From a virus: a DNA stretch of 40,790 bases. Positions 1-40,790 of the stretch are shown here, one piece after another (positions within the stretch are counted from its first letter, which is position 1; each line of letters begins with the position of its first letter). The DNA is taken from IMG/VR virus record IMGVR_UViG_3300027734_000132, positions 1 to 40,790 of that record; one strand, 5' to 3'. A program made the position numbers and the translations under genes. The notes below the pieces were generated by a model. The model worked only from the letters and a program-made list of their open reading frames with translations. It had not been told where the DNA came from and did not search any database.

Positions 1-155
1 ACTTTTAGATAACTTTTTTGTAATAGATAAAAATTAGATAACTTTAAGATAACTTTTTTGTGCCAAATCCAGAGCCTAGGAAGTGGTCAGAAAATGGCTT
101 GCGAACAAGCCAAATCCGTCACCTGAGGTTTTTGGTATAGATTTTGGGAACCGAA
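1..155. repeat. Left copy of the 155-bp terminal repeat
   Basis: Identical to 40636-40790 except that base 29 is A here and G at 40664. A direct repeat at both contig ends is what a circular or circularly permuted genome gives when assembled linearly. The single mismatch could be an assembly error, population variation, or a real diverged duplication. It contains GTTATC-type sites (36-53) and a 7-bp hairpin (95-112). Confidence 0.93.
36..53 (-). promoter_or_regulatory. Tandem GTTATC site (11-bp period)
   Basis: Read on the minus strand this is GTTATCTTAAAGTTATCT: two GTTATC words whose starts are 11 bp apart, one helical turn. The same arrangement occurs at 445-460, 5566-5581 and 40631-40648. 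This copy is duplicated at 40671-40688 by the terminal repeat. It is probably a binding site for a phage or host regulator, or an origin iteron; which one cannot be told from sequence. Confidence 0.55.
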
Positions 156-402
156 GTCCAATTGCGCCGTGTGCAAAATTAGTTTGGTAGTGCGTTCCTA
201 GGCAATTCGTTTTAGGAATACCAATGTTGCTCGGTGGTTGTCGCTTGCCACCGCGCCTGATAAGCAATCAGGGAAAAAAGCACCATCTAACGGTGGGTTA
301 ATGCGGTAGCCAGCCGCACCCGAGATTCGTCCACCTCGGTAGTGGGGTGGACCATATACCAAACCAAAGGAAAAACGCCGAGAAGGACGATTCTCGGCGT
401 TT
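74..402 (+). ncRNA. Dense stem-loop region, candidate structured RNA
   Basis: No convincing gene lies between 1 and 552. By eye I find successive hairpins: 95-101/106-112 with a CGAA loop, 195-200/213-218, 232-237/248-253, 256-261/267-272, 281-284/292-295, 303-306/314-317, 331-337/344-350 (one G-U), and a perfect 12-bp stem 373-384/391-402 with a 6-base loop. In addition GCCTAGGA at 74-81 pairs perfectly with 196-203, an alternative long-range stem. The last stem could act as a terminator but lacks a clear T run. Strand is uncertain because most stems are symmetric. I do not recognise a known RNA family, and it is not a tRNA. Single-sequence folding by eye is weak evidence. Confidence 0.4.
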
Positions 403-444
403 CCAAGGAGAAGCCTAAAGGCTACCTAAAACCTTGTCAAACCT

Positions 445-460
445 GTTATCTAAAAGTTAC
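445..460 (+). promoter_or_regulatory. GTTATC site upstream of promoter P1
   Basis: GTTATCTAAAAGTTAC carries GTTA twice with 11-bp spacing. It ends exactly 19 bp before the -35 box of P1, the same distance as in P2 and P3, which puts its centre near -61. A GAAACGC word (465-471) lies between site and -35, as it does in P2. Confidence 0.55.
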
Positions 461-479
461 ATAGGAAACGCGGTAGAGG

Positions 480-507
480 TTTACATTCCATAGAAACAAT
501 ATAGATT
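480..507 (+). promoter_or_regulatory. Early promoter P1 (TTTACA-16-TAGATT)
   Basis: TTTACA at 480-485 and TAGATT at 502-507 with a 16-bp spacer. The same boxes and spacer occur at 5601-5628 and, on the minus strand, at 40586-40613, each just upstream of a gene with an AGGAGG ribosome site. It should drive the rightward early operon beginning at 553. Transcription would begin near 513-515, at the base of the leader hairpin. Confidence 0.7.
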
Positions 508-514
508 AGTTCCT

Positions 515-534
515 ATAAACCAATCAGGGTTTAT
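515..534 (+). promoter_or_regulatory. 5' leader hairpin of the P1 transcript
   Basis: ATAAACC (515-521) pairs with GGTTTAT (528-534) around loop AATCAG. The equivalent hairpins after P2 (5636-5653) and P3 (40559-40580, minus) keep AATCAG in the loop but change stem bases in a compensating way. It sits at the predicted mRNA 5' end, 6 bases before the AGGAGG at 541. It may protect the 5' end or be bound by a regulator. Confidence 0.6.
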
Positions 535-552
535 ATATATAGGAGGCAAAAA

Positions 553-669
553 ATGGCAACACGCAAAAACGGCATCATCGCAACAACATCCGTAGAGGAT
601 ATCTGGGCACTTATCTACGCAGTAGATCAAACACACGAAATTATGAAGGCAATTAAGGAGGCAAAATAA
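553..669 (+). CDS. Small hypothetical protein, first gene of the P1 operon
   Basis: This 38-residue open frame begins MATRKNGIIATTSVEDIW and ends AIKEAK. It has a strong AGGAGG (541-546) six bases before the ATG, and it is the first gene after promoter P1 and its hairpin. Its stop is directly followed by the next ATG, and the next gene's ribosome site is encoded in its own last codons (AAGGAGGCAAAATAA). No domain is recognisable. A mostly helical, possibly amphipathic C-terminal half is all that can be said. Being promoter-proximal in an early operon, it is a candidate host-takeover peptide, but that is only positional inference. Confidence 0.6.
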   Translation: MATRKNGIIATTSVEDIWALIYAVDQTHEIMKAIKEAK

Positions 670-927
670 ATGACTTTCAAATACAACGCTGGTGACCGCG
701 CACCACTTAATCGCAAGGCACTAGATTCATACGAAAATCTTTGCACAGAATGTGGCCGCGCACTTGGCAAAAACCCATTCTACTTTGAGGTAAGCACCGC
801 TTGGGAACTTATCATTCCTGGCAGCGGCGATCCAGATTCACACAGTTCGCAAGGTTGCTTTCCAATCGGTTCAACCTGCGCACACAAATTCGCACCAAAT
901 CTACTAATCAAAATGGAGGCAAACTAA
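670..927 (+). CDS. Small Cys-containing hypothetical protein
   Basis: An 85-residue protein with a CxxC pair (CTEC, residues 25-28) and two further Cys (63, 70), which could form a zinc knuckle; the second half is less regular. It starts directly after the previous stop with AGGAGG about 8 bases upstream. Its tail KMEAN is again dictated by the next gene's ribosome site (GGAGGCAAACTAA). I cannot assign a function. An overlapping frame at 801-1043 is a shadow without a ribosome site. Confidence 0.7.
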   Translation: MTFKYNAGDRAPLNRKALDSYENLCTECGRALGKNPFYFEVSTAWELIIPGSGDPDSHSSQGCFPIGSTCAHKFAPNLLIKMEAN

Positions 928-1197
928 ATGACAATTACAACTCAACCAACAACCGAACACACATTAGAAGTAACGCAGGTGGCAGTACTAGCAAAAATGA
1001 GCAAGCGCGAGGCGGCATCTTTGGTTCGTTACCTTACAGATGAAATTGCAGAATCAAACTCTCATATGATTAACATTAAGATAAATCTACAAAACCAATA
1101 CGGCGGCGCACTTGCAAATATCTCGGTAGGCGAAAGCATCTTTGGTGCAAGCGCGGTCATTACGGATTCCTGCATTAGAGAAAAGGAGGCAAAATAA
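928..1197 (+). CDS. Hypothetical protein
   Basis: This 89-residue protein has a Thr-rich start, then a charged helical stretch (KMSKREAASLVRYLTDEIAE, roughly 23-42) and a Gly/Ser-rich second half. No Cys pairs, membrane segment or known motif are visible. It lies in the tightly packed early operon, with its ATG right after the previous stop and a GGAGG upstream. It ends in EKEAK, the peptide created by the embedded ribosome site of the next gene. Confidence 0.65.
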   Translation: MTITTQPTTEHTLEVTQVAVLAKMSKREAASLVRYLTDEIAESNSHMINIKINLQNQYGGALANISVGESIFGASAVITDSCIREKEAK

Positions 1198-1337
1198 TGA
1201 AATGCGTACTTTGTAATGAATCGGCACATGCTTTTGGATTTTATGTAAATAGTTCAGAACGGCAAATATGTATTACCTGCTTTAATGCCATTAAAGTATT
1301 AGAGCATTACGCACCAAATCCTTTTCAGGTTGTGTAA
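1197..1337 (+). CDS. Zinc-ribbon mini-protein
   Basis: A 46-residue protein with two CxxC knuckles, CVLC (3-6) and CITC (25-28), spaced as in a treble-clef or zinc ribbon. The ATG overlaps the previous stop (TAATG) and has AAGGAGG 5-6 bases upstream. Such mini-proteins usually bind nucleic acid or a protein partner. It is one of many CxxC mini-proteins in this genome; no specific role can be given. Confidence 0.65.
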   Translation: MKCVLCNESAHAFGFYVNSSERQICITCFNAIKVLEHYAPNPFQVV

Positions 1338-1339
1338 TT

Positions 1340-1843
1340 GTGCAAACATTTATGCCTTACGACGATTTTAAGTTTACCGCACAAGCGTTGGATAATAAGC
1401 GGCTAGGTAAGCAACGAGTGGAAGCGTGGCAAGTTTTGCGTGCTTTACGCGGCGAAACAAAAGGTTGGGTTAATCATCCAGCAACAGTTATGTGGCGCGG
1501 TTGCGAACAAGCGTTGGTTCATTATGGCATAGTAATATGTGCCGAGTGGCAGGAACGCGGCTTTAAGGATTCACTCCTAGACAAATTTCTAGGTGAATGG
1601 CAAGGCAATCTTCAGTACGAAGAACCTTGGTGGATGGGTTACAACCCACTACATACATCCCATCAGTCTAACTTGTACCGCAAAGACCCAGTTTATTACA
1701 AGGACTTTGCCAACGCCACGGCAGACCTGCCTTATGTGTGGTGCCACCCAGATGGAACCCTGCATCTTGGAACAGAAAAACAAACAAGAAACGCTCAAGA
1801 ATTATTGCAAGCGGTTGTTTACATTCAACCTAATTCAATATAG
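1340..1843 (+). CDS. Pyrimidine-dimer DNA glycosylase-like protein
   Basis: The sequence reads MQTFMPYDDFKFTAQALDNK, then RLGKQRVEAWQVLRAL, WVNHPATVMWRGCEQALVHYG, HTSHQSNLYRKDP and LPYVW, which is the pattern of the Pyr_excise family related to T4 endonuclease V. That family cuts the glycosidic bond at UV pyrimidine dimers and nicks the backbone. The length, 167 residues, is normal. The start is GTG at 1340, two bases after the previous stop, and fits the family N-terminus; no strong ribosome site is seen. A role in repairing UV damage in sunlit water is plausible. Its 3' end overlaps promoter P4. Confidence 0.82.
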   Translation: MQTFMPYDDFKFTAQALDNKRLGKQRVEAWQVLRALRGETKGWVNHPATVMWRGCEQALVHYGIVICAEWQERGFKDSLLDKFLGEWQGNLQYEEPWWMGYNPLHTSHQSNLYRKDPVYYKDFANATADLPYVWCHPDGTLHLGTEKQTRNAQELLQAVVYIQPNSI

Positions 1844-1846
1844 ATT
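1818..1846 (+). promoter_or_regulatory. Internal promoter P4 (TTTACA-17-TAGATT)
   Basis: The boxes TTTACAT...ATATAGATT match P1-P3, but the spacer is 17 and there is no GTTATC site upstream. A different small hairpin follows (GGGC 1856-1859 with GCCC 1865-1868). It overlaps the end of the glycosylase gene and probably boosts expression from 1894 onward. Confidence 0.55.
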
Positions 1847-1893
1847 CAATCCTACGGGCAAGGCGCCCAGTAAGGTAATTAAGGAGGCACGGA

Positions 1894-2082
1894 ATGGCAA
1901 TATACAAAAACACAAACGGCGAAACAATAGAAACAAATGGAACGCGCTACACGATTACATCAGCAGACGGAAATATCCAACGGACAGCAGATATTTCTAA
2001 ATGGACAAGTAATGCTGAACAATGGATTGACAACGACATCAAGCAAGGGCTTTACAACGGATTCGTTAAGGCAGGTGCTTAA
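1894..2082 (+). CDS. Small hypothetical protein
   Basis: This 62-residue protein starts MAIYKNTNGETIETNG and has a beta-rich, Thr/Asn-rich first half followed by a helix with two Trp. AAGGAGG lies 6-7 bases before the ATG, and promoter P4 is just upstream. It stands two bases before the annealing-type protein gene, so the two are surely co-transcribed. No family recognised. Confidence 0.65.
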   Translation: MAIYKNTNGETIETNGTRYTITSADGNIQRTADISKWTSNAEQWIDNDIKQGLYNGFVKAGA

Positions 2083-2084
2083 TT

Positions 2085-2639
2085 ATGGCAAAATTTGACT
2101 TGGAATCTTACGAAACTGTAGGTGAACGCATAGCAAAAGCGCACGAAAAGTATCCCGACTTGCGCATCATTACTCATCTTGTGGAAACAACGCGAGATGA
2201 TTTTGGTAAACCACTTCAATATATTGTTCAGGCACAAATTTGGCTTGGCGATATCCTAAAAGGTCAGGACTACGCAGAGGAAATTGTAGGTTCATCAAAT
2301 GTAAACAGAACCTCGGCTCTGGAAAACTGCACGACTTCCGCAATTGGTCGCGCATTGGCTTGCGGATTATCTTTACAAGGCACCGACCCACGCAAGACAC
2401 GACCTTCACGCGAGGAAATGGAAAAAGTGGAGCGTATGCAAAAACCTAACCAATCTCCCGAACAAGAAGCACTCGCAATCACCGCGATTGAACAAATCAA
2501 CGACATTACAACGATTGAGGAACTTCGCAACTTTTACACAGGCGCACAAGAGGCAGGTATTTTGCACATTAACATTAACGGGGTATCCATTAATGGACTA
2601 ATTGGCGCACACAAGAAAACTTTGGAGGCAACTAAATGA
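2085..2639 (+). CDS. ERF/annealing-type recombination protein (probable)
   Basis: A 184-residue protein. Residues 73-95 (VNRTSALENC, TSAIGRALACGL) are the block that marks ERF-like phage single-strand annealing proteins, and residues 44-60 fit the preceding beta strand pair. The C-terminal third is helical and variable. Such proteins pair complementary single strands during phage recombination-dependent replication. RusA, a Cas4-like nuclease and SSB are encoded nearby, which completes a plausible recombination set. The family call rests on this one block, so it could instead be a divergent protein of unknown role carrying the same motif. Confidence 0.5.
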   Translation: MAKFDLESYETVGERIAKAHEKYPDLRIITHLVETTRDDFGKPLQYIVQAQIWLGDILKGQDYAEEIVGSSNVNRTSALENCTTSAIGRALACGLSLQGTDPRKTRPSREEMEKVERMQKPNQSPEQEALAITAIEQINDITTIEELRNFYTGAQEAGILHININGVSINGLIGAHKKTLEATK

Positions 2640-2824
2640 CACGACCACCACAATGGATAGAAATTTGGTTTGGTAAGGACTGGCTGGATTATTTTTGGAC
2701 ACACCGACCAACCAAGACACGTCAGTACTACCAACTGCGGTCAATTATCCGTATGCTTATTTGGATTCCATTCTTTGTAGGATGCTTCTACATTATCCTA
2801 GGTGCTGTGGCGGTGTTCTCGTGA
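2636..2824 (+). CDS. Small membrane protein
   Basis: This 62-residue protein overlaps the upstream gene by ATGA. It has an aromatic, basic N-terminal part and one hydrophobic segment near residues 39-60 (MLIWIPFFVGCFYIILGAVA). That predicts a single-pass inner-membrane protein with the basic part inside. Function unknown; early expression makes a holin role unlikely. Confidence 0.62.
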   Translation: MTRPPQWIEIWFGKDWLDYFWTHRPTKTRQYYQLRSIIRMLIWIPFFVGCFYIILGAVAVFS

Positions 2825-3054
2825 ATCATCCAGAAGGCAGAGTCCTAGCAATACAACAACAAATGTTTTTTTCAAAAATACTTGCAGAAAAAATGGATAT
2901 ACACGCCGAAGATGTACTACGCAAGTTGTCAATCTCTGGTCTTAGACTTGCCACAGACGAAGATGAAATTGCCGTAGATGCCGCAGTTATATTGCCAAGA
3001 TTAGACACATACGAAACTAAATTGTACGCAGTACCGACTGGAGACAACCTATGA
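2821..3054 (+). CDS. Hypothetical protein
   Basis: I place the start at GTG 2821, which overlaps the previous stop (GTGA); an upstream in-frame ATG at 2695 would overlap most of the membrane protein gene. The resulting 77-residue protein has a helical N-terminus (VLAIQQQMFFSKILAEKMDI) and an acidic middle. No family recognised. It overlaps the following gene by ATGA, typical of translational coupling. Confidence 0.6.
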   Translation: MNHPEGRVLAIQQQMFFSKILAEKMDIHAEDVLRKLSISGLRLATDEDEIAVDAAVILPRLDTYETKLYAVPTGDNL

Positions 3055-3398
3055 GTTTAACCCCAATGCAAGTAGAAAGACGATTGCTGGATTTATCCAA
3101 AGAAATTGACGAAGCACATCAAGATTTGGTTGCTTGCGAACATACTTACCACACAGCAAAAGCCAGTCTTGAAATATCTATGGCGCGTTCGCGTATGGCA
3201 GTAGCACACCCAGACCATAAACTGACCAGCGTGCAACGAGATGATGTGGCACTTATTGAAAATGCAGAACTGCATATGAACTTATCTGTAGCGGAATCTT
3301 CGGTAAAAGCGGCTCGTGCAAATGCTAACCGCATCCGCACTCAGGTAGATATTGCGCGGTCTATCTCGGTATCAGTCCGAGCAAGTATGGAGTTGTAG
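3051..3398 (+). CDS. Coiled-coil phage protein
   Basis: A 115-residue, almost fully helical protein with heptad-like spacing from MQVERRLLDLSKEIDEAHQD to the end, closing with RTQVDIARSISVSVRASMEL. Actinophages often carry a small helical protein with a comparable ending next to a Cas4-like nuclease, as here. Its role is not known. It overlaps the gene before it by 4 bases. Confidence 0.68.
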   Translation: MSLTPMQVERRLLDLSKEIDEAHQDLVACEHTYHTAKASLEISMARSRMAVAHPDHKLTSVQRDDVALIENAELHMNLSVAESSVKAARANANRIRTQVDIARSISVSVRASMEL

Positions 3399-3400
3399 TT

Positions 3401-3529
3401 ATGGCAAAGGAAAAATGTCCTTTGTGTGCTAAGCGCAGGAATTTATTTACAGTAGATTATCTAGGCGGTCAGCACCGATTTTGTAACCAATGCATCACCG
3501 ACAAACTACTTACAGGCTGGAGCCGCTAA
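3401..3529 (+). CDS. Zinc-ribbon mini-protein
   Basis: A 42-residue protein with CPLC (6-9) and CNQC (28-31), a minimal zinc ribbon, and a basic linker (KRRN). It starts two bases after the coiled-coil gene, and its stop overlaps the ATG of the nuclease (TAATG). Its tight linkage to the nuclease may mean a shared process. Confidence 0.62.
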   Translation: MAKEKCPLCAKRRNLFTVDYLGGQHRFCNQCITDKLLTGWSR

Positions 3530-4179
3530 TGGATATCCAAAACCTTCTAAAGGTGGCACTTTATGAGCAAGACGGACAGCGTGATCGTTCGCAACAAACT
3601 CAGTTAGGTGCATCATCAGTTGGCGGATGTAGGCGACAGGCTTGGAGCATCCTTAATGGAGTACCAAAAACAAATGACAACACAGAACACCTTGCCGCAA
3701 TTATTGGCACATCGCTACACGCGACTATTGCTGGTGCAATGGAAGCCGCAGATCCATTTGGTGATGATTTTCTAATTGAGCAAGCGTTTGAAACGGAACA
3801 TCTAAAAGGTCATTGCGATTTATTTATTAAATCAACTGGTACGGTAATTGACTGGAAAACAACCACCAAGAAAAAACTGGCTGAATTCCCAAATGACCAA
3901 CAGCGTATGCAAGTACAACTGTATGGATACCTTATTGAGGAAGCAGGACATATGGTTGCCGAAGTTGCGTTGGTTGCAATTCCGCGTGACGGACAATCAA
4001 AGGATATTAAAGTCCACAGCGAACCTTACAATCGCGAAATGGCGCAACAAGGTTTGGATTGGATTACGGATATTAAATCTAGGACAGAACCACCTGCGCC
4101 CGAAAAGTCAGCATTCTTTTGTAAAAACTATTGTGCTTGGTATGACCAGTCAGGCGAGGTCGGATGTACAGGAAAGTAG
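3529..4179 (+). CDS. Cas4/RecB-like PD-(D/E)XK exonuclease
   Basis: 216 residues from the ATG that overlaps the previous stop. The nuclease core is visible: H64, D97 (GHCDLFI), D108-x-K110 (VIDWKTTTK) and the QxxxY motif (QMQ/QLYGYL, 127-134). Cys at 34, 198, 202 and 213 match the four ligands of the Fe-S cluster of Cas4/AddB-type nucleases. Such enzymes resect DNA ends, here probably to load the annealing protein, SSB and RusA. A role in spacer acquisition is not indicated because there is no CRISPR array or Cas1. An in-frame ATG at 3490 lies inside the preceding gene and is less likely. Confidence 0.82.
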   Translation: MDIQNLLKVALYEQDGQRDRSQQTQLGASSVGGCRRQAWSILNGVPKTNDNTEHLAAIIGTSLHATIAGAMEAADPFGDDFLIEQAFETEHLKGHCDLFIKSTGTVIDWKTTTKKKLAEFPNDQQRMQVQLYGYLIEEAGHMVAEVALVAIPRDGQSKDIKVHSEPYNREMAQQGLDWITDIKSRTEPPAPEKSAFFCKNYCAWYDQSGEVGCTGK

Positions 4180-4532
4180 TTGATAGAAATAAAATTGAAT
4201 GGGAACGCGCATCGTGCCAAGGGTTAGAGACCGATCTATTCTTTACCCCACGAACCGAGTTACTTATTGAAGGACTCAACTACAACCACTTACGCAGAAT
4301 GTGCTTTGACTGTCCAATACAAAAGGAATGTCTACAAGCAGCAACAGCCTTTGAGCCTTATGGATTTTGGGGTGGTTTATCCGAAGATGAACGCCGCCAT
4401 ATTTATGCAGGCAAACTGGACACACGGGTTATGGGATGGCTTAGGCGAGACTTAAAAGCACTTAACATAGGTTTATCAACATTGGTGCAGACCGTGTTGT
4501 CCGTTGAGAGAGATTTTACTTTTAACAAATGA
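4164..4532 (+). CDS. whiB: WhiB-family iron-sulfur transcription regulator
   Basis: 122 residues with the WhiB signature: C18, then C47-x2-C50-x5-C56, which bind a 4Fe-4S cluster, followed by FWGGLSEDER (the G[VI]WGG turn) and a basic region. WhiB proteins bind the host primary sigma factor and alter promoter choice; phage copies can block host regulators. WhiB is confined to actinobacteria and their phages, so this is the best host clue. The reading frame overlaps the nuclease by 16 bases; no later start keeps C18. It is a candidate controller of the TTTACA/TAGAT promoters, by inference only. Confidence 0.92.
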   Translation: MYRKVVDRNKIEWERASCQGLETDLFFTPRTELLIEGLNYNHLRRMCFDCPIQKECLQAATAFEPYGFWGGLSEDERRHIYAGKLDTRVMGWLRRDLKALNIGLSTLVQTVLSVERDFTFNK

Positions 4533-4888
4533 CCATAAACGAACAAGTGGCAGAACTTATTAAAGTGTACTTTAGAAATTACACGGGCGATATTGCACCA
4601 GCACGAGGTCAAATGGCTGGTCAGTTGCAGCAAATTCTAAAGGAAACCACTTTTGCTAAGATTTTGCCACTTGTTGAGGCGGTAGCCTTAGACGGAATGC
4701 CACTTAGCCGAGCAACATTGTTAATGGCTGCCAAAAAATTAAAGCAACCAGCAGAAAAACCAACCATCGTGGCTCAGCCCTTTAATGCAGATGACTTCAT
4801 AAATCATTTTGCAATCCCTATGCCTGACTATGTGCGCGAGGCTCTAAAAAAACCTCGCACAAAGCCAATAGACGAGGGAACAGACTAA
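4529..4888 (+). CDS. Hypothetical protein, WhiB neighbour
   Basis: This 119-residue protein overlaps whiB by ATGA. The first ~75 residues are helical (MTINEQVAELIKVYFRNYTG, then PLVEAVALDGMPLSRATLLM), followed by a Pro/Lys-rich linker. The pattern resembles small DNA-binding or replication-loading proteins, but no motif is decisive. It is the last gene before a 100-base gap. Confidence 0.6.
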   Translation: MTINEQVAELIKVYFRNYTGDIAPARGQMAGQLQQILKETTFAKILPLVEAVALDGMPLSRATLLMAAKKLKQPAEKPTIVAQPFNADDFINHFAIPMPDYVREALKKPRTKPIDEGTD

Positions 4889-4926
4889 AGTTGGGTAAAT
4901 ATACCTTCCGACACGCCGACCCTCTT

Positions 4927-4949
4927 AAATAGCCTTCTGCGGCTTATTT
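4927..4949 (+). terminator. Possible weak terminator or hairpin
   Basis: AAATA-GCC pairs with GGC-(T)-TATTT around a six-base loop, with one bulged T and no long T run. ATACCTT at 4901-4907 is also the inverse of AAGGTAT at 4959-4965. The 4889-4989 gap shows nothing else convincing apart from the AGGAGG that serves the gene at 4990. Confidence 0.3.
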
Positions 4950-4989
4950 GTGCTAAGTAAGGTATCCTGTAAGACTATAGGAGGAACAA

Positions 4990-5181
4990 ATGACTGTTCT
5001 TAAGAGTATAGATGTAGGTGCTGTACAGGCTGGCGATACCGTAGTCATTCATAAAGATCGTTTTCTCGTTGAGTACTCCGAGCAAGACGGAATTGTTTAT
5101 GAGATGCAACTTACTGATGCAAATGGTAGTAAGGTTCGCAAGTGTCTACTACAAGGCGAGAAGGTCAGTCTAGAGATTTGA
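4990..5181 (+). CDS. Small beta-rich hypothetical protein
   Basis: 63 residues, strongly predicted beta: MTVLKSIDVGAVQAGDTVVI, then LVEYSEQDGIVYEMQLTD. The GDTVVIHKDRFLVEY stretch resembles an SH3-like barrel of the KOW/translation-factor type, a weak resemblance only. AGGAGG lies about 6 bases before the ATG. It is coupled to rusA through a TTGA overlap. Confidence 0.62.
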   Translation: MTVLKSIDVGAVQAGDTVVIHKDRFLVEYSEQDGIVYEMQLTDANGSKVRKCLLQGEKVSLEI

Positions 5182-5564
5182 CCATCGCCTTCAAAGTTGA
5201 AGGCAAACCCATCCAGCAAGGTTCTATGCGTGCATTTAACAACCGCATAGTTCATAACAAGTCAGCCGATTTAATGGCGTGGCGATCTTTGGTTGCACAA
5301 GAAGCGGCTAAAGCGGGTTGCACGCCGATAGAAGGCGCGATAACAATTACATTGAAGTTTAGATATGAACGTCCAAAATCGGTATCCAGACAGCAGCCAA
5401 CGGTTCCACCAGACCTAGACAAGCAAATCCGCAGCATCCTTGATGCCTTAACTGGGGTCGCCTATGTGGATGATTCGCAGGTGGTGAGCATCTACGCTAC
5501 CAAGGAGTACGGACTTCCAGCAGGGGTATCCATTGAACTTACGGGCGGTTTTGACGACCTATAA
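5178..5564 (+). CDS. rusA: RusA-type Holliday junction resolvase
   Basis: 128 residues from TTG 5178, which overlaps the previous stop (TTGA) and begins near the usual RusA N-terminus (IAFKVEGKPIQQGSMRAF). The metal-binding region is clear: PDLDK (78-82), then LDALTGVAYVDDSQV (about 88-102), the Asp residues that cut four-way junctions. An ATG at 5142 in frame would add 12 residues but overlap the upstream gene by 40 bases. It resolves recombination intermediates during replication or before packaging, acting downstream of the annealing protein and SSB. Confidence 0.9.
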   Translation: MTIAFKVEGKPIQQGSMRAFNNRIVHNKSADLMAWRSLVAQEAAKAGCTPIEGAITITLKFRYERPKSVSRQQPTVPPDLDKQIRSILDALTGVAYVDDSQVVSIYATKEYGLPAGVSIELTGGFDDL

Positions 5565-5565
5565 A

Positions 5566-5581
5566 GTTATCAAGTTGTTAC
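5566..5581 (+). promoter_or_regulatory. GTTATC site upstream of promoter P2
   Basis: GTTATCAAGTTGTTAC: GTTA twice, 11 bp apart, ending exactly 19 bp before the -35 box of P2. The middle differs from the P1 copy, while both GTTA words and the spacing are kept. GAAACGC follows at 5587-5593, as in P1. Confidence 0.5.
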
Positions 5582-5600
5582 AAAAGAAACGCTGTAGATG

Positions 5601-5628
5601 TTTACATCCACCAAAAACCATATAGATT
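5601..5628 (+). promoter_or_regulatory. Early promoter P2 (TTTACA-16-TAGATT)
   Basis: TTTACA 5601-5606 and TAGATT 5623-5628, with the same spacer as P1 and the flank GTAGATGTTTACATC shared with P3. It should drive the operon from 5671 to the terminator at 9222-9262. Confidence 0.7.
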
Positions 5629-5635
5629 AGTGCCA

Positions 5636-5653
5636 TAACCCAATCAGGGGTTA
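5636..5653 (+). promoter_or_regulatory. 5' leader hairpin of the P2 transcript
   Basis: TAACCC (5636-5641) pairs with GGGTTA (5648-5653) around the conserved loop AATCAG. The stem differs from P1 (AAACC/GGTTT) on both sides, so the pairing is maintained. Confidence 0.6.
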
Positions 5654-5670
5654 CCGATTAGGAGGCAAAA

Positions 5671-5922
5671 ATGATATCAACAAATCAAATGCTAGAAAAT
5701 GCAACACAGACTTACAATGGAAAAACTGGTTGTGCTTGTGGCTGCGGTGGTAATTATGACGAAGCAGAATCCGTCGCAGGTCAAAAGCGTATTAAAAAAA
5801 TAATGAATGCAGATCCCGAAAAATTAATTGCTTACGATTTTGGAAATAACGAAGGTTGTATTGAAATAGAAAATCGTGATGGAACTCGCGTTACTCGTGT
5901 CTATTACAAGGTTGGTGCATAA
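5671..5922 (+). CDS. Cys-rich hypothetical protein, first gene of the P2 operon
   Basis: 83 residues with a tight Cys/Gly cluster CACGCGGNY (about 21-29) near the N-terminus, then a charged helix and a beta-rich acidic tail. This cluster looks like a metal-binding turn. The ATG follows AGGAGGCAAAA directly after promoter P2 and its hairpin, so this should be an abundant early product. Function unknown. Confidence 0.68.
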   Translation: MISTNQMLENATQTYNGKTGCACGCGGNYDEAESVAGQKRIKKIMNADPEKLIAYDFGNNEGCIEIENRDGTRVTRVYYKVGA

Positions 5923-5923
5923 C

Positions 5924-6115
5924 ATGAACTTATTGGATACAAAAATTGCAGAACTTTATGCAGATGTTGTTTATCTTAAAAACTGGGATGCTGCGGAATC
6001 TTTTGCAAAATACTCAGAACTACGCGGCTTAATTGAGCGCGGCATCTACACACGCTCACTAGCCATCTGGCTTCTTAAATTATCCAAGGAAGAAAATCAG
6101 AAGGCGGTGGCATAA
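5924..6115 (+). CDS. Small helical hypothetical protein
   Basis: 63 residues from ATG 5924, one base after the previous stop. The in-frame ATG at 5876 would sit inside the upstream gene. The protein is almost all helix (LLDTKIAELYADVVYLKNW, LRGLIERGIYTRSLAIWLLK) with a Lys/Glu tail. No family recognised. Confidence 0.6.
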   Translation: MNLLDTKIAELYADVVYLKNWDAAESFAKYSELRGLIERGIYTRSLAIWLLKLSKEENQKAVA

Positions 6116-6117
6116 TT

Positions 6118-6291
6118 ATGGAAAAACTTACAAAATTAACTGTAGGCGGAAAAGTGGTTCCAGATTTCTGCCCTAAGTGCAACAGCAAAGGTTCGCTGGT
6201 ATTTAGCACTCACCTAAAGTGGTCAGTAGCAGCCAAATGGCAACATTTCATTCAATGCCAACTTTGTACTTACGAGGAGGATGTAAAATAA
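6118..6291 (+). CDS. Zinc-ribbon mini-protein
   Basis: 57 residues. CPKC (18-21) and CQLC (47-50) flank two beta strands, a classic zinc-ribbon layout similar in shape to TFIIS-type ribbons. The stop overlaps the next ATG (TAATG), and a GAGGAGG for the next gene lies in its last codons. Probably binds nucleic acid or polymerase; not provable here. Confidence 0.62.
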   Translation: MEKLTKLTVGGKVVPDFCPKCNSKGSLVFSTHLKWSVAAKWQHFIQCQLCTYEEDVK

Positions 6292-6545
6292 TGAGCGACA
6301 CAACTTACGAAGGCTGGAAGAACTACGATACTTGGAATGTGGCACTTTGGATTAACAATACCGAGGCGTTGTACAAAAGTGCGGTTGGATTTATGCAAGA
6401 CAATCCAGATCGCGACAATCCTTATATTGGTTTTCTACTACAAAACTATATGACGCACTTGGTTACTCCAGACGGAGCAGATTATATGTCCGACAAATTG
6501 GATTACCCTGCACTCAACGAAATGATGAGAGAGTTGGTGGAATAA
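6291..6545 (+). CDS. Phage protein of the YxTWNVALWI type
   Basis: 84 residues. The opening WKNYDTWNVALWINNTEALY is a widespread signature of small phage proteins of unknown role, and the helical rest fits. The start is ATG 6291, overlapping the preceding stop with GAGGAGG upstream; an in-frame ATG at 6219 lies inside the zinc-ribbon gene. Confidence 0.72.
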   Translation: MSDTTYEGWKNYDTWNVALWINNTEALYKSAVGFMQDNPDRDNPYIGFLLQNYMTHLVTPDGADYMSDKLDYPALNEMMRELVE

Positions 6546-6743
6546 ATGGGTTACTGGCACGGGTCTGGAACTCTTGGACACACAATCACACGAGAAATAG
6601 TCTGCCGCGAATATGCGGAAACCGATAAATGCGACAACATCTGGGAAGAGGACTTTGAGACAGATGACTGGGGTAATGTAGATCAAGAAGTTACCTGCAT
6701 TAAATGCGGTCAAAATTTCTACTTTAAGGAGGAATCGTGCTAG
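6546..6743 (+). CDS. Small Cys-containing acidic protein
   Basis: 65 residues, directly after the previous stop. It has Cys 20 and 29, then a CIKC knuckle (51-54) near the end and an acidic centre (WEEDFETDDWGNVDQE). It could be a one-knuckle zinc protein. No family recognised. Confidence 0.58.
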   Translation: MGYWHGSGTLGHTITREIVCREYAETDKCDNIWEEDFETDDWGNVDQEVTCIKCGQNFYFKEESC

Positions 6744-6847
6744 GAATTTTAATAGTTACCGCGGTGATCCTTCTCACACCAACAGTTTTGCTTGGTATGT
6801 TTAGCATTGAAAAGGAGGCATATGATGAAAATTATTTGCAAAGATAA
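6737..6847 (+). CDS. Tiny membrane protein
   Basis: 36 residues from GTG 6737, which overlaps the previous gene by 7 bases and has AAGGAGG about 4 bases upstream. One hydrophobic segment covers most of it (LGILIVTAVILLTPTVLLGM), followed by an acidic tail. It also overlaps the next gene. The strong ribosome site is the main support. Confidence 0.45.
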   Translation: MLGILIVTAVILLTPTVLLGMFSIEKEAYDENYLQR

Positions 6848-7088
6848 CCATTGGAAAGTGAAAGATGGTCAACTAATTCTAGACACTCCAGAAGGTCAAG
6901 AATCCGTCAAAACAATGGTGCGCATCTTGGAGGCACAAATCCGAGGCAGGATTTATGATGAAATATGTGCGATTGATTTAACTGATGACCGCAAGCGTGT
7001 TATGAAAAACGGACTGGAAAATGCACTACTAGCGGTGCAAGATATTTGTGCAAACGTAGCGTTAGGTGCATCCAATGGCAAACATTGA
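6825..7088 (+). CDS. Hypothetical protein
   Basis: 87 residues. I choose ATG 6825 because AGGAGG ends six bases upstream; ATG 6822 is also possible. The protein starts with a beta strand (KIICKDNHWKVKDG) and continues as helix with three Cys spread too far for a clear zinc site. No family recognised. Overlaps the next gene by 14 bases. Confidence 0.6.
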   Translation: MKIICKDNHWKVKDGQLILDTPEGQESVKTMVRILEAQIRGRIYDEICAIDLTDDRKRVMKNGLENALLAVQDICANVALGASNGKH

Positions 7089-7389
7089 CGACAATGTGGT
7101 CTTTATTGCCAACTATGCCAGTAATACAAGTCGTGCAGCAGCCGAAAAAGCACTTCCTAAAACTGGCAGCATACGCCGCAGAATCTATGACTACATCTAT
7201 CAGTCAGGTGGGGCAGCCGACTTTCAGTTGGAGGCAAAACTTAATGGCAAGCATCAGAGTATAAGTGCCAGCCGCAGGTCATTAGTTATAGATGGCTTTA
7301 TAGCCGATAGTGGCAAAACAGTTAAAAATCCAGAAGGCAACGAATGTACTTTATGGATTGTCGCACCTAAAGATTGGAAACTATTCTAA
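7075..7389 (+). CDS. Winged-helix DNA-binding protein (probable)
   Basis: 104 residues from ATG 7075. Residues ~30-90 fit a winged helix: TGSIRRRIYDYIYQSGGAAD (helix 1), a second helix, the recognition helix SISASRRSLVIDGFI, and a wing TVKNPEGNECTLWIV. It resembles small phage regulators that read an arrayed element with a polar helix. It is a candidate regulator of the phage's repeated promoters, by inference only. Its stop overlaps the next ATG. Confidence 0.6.
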   Translation: MANIDDNVVFIANYASNTSRAAAEKALPKTGSIRRRIYDYIYQSGGAADFQLEAKLNGKHQSISASRRSLVIDGFIADSGKTVKNPEGNECTLWIVAPKDWKLF

Positions 7390-7565
7390 TGCCTACATAT
7401 GAATTTCGTTGTAATGATGATAAGTCAATGATAGAGATACAGCAAGGCTTCCACGATGGCAGCATCCCAGCGTGCCCCTTGTGTGGCAAAAATATGACCA
7501 AAATCTTTTCACCTACCCCTGCCGTATTTCGCGGGTCGGGTTTCTATAAAACGGATAACAGATGA
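7389..7565 (+). CDS. FmdB-like zinc-ribbon protein
   Basis: 58 residues. It begins MPTYEFRC and carries CPLCG, then KIFSPTPAVFRGSGFYKTD, the pattern of FmdB-type CxxC...CxxC ribbons, although the N-terminal knuckle has only one Cys. Bacterial FmdB relatives are small putative regulators of unknown target. The start overlaps the previous stop (TAATG). Confidence 0.78.
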   Translation: MPTYEFRCNDDKSMIEIQQGFHDGSIPACPLCGKNMTKIFSPTPAVFRGSGFYKTDNR

Positions 7566-7672
7566 GCCAATGTGATGTCTGTGACCAGTACAAAACCGTA
7601 CACGAATTTTGCAATAGCAATGGTGTATGCAGGGATTGCTGCTCTGAATGTGGCGAGGAAAGTTGTGAATAA
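7562..7672 (+). CDS. Cys-rich mini-protein
   Basis: 36 residues, of which eight are Cys (CDVC, C, C, CC, C, C), so it probably folds around one or two zinc ions. It overlaps the FmdB-like gene by ATGA. No family recognised. Confidence 0.5.
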   Translation: MSQCDVCDQYKTVHEFCNSNGVCRDCCSECGEESCE

Positions 7673-7675
7673 CAA

Positions 7676-7831
7676 ATGACATATGGTTGCGGTGCTTATA
7701 CCTGCAAATCCTGCTACCCGTTTACATATCGCTGCTATGAGTGCTTAACGGATTACCCGACTCCAGTACCTAATGGAGAAAAATTACCCGATTGCGAAGA
7801 ATGTGGAGCAGGAGAGGTGGATGCAAGTTAA
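7676..7831 (+). CDS. Cys-rich mini-protein
   Basis: 51 residues with Cys at about 5, 10, 13, 20, 23, 40 and 43, including CKSC, CYEC and CEEC knuckles. It sits between two other Cys-rich genes, three bases after one and overlapping the next (TAATG). Likely a zinc-binding mini-protein. Confidence 0.52.
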   Translation: MTYGCGAYTCKSCYPFTYRCYECLTDYPTPVPNGEKLPDCEECGAGEVDAS

Positions 7832-8049
7832 TGGCTGATTGTTTTTGCACCAAAACCTACCAATGTTTAACTTGCGAAGGTGGCACAAAGCCTAAGGTAA
7901 GGCGAGGAACGCAACGGAAAATTGCGCAATGCGGTACACGCGCAGGTTATAGCCGCCACCTAAATATGGGTGAACCAACTTGTACTGAATGCAAAGCCGC
8001 ACAGACCGAAGCCGTAAAGAAATATCAAAGAGAGAAGGCACTTAAATGA
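7831..8049 (+). CDS. Cys-rich basic protein with RAGYSRH motif
   Basis: 72 residues from ATG 7831. The second half, CGTRAGYSRHLNMGEPTCTEC followed by a basic helix, is a motif I associate with many small actinophage and actinobacterial proteins, probably zinc and nucleic-acid binding. The N-terminal half adds CxC and CLTC. It overlaps the kinase gene by ATGA. Confidence 0.66.
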   Translation: MADCFCTKTYQCLTCEGGTKPKVRRGTQRKIAQCGTRAGYSRHLNMGEPTCTECKAAQTEAVKKYQREKALK

Positions 8050-8576
8050 TTATTGGACTAAGTGGATATGCACAGGCAGGTAAAGATACAGTCGCCAAGA
8101 TACTGGTGGAGGATTACGGGTACTCACGCATAGCGTTTGCAGACATTATCAAAAATGCTTGCTACCGATTAAACCCTATAGTTACCCTTGACGGATTACG
8201 CTTAGCGCACGTTGTTGATCTTGAAGGTTGGGAAATTGCCAAACAAGTGCCAGAGGTTCGCCGCGTACTGCAAGTGATGGGAACCGAGGTCGGACGAGAG
8301 TTAATTGACCCACAAATCTGGGTGGAACTTACCTTACATAATACGGCTAAAACCGACAAAGTTGTCATATCAGATGTAAGGTTTAGGAACGAAGCCGAAG
8401 AAATTAAGTGGCGCGGTGGGGAAATTTGGCGCATAAGCCGCATAGAAAAGGACACACCAGTCAATCTCCACAGGTCAGAGACCGATATGGATTCGTGGTC
8501 TTTTGATCATTATTTGTCAAACAATGGCACAATAGATGAGTTACGAGATGAGGTAAGCAGACTATGGAAGGTGTAG
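8046..8576 (+). CDS. Deoxynucleoside monophosphate kinase
   Basis: 176 residues. The P-loop GYAQAGKDT (7-15), RIAFADIIK lid-type segment, and DVRFRNEAEEIKWRGGEIWRI near the C-terminus match phage dNMP kinases of the T4 gp1 type. It converts dNMPs to dNDPs for phage DNA synthesis, which matters when host DNA is degraded to dNMPs. It may also accept modified nucleotides, a point of interest given the glycosyltransferase at 12437, but nothing here proves that. Confidence 0.85.
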   Translation: MIIGLSGYAQAGKDTVAKILVEDYGYSRIAFADIIKNACYRLNPIVTLDGLRLAHVVDLEGWEIAKQVPEVRRVLQVMGTEVGRELIDPQIWVELTLHNTAKTDKVVISDVRFRNEAEEIKWRGGEIWRISRIEKDTPVNLHRSETDMDSWSFDHYLSNNGTIDELRDEVSRLWKV

Positions 8577-8734
8577 TGCATTGTCTCGGATGTGGAAAGT
8601 GGCTTATGGCTACGATGTTGTCGTGCAACACCTGTATGACAATACAAACGACGAAAGGAAACAGCGATGCTGAATCTAATCAACGGGAGGAAACTATGGT
8701 AAAGATTGCGGTAAAGGAGAAGGGTGAGGGCTGA
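8564..8734 (+). CDS. Zinc-ribbon mini-protein
   Basis: 56 residues from ATG 8564, overlapping the kinase end by 13 bases. CLGC (7-10) and CNTC (21-24) form a short ribbon; the rest is polar and probably disordered (TTKGNSDAESNQREE). No family recognised. Confidence 0.5.
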   Translation: MEGVVHCLGCGKWLMATMLSCNTCMTIQTTKGNSDAESNQREETMVKIAVKEKGEG

Positions 8735-8739
8735 AGTTA

Positions 8740-9159
8740 TTGGCAAAATGCCTTTCAGTAGCCGCACTTGCGGTAGGTATTTTGTTGGCAACACCAGCCG
8801 AGGCTCACAGTCCTAAAATGCCACAAATGGTAGACGTTCGCACAGCGCAAGCGGCAAAAGTTAGCGCACAAAAGCAGTTACATGTTTTTGGTTGGGGTCG
8901 TAGCCAATGGGGATGCCTTAAGGAATTATGGACTAATGAGTCAAACTGGCGACCAGATGCCAGAAATAAAACAGCCGTAACGGTTGTAAGAAATGGTAAA
9001 AAAGTCCAAGTCCACGCAGGAGGTATCCCACAGATACTAGGGCTAGACCCCAAGACACCCGTGCATAAGCAGGTTCGGTTAGGTTTAACCTACATAGACT
9101 CCAGATATGGAAGCCCGTGCAATGCTTTAAGATTTTGGGATACCAACTTTTGGTATTAG
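8740..9159 (+). CDS. Secreted lytic transglycosylase-like protein
   Basis: 139 residues from TTG 8740, with GAGGG about 10 bases upstream. A signal peptide is evident: MAKCLSVAALAVGILLATPAEA, with cleavage expected after AEA. The mature part has QWGCLKELWTNESNW with Glu67 in the catalytic position, AGGIPQIL, then QVRLGLTYIDSRYGSPC and a final FW..NFWY, the pattern of the small SLT-like domain common in actinobacterial secreted proteins. It should cut peptidoglycan glycan strands outside the membrane. It lies in the early operon, away from the M15 endolysin at 38386, which is odd for a lysis gene. Confidence 0.75.
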   Translation: MAKCLSVAALAVGILLATPAEAHSPKMPQMVDVRTAQAAKVSAQKQLHVFGWGRSQWGCLKELWTNESNWRPDARNKTAVTVVRNGKKVQVHAGGIPQILGLDPKTPVHKQVRLGLTYIDSRYGSPCNALRFWDTNFWY

Positions 9160-9171
9160 TATAGTTTTGTT

Positions 9172-9221
9172 GCAGGGCTGATTCCCTGCGGCAAATGTTA
9201 CCTATCGGAGAAGCGGTAACA
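9172..9221 (+). terminator. Two hairpins ahead of the main terminator
   Basis: GCAGGG (9172-9177) pairs with CCCTGC (9184-9189), and TGTTACC (9196-9202) with GGTAACA (9215-9221). They precede the stronger stem at 9223-9262 and with it form a three-hairpin barrier after the P2 operon. Confidence 0.5.
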
Positions 9222-9262
9222 AAAGAGAACCCACAGCGATTTGCCTCCCTGTGGGTTCTCTT
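9222..9262 (+). terminator. Strong bidirectional terminator
   Basis: A perfect 14-bp stem: AAGAGAACCCACAG (9223-9236) with CTGTGGGTTCTCTT (9249-9262), loop of 12 bases. A-rich bases on the left give a T run for the minus strand, so it can stop transcription in both directions. It separates the P2 operon from the gene at 9285. Confidence 0.85.
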
Positions 9263-9272
9263 ATGTCTAGGG

Positions 9273-9278
9273 TAGAAT
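9273..9278 (+). promoter_or_regulatory. -10 box of a leaderless promoter
   Basis: TAGAAT lies only six bases before the ATG at 9285, directly after the terminator. This puts the transcription start on or next to the ATG, so the mRNA would be leaderless, common in actinobacteria. No ribosome site is present before this ATG, in contrast to the AGGAGG sites of the early genes. A -35 box is not clear. Confidence 0.6.
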
Positions 9279-9284
9279 TAAACA

Positions 9285-9848
9285 ATGACCACCATCGCCG
9301 CTATAGAAGGAAATGGGTGGGCTGTAATTGGGTCAGACTCGCAATCATCAGGCGAAGATGGATTTTCTATAGACATACCTGCGGGCAAGATATTTAAGAA
9401 TGGTGAAGCAATAATTGCTGGCGCTGGTGCAGTACGCGGAATCAACTTATTGGAACACGCTTGGGTATGTCCGCCAATAAAAATAGACAACCTAGATAAA
9501 TATGTAACAAGTATTCTAATTCCATCCATACGCAAGTGCTTTGATGCGGCAGATTATGAGTACAAAAAAGACGAAGGTTCAGTACTGCAAGACAATATCT
9601 TTATCATTTGTGTCCGAGGTTGCATCTATCGTATTGACGAAGATTATGGGTGGGAAAGAACTAACGACAACATTTATGTGGCAGGTTCAGGCGAACGATT
9701 TGCTCTTGGCGCACTTGAAGCACTTAAGGCTGGACAATCCGATACTGTAGCCAAAGCCAAAAACTGTATACGCATAGCAATTAAGGCGGCATCCAAGTAT
9801 GATGTCTTTACGGGAGGCGAGATCAAATTTATGGTATCCAATGGATAA
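9285..9848 (+). CDS. HslV/proteasome beta-like Ntn-hydrolase protease subunit
   Basis: 187 residues. MTTIAAIEGNGWAVIGSDSQ aligns with the HslV N-terminus: Thr2 would be the nucleophile after Met removal, Asp18 and Lys35 fit the catalytic Asp and Lys, AGAGA (45-49) the oxyanion glycines, and GSGERFALGALEAL (134-147) the GSG motif with its following helix. The length is close to HslV (about 175). These proteins assemble into barrel proteases that need an ATPase unfoldase, and no HslU, Mpa or ClpX-like gene is visible in this genome. Either a host ATPase is used or it acts alone. It may trim capsid or host regulatory proteins; that is speculation. First gene after a strong terminator, with a leaderless start. 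Confidence 0.8.
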   Translation: MTTIAAIEGNGWAVIGSDSQSSGEDGFSIDIPAGKIFKNGEAIIAGAGAVRGINLLEHAWVCPPIKIDNLDKYVTSILIPSIRKCFDAADYEYKKDEGSVLQDNIFIICVRGCIYRIDEDYGWERTNDNIYVAGSGERFALGALEALKAGQSDTVAKAKNCIRIAIKAASKYDVFTGGEIKFMVSNG

Positions 9849-10194
9849 AAAAATAGCGGAAGTTGTACTCAGCCGCGCTGGAAATTACTGCGAAGCGTGC
9901 GGCAAAGCAGGTCAAAACTTCGCACTTCACCACCGCAGGTTAAAGTCGCAAGGTGGTAAGGATGAAGTCTGCAACCTTATAGCCGTGCATCACGAGTGCC
10001 ACAATATGGGAACCAATGCAATACATATGAACCCTGCGAAATCTATAGAGATGGGTTGGATAGTGCCAAGTTGGGCGCAACCCGCCGAGTATCCCTTACA
10101 CCTTCCAGACGGAAGTAAGGTATTATTGGACAACGAAGGCTCCTATCAACTAACAGAAGGTGAAAATTATGGCTCAGATAGAAATTATTGGTAA
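9841..10194 (+). CDS. HNH endonuclease
   Basis: 117 residues from ATG 9841, overlapping the protease gene by 8 bases. The HNH core is complete: CEAC (two Cys), FALHHRRLKSQGG, CNLIAVHHECHN, with paired zinc Cys and catalytic His. A ~55-residue tail follows (PSWAQPAEYPLHLPDGSKVL). HNH proteins next to terminase can assist packaging; here SSB and HTH genes intervene, so recombination or homing are other options. An in-frame ATG at 9799 lies inside the upstream gene. Confidence 0.85.
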   Translation: MDKKIAEVVLSRAGNYCEACGKAGQNFALHHRRLKSQGGKDEVCNLIAVHHECHNMGTNAIHMNPAKSIEMGWIVPSWAQPAEYPLHLPDGSKVLLDNEGSYQLTEGENYGSDRNYW

Positions 10195-10552
10195 CGCTGG
10201 CGGAGACGCAGAACTTAAATTCATTAAAGGTGCAAAAGGTGATTTTGCCGTCAGCAATTTTAGTCTCGCAGAAACCCCACGCGAATACAAAAATGGTGAG
10301 TGGGTACTAGGCGAGACAGTATGGTGGAAAATTACCGCCACAGGAGATTTGGCTGAGTGGACAGCAGACACACCACTAAAAGGTACCAAGTTGCTTGTAA
10401 AGGGCGACCTAAAGGCATTTGAATATAAAGGTCGCGATGGTGAAATTAAGTCAGGCTTTGAAGTTAAAGCAAAAATGATTGCGGTTGTTGGCACTTTAAA
10501 GCGCAAGACGGCAGCACCTAAAACAGAGGGAAATCAAGAATGGCCGTTTTAA
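10169..10552 (+). CDS. ssb: Single-stranded DNA-binding protein
   Basis: 127 residues. An OB-fold SSB pattern is seen: IEIIGNAGGDAELKFI, KGDFAVSNFSLAETPREYKN, ETVWWKITATGDLAEW, LLVKGDLKAFEYKGRDG. The C-terminus WPF resembles the protein-docking tip of bacterial SSBs, although the linker is short and less acidic. ATG 10169 has AGAAGG 8 bases upstream; GTG 10160 is an alternative. It protects phage single strands and probably works with the annealing protein, Cas4-like nuclease and RusA. Confidence 0.88.
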   Translation: MAQIEIIGNAGGDAELKFIKGAKGDFAVSNFSLAETPREYKNGEWVLGETVWWKITATGDLAEWTADTPLKGTKLLVKGDLKAFEYKGRDGEIKSGFEVKAKMIAVVGTLKRKTAAPKTEGNQEWPF

Positions 10553-10719
10553 TTACCAGCACCGAAGTTTGTGAACTTTTGGGCATAACACCTAACAACC
10601 TCTACCAAATGCAATACCGCAAACAAATTGTGTGGGTGGAGAAAGTAGGCAGAAATGCTCTTTATGACCGCGAACAGGTAGAAGCGTATAAGGCGAAACG
10701 AGATCATCGTTCCTTATGA
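10540..10719 (+). CDS. Excisionase/MerR-type HTH protein A
   Basis: 59 residues, overlapping ssb by 13 bases. ITSTEVCELLGITPNNLYQM and the following RKQIVWVEKVGRNALYDREQ with EAYKAKR is the HTH-17/Xis-like pattern. No integrase is encoded, so it is more likely a repressor or DNA-bending cofactor than an excisionase. A second member of the same type lies at 11320. Confidence 0.72.
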   Translation: MAVLITSTEVCELLGITPNNLYQMQYRKQIVWVEKVGRNALYDREQVEAYKAKRDHRSL

Positions 10720-11333
10720 AATGTGTCCTGTGCCGCAAATCCACAGAACGTTCAGTATGTGAGTCGTGCTGGGATTTTGCCTTGACAAAATTAAAGGCTT
10801 TCCCAGACAAATACTTTGAACTTGAAAAGGAATTGCTGCCCAGTAAAGGGTATGGAGAGAAGGTAGGCGGAAGTAAGACACCGCCTATCCCTGTCCGATT
10901 AGAGACATTGGACTTGCGTACTGGGGGCATCAGCAAGCCAATAACCGCGCACGAATTAAAGATTAGAGTCGTGCGTGAACATACTCGCATTACATTCAGG
11001 GGCGAGGAAATTAACAAAATCAAGATGACGGTCAAATACATTACGGGTCAATCCGAGTGGATTTTTGAGCACTACCAAGAACTAGATAATCTTACGAAAG
11101 ACATTAACAACATAAGTAACCGCATATCTAGTGTCTTGGGGTACAAGTCCGACCTAGTTTCTATCGGCACCTGCCCAGCGCAGGATGATAAGGGCGAAGT
11201 ATGCGGTGCCAAGTTGCTTGTTGATCCCAAAACATTGACCAATTTTAATGACATTAAGTGCCGAGCCTGTGGAACTTCGTGGGATAGTGCTAAATGGCGT
11301 TTGCTGGGTAAGGTGCTAAGTGCTGACTCTTAA
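10716..11333 (+). CDS. Zinc-ribbon protein between the two HTH genes
   Basis: 205 residues, overlapping the HTH gene by ATGA. It opens with CVLC (3-6) and VCESC (about 15-19), has a long helical middle (EWIFEHYQELDNLTKDINNI), and ends with CPAQDDKGEVCGAKLLVDP then CRACGTSWDSAKWRLLG, a second zinc ribbon. This double-ribbon architecture recurs in actinophages next to HTH genes but has no assigned function. Likely DNA binding with the HTH partner. Confidence 0.62.
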   Translation: MKCVLCRKSTERSVCESCWDFALTKLKAFPDKYFELEKELLPSKGYGEKVGGSKTPPIPVRLETLDLRTGGISKPITAHELKIRVVREHTRITFRGEEINKIKMTVKYITGQSEWIFEHYQELDNLTKDINNISNRISSVLGYKSDLVSIGTCPAQDDKGEVCGAKLLVDPKTLTNFNDIKCRACGTSWDSAKWRLLGKVLSADS

Positions 11334-11481
11334 AGAAGCAATGAGGATGTTTAAAGTATCCCAAGCCACCATCTACAGATGGGCAAAAAAAGATGACATC
11401 AAAAGTAAGATAATCGGTGGGGCAAGATACTACGACATTGACGATTTGCAAAACGCGTATATGAAACGCCACATTAGTTAA
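11320..11481 (+). CDS. Excisionase/MerR-type HTH protein B
   Basis: 53 residues from GTG 11320, overlapping the previous gene by 14 bases with AAGG about 7 bases upstream. LTLKEAMRMFKVSQATIYRW, then KIIGGARYYDIDDLQNAYM is a compact HTH-17 fold. It resembles the protein at 10540 in layout, so the two may be paralogues. ATG 11341 would remove the first helix and is less likely. Confidence 0.7.
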   Translation: MLTLKEAMRMFKVSQATIYRWAKKDDIKSKIIGGARYYDIDDLQNAYMKRHIS

Positions 11482-11531
11482 GTTATGTGATAATCTACGC
11501 AGTATCTTGGAAAAGGTCTATACTTCAAGAT

Positions 11532-11741
11532 ATGCAAGTGATTATAGATGACCTAACAGTTGATGATATAGACGAGGCTTTAAGTCACTTGCGTACAAAA
11601 TTGCAAGACCGATATGGAAATAGGCTAACCTACAGCCAGCGAGAATTCTACTTAGGGCAAGTAGATGATTTACTGGATGCAAGAATAGAGTTGAAGGCAT
11701 ATGAAGGTAGTACAAAAACTAATCTCGGAGTTGATGGCTGA
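11532..11741 (+). CDS. Small acidic helical protein
   Basis: 69 residues from ATG 11532; GTG 11487 would add 15 residues but has no clear ribosome site. It starts MQVIIDDLTVDDIDEALSHL and has a second helix QREFYLGQVDDLLDARIELK. Small proteins with a TVDDIDEALxHL opening occur in actinophages without known function. It overlaps the ParB-like gene by 41 bases, a fairly long overlap. Confidence 0.58.
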   Translation: MQVIIDDLTVDDIDEALSHLRTKLQDRYGNRLTYSQREFYLGQVDDLLDARIELKAYEGSTKTNLGVDG

Positions 11742-12444
11742 CCCCAACAACGCTAGAAAACACTCTGAAAAAAACTTGGATGCAATAGCATCTAGTCTTG
11801 AAAAGTTTGGGCAGCGCAAGCCTATTGTTGTACATAATGGCGTAGTGATTGCCGGCAACGGAACGCTAGAAGCCGCACAAAAACTAGGCTGGCACGAGAT
11901 AGCAATTACGGAAGTTCCCGATAACTGGGATGCCGATACCGCTAAAGCATATGCGATTGCAGATAACCGCACCGCTGAATTGGCTGAGTGGGATAAAGAA
12001 ATACTTGCTTCCCAATTACTAGAACTTGAGAACTCTGACTGGGATTTGATTGACCTTGGCTTTGAGGCTGACTATATGCCACGCGAGGTATCAGACACCA
12101 GTTTGTATACGCACAAAGTTAGTGTCCCTCATTATGAGGTTGTAGGCGATCAGCCAAAACTATTAGAATTATTTAACGACACAACAGCCAATCAACTTAA
12201 GGCAGAAATAGCCGAGGCTAAGGTTGATGCGGAGTTGCACAACTTCCTTATGTTGGCAGCAGATAGGCACGTTGTATTTAACTATTCCAAAATTGCTGAG
12301 TACTACGCTCACGCACCAGCAAATGTACAAAAACTACTTGAAGCATCCGCCTTGGTCATTATTGACCTTGATAGTGCTATTGCACGCGGCTATGCTGATT
12401 TGATGGCTAGAGTGGATGAATTAGAGTCCGAATCAGATGAGTGA
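11701..12444 (+). CDS. ParB/Srx-like domain protein
   Basis: 247 residues. The N-terminal 110 residues match phage ParB-like domains: ISELMADPNNARKH (8-21), the helix LDAIASSLEKFGQRKPIVV, AGNGTLEAAQKLGW (51-64), and AYAIADNRTAELAEWD. The C-terminal half is helical without a clear domain. Such domains bind CTP or DNA, and in phages they often sit beside DNA-modifying enzymes. The next gene, in an 8-base overlap, is a glycosyltransferase of the TET-associated type, which supports a link to DNA modification. A normal partition role is unlikely, since no ParA is present. Confidence 0.78.
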   Translation: MKVVQKLISELMADPNNARKHSEKNLDAIASSLEKFGQRKPIVVHNGVVIAGNGTLEAAQKLGWHEIAITEVPDNWDADTAKAYAIADNRTAELAEWDKEILASQLLELENSDWDLIDLGFEADYMPREVSDTSLYTHKVSVPHYEVVGDQPKLLELFNDTTANQLKAEIAEAKVDAELHNFLMLAADRHVVFNYSKIAEYYAHAPANVQKLLEASALVIIDLDSAIARGYADLMARVDELESESDE

Positions 12445-13291
12445 CTATAAGTTTGCTGTCTTTATCCTGACCTATGGGCGACCAGATAATGTAAAGACTG
12501 TACAAGCCTTAAGAAGGTCTAACTACACGGGTGAAATCTACATCATCATAGATAATGAGGATGAAAGAGCCGAAGAATACTTTGCTATGTATGGTGATAA
12601 GTATGTAATTCAGTTTGACAAAAAGGCTGAGGCACTTATTACCGATGTCGCTGATACGCAGGATGATAGACGAGCCGTGGTGTATGCCAGAAATGCATCG
12701 CAGCGCATAGCCAAAGAATTAGGTTATGACTATATCTTGCAATTTGATGATGATTACAGCATCTTTTACTATAAGTCCGAATCCAATGGTAAGTTACACA
12801 CAAAACTAATAACAAACTTTGATGGGCTTGTAGATGCCTTTGTGAAGTTCTTGGTTGCCTCGGATGCTGATACTGTGGCATTTAGTCAAGGCGGAGACTT
12901 TATCGGTGGCATTAACCAGAATTGGCGCAAACAACTTATGCGCAAGGCTATGAACGGGTTCTTTTTTCGCACAAATAGACCTGTTGAATTCTTTGGCAAG
13001 ATTAACGAAGATGTCAATGCGTATGTGGTGCACGGGTCTAGAGGACGGCTATTCTTTACTGTGGCACGAACACAGTTACAGCAAGCCCAGACTCAACAGG
13101 TCAAAGGCGGCTTGACGGATATTTACTTACATTTAGGTACTTACGTTAAGTCCTTTTACTCGGTAATGATGGCACCATCCTGTGTTAAGGTGAAGCCTAT
13201 GGGTATCACCGACAGGCGACTTCACCACTTCATCAAGTGGGACAACGCCGTGCCTAAAATACTAAACGAAAAGTACAAAAAGTATGAATGA
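12437..13291 (+). CDS. TET-associated-type glycosyltransferase (GT-A fold)
   Basis: 284 residues. AVFILTYGRPDN (7-18), IIIDNEDE (36-43), RRAVVYARNA (78-87), the metal-binding LQFDDDY (101-107) and KINEDVN (188-194) form a pattern I recognise from the TET-associated glycosyltransferases of actinophages. Members are thought to put a sugar on hydroxymethylated DNA bases made by TET/JBP dioxygenases. I find no TET/JBP dioxygenase, cytosine methylase or hydroxymethylase here, so its acceptor is open: another modified base, a host-derived base, or a protein. The upstream ParB-like gene and downstream terminase place it with the packaging genes. Confidence 0.75.
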   Translation: MSDYKFAVFILTYGRPDNVKTVQALRRSNYTGEIYIIIDNEDERAEEYFAMYGDKYVIQFDKKAEALITDVADTQDDRRAVVYARNASQRIAKELGYDYILQFDDDYSIFYYKSESNGKLHTKLITNFDGLVDAFVKFLVASDADTVAFSQGGDFIGGINQNWRKQLMRKAMNGFFFRTNRPVEFFGKINEDVNAYVVHGSRGRLFFTVARTQLQQAQTQQVKGGLTDIYLHLGTYVKSFYSVMMAPSCVKVKPMGITDRRLHHFIKWDNAVPKILNEKYKKYE

Positions 13292-13892
13292 GAATCTAAA
13301 AGACGCACATCTGTCAAATCACAATGCGGCTGTTCCAAGCCCAGGGTTGGTTGATAGAGAGATTAAGGTACTAGACTTACGCCGTGCTGGTCTAACTTGG
13401 CAACGTATTGCTGAGGAAGTTGGGTATGCTGACCACACAGGTGCATATGCAGCCTATAAGAGGGCCATCAAGCGCACGATGCAACAACCTGCGGATGAAC
13501 TACGCACACAAGAAGTTGACCGCTTAGACCGCCTCCAAGTGGCTGTATGGCCTTCTGCTATGAAAGGCGACACAAGAGCAGTACTGACTATCATCCGCTT
13601 AATGGAAAGAAGGGCACGATTGCTTGGGCTAGATAAGCCTATTAAGATTGAGCAAGAGATAACAACTTGGGATGGCGATGACAGTATTGACAGAGCAGTT
13701 AGAGAACTTGCCGCGTTACTCACAAGAGACGATGCGAATAGCACAGGCGAGAGTGCAATGGCAGAACCTATCAGCGAGAGCGAATCAGTTACCGCCAGAG
13801 ACAACTTGGAGAACTTGGCTGATCCTGTCGGGTCGCGGGTGGGGCAAGACGAGGACGGGCGCGGAATGGATAGTTTGGAAGGCAGTAACTAA
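13284..13892 (+). CDS. terS: Terminase small subunit (probable)
   Basis: 202 residues. An HTH near the N-terminus (LDLRRAGLTWQRIAEEVGYA, then GAYAAYKRAIKR) is followed by a helical core (ELRTQEVDRLDRLQVAVWPS, TRAVLTIIRLMERRARLLGL), the architecture of actinophage small terminases that recognise the packaging site. The last ~70 residues are polar and lie over the start of the large subunit gene in another frame, so that tail may be an evolutionary overrun. Position directly before the large subunit supports the call. Confidence 0.8.
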   Translation: MNENLKDAHLSNHNAAVPSPGLVDREIKVLDLRRAGLTWQRIAEEVGYADHTGAYAAYKRAIKRTMQQPADELRTQEVDRLDRLQVAVWPSAMKGDTRAVLTIIRLMERRARLLGLDKPIKIEQEITTWDGDDSIDRAVRELAALLTRDDANSTGESAMAEPISESESVTARDNLENLADPVGSRVGQDEDGRGMDSLEGSN

Positions 13893-15078
13893 TCCCAATA
13901 CACGCTGGGCTGTAGTTGCACCAACAAGTGCTGACGTTATTGACACCTGCTTTGAAGGTGAGTCTGGAATCATAAGCGTACTTACTCGCTATGGTGTGTA
14001 TGACCCTAACGCTTGGAATAAGTCACGCAGTTCTTACATACTGCCTAATGGCTCACGATTAAAAGGATTTAGTGCGGAGAAGCCTGACCGACTTCGCGGA
14101 CCGCAACATCACGGTGCTTGGTGTGATGAGTTAGCGGCTTGGGCTAGCCCTGAAACATTTGACCAATTGCAATTTGGTTTGCGATTAGGGCAGAACCCAC
14201 AAGTAATAGTTACCACTACCCCACGACCTACTAAGATCGTTAAGGAAATCCTAAAAGATCCTGAGACAATAGTTACTCGCGGTAGTACATATGAGAACAA
14301 AGACAACCTTGCAGCAAGCACACTTATTACCTTACAGAATAAGTACGAGAACACTCGCTTAGGTAGGCAAGAACTATTTGGTGAAATCCTTGACGATAAT
14401 CCTGGGGCATTATGGACACGCACGGGCATTGAAGCCTCACGAATTAAATTAGACGCAATTCCGCCATTCAGCCGTGTTGTTGTAGGTGTAGACCCTGCGG
14501 TTACTAATAATGAGGATAGTGATAGTACGGGAATTGTTACCTGCGGAATGACCGCGGATGGACATTATTATGTTTTGGATGACAGCACTACAAAGGCAAG
14601 CCCTCTAGAGTGGGCTACCGTGGCTGTTAAATCCTACGAAAAGTACAAGGCAGATCGTATCGTTGCTGAAACAAACAACGGCGGCGACCTTGTAATACAT
14701 TTACTGCAACAGGTAAAGCCGACAGTCTCCACAAAGAAGGTCACAGCGACACGGGGAAAGCACTTACGCGCAGAGCCTATTGCAGCACTATATGAACAAG
14801 GGCGTGTACATCACGTTGGATACTTTGGTGAATTAGAAGATCAAATGTGTGAATACGAACCAGGAATTACACAGGACTCGCCTGACAGAATGGATGCATT
14901 AGTCTGGGCGCTTACCGAATTGAGTGAAGGCTCAGCGGCAATCAACTTCCTATCAGCAATGGCAGTTTTTTGTCCACAATGCAAGACGCCTTATGCCAAA
15001 TCAGTACGCACCTGCCCTAAGTGCAACATTCCCATAGGAGAATCAAATGACAGCACAGTCGTTCAATCAAACGCCTGA
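13678..15078 (+). CDS. terL: Terminase large subunit with C-terminal zinc ribbon
   Basis: 466 residues from ATG 13678. ATPase: GRGWGKT Walker A (52-58) and GAWCDELA Walker B (146-153). Nuclease: VGVDPA with D272, AETNN with E331, and SPDRMDALVWAL with D403/D406. The N-terminal LTEQLENLP then ANQLPPETTWRTWLILSGRG fits related terminases, so the early start is preferred despite a 215-base overlap with terS; ATG 13732 is an alternative. The protein ends in an extra zinc ribbon, CPQC (432-435) and CPKC (446-449), not part of the usual fold. It pumps DNA into the prohead through the portal. Confidence 0.92.
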   Translation: MTVLTEQLENLPRYSQETMRIAQARVQWQNLSARANQLPPETTWRTWLILSGRGWGKTRTGAEWIVWKAVTNPNTRWAVVAPTSADVIDTCFEGESGIISVLTRYGVYDPNAWNKSRSSYILPNGSRLKGFSAEKPDRLRGPQHHGAWCDELAAWASPETFDQLQFGLRLGQNPQVIVTTTPRPTKIVKEILKDPETIVTRGSTYENKDNLAASTLITLQNKYENTRLGRQELFGEILDDNPGALWTRTGIEASRIKLDAIPPFSRVVVGVDPAVTNNEDSDSTGIVTCGMTADGHYYVLDDSTTKASPLEWATVAVKSYEKYKADRIVAETNNGGDLVIHLLQQVKPTVSTKKVTATRGKHLRAEPIAALYEQGRVHHVGYFGELEDQMCEYEPGITQDSPDRMDALVWALTELSEGSAAINFLSAMAVFCPQCKTPYAKSVRTCPKCNIPIGESNDSTVVQSNA

Positions 15079-15439
15079 TCCGCTAAACCTTAGATTACGC
15101 CAGTATCAGGAGTGGGCTATTGTTTTTTCATACTGTGAACAAGATGCTAATGGAAACTTTGATTTAGATTTACCAATAAGCCTCGCGGGATATACTCCTA
15201 TAGTACAATTCCGTACGAGTGCAATGGCGCGTACAGCGGTGTTAGAAGGCACAGTAGCAAACGGAAGCATTGTATTTAATGCAACCACTTCCCCACAGGT
15301 ACAAATCAGTCTCGCAATTAACTGCGCGCCTGGAAAGTATGAGTGGGATTTACGCCTTATCCCAACCAACCAAGCCGAATCCATTTTCTTAGGTCGCGGC
15401 ACAGTACAAGTAGATGCAGAGGTCTCGCGCAATGCCTAA
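15047..15439 (+). CDS. BppU-like beta-sandwich protein
   Basis: 130 residues, overlapping terL by 32 bases. The pattern LRQYQEWAIVFSYCEQDANG, DLPISLAGYTPIVQFRTSA, then APGKYEWDLRLIPTNQ and GRGTVQVDAEVSRNA matches the Ig-like N-terminal domain seen in phage baseplate and fibre-attachment proteins (BppU type). It overlaps the collagen-like fibre gene by 8 bases, so it may be the base that anchors this fibre on the virion. Confidence 0.6.
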   Translation: MTAQSFNQTPDPLNLRLRQYQEWAIVFSYCEQDANGNFDLDLPISLAGYTPIVQFRTSAMARTAVLEGTVANGSIVFNATTSPQVQISLAINCAPGKYEWDLRLIPTNQAESIFLGRGTVQVDAEVSRNA

Positions 15440-18400
15440 TTACGATATTGTAGATGGTTCAGTACCAGTTGTAGTTGTAACAGGTGCGGGTAATCGCGGT
15501 ATTCAAGGTACTACTGGTATTCAAGGCAGTATAGGTATCCAAGGTTTACGCGGAGCGCAAGGCATTCAAGGTAATACTGGTGCAAGCGGTTCATCATCAT
15601 CTTACTTTGACTATGCAATCACTACGGCTAACCTAACTGGCGACCCTACAAGTGGAAAAGTCGGGTATAACACAGCCACACAAACCGCTGCCACACAATT
15701 ACGCATTAGCGATACTACAACCAATGGAACCAACATTGATGTATTGCTTACTTCAATAGCAACAAATACTTTTATTACTTTACAGGATAGTACCAGCCAA
15801 CTTAATACTCAAAAGTGGATAGTAAGCGGAAACAAAGTTGACAATACAACCTACTGGAGCATTCCAGTCACGCTTGTATCAAGTGCAGGTACGGGCACAA
15901 CTGGTTTTGCAAACAACGCGCCAATTATTGTCATCCTTCAGGCTACTGGCGTGCAGGGTACAACAGGCGCGCAAGGTGCGGTTGGCGTACAAGGAACAAC
16001 GGGCTTAACAGGCTTACAAGGCGTGCAGGGTCTTGTTGGTGCGCAAGGACAAACAGGAATTCAAGGCGCTTTAGGTATTCAGGGAACACAAGGCACGACT
16101 GGCGTTCAAGGCATTATTGGTTTACAAGGCGTTCAAGGAAATACGGGAAGCCAAGGACTAACTGGTATTCAAGGTTCAGTAGGTCTGCAAGGAACACAAG
16201 GTGTTCAGGGACAAACAGGTGCGCAGGGTGCGCAAGGAATTATTGGCGTTCAAGGAATTAACGGCACACAGGGAACACAAGGATTGACTGGTGCACAGGG
16301 CGCACAAGGAACAATCGGTGTCCAAGGCATTACAGGTATGCAGGGTACGCAAGGTACAACTGGCGATACAGGTGCGCAGGGAACAATTGGAAGTCAAGGA
16401 ACATTTGGTAATACGGGCGCGCAAGGTACTGTCGGACAAACTGGTTCGCAAGGTACTGTCGGAACACAAGGTGCAATTGGTTCACAAGGTTTAGAAGGTC
16501 CGCAAGGAGTAACTGGTTCCCAAGGAACTCAGGGAACAACTGGTCTGCAAGGCGTTCAGGGTGTTGTTGGCTCCCAGGGTACTTCAGGACTCAACGGCTC
16601 TCAAGGTACGACAGGTACGCAGGGCGCAATTGGTACTCAAGGTGCTGTCGGTGTTCAGGGCGCGCAAGGACTAGGAGGTGTGCAAGGTATTACAGGCTCA
16701 ACAGGTAATACTGGCTCACAGGGAACAACGGGTACTCAGGGACTACTTGGTTTGCAAGGTACGCAAGGAATTGTTGGCGCGCAAGGCGTAGGAGGAATCC
16801 AAGGCGCACAAGGTCTTGAAGGACATCAAGGAACAATTGGTGCTCAGGGAGTCACAGGAACGCAAGGCGCAATTGGAATCCAAGGCGTTGTTGGCGCGCA
16901 AGGTACTCAGGGAGTAATTGGTAGCCAAGGCGTACAGGGCATTACTGGTATTCAGGGCAATACTGGAATTCAAGGTACGCAAGGTGTACAAGGTCAATTT
17001 GGTGCGCAAGGTGTTCAGGGACTTACTGGTGCTGGTGGTTCACTTGCATACTACGGTTCATTCTACGATAACACAGTACAAACACCTGCCGCTATTAACA
17101 CCGCTTACGCAATTAACATTGGCTACACCTCAGATAGTTTTGGTGTAAACCGAAGCAGTTCAAGTCATATTGACTTTACTGCAAGTGGCACATACAGCAT
17201 TACTTTCTCATTGCAAGTTAAATCAACTTCTGCTTCAACCAAAAACTTTCAAGCGTGGCTTGGCGTAAATGGTTCCTATGTGCAAGAGTCAAACAGCGAC
17301 ATAACATTAACGCAGACTAATGAGATGGATGTCCTGACCGTCAATTTTGTCTTGCCTCTTACCGCTGGCGATTACATTCAACTATTCTACGCCTCAGACA
17401 GCACGGCAATTCAGATCGCAACACCAGCGGCTCTTGATGCTGCGCCAAATGTGCCTTCTGTAATTGTTACAGCAACTCAAGTTGCTTATTCAATTCAAGG
17501 CGCTATTGGTGCCACAGGCTCACAAGGAACTTCAGGCACAAATGGTGCTAACGGAATTCAAGGTACTGTCGGTCTACAAGGTATTCAGGGTAGCAACGGA
17601 ACGCAAGGCATTGTTGGTAACACGGGTTCACAAGGTCTAATTGGCGCTCAGGGTTCTATTGGTGCTCAGGGTACAACTGGCACACAAGGCGCAGTCGGCA
17701 TCCAAGGTAATGACGGAACACAAGGCACCGTTGGCTTGCAAGGCACTCAGGGAATTACTGGTGCGCAAGGTGCGCAAGGCACTACAGGCATTCAAGGTAT
17801 TCAAGGACTTGGATTTATTAACTATGGTGCGTGGGATGTAGACCTCGCGTATGCGGTTAATAGCGTTGTCACATATAACGGACAATCTTATGCCGCACTT
17901 CGCTTTGTACCTGTTGCTACTGCGATTACAGATACTTTCTATTGGTCTGTATTAGCCGCAAAGGGCGCACAAGGAACAACAGGAAATACTGGTGCGCAAG
18001 GCACAATTGGTTTGCAAGGTATTGCTGGTTCCCAAGGATTAAACGGAACACAAGGCACATCTGGTACTAACGGAACCAATGGCGCACAGGGAACAACTGG
18101 TGCTAACGGAACGCAAGGCACCAACGGAACGCAAGGAACAAACGGCGTTAATGGTGCTCAAGGTACTACTGGTTCTCAGGGTATCAATGGCGTGCAAGGT
18201 GCTACTGGCGCAAATGGTGCAGATGGCGCACAAGGAACCACGGGCGCGCAAGGCACTATTGGAATTCAAGGACATACGGGAGCGCAAGGCGTTACTGGTT
18301 CTCAAGGTGTAATTGGAACTCAAGGTACATTAGGCGCTACTGGTTCCCAAGGTGTTCAAGGTCTAAATGGCATTCAAGGAAATACTGGCAGCCAAGGTGT

Positions 18401-19844
18401 TGCTGGTATCCAAGGTCAAACTGGACTACAAGGCACAACTGGAAATCAAGGCACAATTGGTGCTACAGGTTCTCAGGGCATTACAGGAACTCAGGGCGCA
18501 ACAGGTACACAAGGTACTTTTGGCGCACAAGGTACAACGGGTCTTACTGGTACTCAGGGCTTAACTGGTACACAAGGAATAACTGGTACAGGAACTCAAG
18601 GTACGCAAGGAACCACAGGTGCATCAGGTCCTACAACGGTTTCTGTTTACTATCCTGGCGGGGTTGCAGGCGCTCAAACTGCGGCAATTAGTGCAACCGC
18701 TGGTGCCTATAACTACACATCTAACGGTACTGGGATTATTGCAATTCTAGGTGGAACAACAATCACACCTTCAGACGGTACTTCAGCAGGAACCGCGACG
18801 CTTGCTACAAATGCAACATCTATCTCTATGATTACAGCAAAAGCACTTGAAGCGGGTAGCACACTAGAGTCTGCTGCATTTTTTATGCCTTCATATGGCG
18901 TGACTGTTGCTTATTCGTCAGGTTTAGGTAAGTACATTGCTATCCCGCCATCTGGTTCATACTACTACTTGTCATCAGATGCGGTAACTTGGACTCAATA
19001 CAACAACCCTGGTCCTTTTAGTAGCAGCCCCGTAAATGCAGTTGGTGGTCCACAAGGATTTGTTGTGATTTCTAATGGCGTTGCAGTTAATTCAACTGAT
19101 GGAATTAACTGGAATTTCAATTTTCTTTCTGCGCAGAATGAACTTTATCCTTCTCTGGCATACGCGAATGGAAGATATGTTTATGTTACCCCAAATGAAG
19201 TTTATGCATCTACTGACAATGTAACTTATACTTCAAGCAATAACGGCGGCGCGTGGTCAAGTAGTAGATTACAAGGCATTACTTATACAAATGGTATGTG
19301 GATAATTACCGACAGACCTTCATTTGGAACAATCACATTCTGGACCAACTCTAACGCAAACCCAACCAGTGGCACTTGGACACAGTATGTTTCTAGCGGG
19401 CTATTTCCTGCGTTTTATTCTCCTGGTTCGTTTTTCTTTACACATCTTGATGGTTCATATGTTTACATTGCTAGCGATGGTACTGTTTTTAGGTGCGCAA
19501 CCTTAAATGGTACTTGGATAAATACAAGCAATGTAGGTCTTTCTGGAGACTTTGGCTTAGCCACTCAGGTTGGTAGCACTATTGCAATCGCAGGCGGCGG
19601 TGATGCTGGCACAAGCGGTGCGTATAAAACATCCACAGACGGTGGAGTTACTTGGAACTCATACACTGGGCCTCAAAGCCCCATTTTTGGTAAACCAGTT
19701 CTCACTAATAACGGAAGCGGTAGCGTACTGTCGGGTTACTTTGACGCAAGCAGCACATATCCTCGCACAAGTAAACTTACTCCAGTTACACCAGTAACTG
19801 GTCCTGGGTCCATCGTTCTAACAAAAGCAACGGTAACTTCGTAA
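15432..19844 (+). CDS. Giant collagen-like fibre protein
   Basis: 1470 residues from ATG 15432. Four G-x-y collagen-like blocks lie at roughly 19-53, 172-535, 690-793 and 844-1068, with units such as GTQGTTGAQG. Between them are a small beta domain (57-170), a C1q/TNF-like globular domain (537-688: AYYGSFYDN, FTASGTYSITFSLQ, LTAGDYIQLFY) and a short CBM-like domain (795-842: WDVDLAYAVNSVVTYNGQSY). The C-terminal ~400 residues look like a beta-propeller (repeated SxDxxxWT and YGNGRYV-like units), probably the receptor-binding part. The blocks are nearly proline-free and about one residue in five is Gln, unlike animal collagen. It lies between terminase and portal, so a head or neck fibre is as likely as a tail fibre. 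Confidence 0.88.
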   Translation: MPNYDIVDGSVPVVVVTGAGNRGIQGTTGIQGSIGIQGLRGAQGIQGNTGASGSSSSYFDYAITTANLTGDPTSGKVGYNTATQTAATQLRISDTTTNGTNIDVLLTSIATNTFITLQDSTSQLNTQKWIVSGNKVDNTTYWSIPVTLVSSAGTGTTGFANNAPIIVILQATGVQGTTGAQGAVGVQGTTGLTGLQGVQGLVGAQGQTGIQGALGIQGTQGTTGVQGIIGLQGVQGNTGSQGLTGIQGSVGLQGTQGVQGQTGAQGAQGIIGVQGINGTQGTQGLTGAQGAQGTIGVQGITGMQGTQGTTGDTGAQGTIGSQGTFGNTGAQGTVGQTGSQGTVGTQGAIGSQGLEGPQGVTGSQGTQGTTGLQGVQGVVGSQGTSGLNGSQGTTGTQGAIGTQGAVGVQGAQGLGGVQGITGSTGNTGSQGTTGTQGLLGLQGTQGIVGAQGVGGIQGAQGLEGHQGTIGAQGVTGTQGAIGIQGVVGAQGTQGVIGSQGVQGITGIQGNTGIQGTQGVQGQFGAQGVQGLTGAGGSLAYYGSFYDNTVQTPAAINTAYAINIGYTSDSFGVNRSSSSHIDFTASGTYSITFSLQVKSTSASTKNFQAWLGVNGSYVQESNSDITLTQTNEMDVLTVNFVLPLTAGDYIQLFYASDSTAIQIATPAALDAAPNVPSVIVTATQVAYSIQGAIGATGSQGTSGTNGANGIQGTVGLQGIQGSNGTQGIVGNTGSQGLIGAQGSIGAQGTTGTQGAVGIQGNDGTQGTVGLQGTQGITGAQGAQGTTGIQGIQGLGFINYGAWDVDLAYAVNSVVTYNGQSYAALRFVPVATAITDTFYWSVLAAKGAQGTTGNTGAQGTIGLQGIAGSQGLNGTQGTSGTNGTNGAQGTTGANGTQGTNGTQGTNGVNGAQGTTGSQGINGVQGATGANGADGAQGTTGAQGTIGIQGHTGAQGVTGSQGVIGTQGTLGATGSQGVQGLNGIQGNTGSQGVAGIQGQTGLQGTTGNQGTIGATGSQGITGTQGATGTQGTFGAQGTTGLTGTQGLTGTQGITGTGTQGTQGTTGASGPTTVSVYYPGGVAGAQTAAISATAGAYNYTSNGTGIIAILGGTTITPSDGTSAGTATLATNATSISMITAKALEAGSTLESAAFFMPSYGVTVAYSSGLGKYIAIPPSGSYYYLSSDAVTWTQYNNPGPFSSSPVNAVGGPQGFVVISNGVAVNSTDGINWNFNFLSAQNELYPSLAYANGRYVYVTPNEVYASTDNVTYTSSNNGGAWSSSRLQGITYTNGMWIITDRPSFGTITFWTNSNANPTSGTWTQYVSSGLFPAFYSPGSFFFTHLDGSYVYIASDGTVFRCATLNGTWINTSNVGLSGDFGLATQVGSTIAIAGGGDAGTSGAYKTSTDGGVTWNSYTGPQSPIFGKPVLTNNGSGSVLSGYFDASSTYPRTSKLTPVTPVTGPGSIVLTKATVTS

Positions 19845-19849
19845 TCGGC

Positions 19850-20512
19850 TTAACGCACCCACAGCATTCCAACATCGGCTGTGGGGCGTAAGCCTGACTT
19901 TTTCCAATAACCGCTTTCCCATAAGACTTTATTCTTATTGTGCCAAGCGTTTAGGTCAAAAGTTTTAAGGTCAAACCAAACATCAGGTTGTTGGCAATGA
20001 TGTTCAATATATTGGCACCCTACTTGACTATAACCGCCGTGTAATAAATACTCAAGTTGTAGTTGATGGTCAGCCATAGTTTCTAAAGTCCACTCAAAGG
20101 CAATCGTTCCCATCTTGGAACTAAGTCCTTTGAACACGGACCATTCTGCACCTTCAACATCAATCTTGATAAGGTCAGGCACTCCGTACTTTAGGGCTAA
20201 TGTGTCAAGAGTAATTGTTGTTGCGGCTATGGTTCTGTAAGGTTTGCCCGCATAAGGCATAGACTCATTCGTAAGCCAGTCAAGGTTAATGGTAGATAAA
20301 CCATCTTCCTCGGCTTCGTAAAACTCTACGCGTTCGTAATCGCTACCACTTACGGCATATTTAAGTGGGGTTACGTGTGGGTTATAGATAAAGTTGCTGA
20401 CAAGTTCACCAAATACTTTTGGCGCTGCTTCAATAGCAACAACATCATAACCTTTATCTAGTGCGGCAAAAGTAAAGTCGCCACGATTTGCACCAATATC
20501 AAAGCAGAGCAT
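19850..20512 (-). CDS. FkbM-family methyltransferase
   Basis: 220 residues. The SAM-binding loop FDIGANRGDFT (4-14), VAIEAAPKVFGELVSN, and IKIDVEGAEWSVFKG are hallmarks of FkbM methyltransferases, which O-methylate sugars or related groups. Last gene of a minus-strand trio with TPR and propeller genes, overlapping its neighbour by 14 bases. A role in capping or modifying a glycan on the virion, or on the host surface, is inferred. It converges on the fibre gene with only 5 bases between the stops. Confidence 0.88.
   Translation of the reverse strand: MLCFDIGANRGDFTFAALDKGYDVVAIEAAPKVFGELVSNFIYNPHVTPLKYAVSGSDYERVEFYEAEEDGLSTINLDWLTNESMPYAGKPYRTIAATTITLDTLALKYGVPDLIKIDVEGAEWSVFKGLSSKMGTIAFEWTLETMADHQLQLEYLLHGGYSQVGCQYIEHHCQQPDVWFDLKTFDLNAWHNKNKVLWESGYWKKSGLRPTADVGMLWVR
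19858..19885. terminator. Hairpin at the convergent gene ends
   Basis: CCCACAGC (19858-19865) pairs perfectly with GCTGTGGG (19878-19885) around a 12-base loop. It lies inside the 3' end of the methyltransferase gene, just past the fibre stop, and may stop the rightward transcript. There is no strong T run. Confidence 0.4.
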
Positions 20513-21056
20513 TTAGTTTCTCCAAGTTATAGGCAACGGCATCCTTGTACATAGGGTTGATGTCCATACTAGATAGAATCTTAAGCGTATTAAGTGCCTC
20601 GTCCTTACGACCTATCCACCAAGCGGCTATTGCCTTTTGGAAGTACAGCGTATAAGTCCCAGCGTAACCTATATCGGCTGGCAGTTGTTCTTCTCCATAA
20701 CAGCCAAGTCCAACGTGCGCATATGTATAAACTTCTTGCCATTGACCCATAGACTCATAGAACTTAGACAACAACAGCCAAGCCTCTGGGCGATCAGGCT
20801 GTACCGTAATTGCCTGCAATATGCAGTTGCTTACGCTGTGTTCTCTACCAGTCTGGTCGTTAAAGCACTGAGATATCCTGAGCAAGGATGTGTAGGTGAG
20901 CAAAGAACTTTTGTTGCTATATTCAGCACAGCGTAGGTAGAACGACACGGCACTAGCACTCTGGTTTAATGCCAGATATGCCTCGGCAGCATCAAAGTTT
21001 AGTTGTGGGTTGAACGGGTCTTTGGATAGGTCAATTACCAAGTCCTCAATGCTCAT
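20499..21056 (-). CDS. TPR-repeat protein
   Basis: 185 residues. Repeated paired helices fit tetratricopeptide repeats: NFDAAEAYLALNQSASAVSF, then PDRPEAWLLLSKFYESMGQW with the classic W/L/G/Y spacing, and a third unit near KAIAAWWIGRKDEALNTLKI. TPR proteins hold protein partners. It lies between the propeller and the methyltransferase with overlaps on both sides, so it likely scaffolds these two enzymes. Confidence 0.75.
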   Translation of the reverse strand: MSIEDLVIDLSKDPFNPQLNFDAAEAYLALNQSASAVSFYLRCAEYSNKSSLLTYTSLLRISQCFNDQTGREHSVSNCILQAITVQPDRPEAWLLLSKFYESMGQWQEVYTYAHVGLGCYGEEQLPADIGYAGTYTLYFQKAIAAWWIGRKDEALNTLKILSSMDINPMYKDAVAYNLEKLNALL

Positions 21057-22044
21057 ACTTTAATCCTTCCAAAATAAGGTCATCAACAACAACTTTAGGC
21101 ACGCTCAGTACAAATGCCGCGTTGTCCTGAAAGCCAAAACTGACCAACAAGTTGCCATTGTATTCAGCCGCACCTACACAGAATTCCACACGGGCGTCTA
21201 GGAAACTAAACGGCTCAGACATACCTGCAAAGTTAAATTGTTGATCCCATATAACTACGCGATGGCGGTAGATGGCATCCTTTTGTTGCAGGTAATTCTT
21301 GAACAAATCTACTTCGTGGGTAATGCAGATGTACATATTGCCCCACCTAATTACCTGCGAGCCGCCTCGTTGATCCTTGGTAGGTACTGGTGTGTGGCGC
21401 AACATTATTTGCTCAGTATCTTGTCCAAATGGACTGGAATAAACAACCTCGGTAGGCATAGTCCACTTTACGAAGGTATAAGGTCTATCTACTACAGGCA
21501 TCCAGTTCTTTTCGCAGTATGAGTCATCCGCATCAGGAGCCGCTATGCGCTTGCGATGAATTTCCTTCGCTGTCCAATTAGCCTTATCAAGGTCAATCTG
21601 CGTGTATTCCATACGACCAATGCCAGTTGTGGTGGTGTCTCTGCGGACTCCAATAAGGTAGTACTCATTGTTCCATTGGACAACACGAGCATCCTCAAGC
21701 CCCACGAATTCCCAAATGGGTTCGTGTAGCGACTGCATTTCAACCTTGGTAAAGTCGGCCATATTCAAGTCGCTATCAAGGCGGCACAAATAGTTTTCGG
21801 TTACCAAGCGTTGATCTTTTTCAGGGTGCAGGTAGGTCAAAGGACCATAACGACTGGGAAAACTTTGCTGGTTTTCGGCGTGTACTAAGGTATAGTTAAC
21901 GTGACGAAGATTGACCAGAATATCATTATCGTGGTCTACATAAATGGAAGGGTTCATCAAACCTGTTCCAGATGTAAGACCGTTGGGTATAACTAACGGG
22001 GCTAATTTGCCGCCATTAGAGACTGCCTTCTCTACTAAGTTCAT
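21046..22044 (-). CDS. Five-bladed beta-propeller, GH130/GH43-like
   Basis: 332 residues from the ATG at 22044; a longer in-frame start at 22167 would overlap the portal gene. Blade motifs are seen: LMNPSIYVDHDNDILVNLRH, EFVGLEDARVVQWNNEYYLI, NWMPVVDRPYTFVKW, and DARVEFCVGAAEYNGNLLVS. The GLEDARV and CEKNWMP segments resemble GH130-type mannosyl phosphorylases and related uncharacterised propellers that occur in glycan loci. The substrate cannot be assigned. TATTGT six bases before the ATG suggests a leaderless promoter. Confidence 0.62.
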   Translation of the reverse strand: MNLVEKAVSNGGKLAPLVIPNGLTSGTGLMNPSIYVDHDNDILVNLRHVNYTLVHAENQQSFPSRYGPLTYLHPEKDQRLVTENYLCRLDSDLNMADFTKVEMQSLHEPIWEFVGLEDARVVQWNNEYYLIGVRRDTTTTGIGRMEYTQIDLDKANWTAKEIHRKRIAAPDADDSYCEKNWMPVVDRPYTFVKWTMPTEVVYSSPFGQDTEQIMLRHTPVPTKDQRGGSQVIRWGNMYICITHEVDLFKNYLQQKDAIYRHRVVIWDQQFNFAGMSEPFSFLDARVEFCVGAAEYNGNLLVSFGFQDNAAFVLSVPKVVVDDLILEGLKYEH

Positions 22045-22071
22045 AGGAATACAATACCAATAGGAGTGACA
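22045..22071. promoter_or_regulatory. 27-bp divergent gap with overlapping -10 boxes
   Basis: On the plus strand, TACAAT (22050-22055) precedes TAGGAG and the portal ATG. On the minus strand, TATTGT (22051-22056) stands six bases before the propeller ATG, the same spacing as the leaderless promoter at 9273. No clear -35 boxes. Both directions would compete for the same DNA. Confidence 0.35.
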
Positions 22072-23958
22072 ATGGGTCTGTTTGACAGATTTGCAAAACG
22101 CGTTGCAGATGAAATCGTTAAGGCACCAAATCTTCCTGCTGGTGCTGGAACAATGACTATGCAACAAATGCAGAGTGCTGCTGGTATTGCCCAGACTCAG
22201 TACGGCTCAAATGTAAGTACAGCCTTACCTCGTAACCCGCTACTTGCAAGTGTTCCTTTTGCTCCTGGTATGCCTATCTTTCCTGGAGCCATTAACCCGC
22301 TTCGTACAGATACAGGTCGCCCAGACCCGCGCCGTTATGAATTCCAAGTTGCTCAAAACATCAACGTATCTGATAACAGACTTGTACCTTTTAAGACTTT
22401 GCGTGCAGTATCAGATCAAATTGATATCGTGCGCCGTTGTATTGAAGTAAGAAAGTCTAAAATTACTTCCCTAAAGTGGGACATTGTGCTTAGTGAAGCC
22501 GCAACAGAGCGCATCATCTCGGAACAAGGTGGTAATCACCTTACTGCGCTTGCTCAATCACGCGAAGAGTTTTCAGCAGAGATTGGTCGTTTGCGTAAGT
22601 TTTGGGAAACGCCAGACCCTCAAAATGGTTTGTCTTTTGTGGACTGGTTGTCAATGGCGATGGAAGAAATAGATGTTCTTGATGCTTGGGCTATATGGCC
22701 ACAGGTAACTGTAGGCGGTGAAATTAGAGGGTTCCAAATCCTTGACGGTTCAACTATTAAACCCCTACTTGATGATCGCGGTATGCGCCCAGAGCCAAGT
22801 TCTGGTCCAGCATTCCAACAAATTCTTTTTGGCTTCCCACGCTCAGAGTTTAATGCTGGAATAGATGATGAGGTTGCGGATGGCGAATTTACCTCGGATG
22901 ACCTTGCTTATTTTGTACGCAATCGTCGTTCCAATAGTGTGTATGGACTATCTCCTACAGAGCGTTGCTTACCACTTGCTGATATTTACTTGCGTCGCCA
23001 ACAATGGATTCGTTCAGAGTTCACAGATGGCACAATGCCTAAGTCATACTTAGAGTTGCCTGAATCAACCACTATGACGCCTGACCAAATCAGAGCATAT
23101 GAAGATATCTATAATGACGATCTATCAGGACAAACAGCACAGCGTAATCGTATGCGCTTGTTAGTTCCTGGTGGCAAATTACATTTTGAAGAAGGTTACT
23201 CAGATAAGTTCTCGGATGCGATGGATAACTACTTAGTCTCATCTATTACTGGACACTTTGGCGTACTACCATCTGAAATTGGGTTCAATGGCGGTGGTGG
23301 CGGGTTAGGTGCATCAGGTCTACAGCAAGGTGAGGCACAATCAGGCGAAGCAATCGGCATCTTGCCTACCGCTAACTGGGTTTCGCAAATGATTTCGGCA
23401 CTTTCATATCGTTTTCTTGGGATGCCACGCGAACTAGAGTTCCGCCTCGCACCTAGCGAGCGCACTAATACTGCTGAGACAGCATCGCGAGATGATATTC
23501 GCAAGAAGAATGGTTCAATAACCCTTAATGAGAACCGTGCGGAACTTGGTTTACCTCTTATTGAAACACCTGAGGCTGATATGCCAATGCTTGTCGCTGG
23601 TCCAAGTATTTATTTCTTCGGTCCTGATGGTCTTATCCCAGCAGTACCTCCAGTAGACCCACTTGCGGGATTTGGAACGGAAGAAGAACCTGCCGCTGAC
23701 GAAGTACCTGTCGCTGACGAAAAACCTGTGGAGGAAGTACCTGTAGAGGCAAATCCTGAAGATAAGCCTGAAGCCAAACCTGTTGATGCTGAGGAAGAAG
23801 TAAAAAAATTCCTTCGCTGGTTACGCAAAGGAACACCTTCGCGAGCATTTGAATTTCAAGTACTAGATGAAACATATGCCGAAATCTTAAATAAGTTTGT
23901 TGATACTAAGGATGTAGATAGCGCTCGTTGGTACGCGGAACATTATCTAGGTATCTAA
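22072..23958 (+). CDS. Portal protein
   Basis: 628 residues from ATG 22072 with TAGGAG five bases upstream (GTG 22066 is an alternative). It carries the actinophage portal pattern: RRYEFQVAQNINVSDNRLVP, DQIDIVRRCIEVRKSKITSL, the central VRNRRSNSVYGLSPTERCLP, and TGHFGVLPSEIGFNGGGG. A C-terminal Pro/Glu/Val-rich, acidic linker (about 535-590) separates the core from a short helical end. Twelve copies form the ring for DNA entry. Confidence 0.9.
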   Translation: MGLFDRFAKRVADEIVKAPNLPAGAGTMTMQQMQSAAGIAQTQYGSNVSTALPRNPLLASVPFAPGMPIFPGAINPLRTDTGRPDPRRYEFQVAQNINVSDNRLVPFKTLRAVSDQIDIVRRCIEVRKSKITSLKWDIVLSEAATERIISEQGGNHLTALAQSREEFSAEIGRLRKFWETPDPQNGLSFVDWLSMAMEEIDVLDAWAIWPQVTVGGEIRGFQILDGSTIKPLLDDRGMRPEPSSGPAFQQILFGFPRSEFNAGIDDEVADGEFTSDDLAYFVRNRRSNSVYGLSPTERCLPLADIYLRRQQWIRSEFTDGTMPKSYLELPESTTMTPDQIRAYEDIYNDDLSGQTAQRNRMRLLVPGGKLHFEEGYSDKFSDAMDNYLVSSITGHFGVLPSEIGFNGGGGGLGASGLQQGEAQSGEAIGILPTANWVSQMISALSYRFLGMPRELEFRLAPSERTNTAETASRDDIRKKNGSITLNENRAELGLPLIETPEADMPMLVAGPSIYFFGPDGLIPAVPPVDPLAGFGTEEEPAADEVPVADEKPVEEVPVEANPEDKPEAKPVDAEEEVKKFLRWLRKGTPSRAFEFQVLDETYAEILNKFVDTKDVDSARWYAEHYLGI

Positions 23959-24764
23959 TGAAGTGGCCTGAAAAGACGGTAGTTGTAAGAGTTGCTGCAA
24001 AGAACGCGACTAGAATTCGTAAAGCATTTAGGTCTGCCCTGGATGGTGATGCGATAGCCCAATCTTGGGCTGAAACCCACCCCGCAGGTGGTTCAGTTTC
24101 GCCTAAAACGGCTAGAGACTGGGCTCGTACTCAAGTAATAGCCGACAAAAAACCTGTACAAGTTGCGTTAGCGCGCTTGTATGCGGATGGTTATACGCTG
24201 GGTGCCAAGGTTGCTTCAACCCGCCTGAAAGGTTTAAAGAAGGATGTTAGCGTAGCGACAGTAAACTGGTCTACTTGGAAACCTGGGTTACCTAGTGCAG
24301 CAGCATTGGTTAAGCCTAGAGGTGGCTTACAGTCCTTACTTGACTCCCGTAAGATAGTAATTGCCGATGAAGTAATAAGCACCAAGTTAGATCGTATCGG
24401 CACAGCGTTAGCAACTGGTTTGGAAAAGGGTTTTACACCTCAACAAACAGCGCAGATGATTGACTCAATTATTGATGATCCTTCACAGGCTTTAATTATT
24501 GCTCAGACCGAGATGAGTAGAGCAATGTCCGTAGCCTCACGCGATGAATACGAACGAGCGCAGGTTGATCAAGTGGAGTGGCTGGTCGCGGAAGGTTGTG
24601 ACTTATGCCAAGACAATGCAGATGCTTCCCCTATAGGCATAGGTGATACCTTCCCGTCGGGCGACAGCGAACCGCCAGCCCATCCAAATTGTATGTGCGC
24701 TTTGGCGCCATACTTTGACCTAAGTTCAAATGACGATACTGACGAGAGTATTTTCATTGATTAA
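23958..24764 (+). CDS. MuF-like head morphogenesis protein
   Basis: 268 residues from the ATG that overlaps the portal stop (TAATG); the in-frame ATG-equivalent start at 23928 is inside portal. The MuF core is visible near the end: AQTEMSRAMSVASRDEY, EWLVAEGCDLCQDNADAS and PPAHPNCMCAL. Such proteins enter the capsid with the portal and act in head assembly. No toxin domain is appended. Confidence 0.86.
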   Translation: MKWPEKTVVVRVAAKNATRIRKAFRSALDGDAIAQSWAETHPAGGSVSPKTARDWARTQVIADKKPVQVALARLYADGYTLGAKVASTRLKGLKKDVSVATVNWSTWKPGLPSAAALVKPRGGLQSLLDSRKIVIADEVISTKLDRIGTALATGLEKGFTPQQTAQMIDSIIDDPSQALIIAQTEMSRAMSVASRDEYERAQVDQVEWLVAEGCDLCQDNADASPIGIGDTFPSGDSEPPAHPNCMCALAPYFDLSSNDDTDESIFID

Positions 24765-24795
24765 CCGATATACTAAATGATCTAAGGAGAACAAA

Positions 24796-25077
24796 ATGGC
24801 ATTTAAGCATATAAACACCCAGACGCTTACAACGGCATCAGTTTTGCACCAAGTGGACAAGAACGCTAGGCCACAAACCCCAATTACGGTTTACAATGGT
24901 CATAGTGCGGCTATTTTTGTGGGCGATAGCGCTATTACTACATCAGGTGCAACCATTGGGCGCACACTTGCAGCAAGCAATTCGCAAACCTTCTACGCAA
25001 GCGCTGGCGACATTATTTACGGAATTTCAGCGGCAGCGTCTGCGGCTGGCTGCGTCGTTATTACTTACTCGGCATAA
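24796..25077 (+). CDS. Small beta-rich structural protein
   Basis: 93 residues, with AAGGAG 7 bases before the ATG. It is Thr/Ser/Ala-rich and predicted beta (VLHQVDKNARPQTPITVYNG, FVGDSAITTSGATIGRTLAA), closing with CVVITYSA. This composition fits a capsid decoration or head-fibre base protein. Its place between MuF and protease supports a head role. No family recognised. Confidence 0.62.
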   Translation: MAFKHINTQTLTTASVLHQVDKNARPQTPITVYNGHSAAIFVGDSAITTSGATIGRTLAASNSQTFYASAGDIIYGISAAASAAGCVVITYSA

Positions 25078-25086
25078 GGAGAAAAA

Positions 25087-27366
25087 ATGACTATGAACTA
25101 CACAACAAGTTATGCACAAATTGTCAAGTACGATAAGAATGATGACGGCACTCTTATGGTATTTGGTAAGGCTACCGATGACACATTGGACTTGGATGCA
25201 CAAATTTGTGATGCCGCTTGGCTTGATGAGGCTATGCCAGCGTGGTTCAAGTCAGGCGGAAACATTCGCGAGATGCACGGTCCATCAGCCGCTGGAATTG
25301 CCAAAGAATATGAGTCAAAGAAGGATGGTCATTACATTGGCGTTCACGTTGTAGACCCAATCGCTGCCAAGAAGGTAGAGACTGGTGTATACCAAGGATT
25401 TAGTATTGGCATTAAGTCCCCACGCGTTGTACGCGACAATAAGGCAGCAAATGGTCGCATCATTGACGGGCAGATTATTGAAGTCAGTTTAGTAGATCGT
25501 CCTGCGAATCCGTCAGCCAAGTTAATTTTGGCTAAGTCGGTTGAAGGCGAGTCAAGTTTGGTGCAGGTTGAAGAATTGCACGAATACAAAGCGCCACTAC
25601 CTAGCGATATTGCAAAGCACGGCGATCACGACCAGTCAGACCACTCACCTAGCGGCGGTGGTGGCGGTTCAGATAAGCCAAGTGGCGAGGATAAACCTTC
25701 TGGCGGCGACTCAAAAACTGATTCAAGAATTGAAGGCGACAGAACCGCCAACAATGTAAGTACCTCTATTTCGGACATACGCGACGAACTGGGCGATATA
25801 GAAGATGAATTAAGAGACTCAGGTGATAACGAAAGCGCGGATGCAATAGGGGAGGCGCTAGATACATTAAATGATGCTGGCGGTTACTTGGATGGAATTG
25901 AAAATCAATCCGAGCGCGAATTTACATCCAACATGGAAGATACACTTAGAGATTTAGAAGTGTCCTTTGATCGCATGAGCGAGGTAAGTCACAGCGATGC
26001 CGAACGCGTGCAAAATGATATACAGGATCTTATAGATGAAGTTGAAGGATTTCTAGACGGATACTATGGCAGAGAAGAAAAAACAGCCAAGGGTATAAAG
26101 GTTCGTAAGTCAGCAATAACAAAGCACGGTGACCACGACCAGTCAGATCATAGTCCAAGTGGCGGAGGTGGGTCGGATAAACCTTCTGGCGAAGATAAAC
26201 CTTCTAACGAGGACAAGCCCGCTGATGTGCCAAGCGAGTCAGGTTTTAACGAAACAGATCAACAGTCAATCAACGATACAATTTCAGGCAACGAAGATAT
26301 TTCAATGGGCATAGATAATTTGTATGACGAAGATCACGATGATTATGTGGAAGATTTGTCTGAGCAAGATGAAGAAATGACCGCAGATGCGCAAGATTCC
26401 ATTAAGGAAGCCAATGAACAACTGGAACGCGCTTATTTTGCCAAAGACAACGATGCAAGAGCGGCAGCACTTGACTCAGCATTGGTTCGTATGGATGAAG
26501 CAGCAAGTTCATTAAGAAATGCTGACAGTAGAATTCTTGCTAGTTTTGCTGATGATTTGGATTCCAGAATGGAAGAAATTGAAGCAGTGTATGACGCTAT
26601 ATTGGAAGGCGATGATAGTCCAATAAAATCAGCAACAACAACTAAGGAGCCAAGAATGGCAAGACAACGCAGGGCAGCAAAGTCTGCCATTAACAAAGAA
26701 GAAGGAATGCCTATGAATGGTGAATCCAAGTCAATTCCTTCTCGTGAAGAAATGATTGAACGATATGCAGCGGCTCGCAAAGCCGTAGATGATATTGCAG
26801 CAGAATGTAAGTCCCACGGGTATGACGATGTGGAAAAGGCTTATGGAGAGACCGCGGAAGAAGAAACCGCAGAAGGTCCAGCCGTTGCTGCTGAAACCGC
26901 CGAAGAAGAAGTACGCGAAGCGGAAGAACAAAAGCCAGCAGATGAGGCAAAAGCCGTTGATGCTGACGAAGAAGATGAAGATATGGATAAAGAAAAGAAA
27001 AAAGTTTCCGAAGATGATGAGTCTGAGGATGATGAGGTCGTAAAGAGCCTCATTGAGAAAGCCGTTAAGAGTGCGATGGACTCGGTTAAAGTAGAGATTG
27101 ATACCTTGCTTGCTGAAAAGAAGTCAGCGGTAGAGAAGTCAGTAAAACTTGAATCTGACCTAGCAACGGCACTATCAAAATCAGTTGCAGGTGGCCCTAA
27201 GCGCACAGCAACAAAAATGTCAGATGCAGCCCAAAATGACCTGCTTGTAAAGGCAGCGCAATACAAGGCTAAGGCTGACGCAACAACCGACCCAGTTTTG
27301 GCTAAGGGATACCGCGAACTTGCAAGTGATTTTATTGCAAAAGCAAGCCCTAAGTCACAAAACTAA
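25087..27366 (+). CDS. Capsid maturation protease fused to scaffold-like region (XkdF-like)
   Basis: 759 residues. The N-terminal ~150 residues are the protease: MVFGKATDDTLDLDAQICDA, NIREMHG (H64), VYQGFSIGIK (S106 candidate), and EVSLVDRPANP (132-142). The rest is acidic, low-complexity and helical, like a fused scaffold that is digested during maturation. A KHGDHDQSDHSPSGGGG linker occurs twice, at about 177 and 346, each followed by SDKPSGEDKPS and an acidic helical unit. The last ~150 residues form a long coiled coil. It is much longer than typical proteases because of these duplicated inserts. Confidence 0.85.
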   Translation: MTMNYTTSYAQIVKYDKNDDGTLMVFGKATDDTLDLDAQICDAAWLDEAMPAWFKSGGNIREMHGPSAAGIAKEYESKKDGHYIGVHVVDPIAAKKVETGVYQGFSIGIKSPRVVRDNKAANGRIIDGQIIEVSLVDRPANPSAKLILAKSVEGESSLVQVEELHEYKAPLPSDIAKHGDHDQSDHSPSGGGGGSDKPSGEDKPSGGDSKTDSRIEGDRTANNVSTSISDIRDELGDIEDELRDSGDNESADAIGEALDTLNDAGGYLDGIENQSEREFTSNMEDTLRDLEVSFDRMSEVSHSDAERVQNDIQDLIDEVEGFLDGYYGREEKTAKGIKVRKSAITKHGDHDQSDHSPSGGGGSDKPSGEDKPSNEDKPADVPSESGFNETDQQSINDTISGNEDISMGIDNLYDEDHDDYVEDLSEQDEEMTADAQDSIKEANEQLERAYFAKDNDARAAALDSALVRMDEAASSLRNADSRILASFADDLDSRMEEIEAVYDAILEGDDSPIKSATTTKEPRMARQRRAAKSAINKEEGMPMNGESKSIPSREEMIERYAAARKAVDDIAAECKSHGYDDVEKAYGETAEEETAEGPAVAAETAEEEVREAEEQKPADEAKAVDADEEDEDMDKEKKKVSEDDESEDDEVVKSLIEKAVKSAMDSVKVEIDTLLAEKKSAVEKSVKLESDLATALSKSVAGGPKRTATKMSDAAQNDLLVKAAQYKAKADATTDPVLAKGYRELASDFIAKASPKSQN

Positions 27367-27395
27367 TTCACACTTAACGAAAAGGATATAAACTT

Positions 27396-29066
27396 ATGGC
27401 ACAGATGCCTAAAGCAAAAGACCTGTTCGGTGATGTAACCCCACGCGAAGCGGCTGAACTTCAAGAACAATATCTTGGAGCACTCAACAAGTCATTTGCT
27501 AACCCATCACACACACCAGGCGTAGCACCACAGGCTGACCCAACTGCACAAATGGAAGCACTTGTTGCAAACAAGTCACTTTCACCAGATGCAGTATCAG
27601 CACTTAACACAGCACTTGCATCACAGCGTACAATCTCAGCGGATATCGCTAAGGAAATCACGCTTACAAACCCACTTTCAACATCATTCGCAGCGTTTGA
27701 CTTGGAAGCACCTGCAAAGATGCTTACACCACGTCCAACACCTTTGCGTAACAAGATCGTTCGCAAGAAGGGTATTGGTACATCACACCGTATCAAGCGC
27801 ATCACAGGTTACACAGGTACAGGTACAGGCGGTCAAGGAAACATCTGGCCAGGCGTTACACAGTTCACCCAGAACGACTTTGCTCCGGGATCAACCACGC
27901 CACTTATGTACCAACGTGGACCACAAATCTCCTACACAGCGGATGATTTAGTTCTTCCTTACAACTCATACTCACTATCTGATCAGGTTTCGTTTGACGC
28001 GAACTTCTCAGGTTTGGGATACCAAGACCTTCGCCAACTATCAAGCACATCTACTCTCTACTCAACAATGTTGATGGAAGAACGTATGATGCTTATGGCT
28101 CGCGGTACAGGTTCAGGTTACTCAGGCGCACTTGCTGCTCCTGCAACAGTAACTCTTACATCACCAGTTGCATCTGGTTCACAGACAGCACTTGCGGCGA
28201 CAACATACTATGTGTATGTCACTTCTGATGCTGGTGCATTTGGTCAGTCAGTAGTTTCAACAGTTCAATCACACGCAGTTTCTGCTGGCGATGTATTGCA
28301 AATCAATGTGTCAGCAGTATCAGGCGCAATTGGTTACCGCATCTATGTCGGTACAACAACTGGCACAGCAAATTGCTTCTATCAGGGTCGCACAACTTCA
28401 ACACAATTTGTTGTTCAAGGTGCTGCATCAACTCAGACAACAGGCAACACAGCGCCATACACAACAACAGGCGCACTTGCTTCAACAGCGGCTACAGATA
28501 CATCTGCATACGCAACAGGTTATGACGGAATTCTTCCAACAGTTCTTAACCCAACCATCTCAGGTGCTATCAACACCATTAACTCAACATTCTCAACCTC
28601 TAACCCAGGCGCAGAATTCCAGCAAGTCTTTGGACAACTTTACGATGCCGTAAAGGCTGACCCAGACGAGATCCTGCTCAACGGTCAAGATCGTAAGCAA
28701 CTCTCAGACACAATCAAGAATGGTTCAACTGCAAACTATCGTCTAAATCTCTCACAAACAGAGACTGGTGACTATGTTGGCGGTGCTGTAATTGGCGCGC
28801 TTAACAACGAAATCACTGGCAAGATGGTAAACCTCACAGTTCACCCTTGGCTTCCACAGGGCGTTGCTCCTGTACTTTCTTACACACTACCAATTCCTGA
28901 CACAGAGGTATCTGATGTCTGGGCAAACGTACTTGTGCAAGACTATATGGGTATCCAATGGCCTGTTAACCAATTCTCATACGACTTCTCTACATACTTC
29001 CGCGGCACATTTATGTGCTACGCGCCAGCGTGGAACGGTGTTGTATCGGGAATTGTCTCTGCATAA
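27396..29066 (+). CDS. Major capsid protein with Ig-like insertion
   Basis: 556 residues, HK97-fold type by context and pattern: a helical N-terminal arm (about 1-95), LTPRPTPLRNKIVRKKGIGT, and DEILLNGQDRKQLSDTIKNG with TYFRGTFMCYAPAWNG at the end. Residues ~246-360 form a Thr/Ser/Ala-rich Ig/Fn3-like insert (YYVYVTSDAG, DVLQINVSAVSGAIGYRIYV), probably displayed on the capsid surface. AAGGA lies about 11 bases upstream, a longer than usual spacing. Codon use looks more uniform and GC-ending than in neighbours, as expected for the most abundant protein. Confidence 0.9.
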   Translation: MAQMPKAKDLFGDVTPREAAELQEQYLGALNKSFANPSHTPGVAPQADPTAQMEALVANKSLSPDAVSALNTALASQRTISADIAKEITLTNPLSTSFAAFDLEAPAKMLTPRPTPLRNKIVRKKGIGTSHRIKRITGYTGTGTGGQGNIWPGVTQFTQNDFAPGSTTPLMYQRGPQISYTADDLVLPYNSYSLSDQVSFDANFSGLGYQDLRQLSSTSTLYSTMLMEERMMLMARGTGSGYSGALAAPATVTLTSPVASGSQTALAATTYYVYVTSDAGAFGQSVVSTVQSHAVSAGDVLQINVSAVSGAIGYRIYVGTTTGTANCFYQGRTTSTQFVVQGAASTQTTGNTAPYTTTGALASTAATDTSAYATGYDGILPTVLNPTISGAINTINSTFSTSNPGAEFQQVFGQLYDAVKADPDEILLNGQDRKQLSDTIKNGSTANYRLNLSQTETGDYVGGAVIGALNNEITGKMVNLTVHPWLPQGVAPVLSYTLPIPDTEVSDVWANVLVQDYMGIQWPVNQFSYDFSTYFRGTFMCYAPAWNGVVSGIVSA

Positions 29067-29152
29067 TGTGTCTTGAATGTGGTTGCAATCAACCTGCCGA
29101 TAATCACGGCAGAGATGATGTATCAACCGCCGAGATGATTACAGAAAAGTAA
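29066..29152 (+). CDS. MCLECGC-type mini-protein
   Basis: 28 residues, overlapping the capsid gene stop (TAATG). It starts MCLECGCNQPADNHGRDDV, a short Cys motif I recognise from small conserved proteins of actinobacteria and their phages. Its function is unknown. The tight coupling to the capsid gene suggests high expression. Confidence 0.6.
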   Translation: MCLECGCNQPADNHGRDDVSTAEMITEK

Positions 29153-29167
29153 AACTAAATAAGTTCC

Positions 29168-29190
29168 TGAGCACGAATTAAAACTGCTCA
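29168..29190 (+). terminator. Hairpin upstream of the tRNA
   Basis: TGAGCA (29168-29173) pairs with TGCTCA (29185-29190) around an 11-base loop. It may end or stabilise the capsid mRNA, or mark the tRNA 5' processing point. No T run. Confidence 0.3.
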
Positions 29191-29203
29191 TCAAACAAAA
29201 TGA

Positions 29204-29274
29204 TTCCCTCTCGTCCAACGGCAGGACAACAGCCTTTGAAGTTGTGAATCATAGTTCGAATCTATGGGGGGAAG
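29204..29274 (+). tRNA. tRNA-Gln (anticodon UUG)
   Basis: A full cloverleaf can be drawn. Acceptor TTCCCTC (29204-29210) pairs with GGGGGAA (29267-29273), one T-G wobble. D stem GTCC/GGAC with a GG-containing loop; anticodon stem ACAGC/GTTGT with one G-T pair; loop CTTTGAA, giving anticodon TTG at 29236-29238. Variable GAAT; T arm CATAG-TTCGAAT-CTATG; discriminator G29274. CCA is not encoded. It reads CAA, and CAG by wobble. It lies between the capsid gene and a zinc-ribbon gene and would be co-transcribed with late genes. Confidence 0.88.
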
Positions 29275-29278
29275 CGCT

Positions 29279-29533
29279 ATGACAAAGATTATCGGACCGA
29301 AAGGTATGAAGGAACTTGGCGTAAGCACTAAGACAGGACAAAGAGTGCTGCGTACCAGCCGCGATGGAATGTTCCACGTTACCGACAAAAAACTTATTAA
29401 AAAATTAAAAGACGAAGGCTTAACTGAGGCAAGTGCAAGCGGCGTCACAACCGCTAAAGGTTATCCGTGCAAAGCGTGCGGATTCGGTTCCTTTTTCAAA
29501 CAATGTTCCAAGTGTGGAGAGATAAATGGCTAA
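29279..29533 (+). CDS. Zinc-ribbon structural-operon protein
   Basis: 84 residues from ATG 29279, only 4 bases after the tRNA; an in-frame ATG at 29264 would lie inside the tRNA. The N-terminal part (GPKGMKELGVSTKTGQRVLR, DGMFHVTDKKLIKKLKDEGL) is a beta/helix unit, and the C-terminus a zinc ribbon, CKAC then CSKC. Genes of this kind lie after the capsid gene in many actinophages. Role unknown. Overlaps the connector gene by 8 bases. Confidence 0.65.
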   Translation: MTKIIGPKGMKELGVSTKTGQRVLRTSRDGMFHVTDKKLIKKLKDEGLTEASASGVTTAKGYPCKACGFGSFFKQCSKCGEING

Positions 29534-30419
29534 TGGATATGGTTACACCACGCAGTTACTAACAGTTCCTTATCTTACACTTGAAGAATACAGGGCCGCA
29601 CCTACCGCTATTGACTTAGACAACCTAGTATTTTCCTCGCAAGATCCCGAAGTTCAGGATAATGAATTGCGCAATGTTATTGCCCGCGCATCCTCTTGGA
29701 TGGATACATACTGCAACCAAACTTTAGGCGCTACTGTAGAGACCGAGCAGCAACGCTCACGCGTGAGCGGCGATGGGTCTATTAGATTTCACCCGCGCTT
29801 TAGTCCTATTGTGGCATTAACGGAATTCAATTATGGCTACCCAACCAATATGGCTTCGCTAGGCGATTGCTCTATTGCTTGGATTGAAGATCAACAAATT
29901 ATTATTCCAAATGCCAACCTAGGTAACTGGACTTCGCAAGGACCACTATCATTTGGTTCTTACAATGGTGGACCAAGCAACACGGTATTTCTAAATTACA
30001 CATATGTTGCTGGATATGCCAATACAACTTTCTCATCTTTATCTATTGTTGGAGCAACCGCAATTACGGTACAAGACCCTACTGGAATTATTGCTGGTCA
30101 AATGCTTACAATTTATGACGGAATAAATACAGAAAATGTTACAGTTGCAAGTACCTACACTTATGGTTCCTCAACAATTCCACTTACTCGCATATTACGC
30201 TATCCGCACGCGTTTGGTTCGGCAATTAGCGCACTTCCACCAGCAATTAAGCAAGCCGCAATTCTTGTAACCACAGCGTTCCTTAAAGTGCGTGGTGATA
30301 GTTCAATGACAATGATGGTCTCAACTCAACCATCTATGGCTACACCTGGTTCAGATAGATATGCTGACGAGTTAAGAACAGCCGCCAGTATCCTAGACAC
30401 TTACAGCAGGATTAGATAA
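29526..30419 (+). CDS. Head-tail connector protein
   Basis: 297 residues. The N-terminal EEYRAAPTAIDLDNLVF and VIARASSWMDTYCNQTLGAT, with IKQAAILVTTAFLKVRGDSS and ELRTAASILDTYSRIR at the end, match actinophage head-tail adaptors of the gp6/gp15 type that bind below the portal. The middle (about 60-220) is a beta-rich insert (TAITVQDPTGIIAGQMLTIY). It stands in the usual position after the capsid genes. Confidence 0.72.
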   Translation: MANGYGYTTQLLTVPYLTLEEYRAAPTAIDLDNLVFSSQDPEVQDNELRNVIARASSWMDTYCNQTLGATVETEQQRSRVSGDGSIRFHPRFSPIVALTEFNYGYPTNMASLGDCSIAWIEDQQIIIPNANLGNWTSQGPLSFGSYNGGPSNTVFLNYTYVAGYANTTFSSLSIVGATAITVQDPTGIIAGQMLTIYDGINTENVTVASTYTYGSSTIPLTRILRYPHAFGSAISALPPAIKQAAILVTTAFLKVRGDSSMTMMVSTQPSMATPGSDRYADELRTAASILDTYSRIR

Positions 30420-30953
30420 ATGGGTAATGCAAACCCCAACAGCACCGTTGGTCGTGCACAGGTTAGACAAGTTCTCTACAACTTTATTAACCCGCCGCAA
30501 GTTGATGGTATCAACCAAGTCTTTACCTCACTACCTAAGCGTATTGACTTTCAAGTTAATGCACTACCAAACCAGCAAAGTCGCGTTGCGGTGGTCATAT
30601 TTATTGAGTCAGAGACAGAAACGCGTATTGCTCTAGGTGGGTTTAATGGCACGGATGATGGCGCTCACGCTGGTTGGAAACGCATTGACTACACAGTAAT
30701 TTTGCAATTGTTCCAGCATTCCTTGTCGCGTACCGCCGAGCAAGCGATGGATGATTTTGATTATGTTATAGATTGCCTTAAGGAACGACTACGTTCGGAT
30801 CACACTTTTGGAGATCCAACTGGTGCGTTGATTTGGCAAGGTGCAGAACCGCAAATAGACGTAACTTATGGAGAACCTATGTCTCAAAAAGGAACATCCA
30901 CCGAAACTTGGGCGTCAATGCGCTTTACAGTAACTCAAATGATACAGGCATAG
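30420..30953 (+). CDS. Neck/tail terminator-like protein
   Basis: 177 residues, starting directly after the previous stop. The beta-rich core (SRVAVVIFIESETETRIALG, WKRIDYTVILQLFQHS), a helix (AEQAMDDFDYVIDCLKERLR) and a final RFTVTQMI fit tail terminator folds, which cap the tail tube. The position between connector and tail-tube genes agrees. Identity is inferred mainly from order. Confidence 0.5.
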   Translation: MGNANPNSTVGRAQVRQVLYNFINPPQVDGINQVFTSLPKRIDFQVNALPNQQSRVAVVIFIESETETRIALGGFNGTDDGAHAGWKRIDYTVILQLFQHSLSRTAEQAMDDFDYVIDCLKERLRSDHTFGDPTGALIWQGAEPQIDVTYGEPMSQKGTSTETWASMRFTVTQMIQA

Positions 30954-30961
30954 GGAGAGAA

Positions 30962-31132
30962 ATGGTTACATTCGTATACAAAGGCGAAGGCGAGCGCGTA
31001 TTCCCCAGCATTGGGGTAACAGTAAAGCCAGGAGATAATTTTGAGGCGCCGAGTGATTTTTCCGCACCCGATGTCTTGCAAGTTAAAACACTAAAGGCAA
31101 CACCTGCCGTAACTAAGGAGAATGAAGAATGA
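30962..31132 (+). CDS. Small hypothetical protein
   Basis: 56 residues from ATG 30962, eight bases after the previous stop with AGGGAGAG upstream. It is beta-rich (MVTFVYKGEGERVFPSIGVT, VKPGDNFEAP) with an acidic tail. Small proteins of this kind precede tail-tube genes in many phages. It overlaps the next gene by ATGA. Confidence 0.6.
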   Translation: MVTFVYKGEGERVFPSIGVTVKPGDNFEAPSDFSAPDVLQVKTLKATPAVTKENEE

Positions 31133-32118
31133 CAGTACAAAATACAGCGCGGAGTTACTTAGGTATTGCCAAAGAAGTAACCAAAGGTACTCCCGTAGCA
31201 CCAACAGATTTTATTGCAGTTGAATCATCCAAGTTAAAACCTGCGGATGTTATTGGTGAACTTACAGCATCCGATATGGCGCAAGGTTCGCTTGTAAAAG
31301 ACTATGCTTATGTTCAGGGTCGCAGTAACTCAACATACGACTTTGGTGGCCCAGTTTACCCAGATACTATCGGATATGTACTTGGTGGAATTATGGGTAG
31401 CGTTGCGACATCAGGTTCAACTGCACCTTACACCCACACAATTTCGCTAAAGAATGCTTCGGCGGTAGCAGCAGATGCTCAACCTACTGCGTTTACGTTG
31501 ACCGACTTTTATGCGGCAAATGTACGCGCATATCCTGGCATCCAAATTAGCGATATGACTTTAAAGTTCACGGCAGATGGTTTGCTGGACTATGATGCAA
31601 AAGCAATGGGCTGGTTATCACAAACAGCATCAACCCCAACACCCACATTCTCAACCGTGCTACCTACGCCAGTATGGCTTGCCACGGTATCTATTGCAGG
31701 AGCAACAGTTTCTAATGTTGTTGATGGCGATATTACATTGACTCGTCCAGTAACGCCTATCTTTGGGCTTGCTAATACAAAGGACCCTTATCAGGTATTT
31801 CTTGGCGCACTTGAGACTAAAGGTAAGTTTAAGTTTGTAATGGAAAATGATACAGAACTTACTCGTTACCTTACAAACACACAACCAGCAATGACACTTA
31901 ACTGGTCACAAGGAACAGGTGCATCAGCAACACAGATTGCATTTACAGTTACAAAGGGTGCTTACACAGCCGCTGTTATTGCTCGCGACAAGGACTTTGT
32001 AGAAATTGATGTTGATGTTCGCGCTATTGCTAACACAACCGATGCAGGTTCAACTGGTGGCTACAGCAACATCAAGTGGACACTCCAGAACGCTAAACCT
32101 TCAGGTACATACCAGTAA
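31129..32118 (+). CDS. Major tail (tube) protein
   Basis: 329 residues. LGIAKEVTKGTPVAPTDFIA near the N-terminus and repeated beta units (SNSTYDFGGPVYPDTIGYVL, MTLKFTADGLLDYDAKAMG, VDGDITLTRPVTPIFGLANT) are typical of siphovirus tail-tube proteins. It overlaps the small upstream gene by ATGA and is followed by a hairpin terminator, as expected for a highly expressed tube gene. Confidence 0.8.
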   Translation: MTVQNTARSYLGIAKEVTKGTPVAPTDFIAVESSKLKPADVIGELTASDMAQGSLVKDYAYVQGRSNSTYDFGGPVYPDTIGYVLGGIMGSVATSGSTAPYTHTISLKNASAVAADAQPTAFTLTDFYAANVRAYPGIQISDMTLKFTADGLLDYDAKAMGWLSQTASTPTPTFSTVLPTPVWLATVSIAGATVSNVVDGDITLTRPVTPIFGLANTKDPYQVFLGALETKGKFKFVMENDTELTRYLTNTQPAMTLNWSQGTGASATQIAFTVTKGAYTAAVIARDKDFVEIDVDVRAIANTTDAGSTGGYSNIKWTLQNAKPSGTYQ

Positions 32119-32134
32119 CCTGAGACAATGTTGG

Positions 32135-32163
32135 CTGGGGTAGGCCGCCTTCCCCTACCCCAG
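32135..32163 (+). terminator. Hairpin after the tail-tube gene
   Basis: CTGGGGTAGG (32135-32144) pairs perfectly with CCTACCCCAG (32154-32163), with two further G-T pairs at the base and a 9-base loop. The T run is poor, so it may act as an attenuator that lowers expression of the chaperone and tape genes. Confidence 0.65.
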
Positions 32164-32201
32164 TTCAACCCAAACCCAACGAAGGCAGATGGAAGGAACC
32201 A

Positions 32202-32546
32202 ATGTCAAGAATAATTACACTCCCAAGTGGAGCCACAGTCAAGTTACGCGACCCTGCAACCTTGCTTATTAAGGACCGCAATAAAGTCATTAAAGCGGCA
32301 GGAGACGAAGAAGGAATGATGCAAGCCGTTGCGTTAATTAACGGGTTGTTGTCGGTAATGATAGTTGAATGGTCGTTTGATCTAATCCCGCCAGCAATTA
32401 GAATTGCATCGCTTGAAGAACTCACGCCAAAAGACTTTAATGTGCTGGTTGAGGAAACCAAGTCAGCGCAGGACTACTTGTTCCCTGATATGGCCGAAGG
32501 AAGTGCAAACGACCCAAAAGTAGATATCGCCAACTCCAGCGACTAA
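32202..32546 (+). CDS. Tail assembly chaperone, short form (gpG-like)
   Basis: 114 residues. IITLPSGATVKLRDPATLLI, a helical middle and LEELTPKDFNVLVEETKSAQ fit actinophage chaperones that precede the tape measure gene. It contains a CCCAAAA slippery site at 32513-32519, near its end, from which a longer product is made (next entry). It would bind the tape measure protein during tail assembly. Confidence 0.8.
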   Translation: MSRIITLPSGATVKLRDPATLLIKDRNKVIKAAGDEEGMMQAVALINGLLSVMIVEWSFDLIPPAIRIASLEELTPKDFNVLVEETKSAQDYLFPDMAEGSANDPKVDIANSSD

Positions 32547-32737
32547 AAGATGTATTGCTTGGTAGTTCGCGGCACGAAGATATGCTATATCCCGATGACC
32601 ATTGGGAATACTATGTATGTGCAAAAGAATTTGGTTGGACACCCGAAGAAGTAGATAATCAACCTGCGCAAAAAGTTGCGTGGGTCTTAGCAATTAACAA
32701 CATTGTAGTGGAGGTTGAAAATGCGCGTAACAAATAA
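32202..32737 (+). CDS. Tail assembly chaperone, -1 frameshift fusion (gpGT-like)
   Basis: Programmed -1 slippage at CCCAAAA (32513-32519; zero-frame codons CCA AAA) moves ribosomes into the frame that resumes at 32519 and ends at 32737, giving 178 residues (106 + 72). The second frame lacks a good start of its own; its first candidate is a TTG at 32555 with no ribosome site. It encodes WEYYVCAKEFGWTPEEVDNQ and AWVLAINNIVVEVENARNK, the usual T-type segment. The arrangement matches lambda G/GT and nearly all siphoviruses. Confidence 0.82.
32513..32519 (+). promoter_or_regulatory. -1 frameshift slippery site CCCAAAA
   Basis: The heptamer fits X XXY YYZ in the zero frame (GAC CCA AAA GTA). After slippage the -1 frame is open for 72 codons. 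Confidence 0.85.
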
Positions 32738-33140
32738 CTTGCCAGAAGTTACCGCAGCCTTGACTTTGTACCAACAAAAGGCAGACATTGTCCTTGGTAT
32801 TGCTGCTGCCGAAATAGGTCAGCAACTTGCTGGTACTGCAATGAGACAAATTAAAGGTGATCGTAAGTCTGTGGGTTATCCTGCGGCATCGGGTTTTCCG
32901 CCAATGAACGTTACTGGTAACTTGCGCCGTAGTATTCGGGGTTCAAGTCACCGAGTCGGCTTTGGTATTTATGTTGCCGAGGCTGGTGCGTATATGGTCT
33001 ATGCAAGAGCCGTTGAATTGGGTGGCGCGCCTACTTGGACGAACGGGCAACATTTTCCTTATATGCAGCCAGCATTAGAACAATTTAGAAAAAGCAACAT
33101 TATTCAGCAAATTATTGCTAAACACCTAAGGAGAGCATAA
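32721..33140 (+). CDS. HK97 gp10-like tail/neck protein
   Basis: 139 residues from ATG 32721 with GGAGG upstream, overlapping the chaperone frame. GYPAASGFPPMNVTGNLRRSIR followed by VYARAVELGG, and FPYMQPALEQF fit the gp10-type minor tail proteins that sit at the neck. These are usually encoded before the tail-tube gene; here it lies between chaperone and tape measure, an unusual order. Its stop overlaps the next ATG. Confidence 0.68.
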   Translation: MRVTNNLPEVTAALTLYQQKADIVLGIAAAEIGQQLAGTAMRQIKGDRKSVGYPAASGFPPMNVTGNLRRSIRGSSHRVGFGIYVAEAGAYMVYARAVELGGAPTWTNGQHFPYMQPALEQFRKSNIIQQIIAKHLRRA

Positions 33141-34555
33141 TGAGTGAGATTCCACCATTAAGTGTGCAAGTACAGGTTGATGCTTCTGGCGTGGCATCTG
33201 GTGTTGCTAAAGCAAATCAAGGTCTTGCAAAAATTGGCTCGCAAGCAAGCAAATTGCAAGGTTCGCTGGGAAGCCTAAAGACCACAATCCTTGGTGTACT
33301 TGGTGGAAATCTTTTAACAACTGGCATTATGACTTTTGTTAATGAAATCAATGGCGCCAAAAACGAAGTCAAACAACTTGAGGTAGAAACCACAAGATTA
33401 AATATGGCTTTAAGCAACGTAGGTGTTACAAGTTCAAAAGCCCAAGGCGACATCCTAGCCGCAGCAGATTCGTTTTATCAGTTAGGCTTTCAAGGTTCCG
33501 AAGTCATTAACGCTATGGGAACTTTGGTCACCGCTACTGGTGATGTAGAGCAATCACAAAAATTATTGGCTATGTCGGCGGATTTTGCAAGACATAAGCA
33601 AATTGGTATTGGTTCGGCAGCGCAAATTTTACAGCGCGCCACAATGGGTAACGCTAAAGCATTTAAGCAAATGGGCATTTCCCTTGATGAAAACCTGCCT
33701 AAGAATAAAGCAATAGCCAAAGCGTTTGATGAATTAAATGCGAAAATTGGCGGCTCGGCTATTGCATACACCGAGACTTTTTCTGGCCGCGTAGCCGTAC
33801 TTAAAGAAAAGATGGGCAACTTATTTGAAACAATAGGTATGTATGTTCTTCCAATACTTTCCGCGTTCATAGGATATATCAGCACAAATGGTACTGCGCT
33901 ATTGGTTTTTGGCGGAATTGTGCTCACAGTTATGGGTATTCTTAAAACTTATGCAATGGTGACAGCAGCGGTCAAGGCAGTTCAACAAGCATATGCATTT
34001 TGGACATACGCGCAAGCCGCATCAACCAGCGTATTTACATTTGCTATGCACGGACTTAATGCTGCAATAAGAGCAAACCCTATTATGTTTTTTGTAGGAC
34101 TTCTTGTAATACTAGGTGCAGCATTTGTGGCGGCGTGGAATAAATTTGACTGGTTCCGTAAGGGAATTGTAACTGGAATTCAAATGATCGTTAAGGGATT
34201 TGGTTACCTTATAGGCGGAATTGCTAAACTTATGCGAGCAATGTCCTATATTCCAGGAATGGGATTTCTGAAAGGTATGGCTGATGGCGTTGATAAGTTT
34301 GCCGTATCTATTGGCGAGTTTTCCAAATCGTTGGACAGTCTTGCTGATAAAAAAATTAAAACGCCAAGTTTGGCAGGTTTTGTGGCACCAGGAAAAGAGA
34401 CTGGAATCGTAGCGGGCGCAGGTACGCCCACAACAGGTGGTGGTGGCGGTACAACCACAATTCAAAACGTCACGGTGTATGCTTCCAACACAAATGATAT
34501 TGAACGAAAGATGGCTAAAGCCGCTAAAAATGGCGTACCAGTAGGGACTAAATAA
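33140..34555 (+). CDS. Tape measure protein
   Basis: 471 residues. The start VQVDASGVASGVAKANQGLA, then a helical N-terminus, GSAAQILQRATMGNAKAFKQ with GISLDENLP, several hydrophobic segments (FGGIVLTVMGILKTYAMVTA, MFFVGLLVILGAAFVAAW) and a Gly-rich end (TTGGGGGTTT) fit siphovirus tape measures. It sets tail length; using about 0.15 nm per residue, a rule of thumb, the tail would be roughly 70 nm, short for a siphovirus. Confidence 0.86.
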   Translation: MSEIPPLSVQVQVDASGVASGVAKANQGLAKIGSQASKLQGSLGSLKTTILGVLGGNLLTTGIMTFVNEINGAKNEVKQLEVETTRLNMALSNVGVTSSKAQGDILAAADSFYQLGFQGSEVINAMGTLVTATGDVEQSQKLLAMSADFARHKQIGIGSAAQILQRATMGNAKAFKQMGISLDENLPKNKAIAKAFDELNAKIGGSAIAYTETFSGRVAVLKEKMGNLFETIGMYVLPILSAFIGYISTNGTALLVFGGIVLTVMGILKTYAMVTAAVKAVQQAYAFWTYAQAASTSVFTFAMHGLNAAIRANPIMFFVGLLVILGAAFVAAWNKFDWFRKGIVTGIQMIVKGFGYLIGGIAKLMRAMSYIPGMGFLKGMADGVDKFAVSIGEFSKSLDSLADKKIKTPSLAGFVAPGKETGIVAGAGTPTTGGGGGTTTIQNVTVYASNTNDIERKMAKAAKNGVPVGTK

Positions 34556-35349
34556 TGACACTAAGTAACTATCAGTTTGTCTTTAACGGTCTTACAATTG
34601 GCACAGGAACACCTTATCTTGTAACTAACGTAGAGGGCTTGGGTGGAACCTCACCCCTTCGTATTCAGGACGACAACCGTGGTTACATTGATGGCTCATA
34701 TACTGGTCGCGATTTCTATGACGAGCGTACTGTGTATCTTGACATTACAATCTTAGGTAGTTCTACAGCAACGGCGCAATCAAACTACAAGGATTTGCAA
34801 GCCGCTTTTGCACCGCAACCTATTGGATACTACCCAAACCCCACGGGCTATACGCCAGCGCAAAATGAACTAAAACTATTTCAGTATCGCTTAAATGCCA
34901 ACACGGGCGATATGCGTATGTATGGTCGTTCTCGTGGACTTGTTACACCCATTGACGCGGACTTTACTTATGGATATATCCAAACGCGCATTATGTTATC
35001 TTTCCCCGACCCAAGATATTACACAGACATTGGTACAACGGTTACTGGCGCTGGTGTAACACTCACAAACAATGGTTGGGCTACATCCTGCCCAGTTATT
35101 TATATTGTTTCGCCTAGCACATCTGGCACAATTTCTGATGGAACAATTACAATGGAATTTGCTAACCTATCAGGCGGCTTGCTTACAATTGACTTGCTGA
35201 CTCGCGTTATCTATGACAATGGTTTTCCTAATAGAAATGCAATGACGGCAGCATCTAATGGATGGTTAAGTCTAGAACCCGATTCAATTAGTAGTTGGGC
35301 AAGCACAATGGGTTCAATGTCTATTACTTATCGGAGCGCGTATATCTAA
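34555..35349 (+). CDS. Distal tail protein (Dit-like)
   Basis: 264 residues, starting on the tape measure stop. FVFNGLTIGTGTPYLVTNVE, then GYIDGSYTGRDFYDERTVYL and LKLFQYRLNANTGDMRMYGR, with a C-terminal beta-sandwich (CPVIYIVSPSTSGTI), follow the Sipho_tail/Dit pattern. It forms the ring that joins the tube to the tip. Position after the tape measure fits. Confidence 0.78.
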   Translation: MTLSNYQFVFNGLTIGTGTPYLVTNVEGLGGTSPLRIQDDNRGYIDGSYTGRDFYDERTVYLDITILGSSTATAQSNYKDLQAAFAPQPIGYYPNPTGYTPAQNELKLFQYRLNANTGDMRMYGRSRGLVTPIDADFTYGYIQTRIMLSFPDPRYYTDIGTTVTGAGVTLTNNGWATSCPVIYIVSPSTSGTISDGTITMEFANLSGGLLTIDLLTRVIYDNGFPNRNAMTAASNGWLSLEPDSISSWASTMGSMSITYRSAYI

Positions 35350-36695
35350 TGGCTATTGCTGAGTTTAGATACCTACTAACTAACCTTTACCAGCCTACTT
35401 ATACAATTACTGGTGCAACTAGAACATCCACCACCATAACTTATACGGCTACAAACAGTTTTGTGGTGGGCGATGTTGTTACTATTTCAGGCATATCGCC
35501 CTCACAATTTAATGCCACCGATGTAGTAGTTACCGCACGGACAAGCACAACATTTAGAATTAGCAAAACAACTACTGGCACTTATTCATCAGGCGGCTTG
35601 GCATATAAAGATAATCCAGTTATTGCGGAATTGCCTTTTACTGGTGTCAATTTTAGTTCGCAACTTAACTCTGTAGGAAACTTTCAAGGTCACGTTTTGC
35701 TCTCTGGAATTAACGCTTATACTGCCAATGCATTTGATGCCACCATTCCTGGTAAAACTGTTTTGTGGGTAATTTATACCGACCCATCGGCGGCGACGGC
35801 TATTCCCGTGTGGTCTGGAGTTATCTGGGCGCGTGAATACGATTCATCAAACCAAAGTCTTGGTATAGCGGCATCGGAGATGTTGTCTCTTTATGGGCGT
35901 AGGCGCATAAGTACAAATAAGGTCTATGCCACATTTACCGACCCTGCTGTTATTGCTACTCAACTTATGCAATACGCGGAAGCACTAACACCACACGGAA
36001 AGACGGGGTTAAGGTACAACAATGGAACCTCAATATATTCCACAAAAATGGAATATCAAGGTTACGAACTTAAGCCTGTTTATCAAGCAATTAAGGATTT
36101 ATCGGCAAGATTTTTTGACTTTAGAATTCAACCTTACTGGAATACAACCTCAGGCGCTTTGTATAACCGCTTTGAAATTGGTATAGGTACCGATTATTCA
36201 CCAACATCACCTACAGCAACAGTATTTCAATTCCCAGGGAATGTTGTTGAATACAAATTTCCAGAGGATGCAAGTGGCGCAGTAAACAGGTTGTATGGTT
36301 TAGGTTATGGTTCCAACAATAAAAGCCTGAGAGCGACAGCAATTGATCCAGCACTTATTGGACCCACGGGAACGTGGCCATTGTTAGAGGACACGGCTAG
36401 TTATACGGACATACCAGACCAGCAACTACTAAAAGACCTTACAAAAGGTCAATTAAATGCCACATCCTATCCACCAACAACTCTTGAAATTGTTTTACCG
36501 CCTTATGTAGACCCTTACTACACGGACTATGAAGTTGGAGATCAAGCGCGTATTGAAATTCGTGACGACTTTTTTCCTTTTGGCTACACAGACATTATGC
36601 GCATTGTTGCAATAAGCGTGAACCCAGGAGAAAATGGTCCATCAAGAATTACAGTCACATTGACTAGACAATTAGCGGATGGGCAGGTTTCATAA
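35349..36695 (+). CDS. Minor tail/baseplate protein (Tal-like)
   Basis: 448 residues from ATG 35349, which overlaps the Dit stop; an in-frame ATG at 35295 is inside that gene. FRYLLTNLY, PFTGVNFSSQLNSVGNFQG, PVWSGVIWAREYDSSNQSLG, and YQAIKDLSARFFDFRIQPYW match actinophage minor tail proteins of the gp37-like baseplate type. Residues about 15-80 contain an extra beta domain (TYTITGATRTSTTITYTAT) that interrupts the N-terminal unit and may have been inserted. It likely forms the tail tip hub. Confidence 0.75.
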   Translation: MAIAEFRYLLTNLYQPTYTITGATRTSTTITYTATNSFVVGDVVTISGISPSQFNATDVVVTARTSTTFRISKTTTGTYSSGGLAYKDNPVIAELPFTGVNFSSQLNSVGNFQGHVLLSGINAYTANAFDATIPGKTVLWVIYTDPSAATAIPVWSGVIWAREYDSSNQSLGIAASEMLSLYGRRRISTNKVYATFTDPAVIATQLMQYAEALTPHGKTGLRYNNGTSIYSTKMEYQGYELKPVYQAIKDLSARFFDFRIQPYWNTTSGALYNRFEIGIGTDYSPTSPTATVFQFPGNVVEYKFPEDASGAVNRLYGLGYGSNNKSLRATAIDPALIGPTGTWPLLEDTASYTDIPDQQLLKDLTKGQLNATSYPPTTLEIVLPPYVDPYYTDYEVGDQARIEIRDDFFPFGYTDIMRIVAISVNPGENGPSRITVTLTRQLADGQVS

Positions 36696-38170
36696 TGGCG
36701 TTTGTTAATTTACCGCCTAATCTTAAAGACATTTTCTACAGCATTACTGACCGCTTGGCTAAACTGGAAACGCAACCAGATCAGGCTATGTATTATGCGG
36801 AATCAGCACAAGATATGGCGTTGTACTCGCAATCGGTTGCAAACGAGGCTCAAGTACAAGCAATTAATGCTGGGGTTGCAGCCAATAACGCGGCATCTCA
36901 GGCAACTATTGCTCAGTCACAAGCAACCATTGCTTCAACTCAGGCCACCACAGCGCAAACATCTGCTGATGGCAAAAGCAAAGTTTGGTATTCAACATCA
37001 ACTCCAGGTTCAACCGCAAATCAAGCGGGCGATATTTGGTACCAATATGGAACCTCGGCACCTTATGTCAATAAAGTTATTGCACAATGGTCGGGTGCTG
37101 GTGGCACAACTTGGAATTCCGTCACAGTATCGGGCTTAATAATTGCAAACATTGATGCTGGTTCAATTACAACTGGTACATTGGATGCAATTACAATTAA
37201 TGCGGGTTCTGGATCGCAGATATTTACTGTAAGTTCAACTGGCTATTTATCAGCACAAGGCGCTTACATCAAGGGCAACATTACGGCTGACTCTGGAACA
37301 TTTACAGGAAGCATTAGAGCCGATGCTGGCTACTTTGGCACAGGTTCAGGCGCAACTTTAACTGATGGCTGGTCTATTGGCGCCACAGGCTTGACTGGCG
37401 TAGGTACTGGAACTATTACTGGTGGAGCAATTACAGGTAGCACAATTACTGGTGGCGTTGTTCAAACAAGTACAGGTAGTTCTTCAGTTGCAATGGTTGG
37501 TTCGCAAAATGCCCTTGGATTTAAAAGTAGCGGATCTTACGCGGGGTGGGTTTCAAGTATTGGAACCGCTGGCATTGTCTTAAATTACGGTTCCAGCCCA
37601 GATGTAAGCGGATACCCGCAATCAAGATTAACTGGTTCAGCAGCAACCCTTACTGGTTCCGCTGGTTCAGGTTTTTCTGCCAACTCAACTGGTACAAATA
37701 ACATTACAGGGGATACTCGCGCTTTTGCAGCAATGCGTATTGACGGGCAATTAGACCAAAGAAATACAATTGTCTATCCTGGAATTGCTACTGGTTCAGG
37801 CTCAACAATGGTAGTTGTAACCTCAAGTTCACGCGTTGCATATACAACATCTTCAGAAAGATTTAAGCAGGATGTTGAATACATAAATACAACTGGTTGG
37901 CTGGATAAAGTATTGGCAATGAAACCAATTACTTACAAAACTGATGACGACTTTGTAATAGAAGGTGAACCTAACGAAACGCAAATTGGATTTCTTGCTG
38001 AGGACATAAATGATATTGGTGGCGGTCTAGAAAAAACGGTAATTCTTGACCCGTTGGGAGATCCTTTTTCATTGTCTTATGACCGTTTAACTGTATTTTT
38101 GACTTTAGCAATTAAGGAACTTACCGCCAAAGTTGAAGAATTAGAACAAAAACTAGCCACTAACTCATAA
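36695..38170 (+). CDS. Tail spike with S74 intramolecular chaperone
   Basis: 491 residues, overlapping the previous stop. The order is: coiled coil (about 30-92), a beta domain (KVWYSTSTPG, GDIWYQYG), beta-helix-like Ser/Gly/Thr repeats (GSITTGTLDAITINAGSG), and a C-terminal chaperone from about 386: SSERFKQDVEYI, KPITYKT, QIGFLAEDI, SYDRLTVFL. Ser386/387 and Lys391 fit the self-cleaving Ser-Lys pair of S74 domains, which fold the trimer and then release themselves. It probably binds the host surface. Confidence 0.88.
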   Translation: MAFVNLPPNLKDIFYSITDRLAKLETQPDQAMYYAESAQDMALYSQSVANEAQVQAINAGVAANNAASQATIAQSQATIASTQATTAQTSADGKSKVWYSTSTPGSTANQAGDIWYQYGTSAPYVNKVIAQWSGAGGTTWNSVTVSGLIIANIDAGSITTGTLDAITINAGSGSQIFTVSSTGYLSAQGAYIKGNITADSGTFTGSIRADAGYFGTGSGATLTDGWSIGATGLTGVGTGTITGGAITGSTITGGVVQTSTGSSSVAMVGSQNALGFKSSGSYAGWVSSIGTAGIVLNYGSSPDVSGYPQSRLTGSAATLTGSAGSGFSANSTGTNNITGDTRAFAAMRIDGQLDQRNTIVYPGIATGSGSTMVVVTSSSRVAYTTSSERFKQDVEYINTTGWLDKVLAMKPITYKTDDDFVIEGEPNETQIGFLAEDINDIGGGLEKTVILDPLGDPFSLSYDRLTVFLTLAIKELTAKVEELEQKLATNS

Positions 38171-38185
38171 CCGAAAGGTGCAATT

Positions 38186-38389
38186 GTGTCTGCACAAAAC
38201 TGGGCAAGTCTTATCGTATCCGTCTTAGCAATTATCAGTGCATTTGCTACATCCGTAAGATGGTTGGTTAAGCACTATCTTAATGAACTTAAACCTAATG
38301 GCGGCAGCAGTATGAGAGACGAACTTACTGGCTTAAAACACGAAGTTGCAATCATAAAAGATTTGGTAGTGGAATTGGTTAAAAAATGA
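38186..38389 (+). CDS. Small membrane protein with coiled coil (holin candidate)
   Basis: 67 residues from GTG 38186, with GAAAGG 7 bases upstream. One membrane segment (WASLIVSVLAIISAFATSV, 6-24) is followed by a basic linker and a C-terminal helix with heptads (LKHEVAIIKDLVVELVKK). Overlaps the endolysin by ATGA, which argues for a lysis role such as a holin or its partner. One-segment holins exist; not certain. Confidence 0.62.
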   Translation: MSAQNWASLIVSVLAIISAFATSVRWLVKHYLNELKPNGGSSMRDELTGLKHEVAIIKDLVVELVKK

Positions 38390-38847
38390 TAGAAAAAAGC
38401 CAAAATGGTTGGGTTGCTAGCAAAGACCCTAACGAAATCAAAATCAAAGGTTTCCCTATCAAGGGTACGGACATTACCCTGCGTTGTGAAGCAAGCGCGG
38501 GTGTAATTCTTGCCGCATTTGCATCTGAATTTAACGAAAAGATTGAAAAATTAGAAGGCAAAACATTTGATGACTGGTCATATGCCTATAGACCAGTACG
38601 AGGACAGACCACAGGTTTATCAAATCACGCATCGGGAACCGCAATAGACCTTAATTCTCTCAAACATCCTTTAGGCAAAAAAGGCACATTTGACCCGATT
38701 AAAGAAATTGCACTAAAAGAATTGGTAAAGAAGTACGGCTTGCGTTGGGGTGGTTCCTATGCCTCACGCCCCGATGAAATGCACTTTGAGGTCATAGAAA
38801 CACCAGAGCAAGTAAAACTACGAATAAAAAAGTTAGGACTAAAATGA
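38386..38847 (+). CDS. Endolysin, M15 D-Ala-D-Ala/L-Ala-D-Glu peptidase
   Basis: 153 residues. The zinc-peptidase motif SNHASGTAIDLN (H81, D88) and DEMHFEV (E131, H133) are those of the M15/VanY family, and YAYRPVRGQTTGLS is its usual lead-in. It cuts peptide cross-links of peptidoglycan at lysis. No signal peptide or binding domain is present, so it should need the adjacent membrane proteins for release. It starts at ATGA after one candidate holin and ends at ATGA before the other. Confidence 0.9.
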   Translation: MIEKSQNGWVASKDPNEIKIKGFPIKGTDITLRCEASAGVILAAFASEFNEKIEKLEGKTFDDWSYAYRPVRGQTTGLSNHASGTAIDLNSLKHPLGKKGTFDPIKEIALKELVKKYGLRWGGSYASRPDEMHFEVIETPEQVKLRIKKLGLK

Positions 38848-39050
38848 AGTTGAACTTAAAACTGTTTGAAGTATGGGGAAAGTACCTTGTCTATAGCGGA
38901 ATTATGGCTATTGGCATTATTGGAAAATCGCCATTAGATTTCTCGGCTCAGGATTGGAAGCAGACTGTAAACGCAGTTTGGATCTCACTTGTTCCTGTAA
39001 TTATCAAGTGGGCTAACCCTAAAGATGAAATGACGTTCCTTAAGAAGTAA
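38844..39050 (+). CDS. Small membrane protein (holin candidate)
   Basis: 68 residues, overlapping the endolysin by ATGA. Two hydrophobic segments (YLVYSGIMAIGIIG, and VNAVWISLVPVIIKWA) separated by a short polar loop fit a two-segment holin with a basic C-terminus. A strong terminator follows. The lysis cassette is thus membrane protein, endolysin, membrane protein. Confidence 0.66.
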   Translation: MKLNLKLFEVWGKYLVYSGIMAIGIIGKSPLDFSAQDWKQTVNAVWISLVPVIIKWANPKDEMTFLKK

Positions 39051-39068
39051 CTCAACACGCACAAATTA

Positions 39069-39098
39069 CCCCTCACCTTACACGGTGGGGGGTTTTTT
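39069..39098 (+). terminator. Strong terminator of the late operon
   Basis: CCCCTCACC (39069-39077) pairs with GGTGGGGGG (39084-39092), one T-G pair, loop TTACAC, then six T. A textbook intrinsic terminator after the lysis genes. Confidence 0.92.
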
Positions 39099-39135
39099 GT
39101 TGTATCCTTTTACTACTCTAACGGAAGGTACGGGT

Positions 39136-39387
39136 ATGGGTTTATCGGATACGATAAAGACGGAAGCGGCTATAGCGCCGTCCACTTCTATATGTAGTGT
39201 GAGCAAGGCATTTGATTTGTTAAACACAGAGGACAAACAAATTGCCGAGGCTGCCTTATATGATCGCAACATTAAAGCAAGCGTATTGGGTCGTGCATTC
39301 AAGAAGGAAAAAATAGATGTAACAGTAAGCACGATTACGCGCCATCGCAACGGAGGGTGCCACACTTGTGCTAAGCGACGCGATTAA
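39136..39387 (+). CDS. HTH-like small protein
   Basis: 83 residues from ATG 39136 with GGAAGG 8 bases upstream; an in-frame start at 39085 lies inside the terminator. The second half (ASVLGRAFKKEKIDVTVSTI, TRHRNGGCHTC) resembles a small HTH with a Cys pair seen in actinophages next to metallophosphoesterase genes. A promoter must lie between the terminator and the ATG, but I cannot place it. Overlaps the phosphoesterase by 20 bases. Confidence 0.65.
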   Translation: MGLSDTIKTEAAIAPSTSICSVSKAFDLLNTEDKQIAEAALYDRNIKASVLGRAFKKEKIDVTVSTITRHRNGGCHTCAKRRD

Positions 39388-40381
39388 CGAAGAACATAAC
39401 TCTGAACAGTTACGCCAAGTCTTATCGCGTACTCAGCGCCAGTTAGCGGAAGCAAAACAACGCAACGCAGACCTATCCGAAGCAACTTATCGCGGTGCAT
39501 ATGATGCTGTGATGGCATTACCCCCTATTTTGCCGGTGCAGCCACCAAAAAAAGATGCGCGTAAGTCCAAACCCGAAGTTGCACTTATTCACGCAACCGA
39601 TTGGCAAGGTTCAAAGGTAACCACATCTTACAACTCAGATATTATGCGCCAGCGCGTGTTGGAATTTGCCAACAAATCGGTACGCATAACAGATGTACAA
39701 CGCAACGACCACCCAGTCAAAGATTGCACGATTATGTTTGGCGGGGATATGGTTGAAGGTTTATTTAATTACTCAGCACAGTTATGGGAAATAGATGCAT
39801 CCTTATTTACACAATTTACTACTGTTAGTTTTCTCCTCGTTGATTTCGTGCGCGTGTATTTGGCTAATTTCGAAAATGTGACTGTCGTTGCGGAATGGGG
39901 CAATCACGGTCGTATTGGTAGCAAACGCGATCACGTTCCAAAAGGTGATAACGTGGACAGAATGTGCTATGAATTTGCACGACAAATGTTATCCAATGAA
40001 AAGCGCTTAACTTGGAACGATTGTCCAGAAGATATCCAGCAAGTTGAAATTGGCAACTATCGCGCATTACTTATGCACGGTGATGAAGTAGGCCGCGCAG
40101 GTTTTGCAAGCCCATCTGCTTGGCAAGCCGCAGGAAATAGATGGAAGGCTGGCGCATACAAGTGGAGATTTGATGACATTTATCTAGGTCATTATCACCG
40201 CTTTGCACAAGAACCAATGTCAGATCAAACAGGTAACATTTACTGGACTGGTTCCATTGAATCAGATAATAGATATGCACGAGATTCAATGGCAGTTAGC
40301 GGTGTTCCATCTCAACGATTGCACTTTGTTGATCCAGTTAAAGGTCGCGTAACAGCACAGTACCAAGTATTTGTAGACTGA
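39368..40381 (+). CDS. SbcD-like metallophosphoesterase
   Basis: 337 residues from GTG 39368, with GGAGGG about 9 bases upstream. Metal-site motifs: IHATDWQGSK (the D-x-H site is changed to H-x-T-D-W-Q), GGDMVEG, EWGNHGR, LLMHGDEVG, and YLGHYHR. The N-terminal ~60 residues are a coiled coil. It is a nuclease or phosphatase relative; the first motif departs from the usual DxH, while GD, GNH, H and GHxH are kept. Probably acts on DNA ends late in infection. A convergent terminator follows. Confidence 0.85.
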   Translation: MLSDAINEEHNSEQLRQVLSRTQRQLAEAKQRNADLSEATYRGAYDAVMALPPILPVQPPKKDARKSKPEVALIHATDWQGSKVTTSYNSDIMRQRVLEFANKSVRITDVQRNDHPVKDCTIMFGGDMVEGLFNYSAQLWEIDASLFTQFTTVSFLLVDFVRVYLANFENVTVVAEWGNHGRIGSKRDHVPKGDNVDRMCYEFARQMLSNEKRLTWNDCPEDIQQVEIGNYRALLMHGDEVGRAGFASPSAWQAAGNRWKAGAYKWRFDDIYLGHYHRFAQEPMSDQTGNIYWTGSIESDNRYARDSMAVSGVPSQRLHFVDPVKGRVTAQYQVFVD

Positions 40382-40390
40382 CATAGAACA

Positions 40391-40408
40391 CCCCCGCCTA
40401 AGCGGGGG
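40391..40408. terminator. Convergent terminator
   Basis: CCCCCGC (40391-40397) pairs perfectly with GCGGGGG (40402-40408), loop CTAA. It lies between the converging phosphoesterase and the minus-strand mini-gene. Confidence 0.75.
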
Positions 40409-40414
40409 CTCCTA

Positions 40415-40546
40415 TTAGCATTTGCACAATTTATTAGTGCTTTGTGTAACACGAATTATTGCGCCACATTTTTTGCAGATAACTGGTTTCTTTACCGCTG
40501 TGCGTGGAGCCTCAACAAATGTTGAGTACCAATCTTGGTAGTCCAT
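40415..40546 (-). CDS. Zinc-ribbon mini-protein on the minus strand
   Basis: 43 residues starting at 40546 on the minus strand. CKKC (24-27) and CKC at the C-terminus form a small metal site. AGGAGGCAAA stands right before the ATG, and the P3 promoter and hairpin are upstream, so this short gene has a full early-gene control region to itself. Function unknown. Confidence 0.62.
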   Translation of the reverse strand: MDYQDWYSTFVEAPRTAVKKPVICKKCGAIIRVTQSTNKLCKC

Positions 40547-40558
40547 TTTGCCTCCTTT

Positions 40559-40580
40559 CATAACCCCTGATTAGGTTATG
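40559..40580 (-). promoter_or_regulatory. 5' leader hairpin of the P3 transcript
   Basis: CATAACC pairs with GGTTATG (7 bp) around a loop containing AATCAG, as in P1 and P2. The stem sequence differs on both sides while pairing is kept. Confidence 0.6.
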
Positions 40581-40585
40581 GTTCT

Positions 40586-40613
40586 ATTCTATATTGTTGT
40601 CGGTAGATGTAAA
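40586..40613 (-). promoter_or_regulatory. Early promoter P3 (TTTACA-16-TAGAAT), minus strand
   Basis: On the minus strand TTTACA (40613-40608) and TAGAAT (40591-40586) have a 16-bp spacer, like P1 and P2, and the flank GTTTACATC is shared. It drives the leftward mini-gene. Confidence 0.7.
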
Positions 40614-40630
40614 CCTTATCCGTGTTGGTT

Positions 40631-40648
40631 GTATAACTTTTAGATAAC
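40631..40648 (-). promoter_or_regulatory. GTTATC site upstream of promoter P3
   Basis: On the minus strand: GTTATCTAAAAGTTATAC. The 16-bp core ends 19 bp before the P3 -35 box, the same as for P1 and P2. Another tandem pair follows at 40671-40688. Confidence 0.55.
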
Positions 40649-40790
40649 TTTTTTGTAATAGATGAAAATTAGATAACTTTAAGATAACTTTTTTGTGCCA
40701 AATCCAGAGCCTAGGAAGTGGTCAGAAAATGGCTTGCGAACAAGCCAAATCCGTCACCTGAGGTTTTTGGTATAGATTTTGGGAACCGAA
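40636..40790. repeat. Right copy of the 155-bp terminal repeat
   Basis: Repeats bases 1-155 with one mismatch (G40664 versus A29). Joining the copies places promoters P3 and P1 about 500 bases apart, back to back, around the GTTATC sites and the stem-loop region. Confidence 0.93.

Follow-up and report, generated by a model that had tools for sequence, protein, structure and literature searches.

Three copies of a promoter module with a paired upstream site and a covarying 5' hairpin in a tailed-phage genome

The phage genome and its three promoter modules

The window (the whole stretch of DNA analysed, 40,790 nucleotides, IMG/VR record IMGVR_UViG_3300027734_000132; G000 among the genomes compared below) is a tailed-phage genome encoding a large terminase, portal, head protease, tail fibre, RusA, a Cas4-like exonuclease and a ParB-like protein. 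The record ends duplicate each other (1-155 = 40636-40790, with one mismatch, at position 37). This 155-nt overlap implies that the map probably closes, giving a genome of ~40,635 bp, despite the absence of a circular flag for the record in IMG/VR, and that P1 and P3, two of the three modules considered here, diverge out of one shared intergenic region. The WhiB protein is an actinophage hallmark (PMC10202952), and the one encoded in the window indicates that the host of the virus is an uncultured actinobacterium; the relatives of its RusA in named phages come mostly from phages of Mycobacterium, Gordonia and Arthrobacter. Rfam scans of the window at gathering and permissive thresholds yielded a tRNA-Gln as the sole credible match and nothing credible at P1. 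The protein of 9285-9848, within the phage genome, weakly matches the Pfam proteasome subunit family (E 3e-5). The features that enter into the argument are the following.

445..460, plus strand: P1 paired site GTTATCTAAAAGTTAC, the proposed MtrA-type box
461..479, plus strand: P1 19-bp gap, with the conserved GAAACGCSGTAG element adjoining the -35 (module alignment)
480..507, plus strand: P1 promoter core TTTACA-N16-TAGATT (TTTACA 480-485; TAGATT 502-507)
514..535, plus strand: P1 5' hairpin, loop AATCAG at 522-527 (covariation and folding)
541..550, plus strand: P1 ribosome-binding site AGGAGGCAAA, followed by a 38-aa ORF at 553
1818..1846, plus strand: fourth promoter, TTTACA-N17-TATAGATT, without a GTTA site
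4164..4532, plus strand: WhiB family protein, pointing to an actinobacterial host
5142..5564, plus strand: rusA-like resolvase gene, the constant upstream neighbour of P2 among relatives
5566..5581, plus strand: P2 paired site GTTATCAAGTTGTTAC, the window's best match to the C. glutamicum MtrA consensus
5601..5628, plus strand: P2 promoter core TTTACA-N16-TAGATT (TTTACA 5601; TAGATT 5623)
5636..5653, plus strand: P2 5' hairpin TAACCC-AATCAG-GGGTTA (loop 5642-5647)
5660..5669, plus strand: P2 ribosome-binding site AGGAGGCAAA, followed by an ORF at 5671-5922
40547..40556, minus strand: P3 ribosome-binding site AGGAGGCAAA, followed by an ORF at 40546-40415
40559..40580, minus strand: P3 5' hairpin CATAACCT-AATCAG-GGGTTATG (loop 40572-40567)
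40586..40613, minus strand: P3 promoter core TTTACA-N16-TAGAAT (TTTACA 40613; TAGAAT 40591)
40633..40648, minus strand: P3 paired site GTTATCTAAAAGTTAT
40674..40688, minus strand: second paired site GTTATCTTAAAGTTA, upstream of P3

All three modules lie where the initial annotation had placed them, and each has the spacing that it described: a GTTA pair, a 19-bp gap, TTTACA and a 16-bp spacer. P1, P2 and P3 are mutually 76-80% identical across ~105 nt; no other stretch in the rest of the window matches them, and the exact arrangement of site, gap and TTTACA is confined to these three places. The gap is itself partly conserved, with GAAACGCCGTAG ahead of the -35. GTTA-N7-GTTA occurs 6 times in the window (a count that includes one duplicate copy from the overlapping record ends), against a mean of 1.7 in shuffled sequence, and none of 100 shuffles reached 6. 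The folding z-scores of the hairpins are -3.4 (P1), -1.8 (P2) and -4.0 (P3). The fourth promoter, with its leader at 1818-1893, sits at the end of a Pyr_excise gene; the hairpin of this leader is of another class, GGGC-AAGGC-GCCC, and is compensated in the related genome G002 as GGAC-ATGGC-GTCC.

The genes behind the modules are mostly short ORFs (~37-121 aa), many of them without families, that differ and swap places among relatives: the gene after P3 in G002, for example, is by eye related to the one that follows P2 in G001 and G006. The module works as a plug-in cassette for expressing small phage genes, and it illustrates how phages retain regulatory parts while exchanging the small genes that these serve. 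'Early' timing, for which gene content (rusA, exonuclease, WhiB and small accessory genes) is the sole basis, is plausible.

Conservation of the module parts among relatives

Relatives of the window, comprising tens of viral contigs, were collected through portal, RusA and other searches, and the near-complete ones were examined whole; G001, G002 and G006 have three to five leaders apiece. The parts of the module persist in related contigs while the intervening DNA changes. The paired site is kept ~61 bp upstream of the predicted start and the stems covary, as the initial annotation had anticipated.

The least biased set for comparison is the region after rusA, picked by RusA homology alone, of which there are 18 distinct representatives. 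A hairpin lies between promoter and ribosome-binding site in 18 of 18, at RusA identities down to 45%, and the GTTA pair is present in 13 of the 18. In the L088 region the sequence TAAC-N7-TAAC amounts to a GTTA pair on the opposite strand; the regions of G007, G009, G010 and G012 have the hairpin and no GTTA pair in either orientation. The hairpin is therefore more widespread than the site. It also stands without a paired site at 42113 and 36524 (both minus strand) in G002, in the 23664 leader of G006 and in all leaders of G010 and G012. The existence of these hairpin-only promoters establishes that the paired site is not required for the hairpin and that site and hairpin do not form a single invariable unit. 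The earlier reading of control at the level of both DNA and RNA is upheld for each level; its extension to a single regulon with both is too strong.

One clade among these post-rusA regions is L090-L097. The -35 and spacer are wholly different here (TACCGTAAGGTA, with no TTTACA), yet the GTTA pair and the hairpin are kept, so that both appear to be selected, separately. The first GTTA half overlaps the rusA stop codon in these regions (the pair is flagged only when the searched region includes that codon), and conservation of the site may therefore be partly coding. The same regions bear on the proposal that the three modules are alike only as recent functionless duplicates, which their 76-80% identity might suggest: P2 orthologues with an unrelated -35 and spacer that nevertheless retain pair and hairpin make it barely credible. 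In L090 and L092, which are relatives of P2, the presumed -10 lies four bp further off. The replacement TACCGTAAGGTA is a near-palindrome, and its near reverse complement, ATACCTTACGGT, occupies the same place in G010.

A blastn search with P1 gave no match among the named phages of INPHARED. The module pattern, run against 84,980 GTDB species genomes, met 5 unrelated Bacillota-type sequences and one from Idiomarinaceae, all judged to be chance; there is thus no sign of host promoters or prophages with this exact arrangement. Loop-agnostic promoter patterns applied to viral contigs retrieved this group and chance matches only.

The hairpin at the predicted 5' end of the message

Transcription normally starts 4-7 nt past the -10 hexamer. 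The 5' foot of the hairpin lies 4-7 nt after that hexamer, so that the message, if its start is placed by the -10 box, would open directly with a closed helix; the hairpin ends 3-8 nt ahead of the ribosome-binding site. The AATCAG loop with compensating stems that had been ascribed to the modules is found in all three, and the stems covary strongly among leaders. In 29 hairpins the inner five pairs hold in 143 of 145 instances, against 78 +/- 6.5 with the 3' arms shuffled (0 of 20000 trials), and among the 17 hexaloop hairpins 88% of cells are paired (52% shuffled, 22-45% slid), 46 cells are double-changed (against 16.5) and 7 of the 8 pairs have both sides altered in at least one place; paralogous and orthologous leaders enter these counts as separate rows, so that kinship can inflate the contrast with shuffles, and the slide control, which retains relatedness, agrees with the shuffle control in direction. 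Retention of the inner pairs at this level argues that the hairpin acts as RNA. An inverted repeat at +1 might alternatively be a DNA operator, its position at the transcription start being suitable for a repressor; since the arms change compensatingly about a fixed spacer, the opposite of operator behaviour, this is very improbable. A genome-wide scan with a +1-hairpin descriptor returned 35 rows (several leaders counted twice) against 5-25 in Markov controls, which is not cleanly above those controls, and the case for the hairpin therefore rests on orthologous positions and covariation.

The loop is AATCAG in G000 and G002 and A[CT]ACGG in G001, G006, L089 and L093; in distant clades it is AAAACGG, T[AG]AACGG or AACGG. 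Its C and final G are retained nearly always. A further class of +1 hairpin, whose loop is AAATA and whose 9-bp stems covary, follows a TATAAT box at 22610 in G010 and 38794 in G012 (both minus strand).

The pyrophosphohydrolase requires at least 2 unpaired 5' nucleotides (PMC3997798, which cites classic E. coli work on 5' stem-loops), so that an end closed in a helix resists it, and the likeliest role of the phage hairpin is protection of the mRNA 5' end. As predicted from the -10 box, the phage mRNA would start at the hairpin foot, like the stabilising leaders of E. coli ompA and papA, and its secondary structure is conserved by compensatory change, as in 5'-terminal stabilising stem-loops; in contrast to the ompA and papA leaders, many phage leaders share the loop and its placement, and a dedicated promoter accompanies the hairpin.

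The main rival is recognition in trans: a phage factor, either protein or RNA, would read the loop, and the hairpin would principally serve as its target in the control of translation, decay or termination. The N proteins of phages recognise boxB, and lambda N/boxB leaders are comparable in that they, too, are phage leaders whose short hairpin has a loop specific to the clade; they differ in that no boxA or N-like protein was recognised here and that the present hairpin lies at +1 of each promoter. The loop is uniform in a genome's GTTA-class leaders (AATCAG in 3 of 3 in G000 and in 5 of 5 in G002), its type differs between clades while the stems vary freely, and the loops at the P1 and P2 positions have changed in parallel. 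A 63-aa protein (4990-5181; 75% identical in G002, ~34% in G001 and G006) provides a weak lead to such a factor: it belongs to no firm family, and its divergence parallels the hairpin loop type. However, the 1818 leader in the window and the AAATA class in G010 and G012 break the uniformity of loops, which weakens it as evidence for a trans factor; the genomes G000 and G002 are sister to each other, and one ancestral change combined with recombination could explain what uniformity there is; nor was a boxA-like sequence recognised, by eye, beside the hairpin. A loop-reading factor as the principal explanation is accordingly possible though doubtful, and 5'-end protection is the role that we prefer.

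The paired site and its candidate activator

The consensus of the paired site over 24 modules is GTTATCAAAAWGTTAY; in these modules GTTA-N7-GTTA constitutes two direct repeats with an 11-bp period. The distance from site start to -10 hexamer is 57-59 bp in 18 of the 19 modules measured. The exception, P1 of G002 (48), lies about one helical turn nearer, so that the site behaves as would that of an activator confined to one helix face. In P1-P3 the site is centred near -61, upstream of the -35 (relative to the predicted starts). DnaA boxes were considered for the GTTATC repeats and rejected: C is not invariant at position 6, and the second half reads GTTAY.

MtrA, the response regulator of the MtrAB system of Actinobacteria, was put forward as the activator after the spacing had been seen. 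Its C. glutamicum consensus is (A/G)TAACAATttn(A/G)TAACAAT, with reverse complement ATTGTTAYNAAATTGTTAY (PMC3353115). The paired site matches published MtrA-binding consensuses, including that of C. glutamicum, GTTAYNAAATTGTTAY (reverse complement); the Streptomyces form GTnAcC-n5-GTnAcn (PMC13189361; PMC5650626) fits as well. The non-seed positions agree with the MtrA consensus: T/Y at 5 and Y at 16 are each found in 23 of the 24 modules, and AAA at 7-9 in 19, 23 and 20 of the 24, respectively; positions 10-11 are mixed A/T. The P2 sites of G001 and G006 are letter for letter the 16-bp core of the C. glutamicum consensus, and no place scores higher against that consensus than P2 in the window (15/18), in G003 (15/18) and likewise in G001 and G006 (16/18), a match of 14-15/18 to the 19-bp consensus being not very rare alone; at P1 and P3 the scores are below that of P2. 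Activation by MtrA takes place from sites upstream of the -35 (PMC3353115), and its whiI site is at -69 to -53 (PMC5650626). The modules thus resemble the MtrA regulon in their 11-bp-period direct repeat, GTTAY..GTTAY, and in a position upstream of the -35 like that at MtrA-activated genes; they differ in that these putative sites are on phage promoters.

OmpR-type response regulators commonly bind direct repeats of such architecture (PMC3353115). No OmpR-type (Trans_reg_C) protein was found in the eight phage genomes tested, 10 control genomes being positive, and such a regulator would therefore be the host's. GlnR-type sites and the PHO-box share the direct-repeat architecture of other OmpR-type regulators, so that another host protein using an 11-bp repeat, for example of PhoP/RegX3 or GlnR type, might be the one that binds; it is an unlikely occupant, since the C. 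glutamicum PhoR motif CCTGTGAAaatCCTGTGAA does not fit and the GTTA half-site suits MtrA best. Less probable again is a small phage-encoded helix-turn-helix protein oligomerising head to tail. The window contains candidates (10540-10719 and 11320-11481, HTH_17/BldC- or excisionase-like), BldC is a precedent for direct-repeat binding, and P3 has an extended array of half-sites. But the BldC unit is 9 bp, AATTXXXX(C), as against the 11-bp period and GTTA cores of the phage site (a BldC-type site was rejected on this spacing), and one or both candidate proteins are also present in G007, G009, G010 and G012, which have no pair at P2. Our proposal is that a host activator, of which MtrA is the likeliest candidate, occupies the paired site.

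A parallel among actinophages is with the SAS/ESAS elements of cluster K mycobacteriophages (PMC3203893), which are also repeated regulatory modules; they precede some of the non-structural genes, stop at the ribosome-binding site and have clade-specific sequence variants. SAS is the 13-bp GGGATAGGAGCCC at start codons and ESAS a pair of 17-bp inverted repeats (PMC3203893); the module described here is, unlike ESAS, an 11-bp-period direct repeat with a short hairpin, and a search for SAS (GGGATAGGAGCCC) with up to 2 mismatches gave 0 matches.

A model of the module

The overall explanation that we favour, with a probability of roughly 0.45, is that MtrA-type site, promoter and 5'-protecting hairpin together form a cassette for expressing the small phage genes that follow. 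By comparison among relatives, the direct repeat GTTATC-n5-GTTAY, with its 11-bp period, is held at a near-fixed distance upstream of the promoter, and the predicted mRNA begins within ~1-2 bases of the covarying hairpin. Two protomers of a host OmpR-type response regulator, most likely MtrA, would bind the repeat and recruit RNA polymerase from about -61, in class I-like fashion; the hairpin would leave almost no unpaired 5' nucleotides, thereby shielding the transcript from 5'-end-dependent decay, with the ribosome-binding site staying open just downstream. The loop is also under selection and may be recognised. The original observation is in this way upheld and refined: its elements can be separated, the host probably supplies the activator, with MtrA as the best candidate, and the hairpin is the more general of the two elements.

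The virus may, then, tie its own genes to a host master regulator. If true, the model connects phages of uncultured actinobacteria in concrete terms with a two-component system conserved in their hosts, and it supplies a defined 22-nt RNA element as the mark of where phage messages begin. A bolder version, in which actinophages wire accessory genes to host MtrA through the -61 boxes and a phage factor reads the loop, is unlikely as a whole; were it true, host physiology would gate phage expression at the DNA level, MtrA having a master role in the regulation of cell division and the envelope, and a phage signal would tune expression at the RNA level through the loop of the covarying hairpin.

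A separate non-coding RNA between P3 and P1

A conserved, strongly covarying multi-stem non-coding RNA of ~340 nt (window 62-405, plus strand) lies between P3 and P1 and is unrelated to the modules. It gave no match to Rfam 15 in gathering and permissive scans, and none by blastn to the named phages of INPHARED. It has a conserved hairpin, TAGGCRRYTCGTNNTA, and ends in a terminator-like hairpin (375-402). Homologues, some very divergent, are found in more than 20 viral contigs, and compensated changes occur in 16 of the 24 predicted pairs (17 sequences); the region has the appearance of a novel phage RNA family with several stems.

Follow-up and report, generated by a model that had tools for sequence, protein, structure and literature searches.

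A 2021 study listed phage proteins homologous to proteasome subunits, for which neither a function nor a partner was known, and both their lack of AAA+ partners and their spread by phages have been published (Fuchs et al. 2021, PMC8665760). No unfoldase is known for BPH, and the same study found no AAA+ partner for the related homologues; nor did it find AAH in any phage specific to actinobacteria (Fuchs, Alva and Lupas 2021, PMC8665760). HslV genes without HslU had also been noted in a paper on a Salmonella jumbo phage (PMC7823757).

Here we analysed a 40,790-nt stretch of viral DNA (IMG/VR record IMGVR_UViG_3300027734_000132, positions 1 to 40,790; hereafter the window), in which the following gene was studied.

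9285..9848, + strand: proteasome-like (Ntn-hydrolase) peptidase subunit gene, called from motifs, Pfam, PHROG, structure model and dN/dS
Residues of the encoded protein: Thr2, predicted nucleophile after removal of Met, and Gly48, predicted oxyanion hole (counterparts in described enzymes: Thr1, Asp17, Lys33 and Gly47)

Like the group I homologues AAH, CPH and PPH, which are compact, found in bacteria and phages, free of a propeptide and without a known AAA+ partner, the window protein is small and phage-borne. Its closest structural match is BPH, an active Ntn-hydrolase without a known unfoldase, although the two proteins are just 17–19% identical, and BPH has been solved as a double heptameric ring whereas the window protein was modelled as a single subunit.

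Fold, active site and family of the window protein

The gene is a 187-aa open reading frame running from ATG to TAA, and its protein begins MTTIAAIEGNGWAVIGSDSQSS. The product matches the Pfam Proteasome model (PF00227) at 24.1 bits against a cut-off of 22.4, and PHROG 1040, 'peptidase HslV family', with an E-value of 5.6e-27. An AlphaFold2 monomer model (mean pLDDT 91.1, pTM 0.87) has the proteasome beta fold, in line with the Ntn-hydrolase proposed in the initial annotation. Foldseek searches with this model returned BPH (5ovs) as the best match (E 1.7e-11), followed by HslV (1g3i, E 7.7e-10) and by 20S beta subunits; more than 1,000 PDB entries matched at E < 0.001, and those among the matches listed were proteasome-like throughout. 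With a second structure aligner the similarity extended over almost the full chain (Z ~20), and Thr2 coincided with the first residue of mature beta subunits. A profile built from 34 phage relatives also retrieved HslV, 20S beta subunits and BPH from the PDB.

All 34 aligned relatives carry T2, D18, K35, G48, S135 and D173 without exception, and the AGAGA and GSG motifs occupy residues 45–49 and 134–136 of the window protein. Thr2, Asp18, Lys35 and both motifs had been read from the sequence in the initial annotation and all were found in place; the Thr/Asp/Lys set, rather than being lost in homologues, is retained in all 34 of those aligned. Comparison of the gene with three close orthologues gave dN/dS values of 0.04–0.06, indicating that purifying selection on the gene is strong. 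Of 78 related loci, 77 have an open reading frame, and the remaining one is cut by the end of its contig. Given the invariant residues, the predicted fold and the low dN/dS, we regard the first observation as confirmed: as judged from sequence and model, the window protein is a proteasome-like Ntn-hydrolase. The conserved catalytic residues and the predicted beta fold also back the earlier expectation that it is likely to be an active enzyme. It appears extremely improbable that the gene has lost its catalytic function or is decaying, since neither the invariant catalytic residues nor the low dN/dS nor the intact frames would be expected of one.

The initial annotation had called the product HslV/proteasome-like. 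Its score was 23.2 bits against both NCBIfam HslV models (TIGR03692, cut-off 157.75; NF003964, cut-off 137) and 31.2 bits against the archaeal 20S beta model TIGR03634 (cut-off 224), and TIGR03690 gave no match. Falling so far short of these cut-offs, the window protein is neither HslV nor a 20S beta subunit. The proteasome-like part of the label stands, by fold and by Pfam, but HslV is only a loose name. The fold and the Thr/Asp/Lys site are common to the window protein and HslV, but the score lies far below the HslV cut-off and no HslU was found in the window or in the hosts checked. The 20S beta subunits (PrcB and archaeal beta) are alike in fold, and Asp173 and the [ST]GG motif of the window protein resemble the beta Asp166/Ser169 region; the differences are that the window encodes no alpha subunit and that the window protein has no propeptide. 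Identity with PPH was ruled out, since the PPH proteins of Fuchs et al. 2021 have ~140 residues and no helix H2 (PMC8665760), whereas the window protein has 187 residues and keeps that helix, with model helices at residues 50–58 and 70–88.

Those two helices also bear on a narrower function, in which the enzyme would destroy or modify one host protein (of defence, transcription or division) or act as a connectase-like transferase or ligase. One member of the proteasome-like family, connectase, is a specific protein ligase (PMC8665760), but it is without H1 and H2, whereas the window model has helices there. No defence gene or target is tied to the peptidase by gene context. Phage proteases are often narrow in their targets, and we keep such a function as a very doubtful alternative.

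The window protein belongs to a phage clade that we place in group I of its family. Scanning IMG/VR with motifs yielded 257 stretches encoding relatives (more than 250 related contigs), of which the best 80 of 257 were retained, corresponding to 79 loci. Copies were found by tblastn in Actinomycetia phage DSL-LC01 (39%), in the Arthrobacter phages Hum25 and Pitbull, in Microbacterium phage Pumpernickel, in Geobacillus virus E3 and in two Ca. Planktophila phages. The annotated phage HslV copies (DSL-LC01, E3, Hum25 and Pumpernickel) and PHROG 1040 belong to the same family by profile and tblastn, and BFVD models of phage proteins annotated as HslV reach a TM score of 0.94 to the window protein; however, the latter is just 30–39% identical to the best of the annotated copies, and its clade has motifs of its own, AAI[EQ]G[DN]GW and a YDxFTGG-type motif. 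When TerL, MCP and DNA were used to look for the nearest phage, only distant relatives emerged.

A related protein with an MTC N-terminus and a GFTxSFRMGQ motif is encoded in 25 of 296 Actinomycetes genomes, and in the tree these proteins cluster with several phage copies from proteobacterial and Firmicutes phages. They fit the published description of AAH, and we refer to them as AAH-type on the basis of that description rather than of its authors' alignment. The window clade (support 100/99) is separate from the AAH-type group (97/99), although profile comparison of the two shows clear homology (hhalign 99.8%); the window clade retains Asp173-x-x-[TS]-G-G, whereas the AAH-type proteins have no equivalent of that Asp. 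The deep order of the tree, with its many long branches and unsettled bootstrap, was disregarded. When 84,980 species genomes were scanned with the two window-clade motifs, none of the 59 pattern matches encoded a relative; within the limits of these motifs, no close copy was seen in bacterial chromosomes.

Upstream hairpin, promoter and gene order

The immediate surroundings of the peptidase gene comprise the following features.

8740..9159, + strand: transglycosylase-like gene upstream of the hairpin, a conserved neighbour in 21 loci
9223..9262, + strand: terminator-like hairpin, stem 9223–9236/9249–9262, -25.7 kcal/mol, z -6.6, loop ATTTGCCTC
9273..9278, + strand: putative -10 box TAGAAT, 6 nt before the ATG, with TANNNT in orthologues
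9841..10194, + strand: HNH endonuclease gene (PHROG 740 HNH, E 8.6e-25), a neighbour in 15 loci

The strong terminator proposed upstream of the gene corresponds to the hairpin at 9223–9262. Its stem sequence varies among orthologues with pairing kept in each, and the loop ATTTGCCTC is conserved in 13 of 14 relatives. The U-tract is weak in the window, and the tails are T-rich in most orthologues. A generic terminator scan of the window did not list this hairpin, whose loop exceeds the length that the scan allows. As an observation in its own right, the loop ATTTGCCTC is complementary to the phage's frequent Shine-Dalgarno sequence GGAGGCAAA, and all six + strand copies of GGAGGCAAA (sites near 543, 658, 916, 1186 and 5662 among them) have a possible start codon close behind. 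Pairing of a 3'-end RNA with ribosome-binding sites would be one explanation, chance another.

All 14 distinct close orthologues carry a TANNNT box 5–6 nt ahead of the ATG and no Shine-Dalgarno sequence. This combination fits a leaderless transcript, as had been suggested for the window, whose start we infer to be at or next to the A of the ATG. A leaderless promoter behind a terminator-like hairpin also supports the proposed separate control of the gene. Both features hold for the window's own clade, not for the whole family; among more distant orthologues, those located within operons often carry a Shine-Dalgarno sequence, GGAGG or GGAGA. Downstream, the HNH gene starts (ATG at 9841) within the last 8 nt of the peptidase gene, so that the two genes are probably co-transcribed.

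Across relatives the peptidase gene occurs in three different surroundings, with no constant partner gene. The portal gene is immediately upstream in 26 IMG/VR loci and also in E7, a cultivated phage of Ca. Planktophila; in such loci the peptidase gene is followed by two late proteins, one small and one very large, and then by proteins that read as scaffold- or capsid-like. The E7 protein in this portal slot belongs to another deep lineage of the tree than the window protein. Other relatives have a metallophosphoesterase gene behind the peptidase gene. The position directly behind portal and before a large late operon raises the possibility of a role in virion assembly, the product being a late protease acting on scaffold or other structural proteins, or a component of the virion. 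This is unlikely for the window, where, as in its nearest relatives, a long distance separates the gene from the head genes and its neighbour is an HNH endonuclease gene; the window, moreover, has its own candidate head maturation protease at 25087–27366 (weak PHROG matches). For the same two reasons, a head-maturation role for the window gene was ranked low.

Some other features of the window were recorded among its structural genes. A collagen-like tail fibre of 1476 aa with long G-x-Q-G repeats is encoded at 15414–19844. Three minus-strand genes at 19850–22167 lie among plus-strand structural genes; their products are methyltransferase-like, TPR-like with a weak glycosyltransferase match, and a 373-aa protein, and together they are possibly a surface-modification cassette. 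A lone tRNA-Gln(ttg) gene is found at 29204–29275 between structural genes.

Unfoldases in phages and hosts

No AAA or AAA_2 domain was detected in the 40.8-kb window, a record that may be a fragment of the phage genome, or in three close relatives, in agreement with the initial reading that no unfoldase is encoded. The initial annotation had proposed a look for homologues beside ATPase genes in related phages; in the related loci the peptidase gene has no constant neighbour, and no neighbour is an unfoldase gene. Weak AAA matches in E7-like and 100-kb phages were considered as unfoldases and rejected: they are far from the peptidase gene and mostly in frames of 230–270 aa, and one of them reads like a RecA/DnaB-type ATPase.

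The host side was approached through one further gene of the window (GC content 44.6%).

4164-4532: gene for a WhiB-like transcription factor

WhiB genes mark actinophages (PMC10202952, PMC6802176), and on this gene the host of the window phage is placed in Actinomycetota. A tetranucleotide host signal was discarded, as for E7, taken as positive control, the true host was not at the top of the ranking and E. coli reached an equally high score. The tblastn match OX376640 is Planktophila phage LanE43-AprE7 (E7); it and one other phage were the first to be cultivated on Ca. Nanopelagicales (PMC10202952). Apart from the peptidase gene, E7 and the window have few genes in common, so the host of E7 is not simply transferable to the window.

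The genome of the E7 host, LanE-43, was located with the 16S pattern of an acI probe; together with eight others brought in by this pattern it made a set of nine Nanopelagicales genomes. PF00227 was found in none of the nine, LanE-43 included. The Pfam Proteasome protein was absent from 79 of 81 sampled genomes of LanE-43's order, the other two having a PrcB/PrcA-like pair, which suggests, as far as these sequences go, that the proteasome was lost in the lineage of LanE-43. Neither Mpa/ARC nor HslU scored above cut-off in any of seven genomes (LanE-43 and six other Nanopelagicales). For E7, the known chamber partners are thus absent from phage and host. The same absence would apply to the window only if its host belongs to LanE-43's order; actinobacteria outside Nanopelagicales often have proteasomes and Mpa. 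The suggestion that the peptidase borrows Mpa/ARC from its host finds no support in LanE-43 and the other six Nanopelagicales genomes. Moreover, Mpa/ARC docks on alpha rings, and since the phage encodes none, such borrowing is disfavoured.

The seven genomes do encode AAA+ proteins of ClpX size (431–446 aa), ClpC/ClpB size (837–860 aa) and FtsH size (683–717 aa). The peptidase could be a proteolytic chamber for one of these ClpX-, ClpC/ClpB- or FtsH-like proteins, redirecting host unfolding power to substrates chosen by the phage. That such proteins match AAA+ models in Nanopelagicales, and that HslU, the known partner of HslV, is itself a Clp-type ATPase, speak for this arrangement. It is nonetheless fairly unlikely: no adaptor or docking element is recognisable, ClpX and ClpC dock through IGF/LGF loops on ClpP, which has a different fold, and Mpa/ARC and HslU are absent.

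A possible role in infection

The explanation that we prefer, and judge about equally likely to be right or wrong, is that the window protein is an ATPase-independent, self-compartmentalised threonine peptidase. Considering that Thr2 is a good penultimate residue and that there is no propeptide, host methionine aminopeptidase would remove Met1, and the exposed Thr would become the nucleophile. Subunits would stack into a closed single or double ring, as in BPH or HslV, forming a chamber that would cut peptides and unfolded polypeptides with no need for ATP. During infection, misfolded or truncated proteins would be cleared and amino acids recycled. In the window clade the peptidase would be produced from its own leaderless transcript, and in other phages together with structural genes. 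For this explanation stand the fold, the active site, the selection on the gene, the lack of AAA+ domains in the window and three close relatives, and an E7 host without proteasome subunit, HslU or Mpa/ARC; against it stand the ClpX-, ClpC/ClpB- and FtsH-like proteins of the host, which could serve as unfoldases. It is distinctly unlikely, though conceivable, that these phages bring a proteasome-like, ATPase-free particle into proteasome-less hosts, and that in E7-like phages it belongs to the head-assembly programme, being produced alongside the portal protein and perhaps packaged, serving morphogenesis or early takeover.

To the extent of the searches made, the new elements are a freshwater-actinophage clade of the family, its occurrence in the portal slot, the leaderless promoter of the window clade, and a host without proteasome, HslU or Mpa/ARC. 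Such genes are common in phages of abundant freshwater actinobacteria. Since LanE-43 and E7 combine a phage homologue with a host that lacks proteasome, HslU and Mpa/ARC, this pair makes AAA+-independence testable with no host background.
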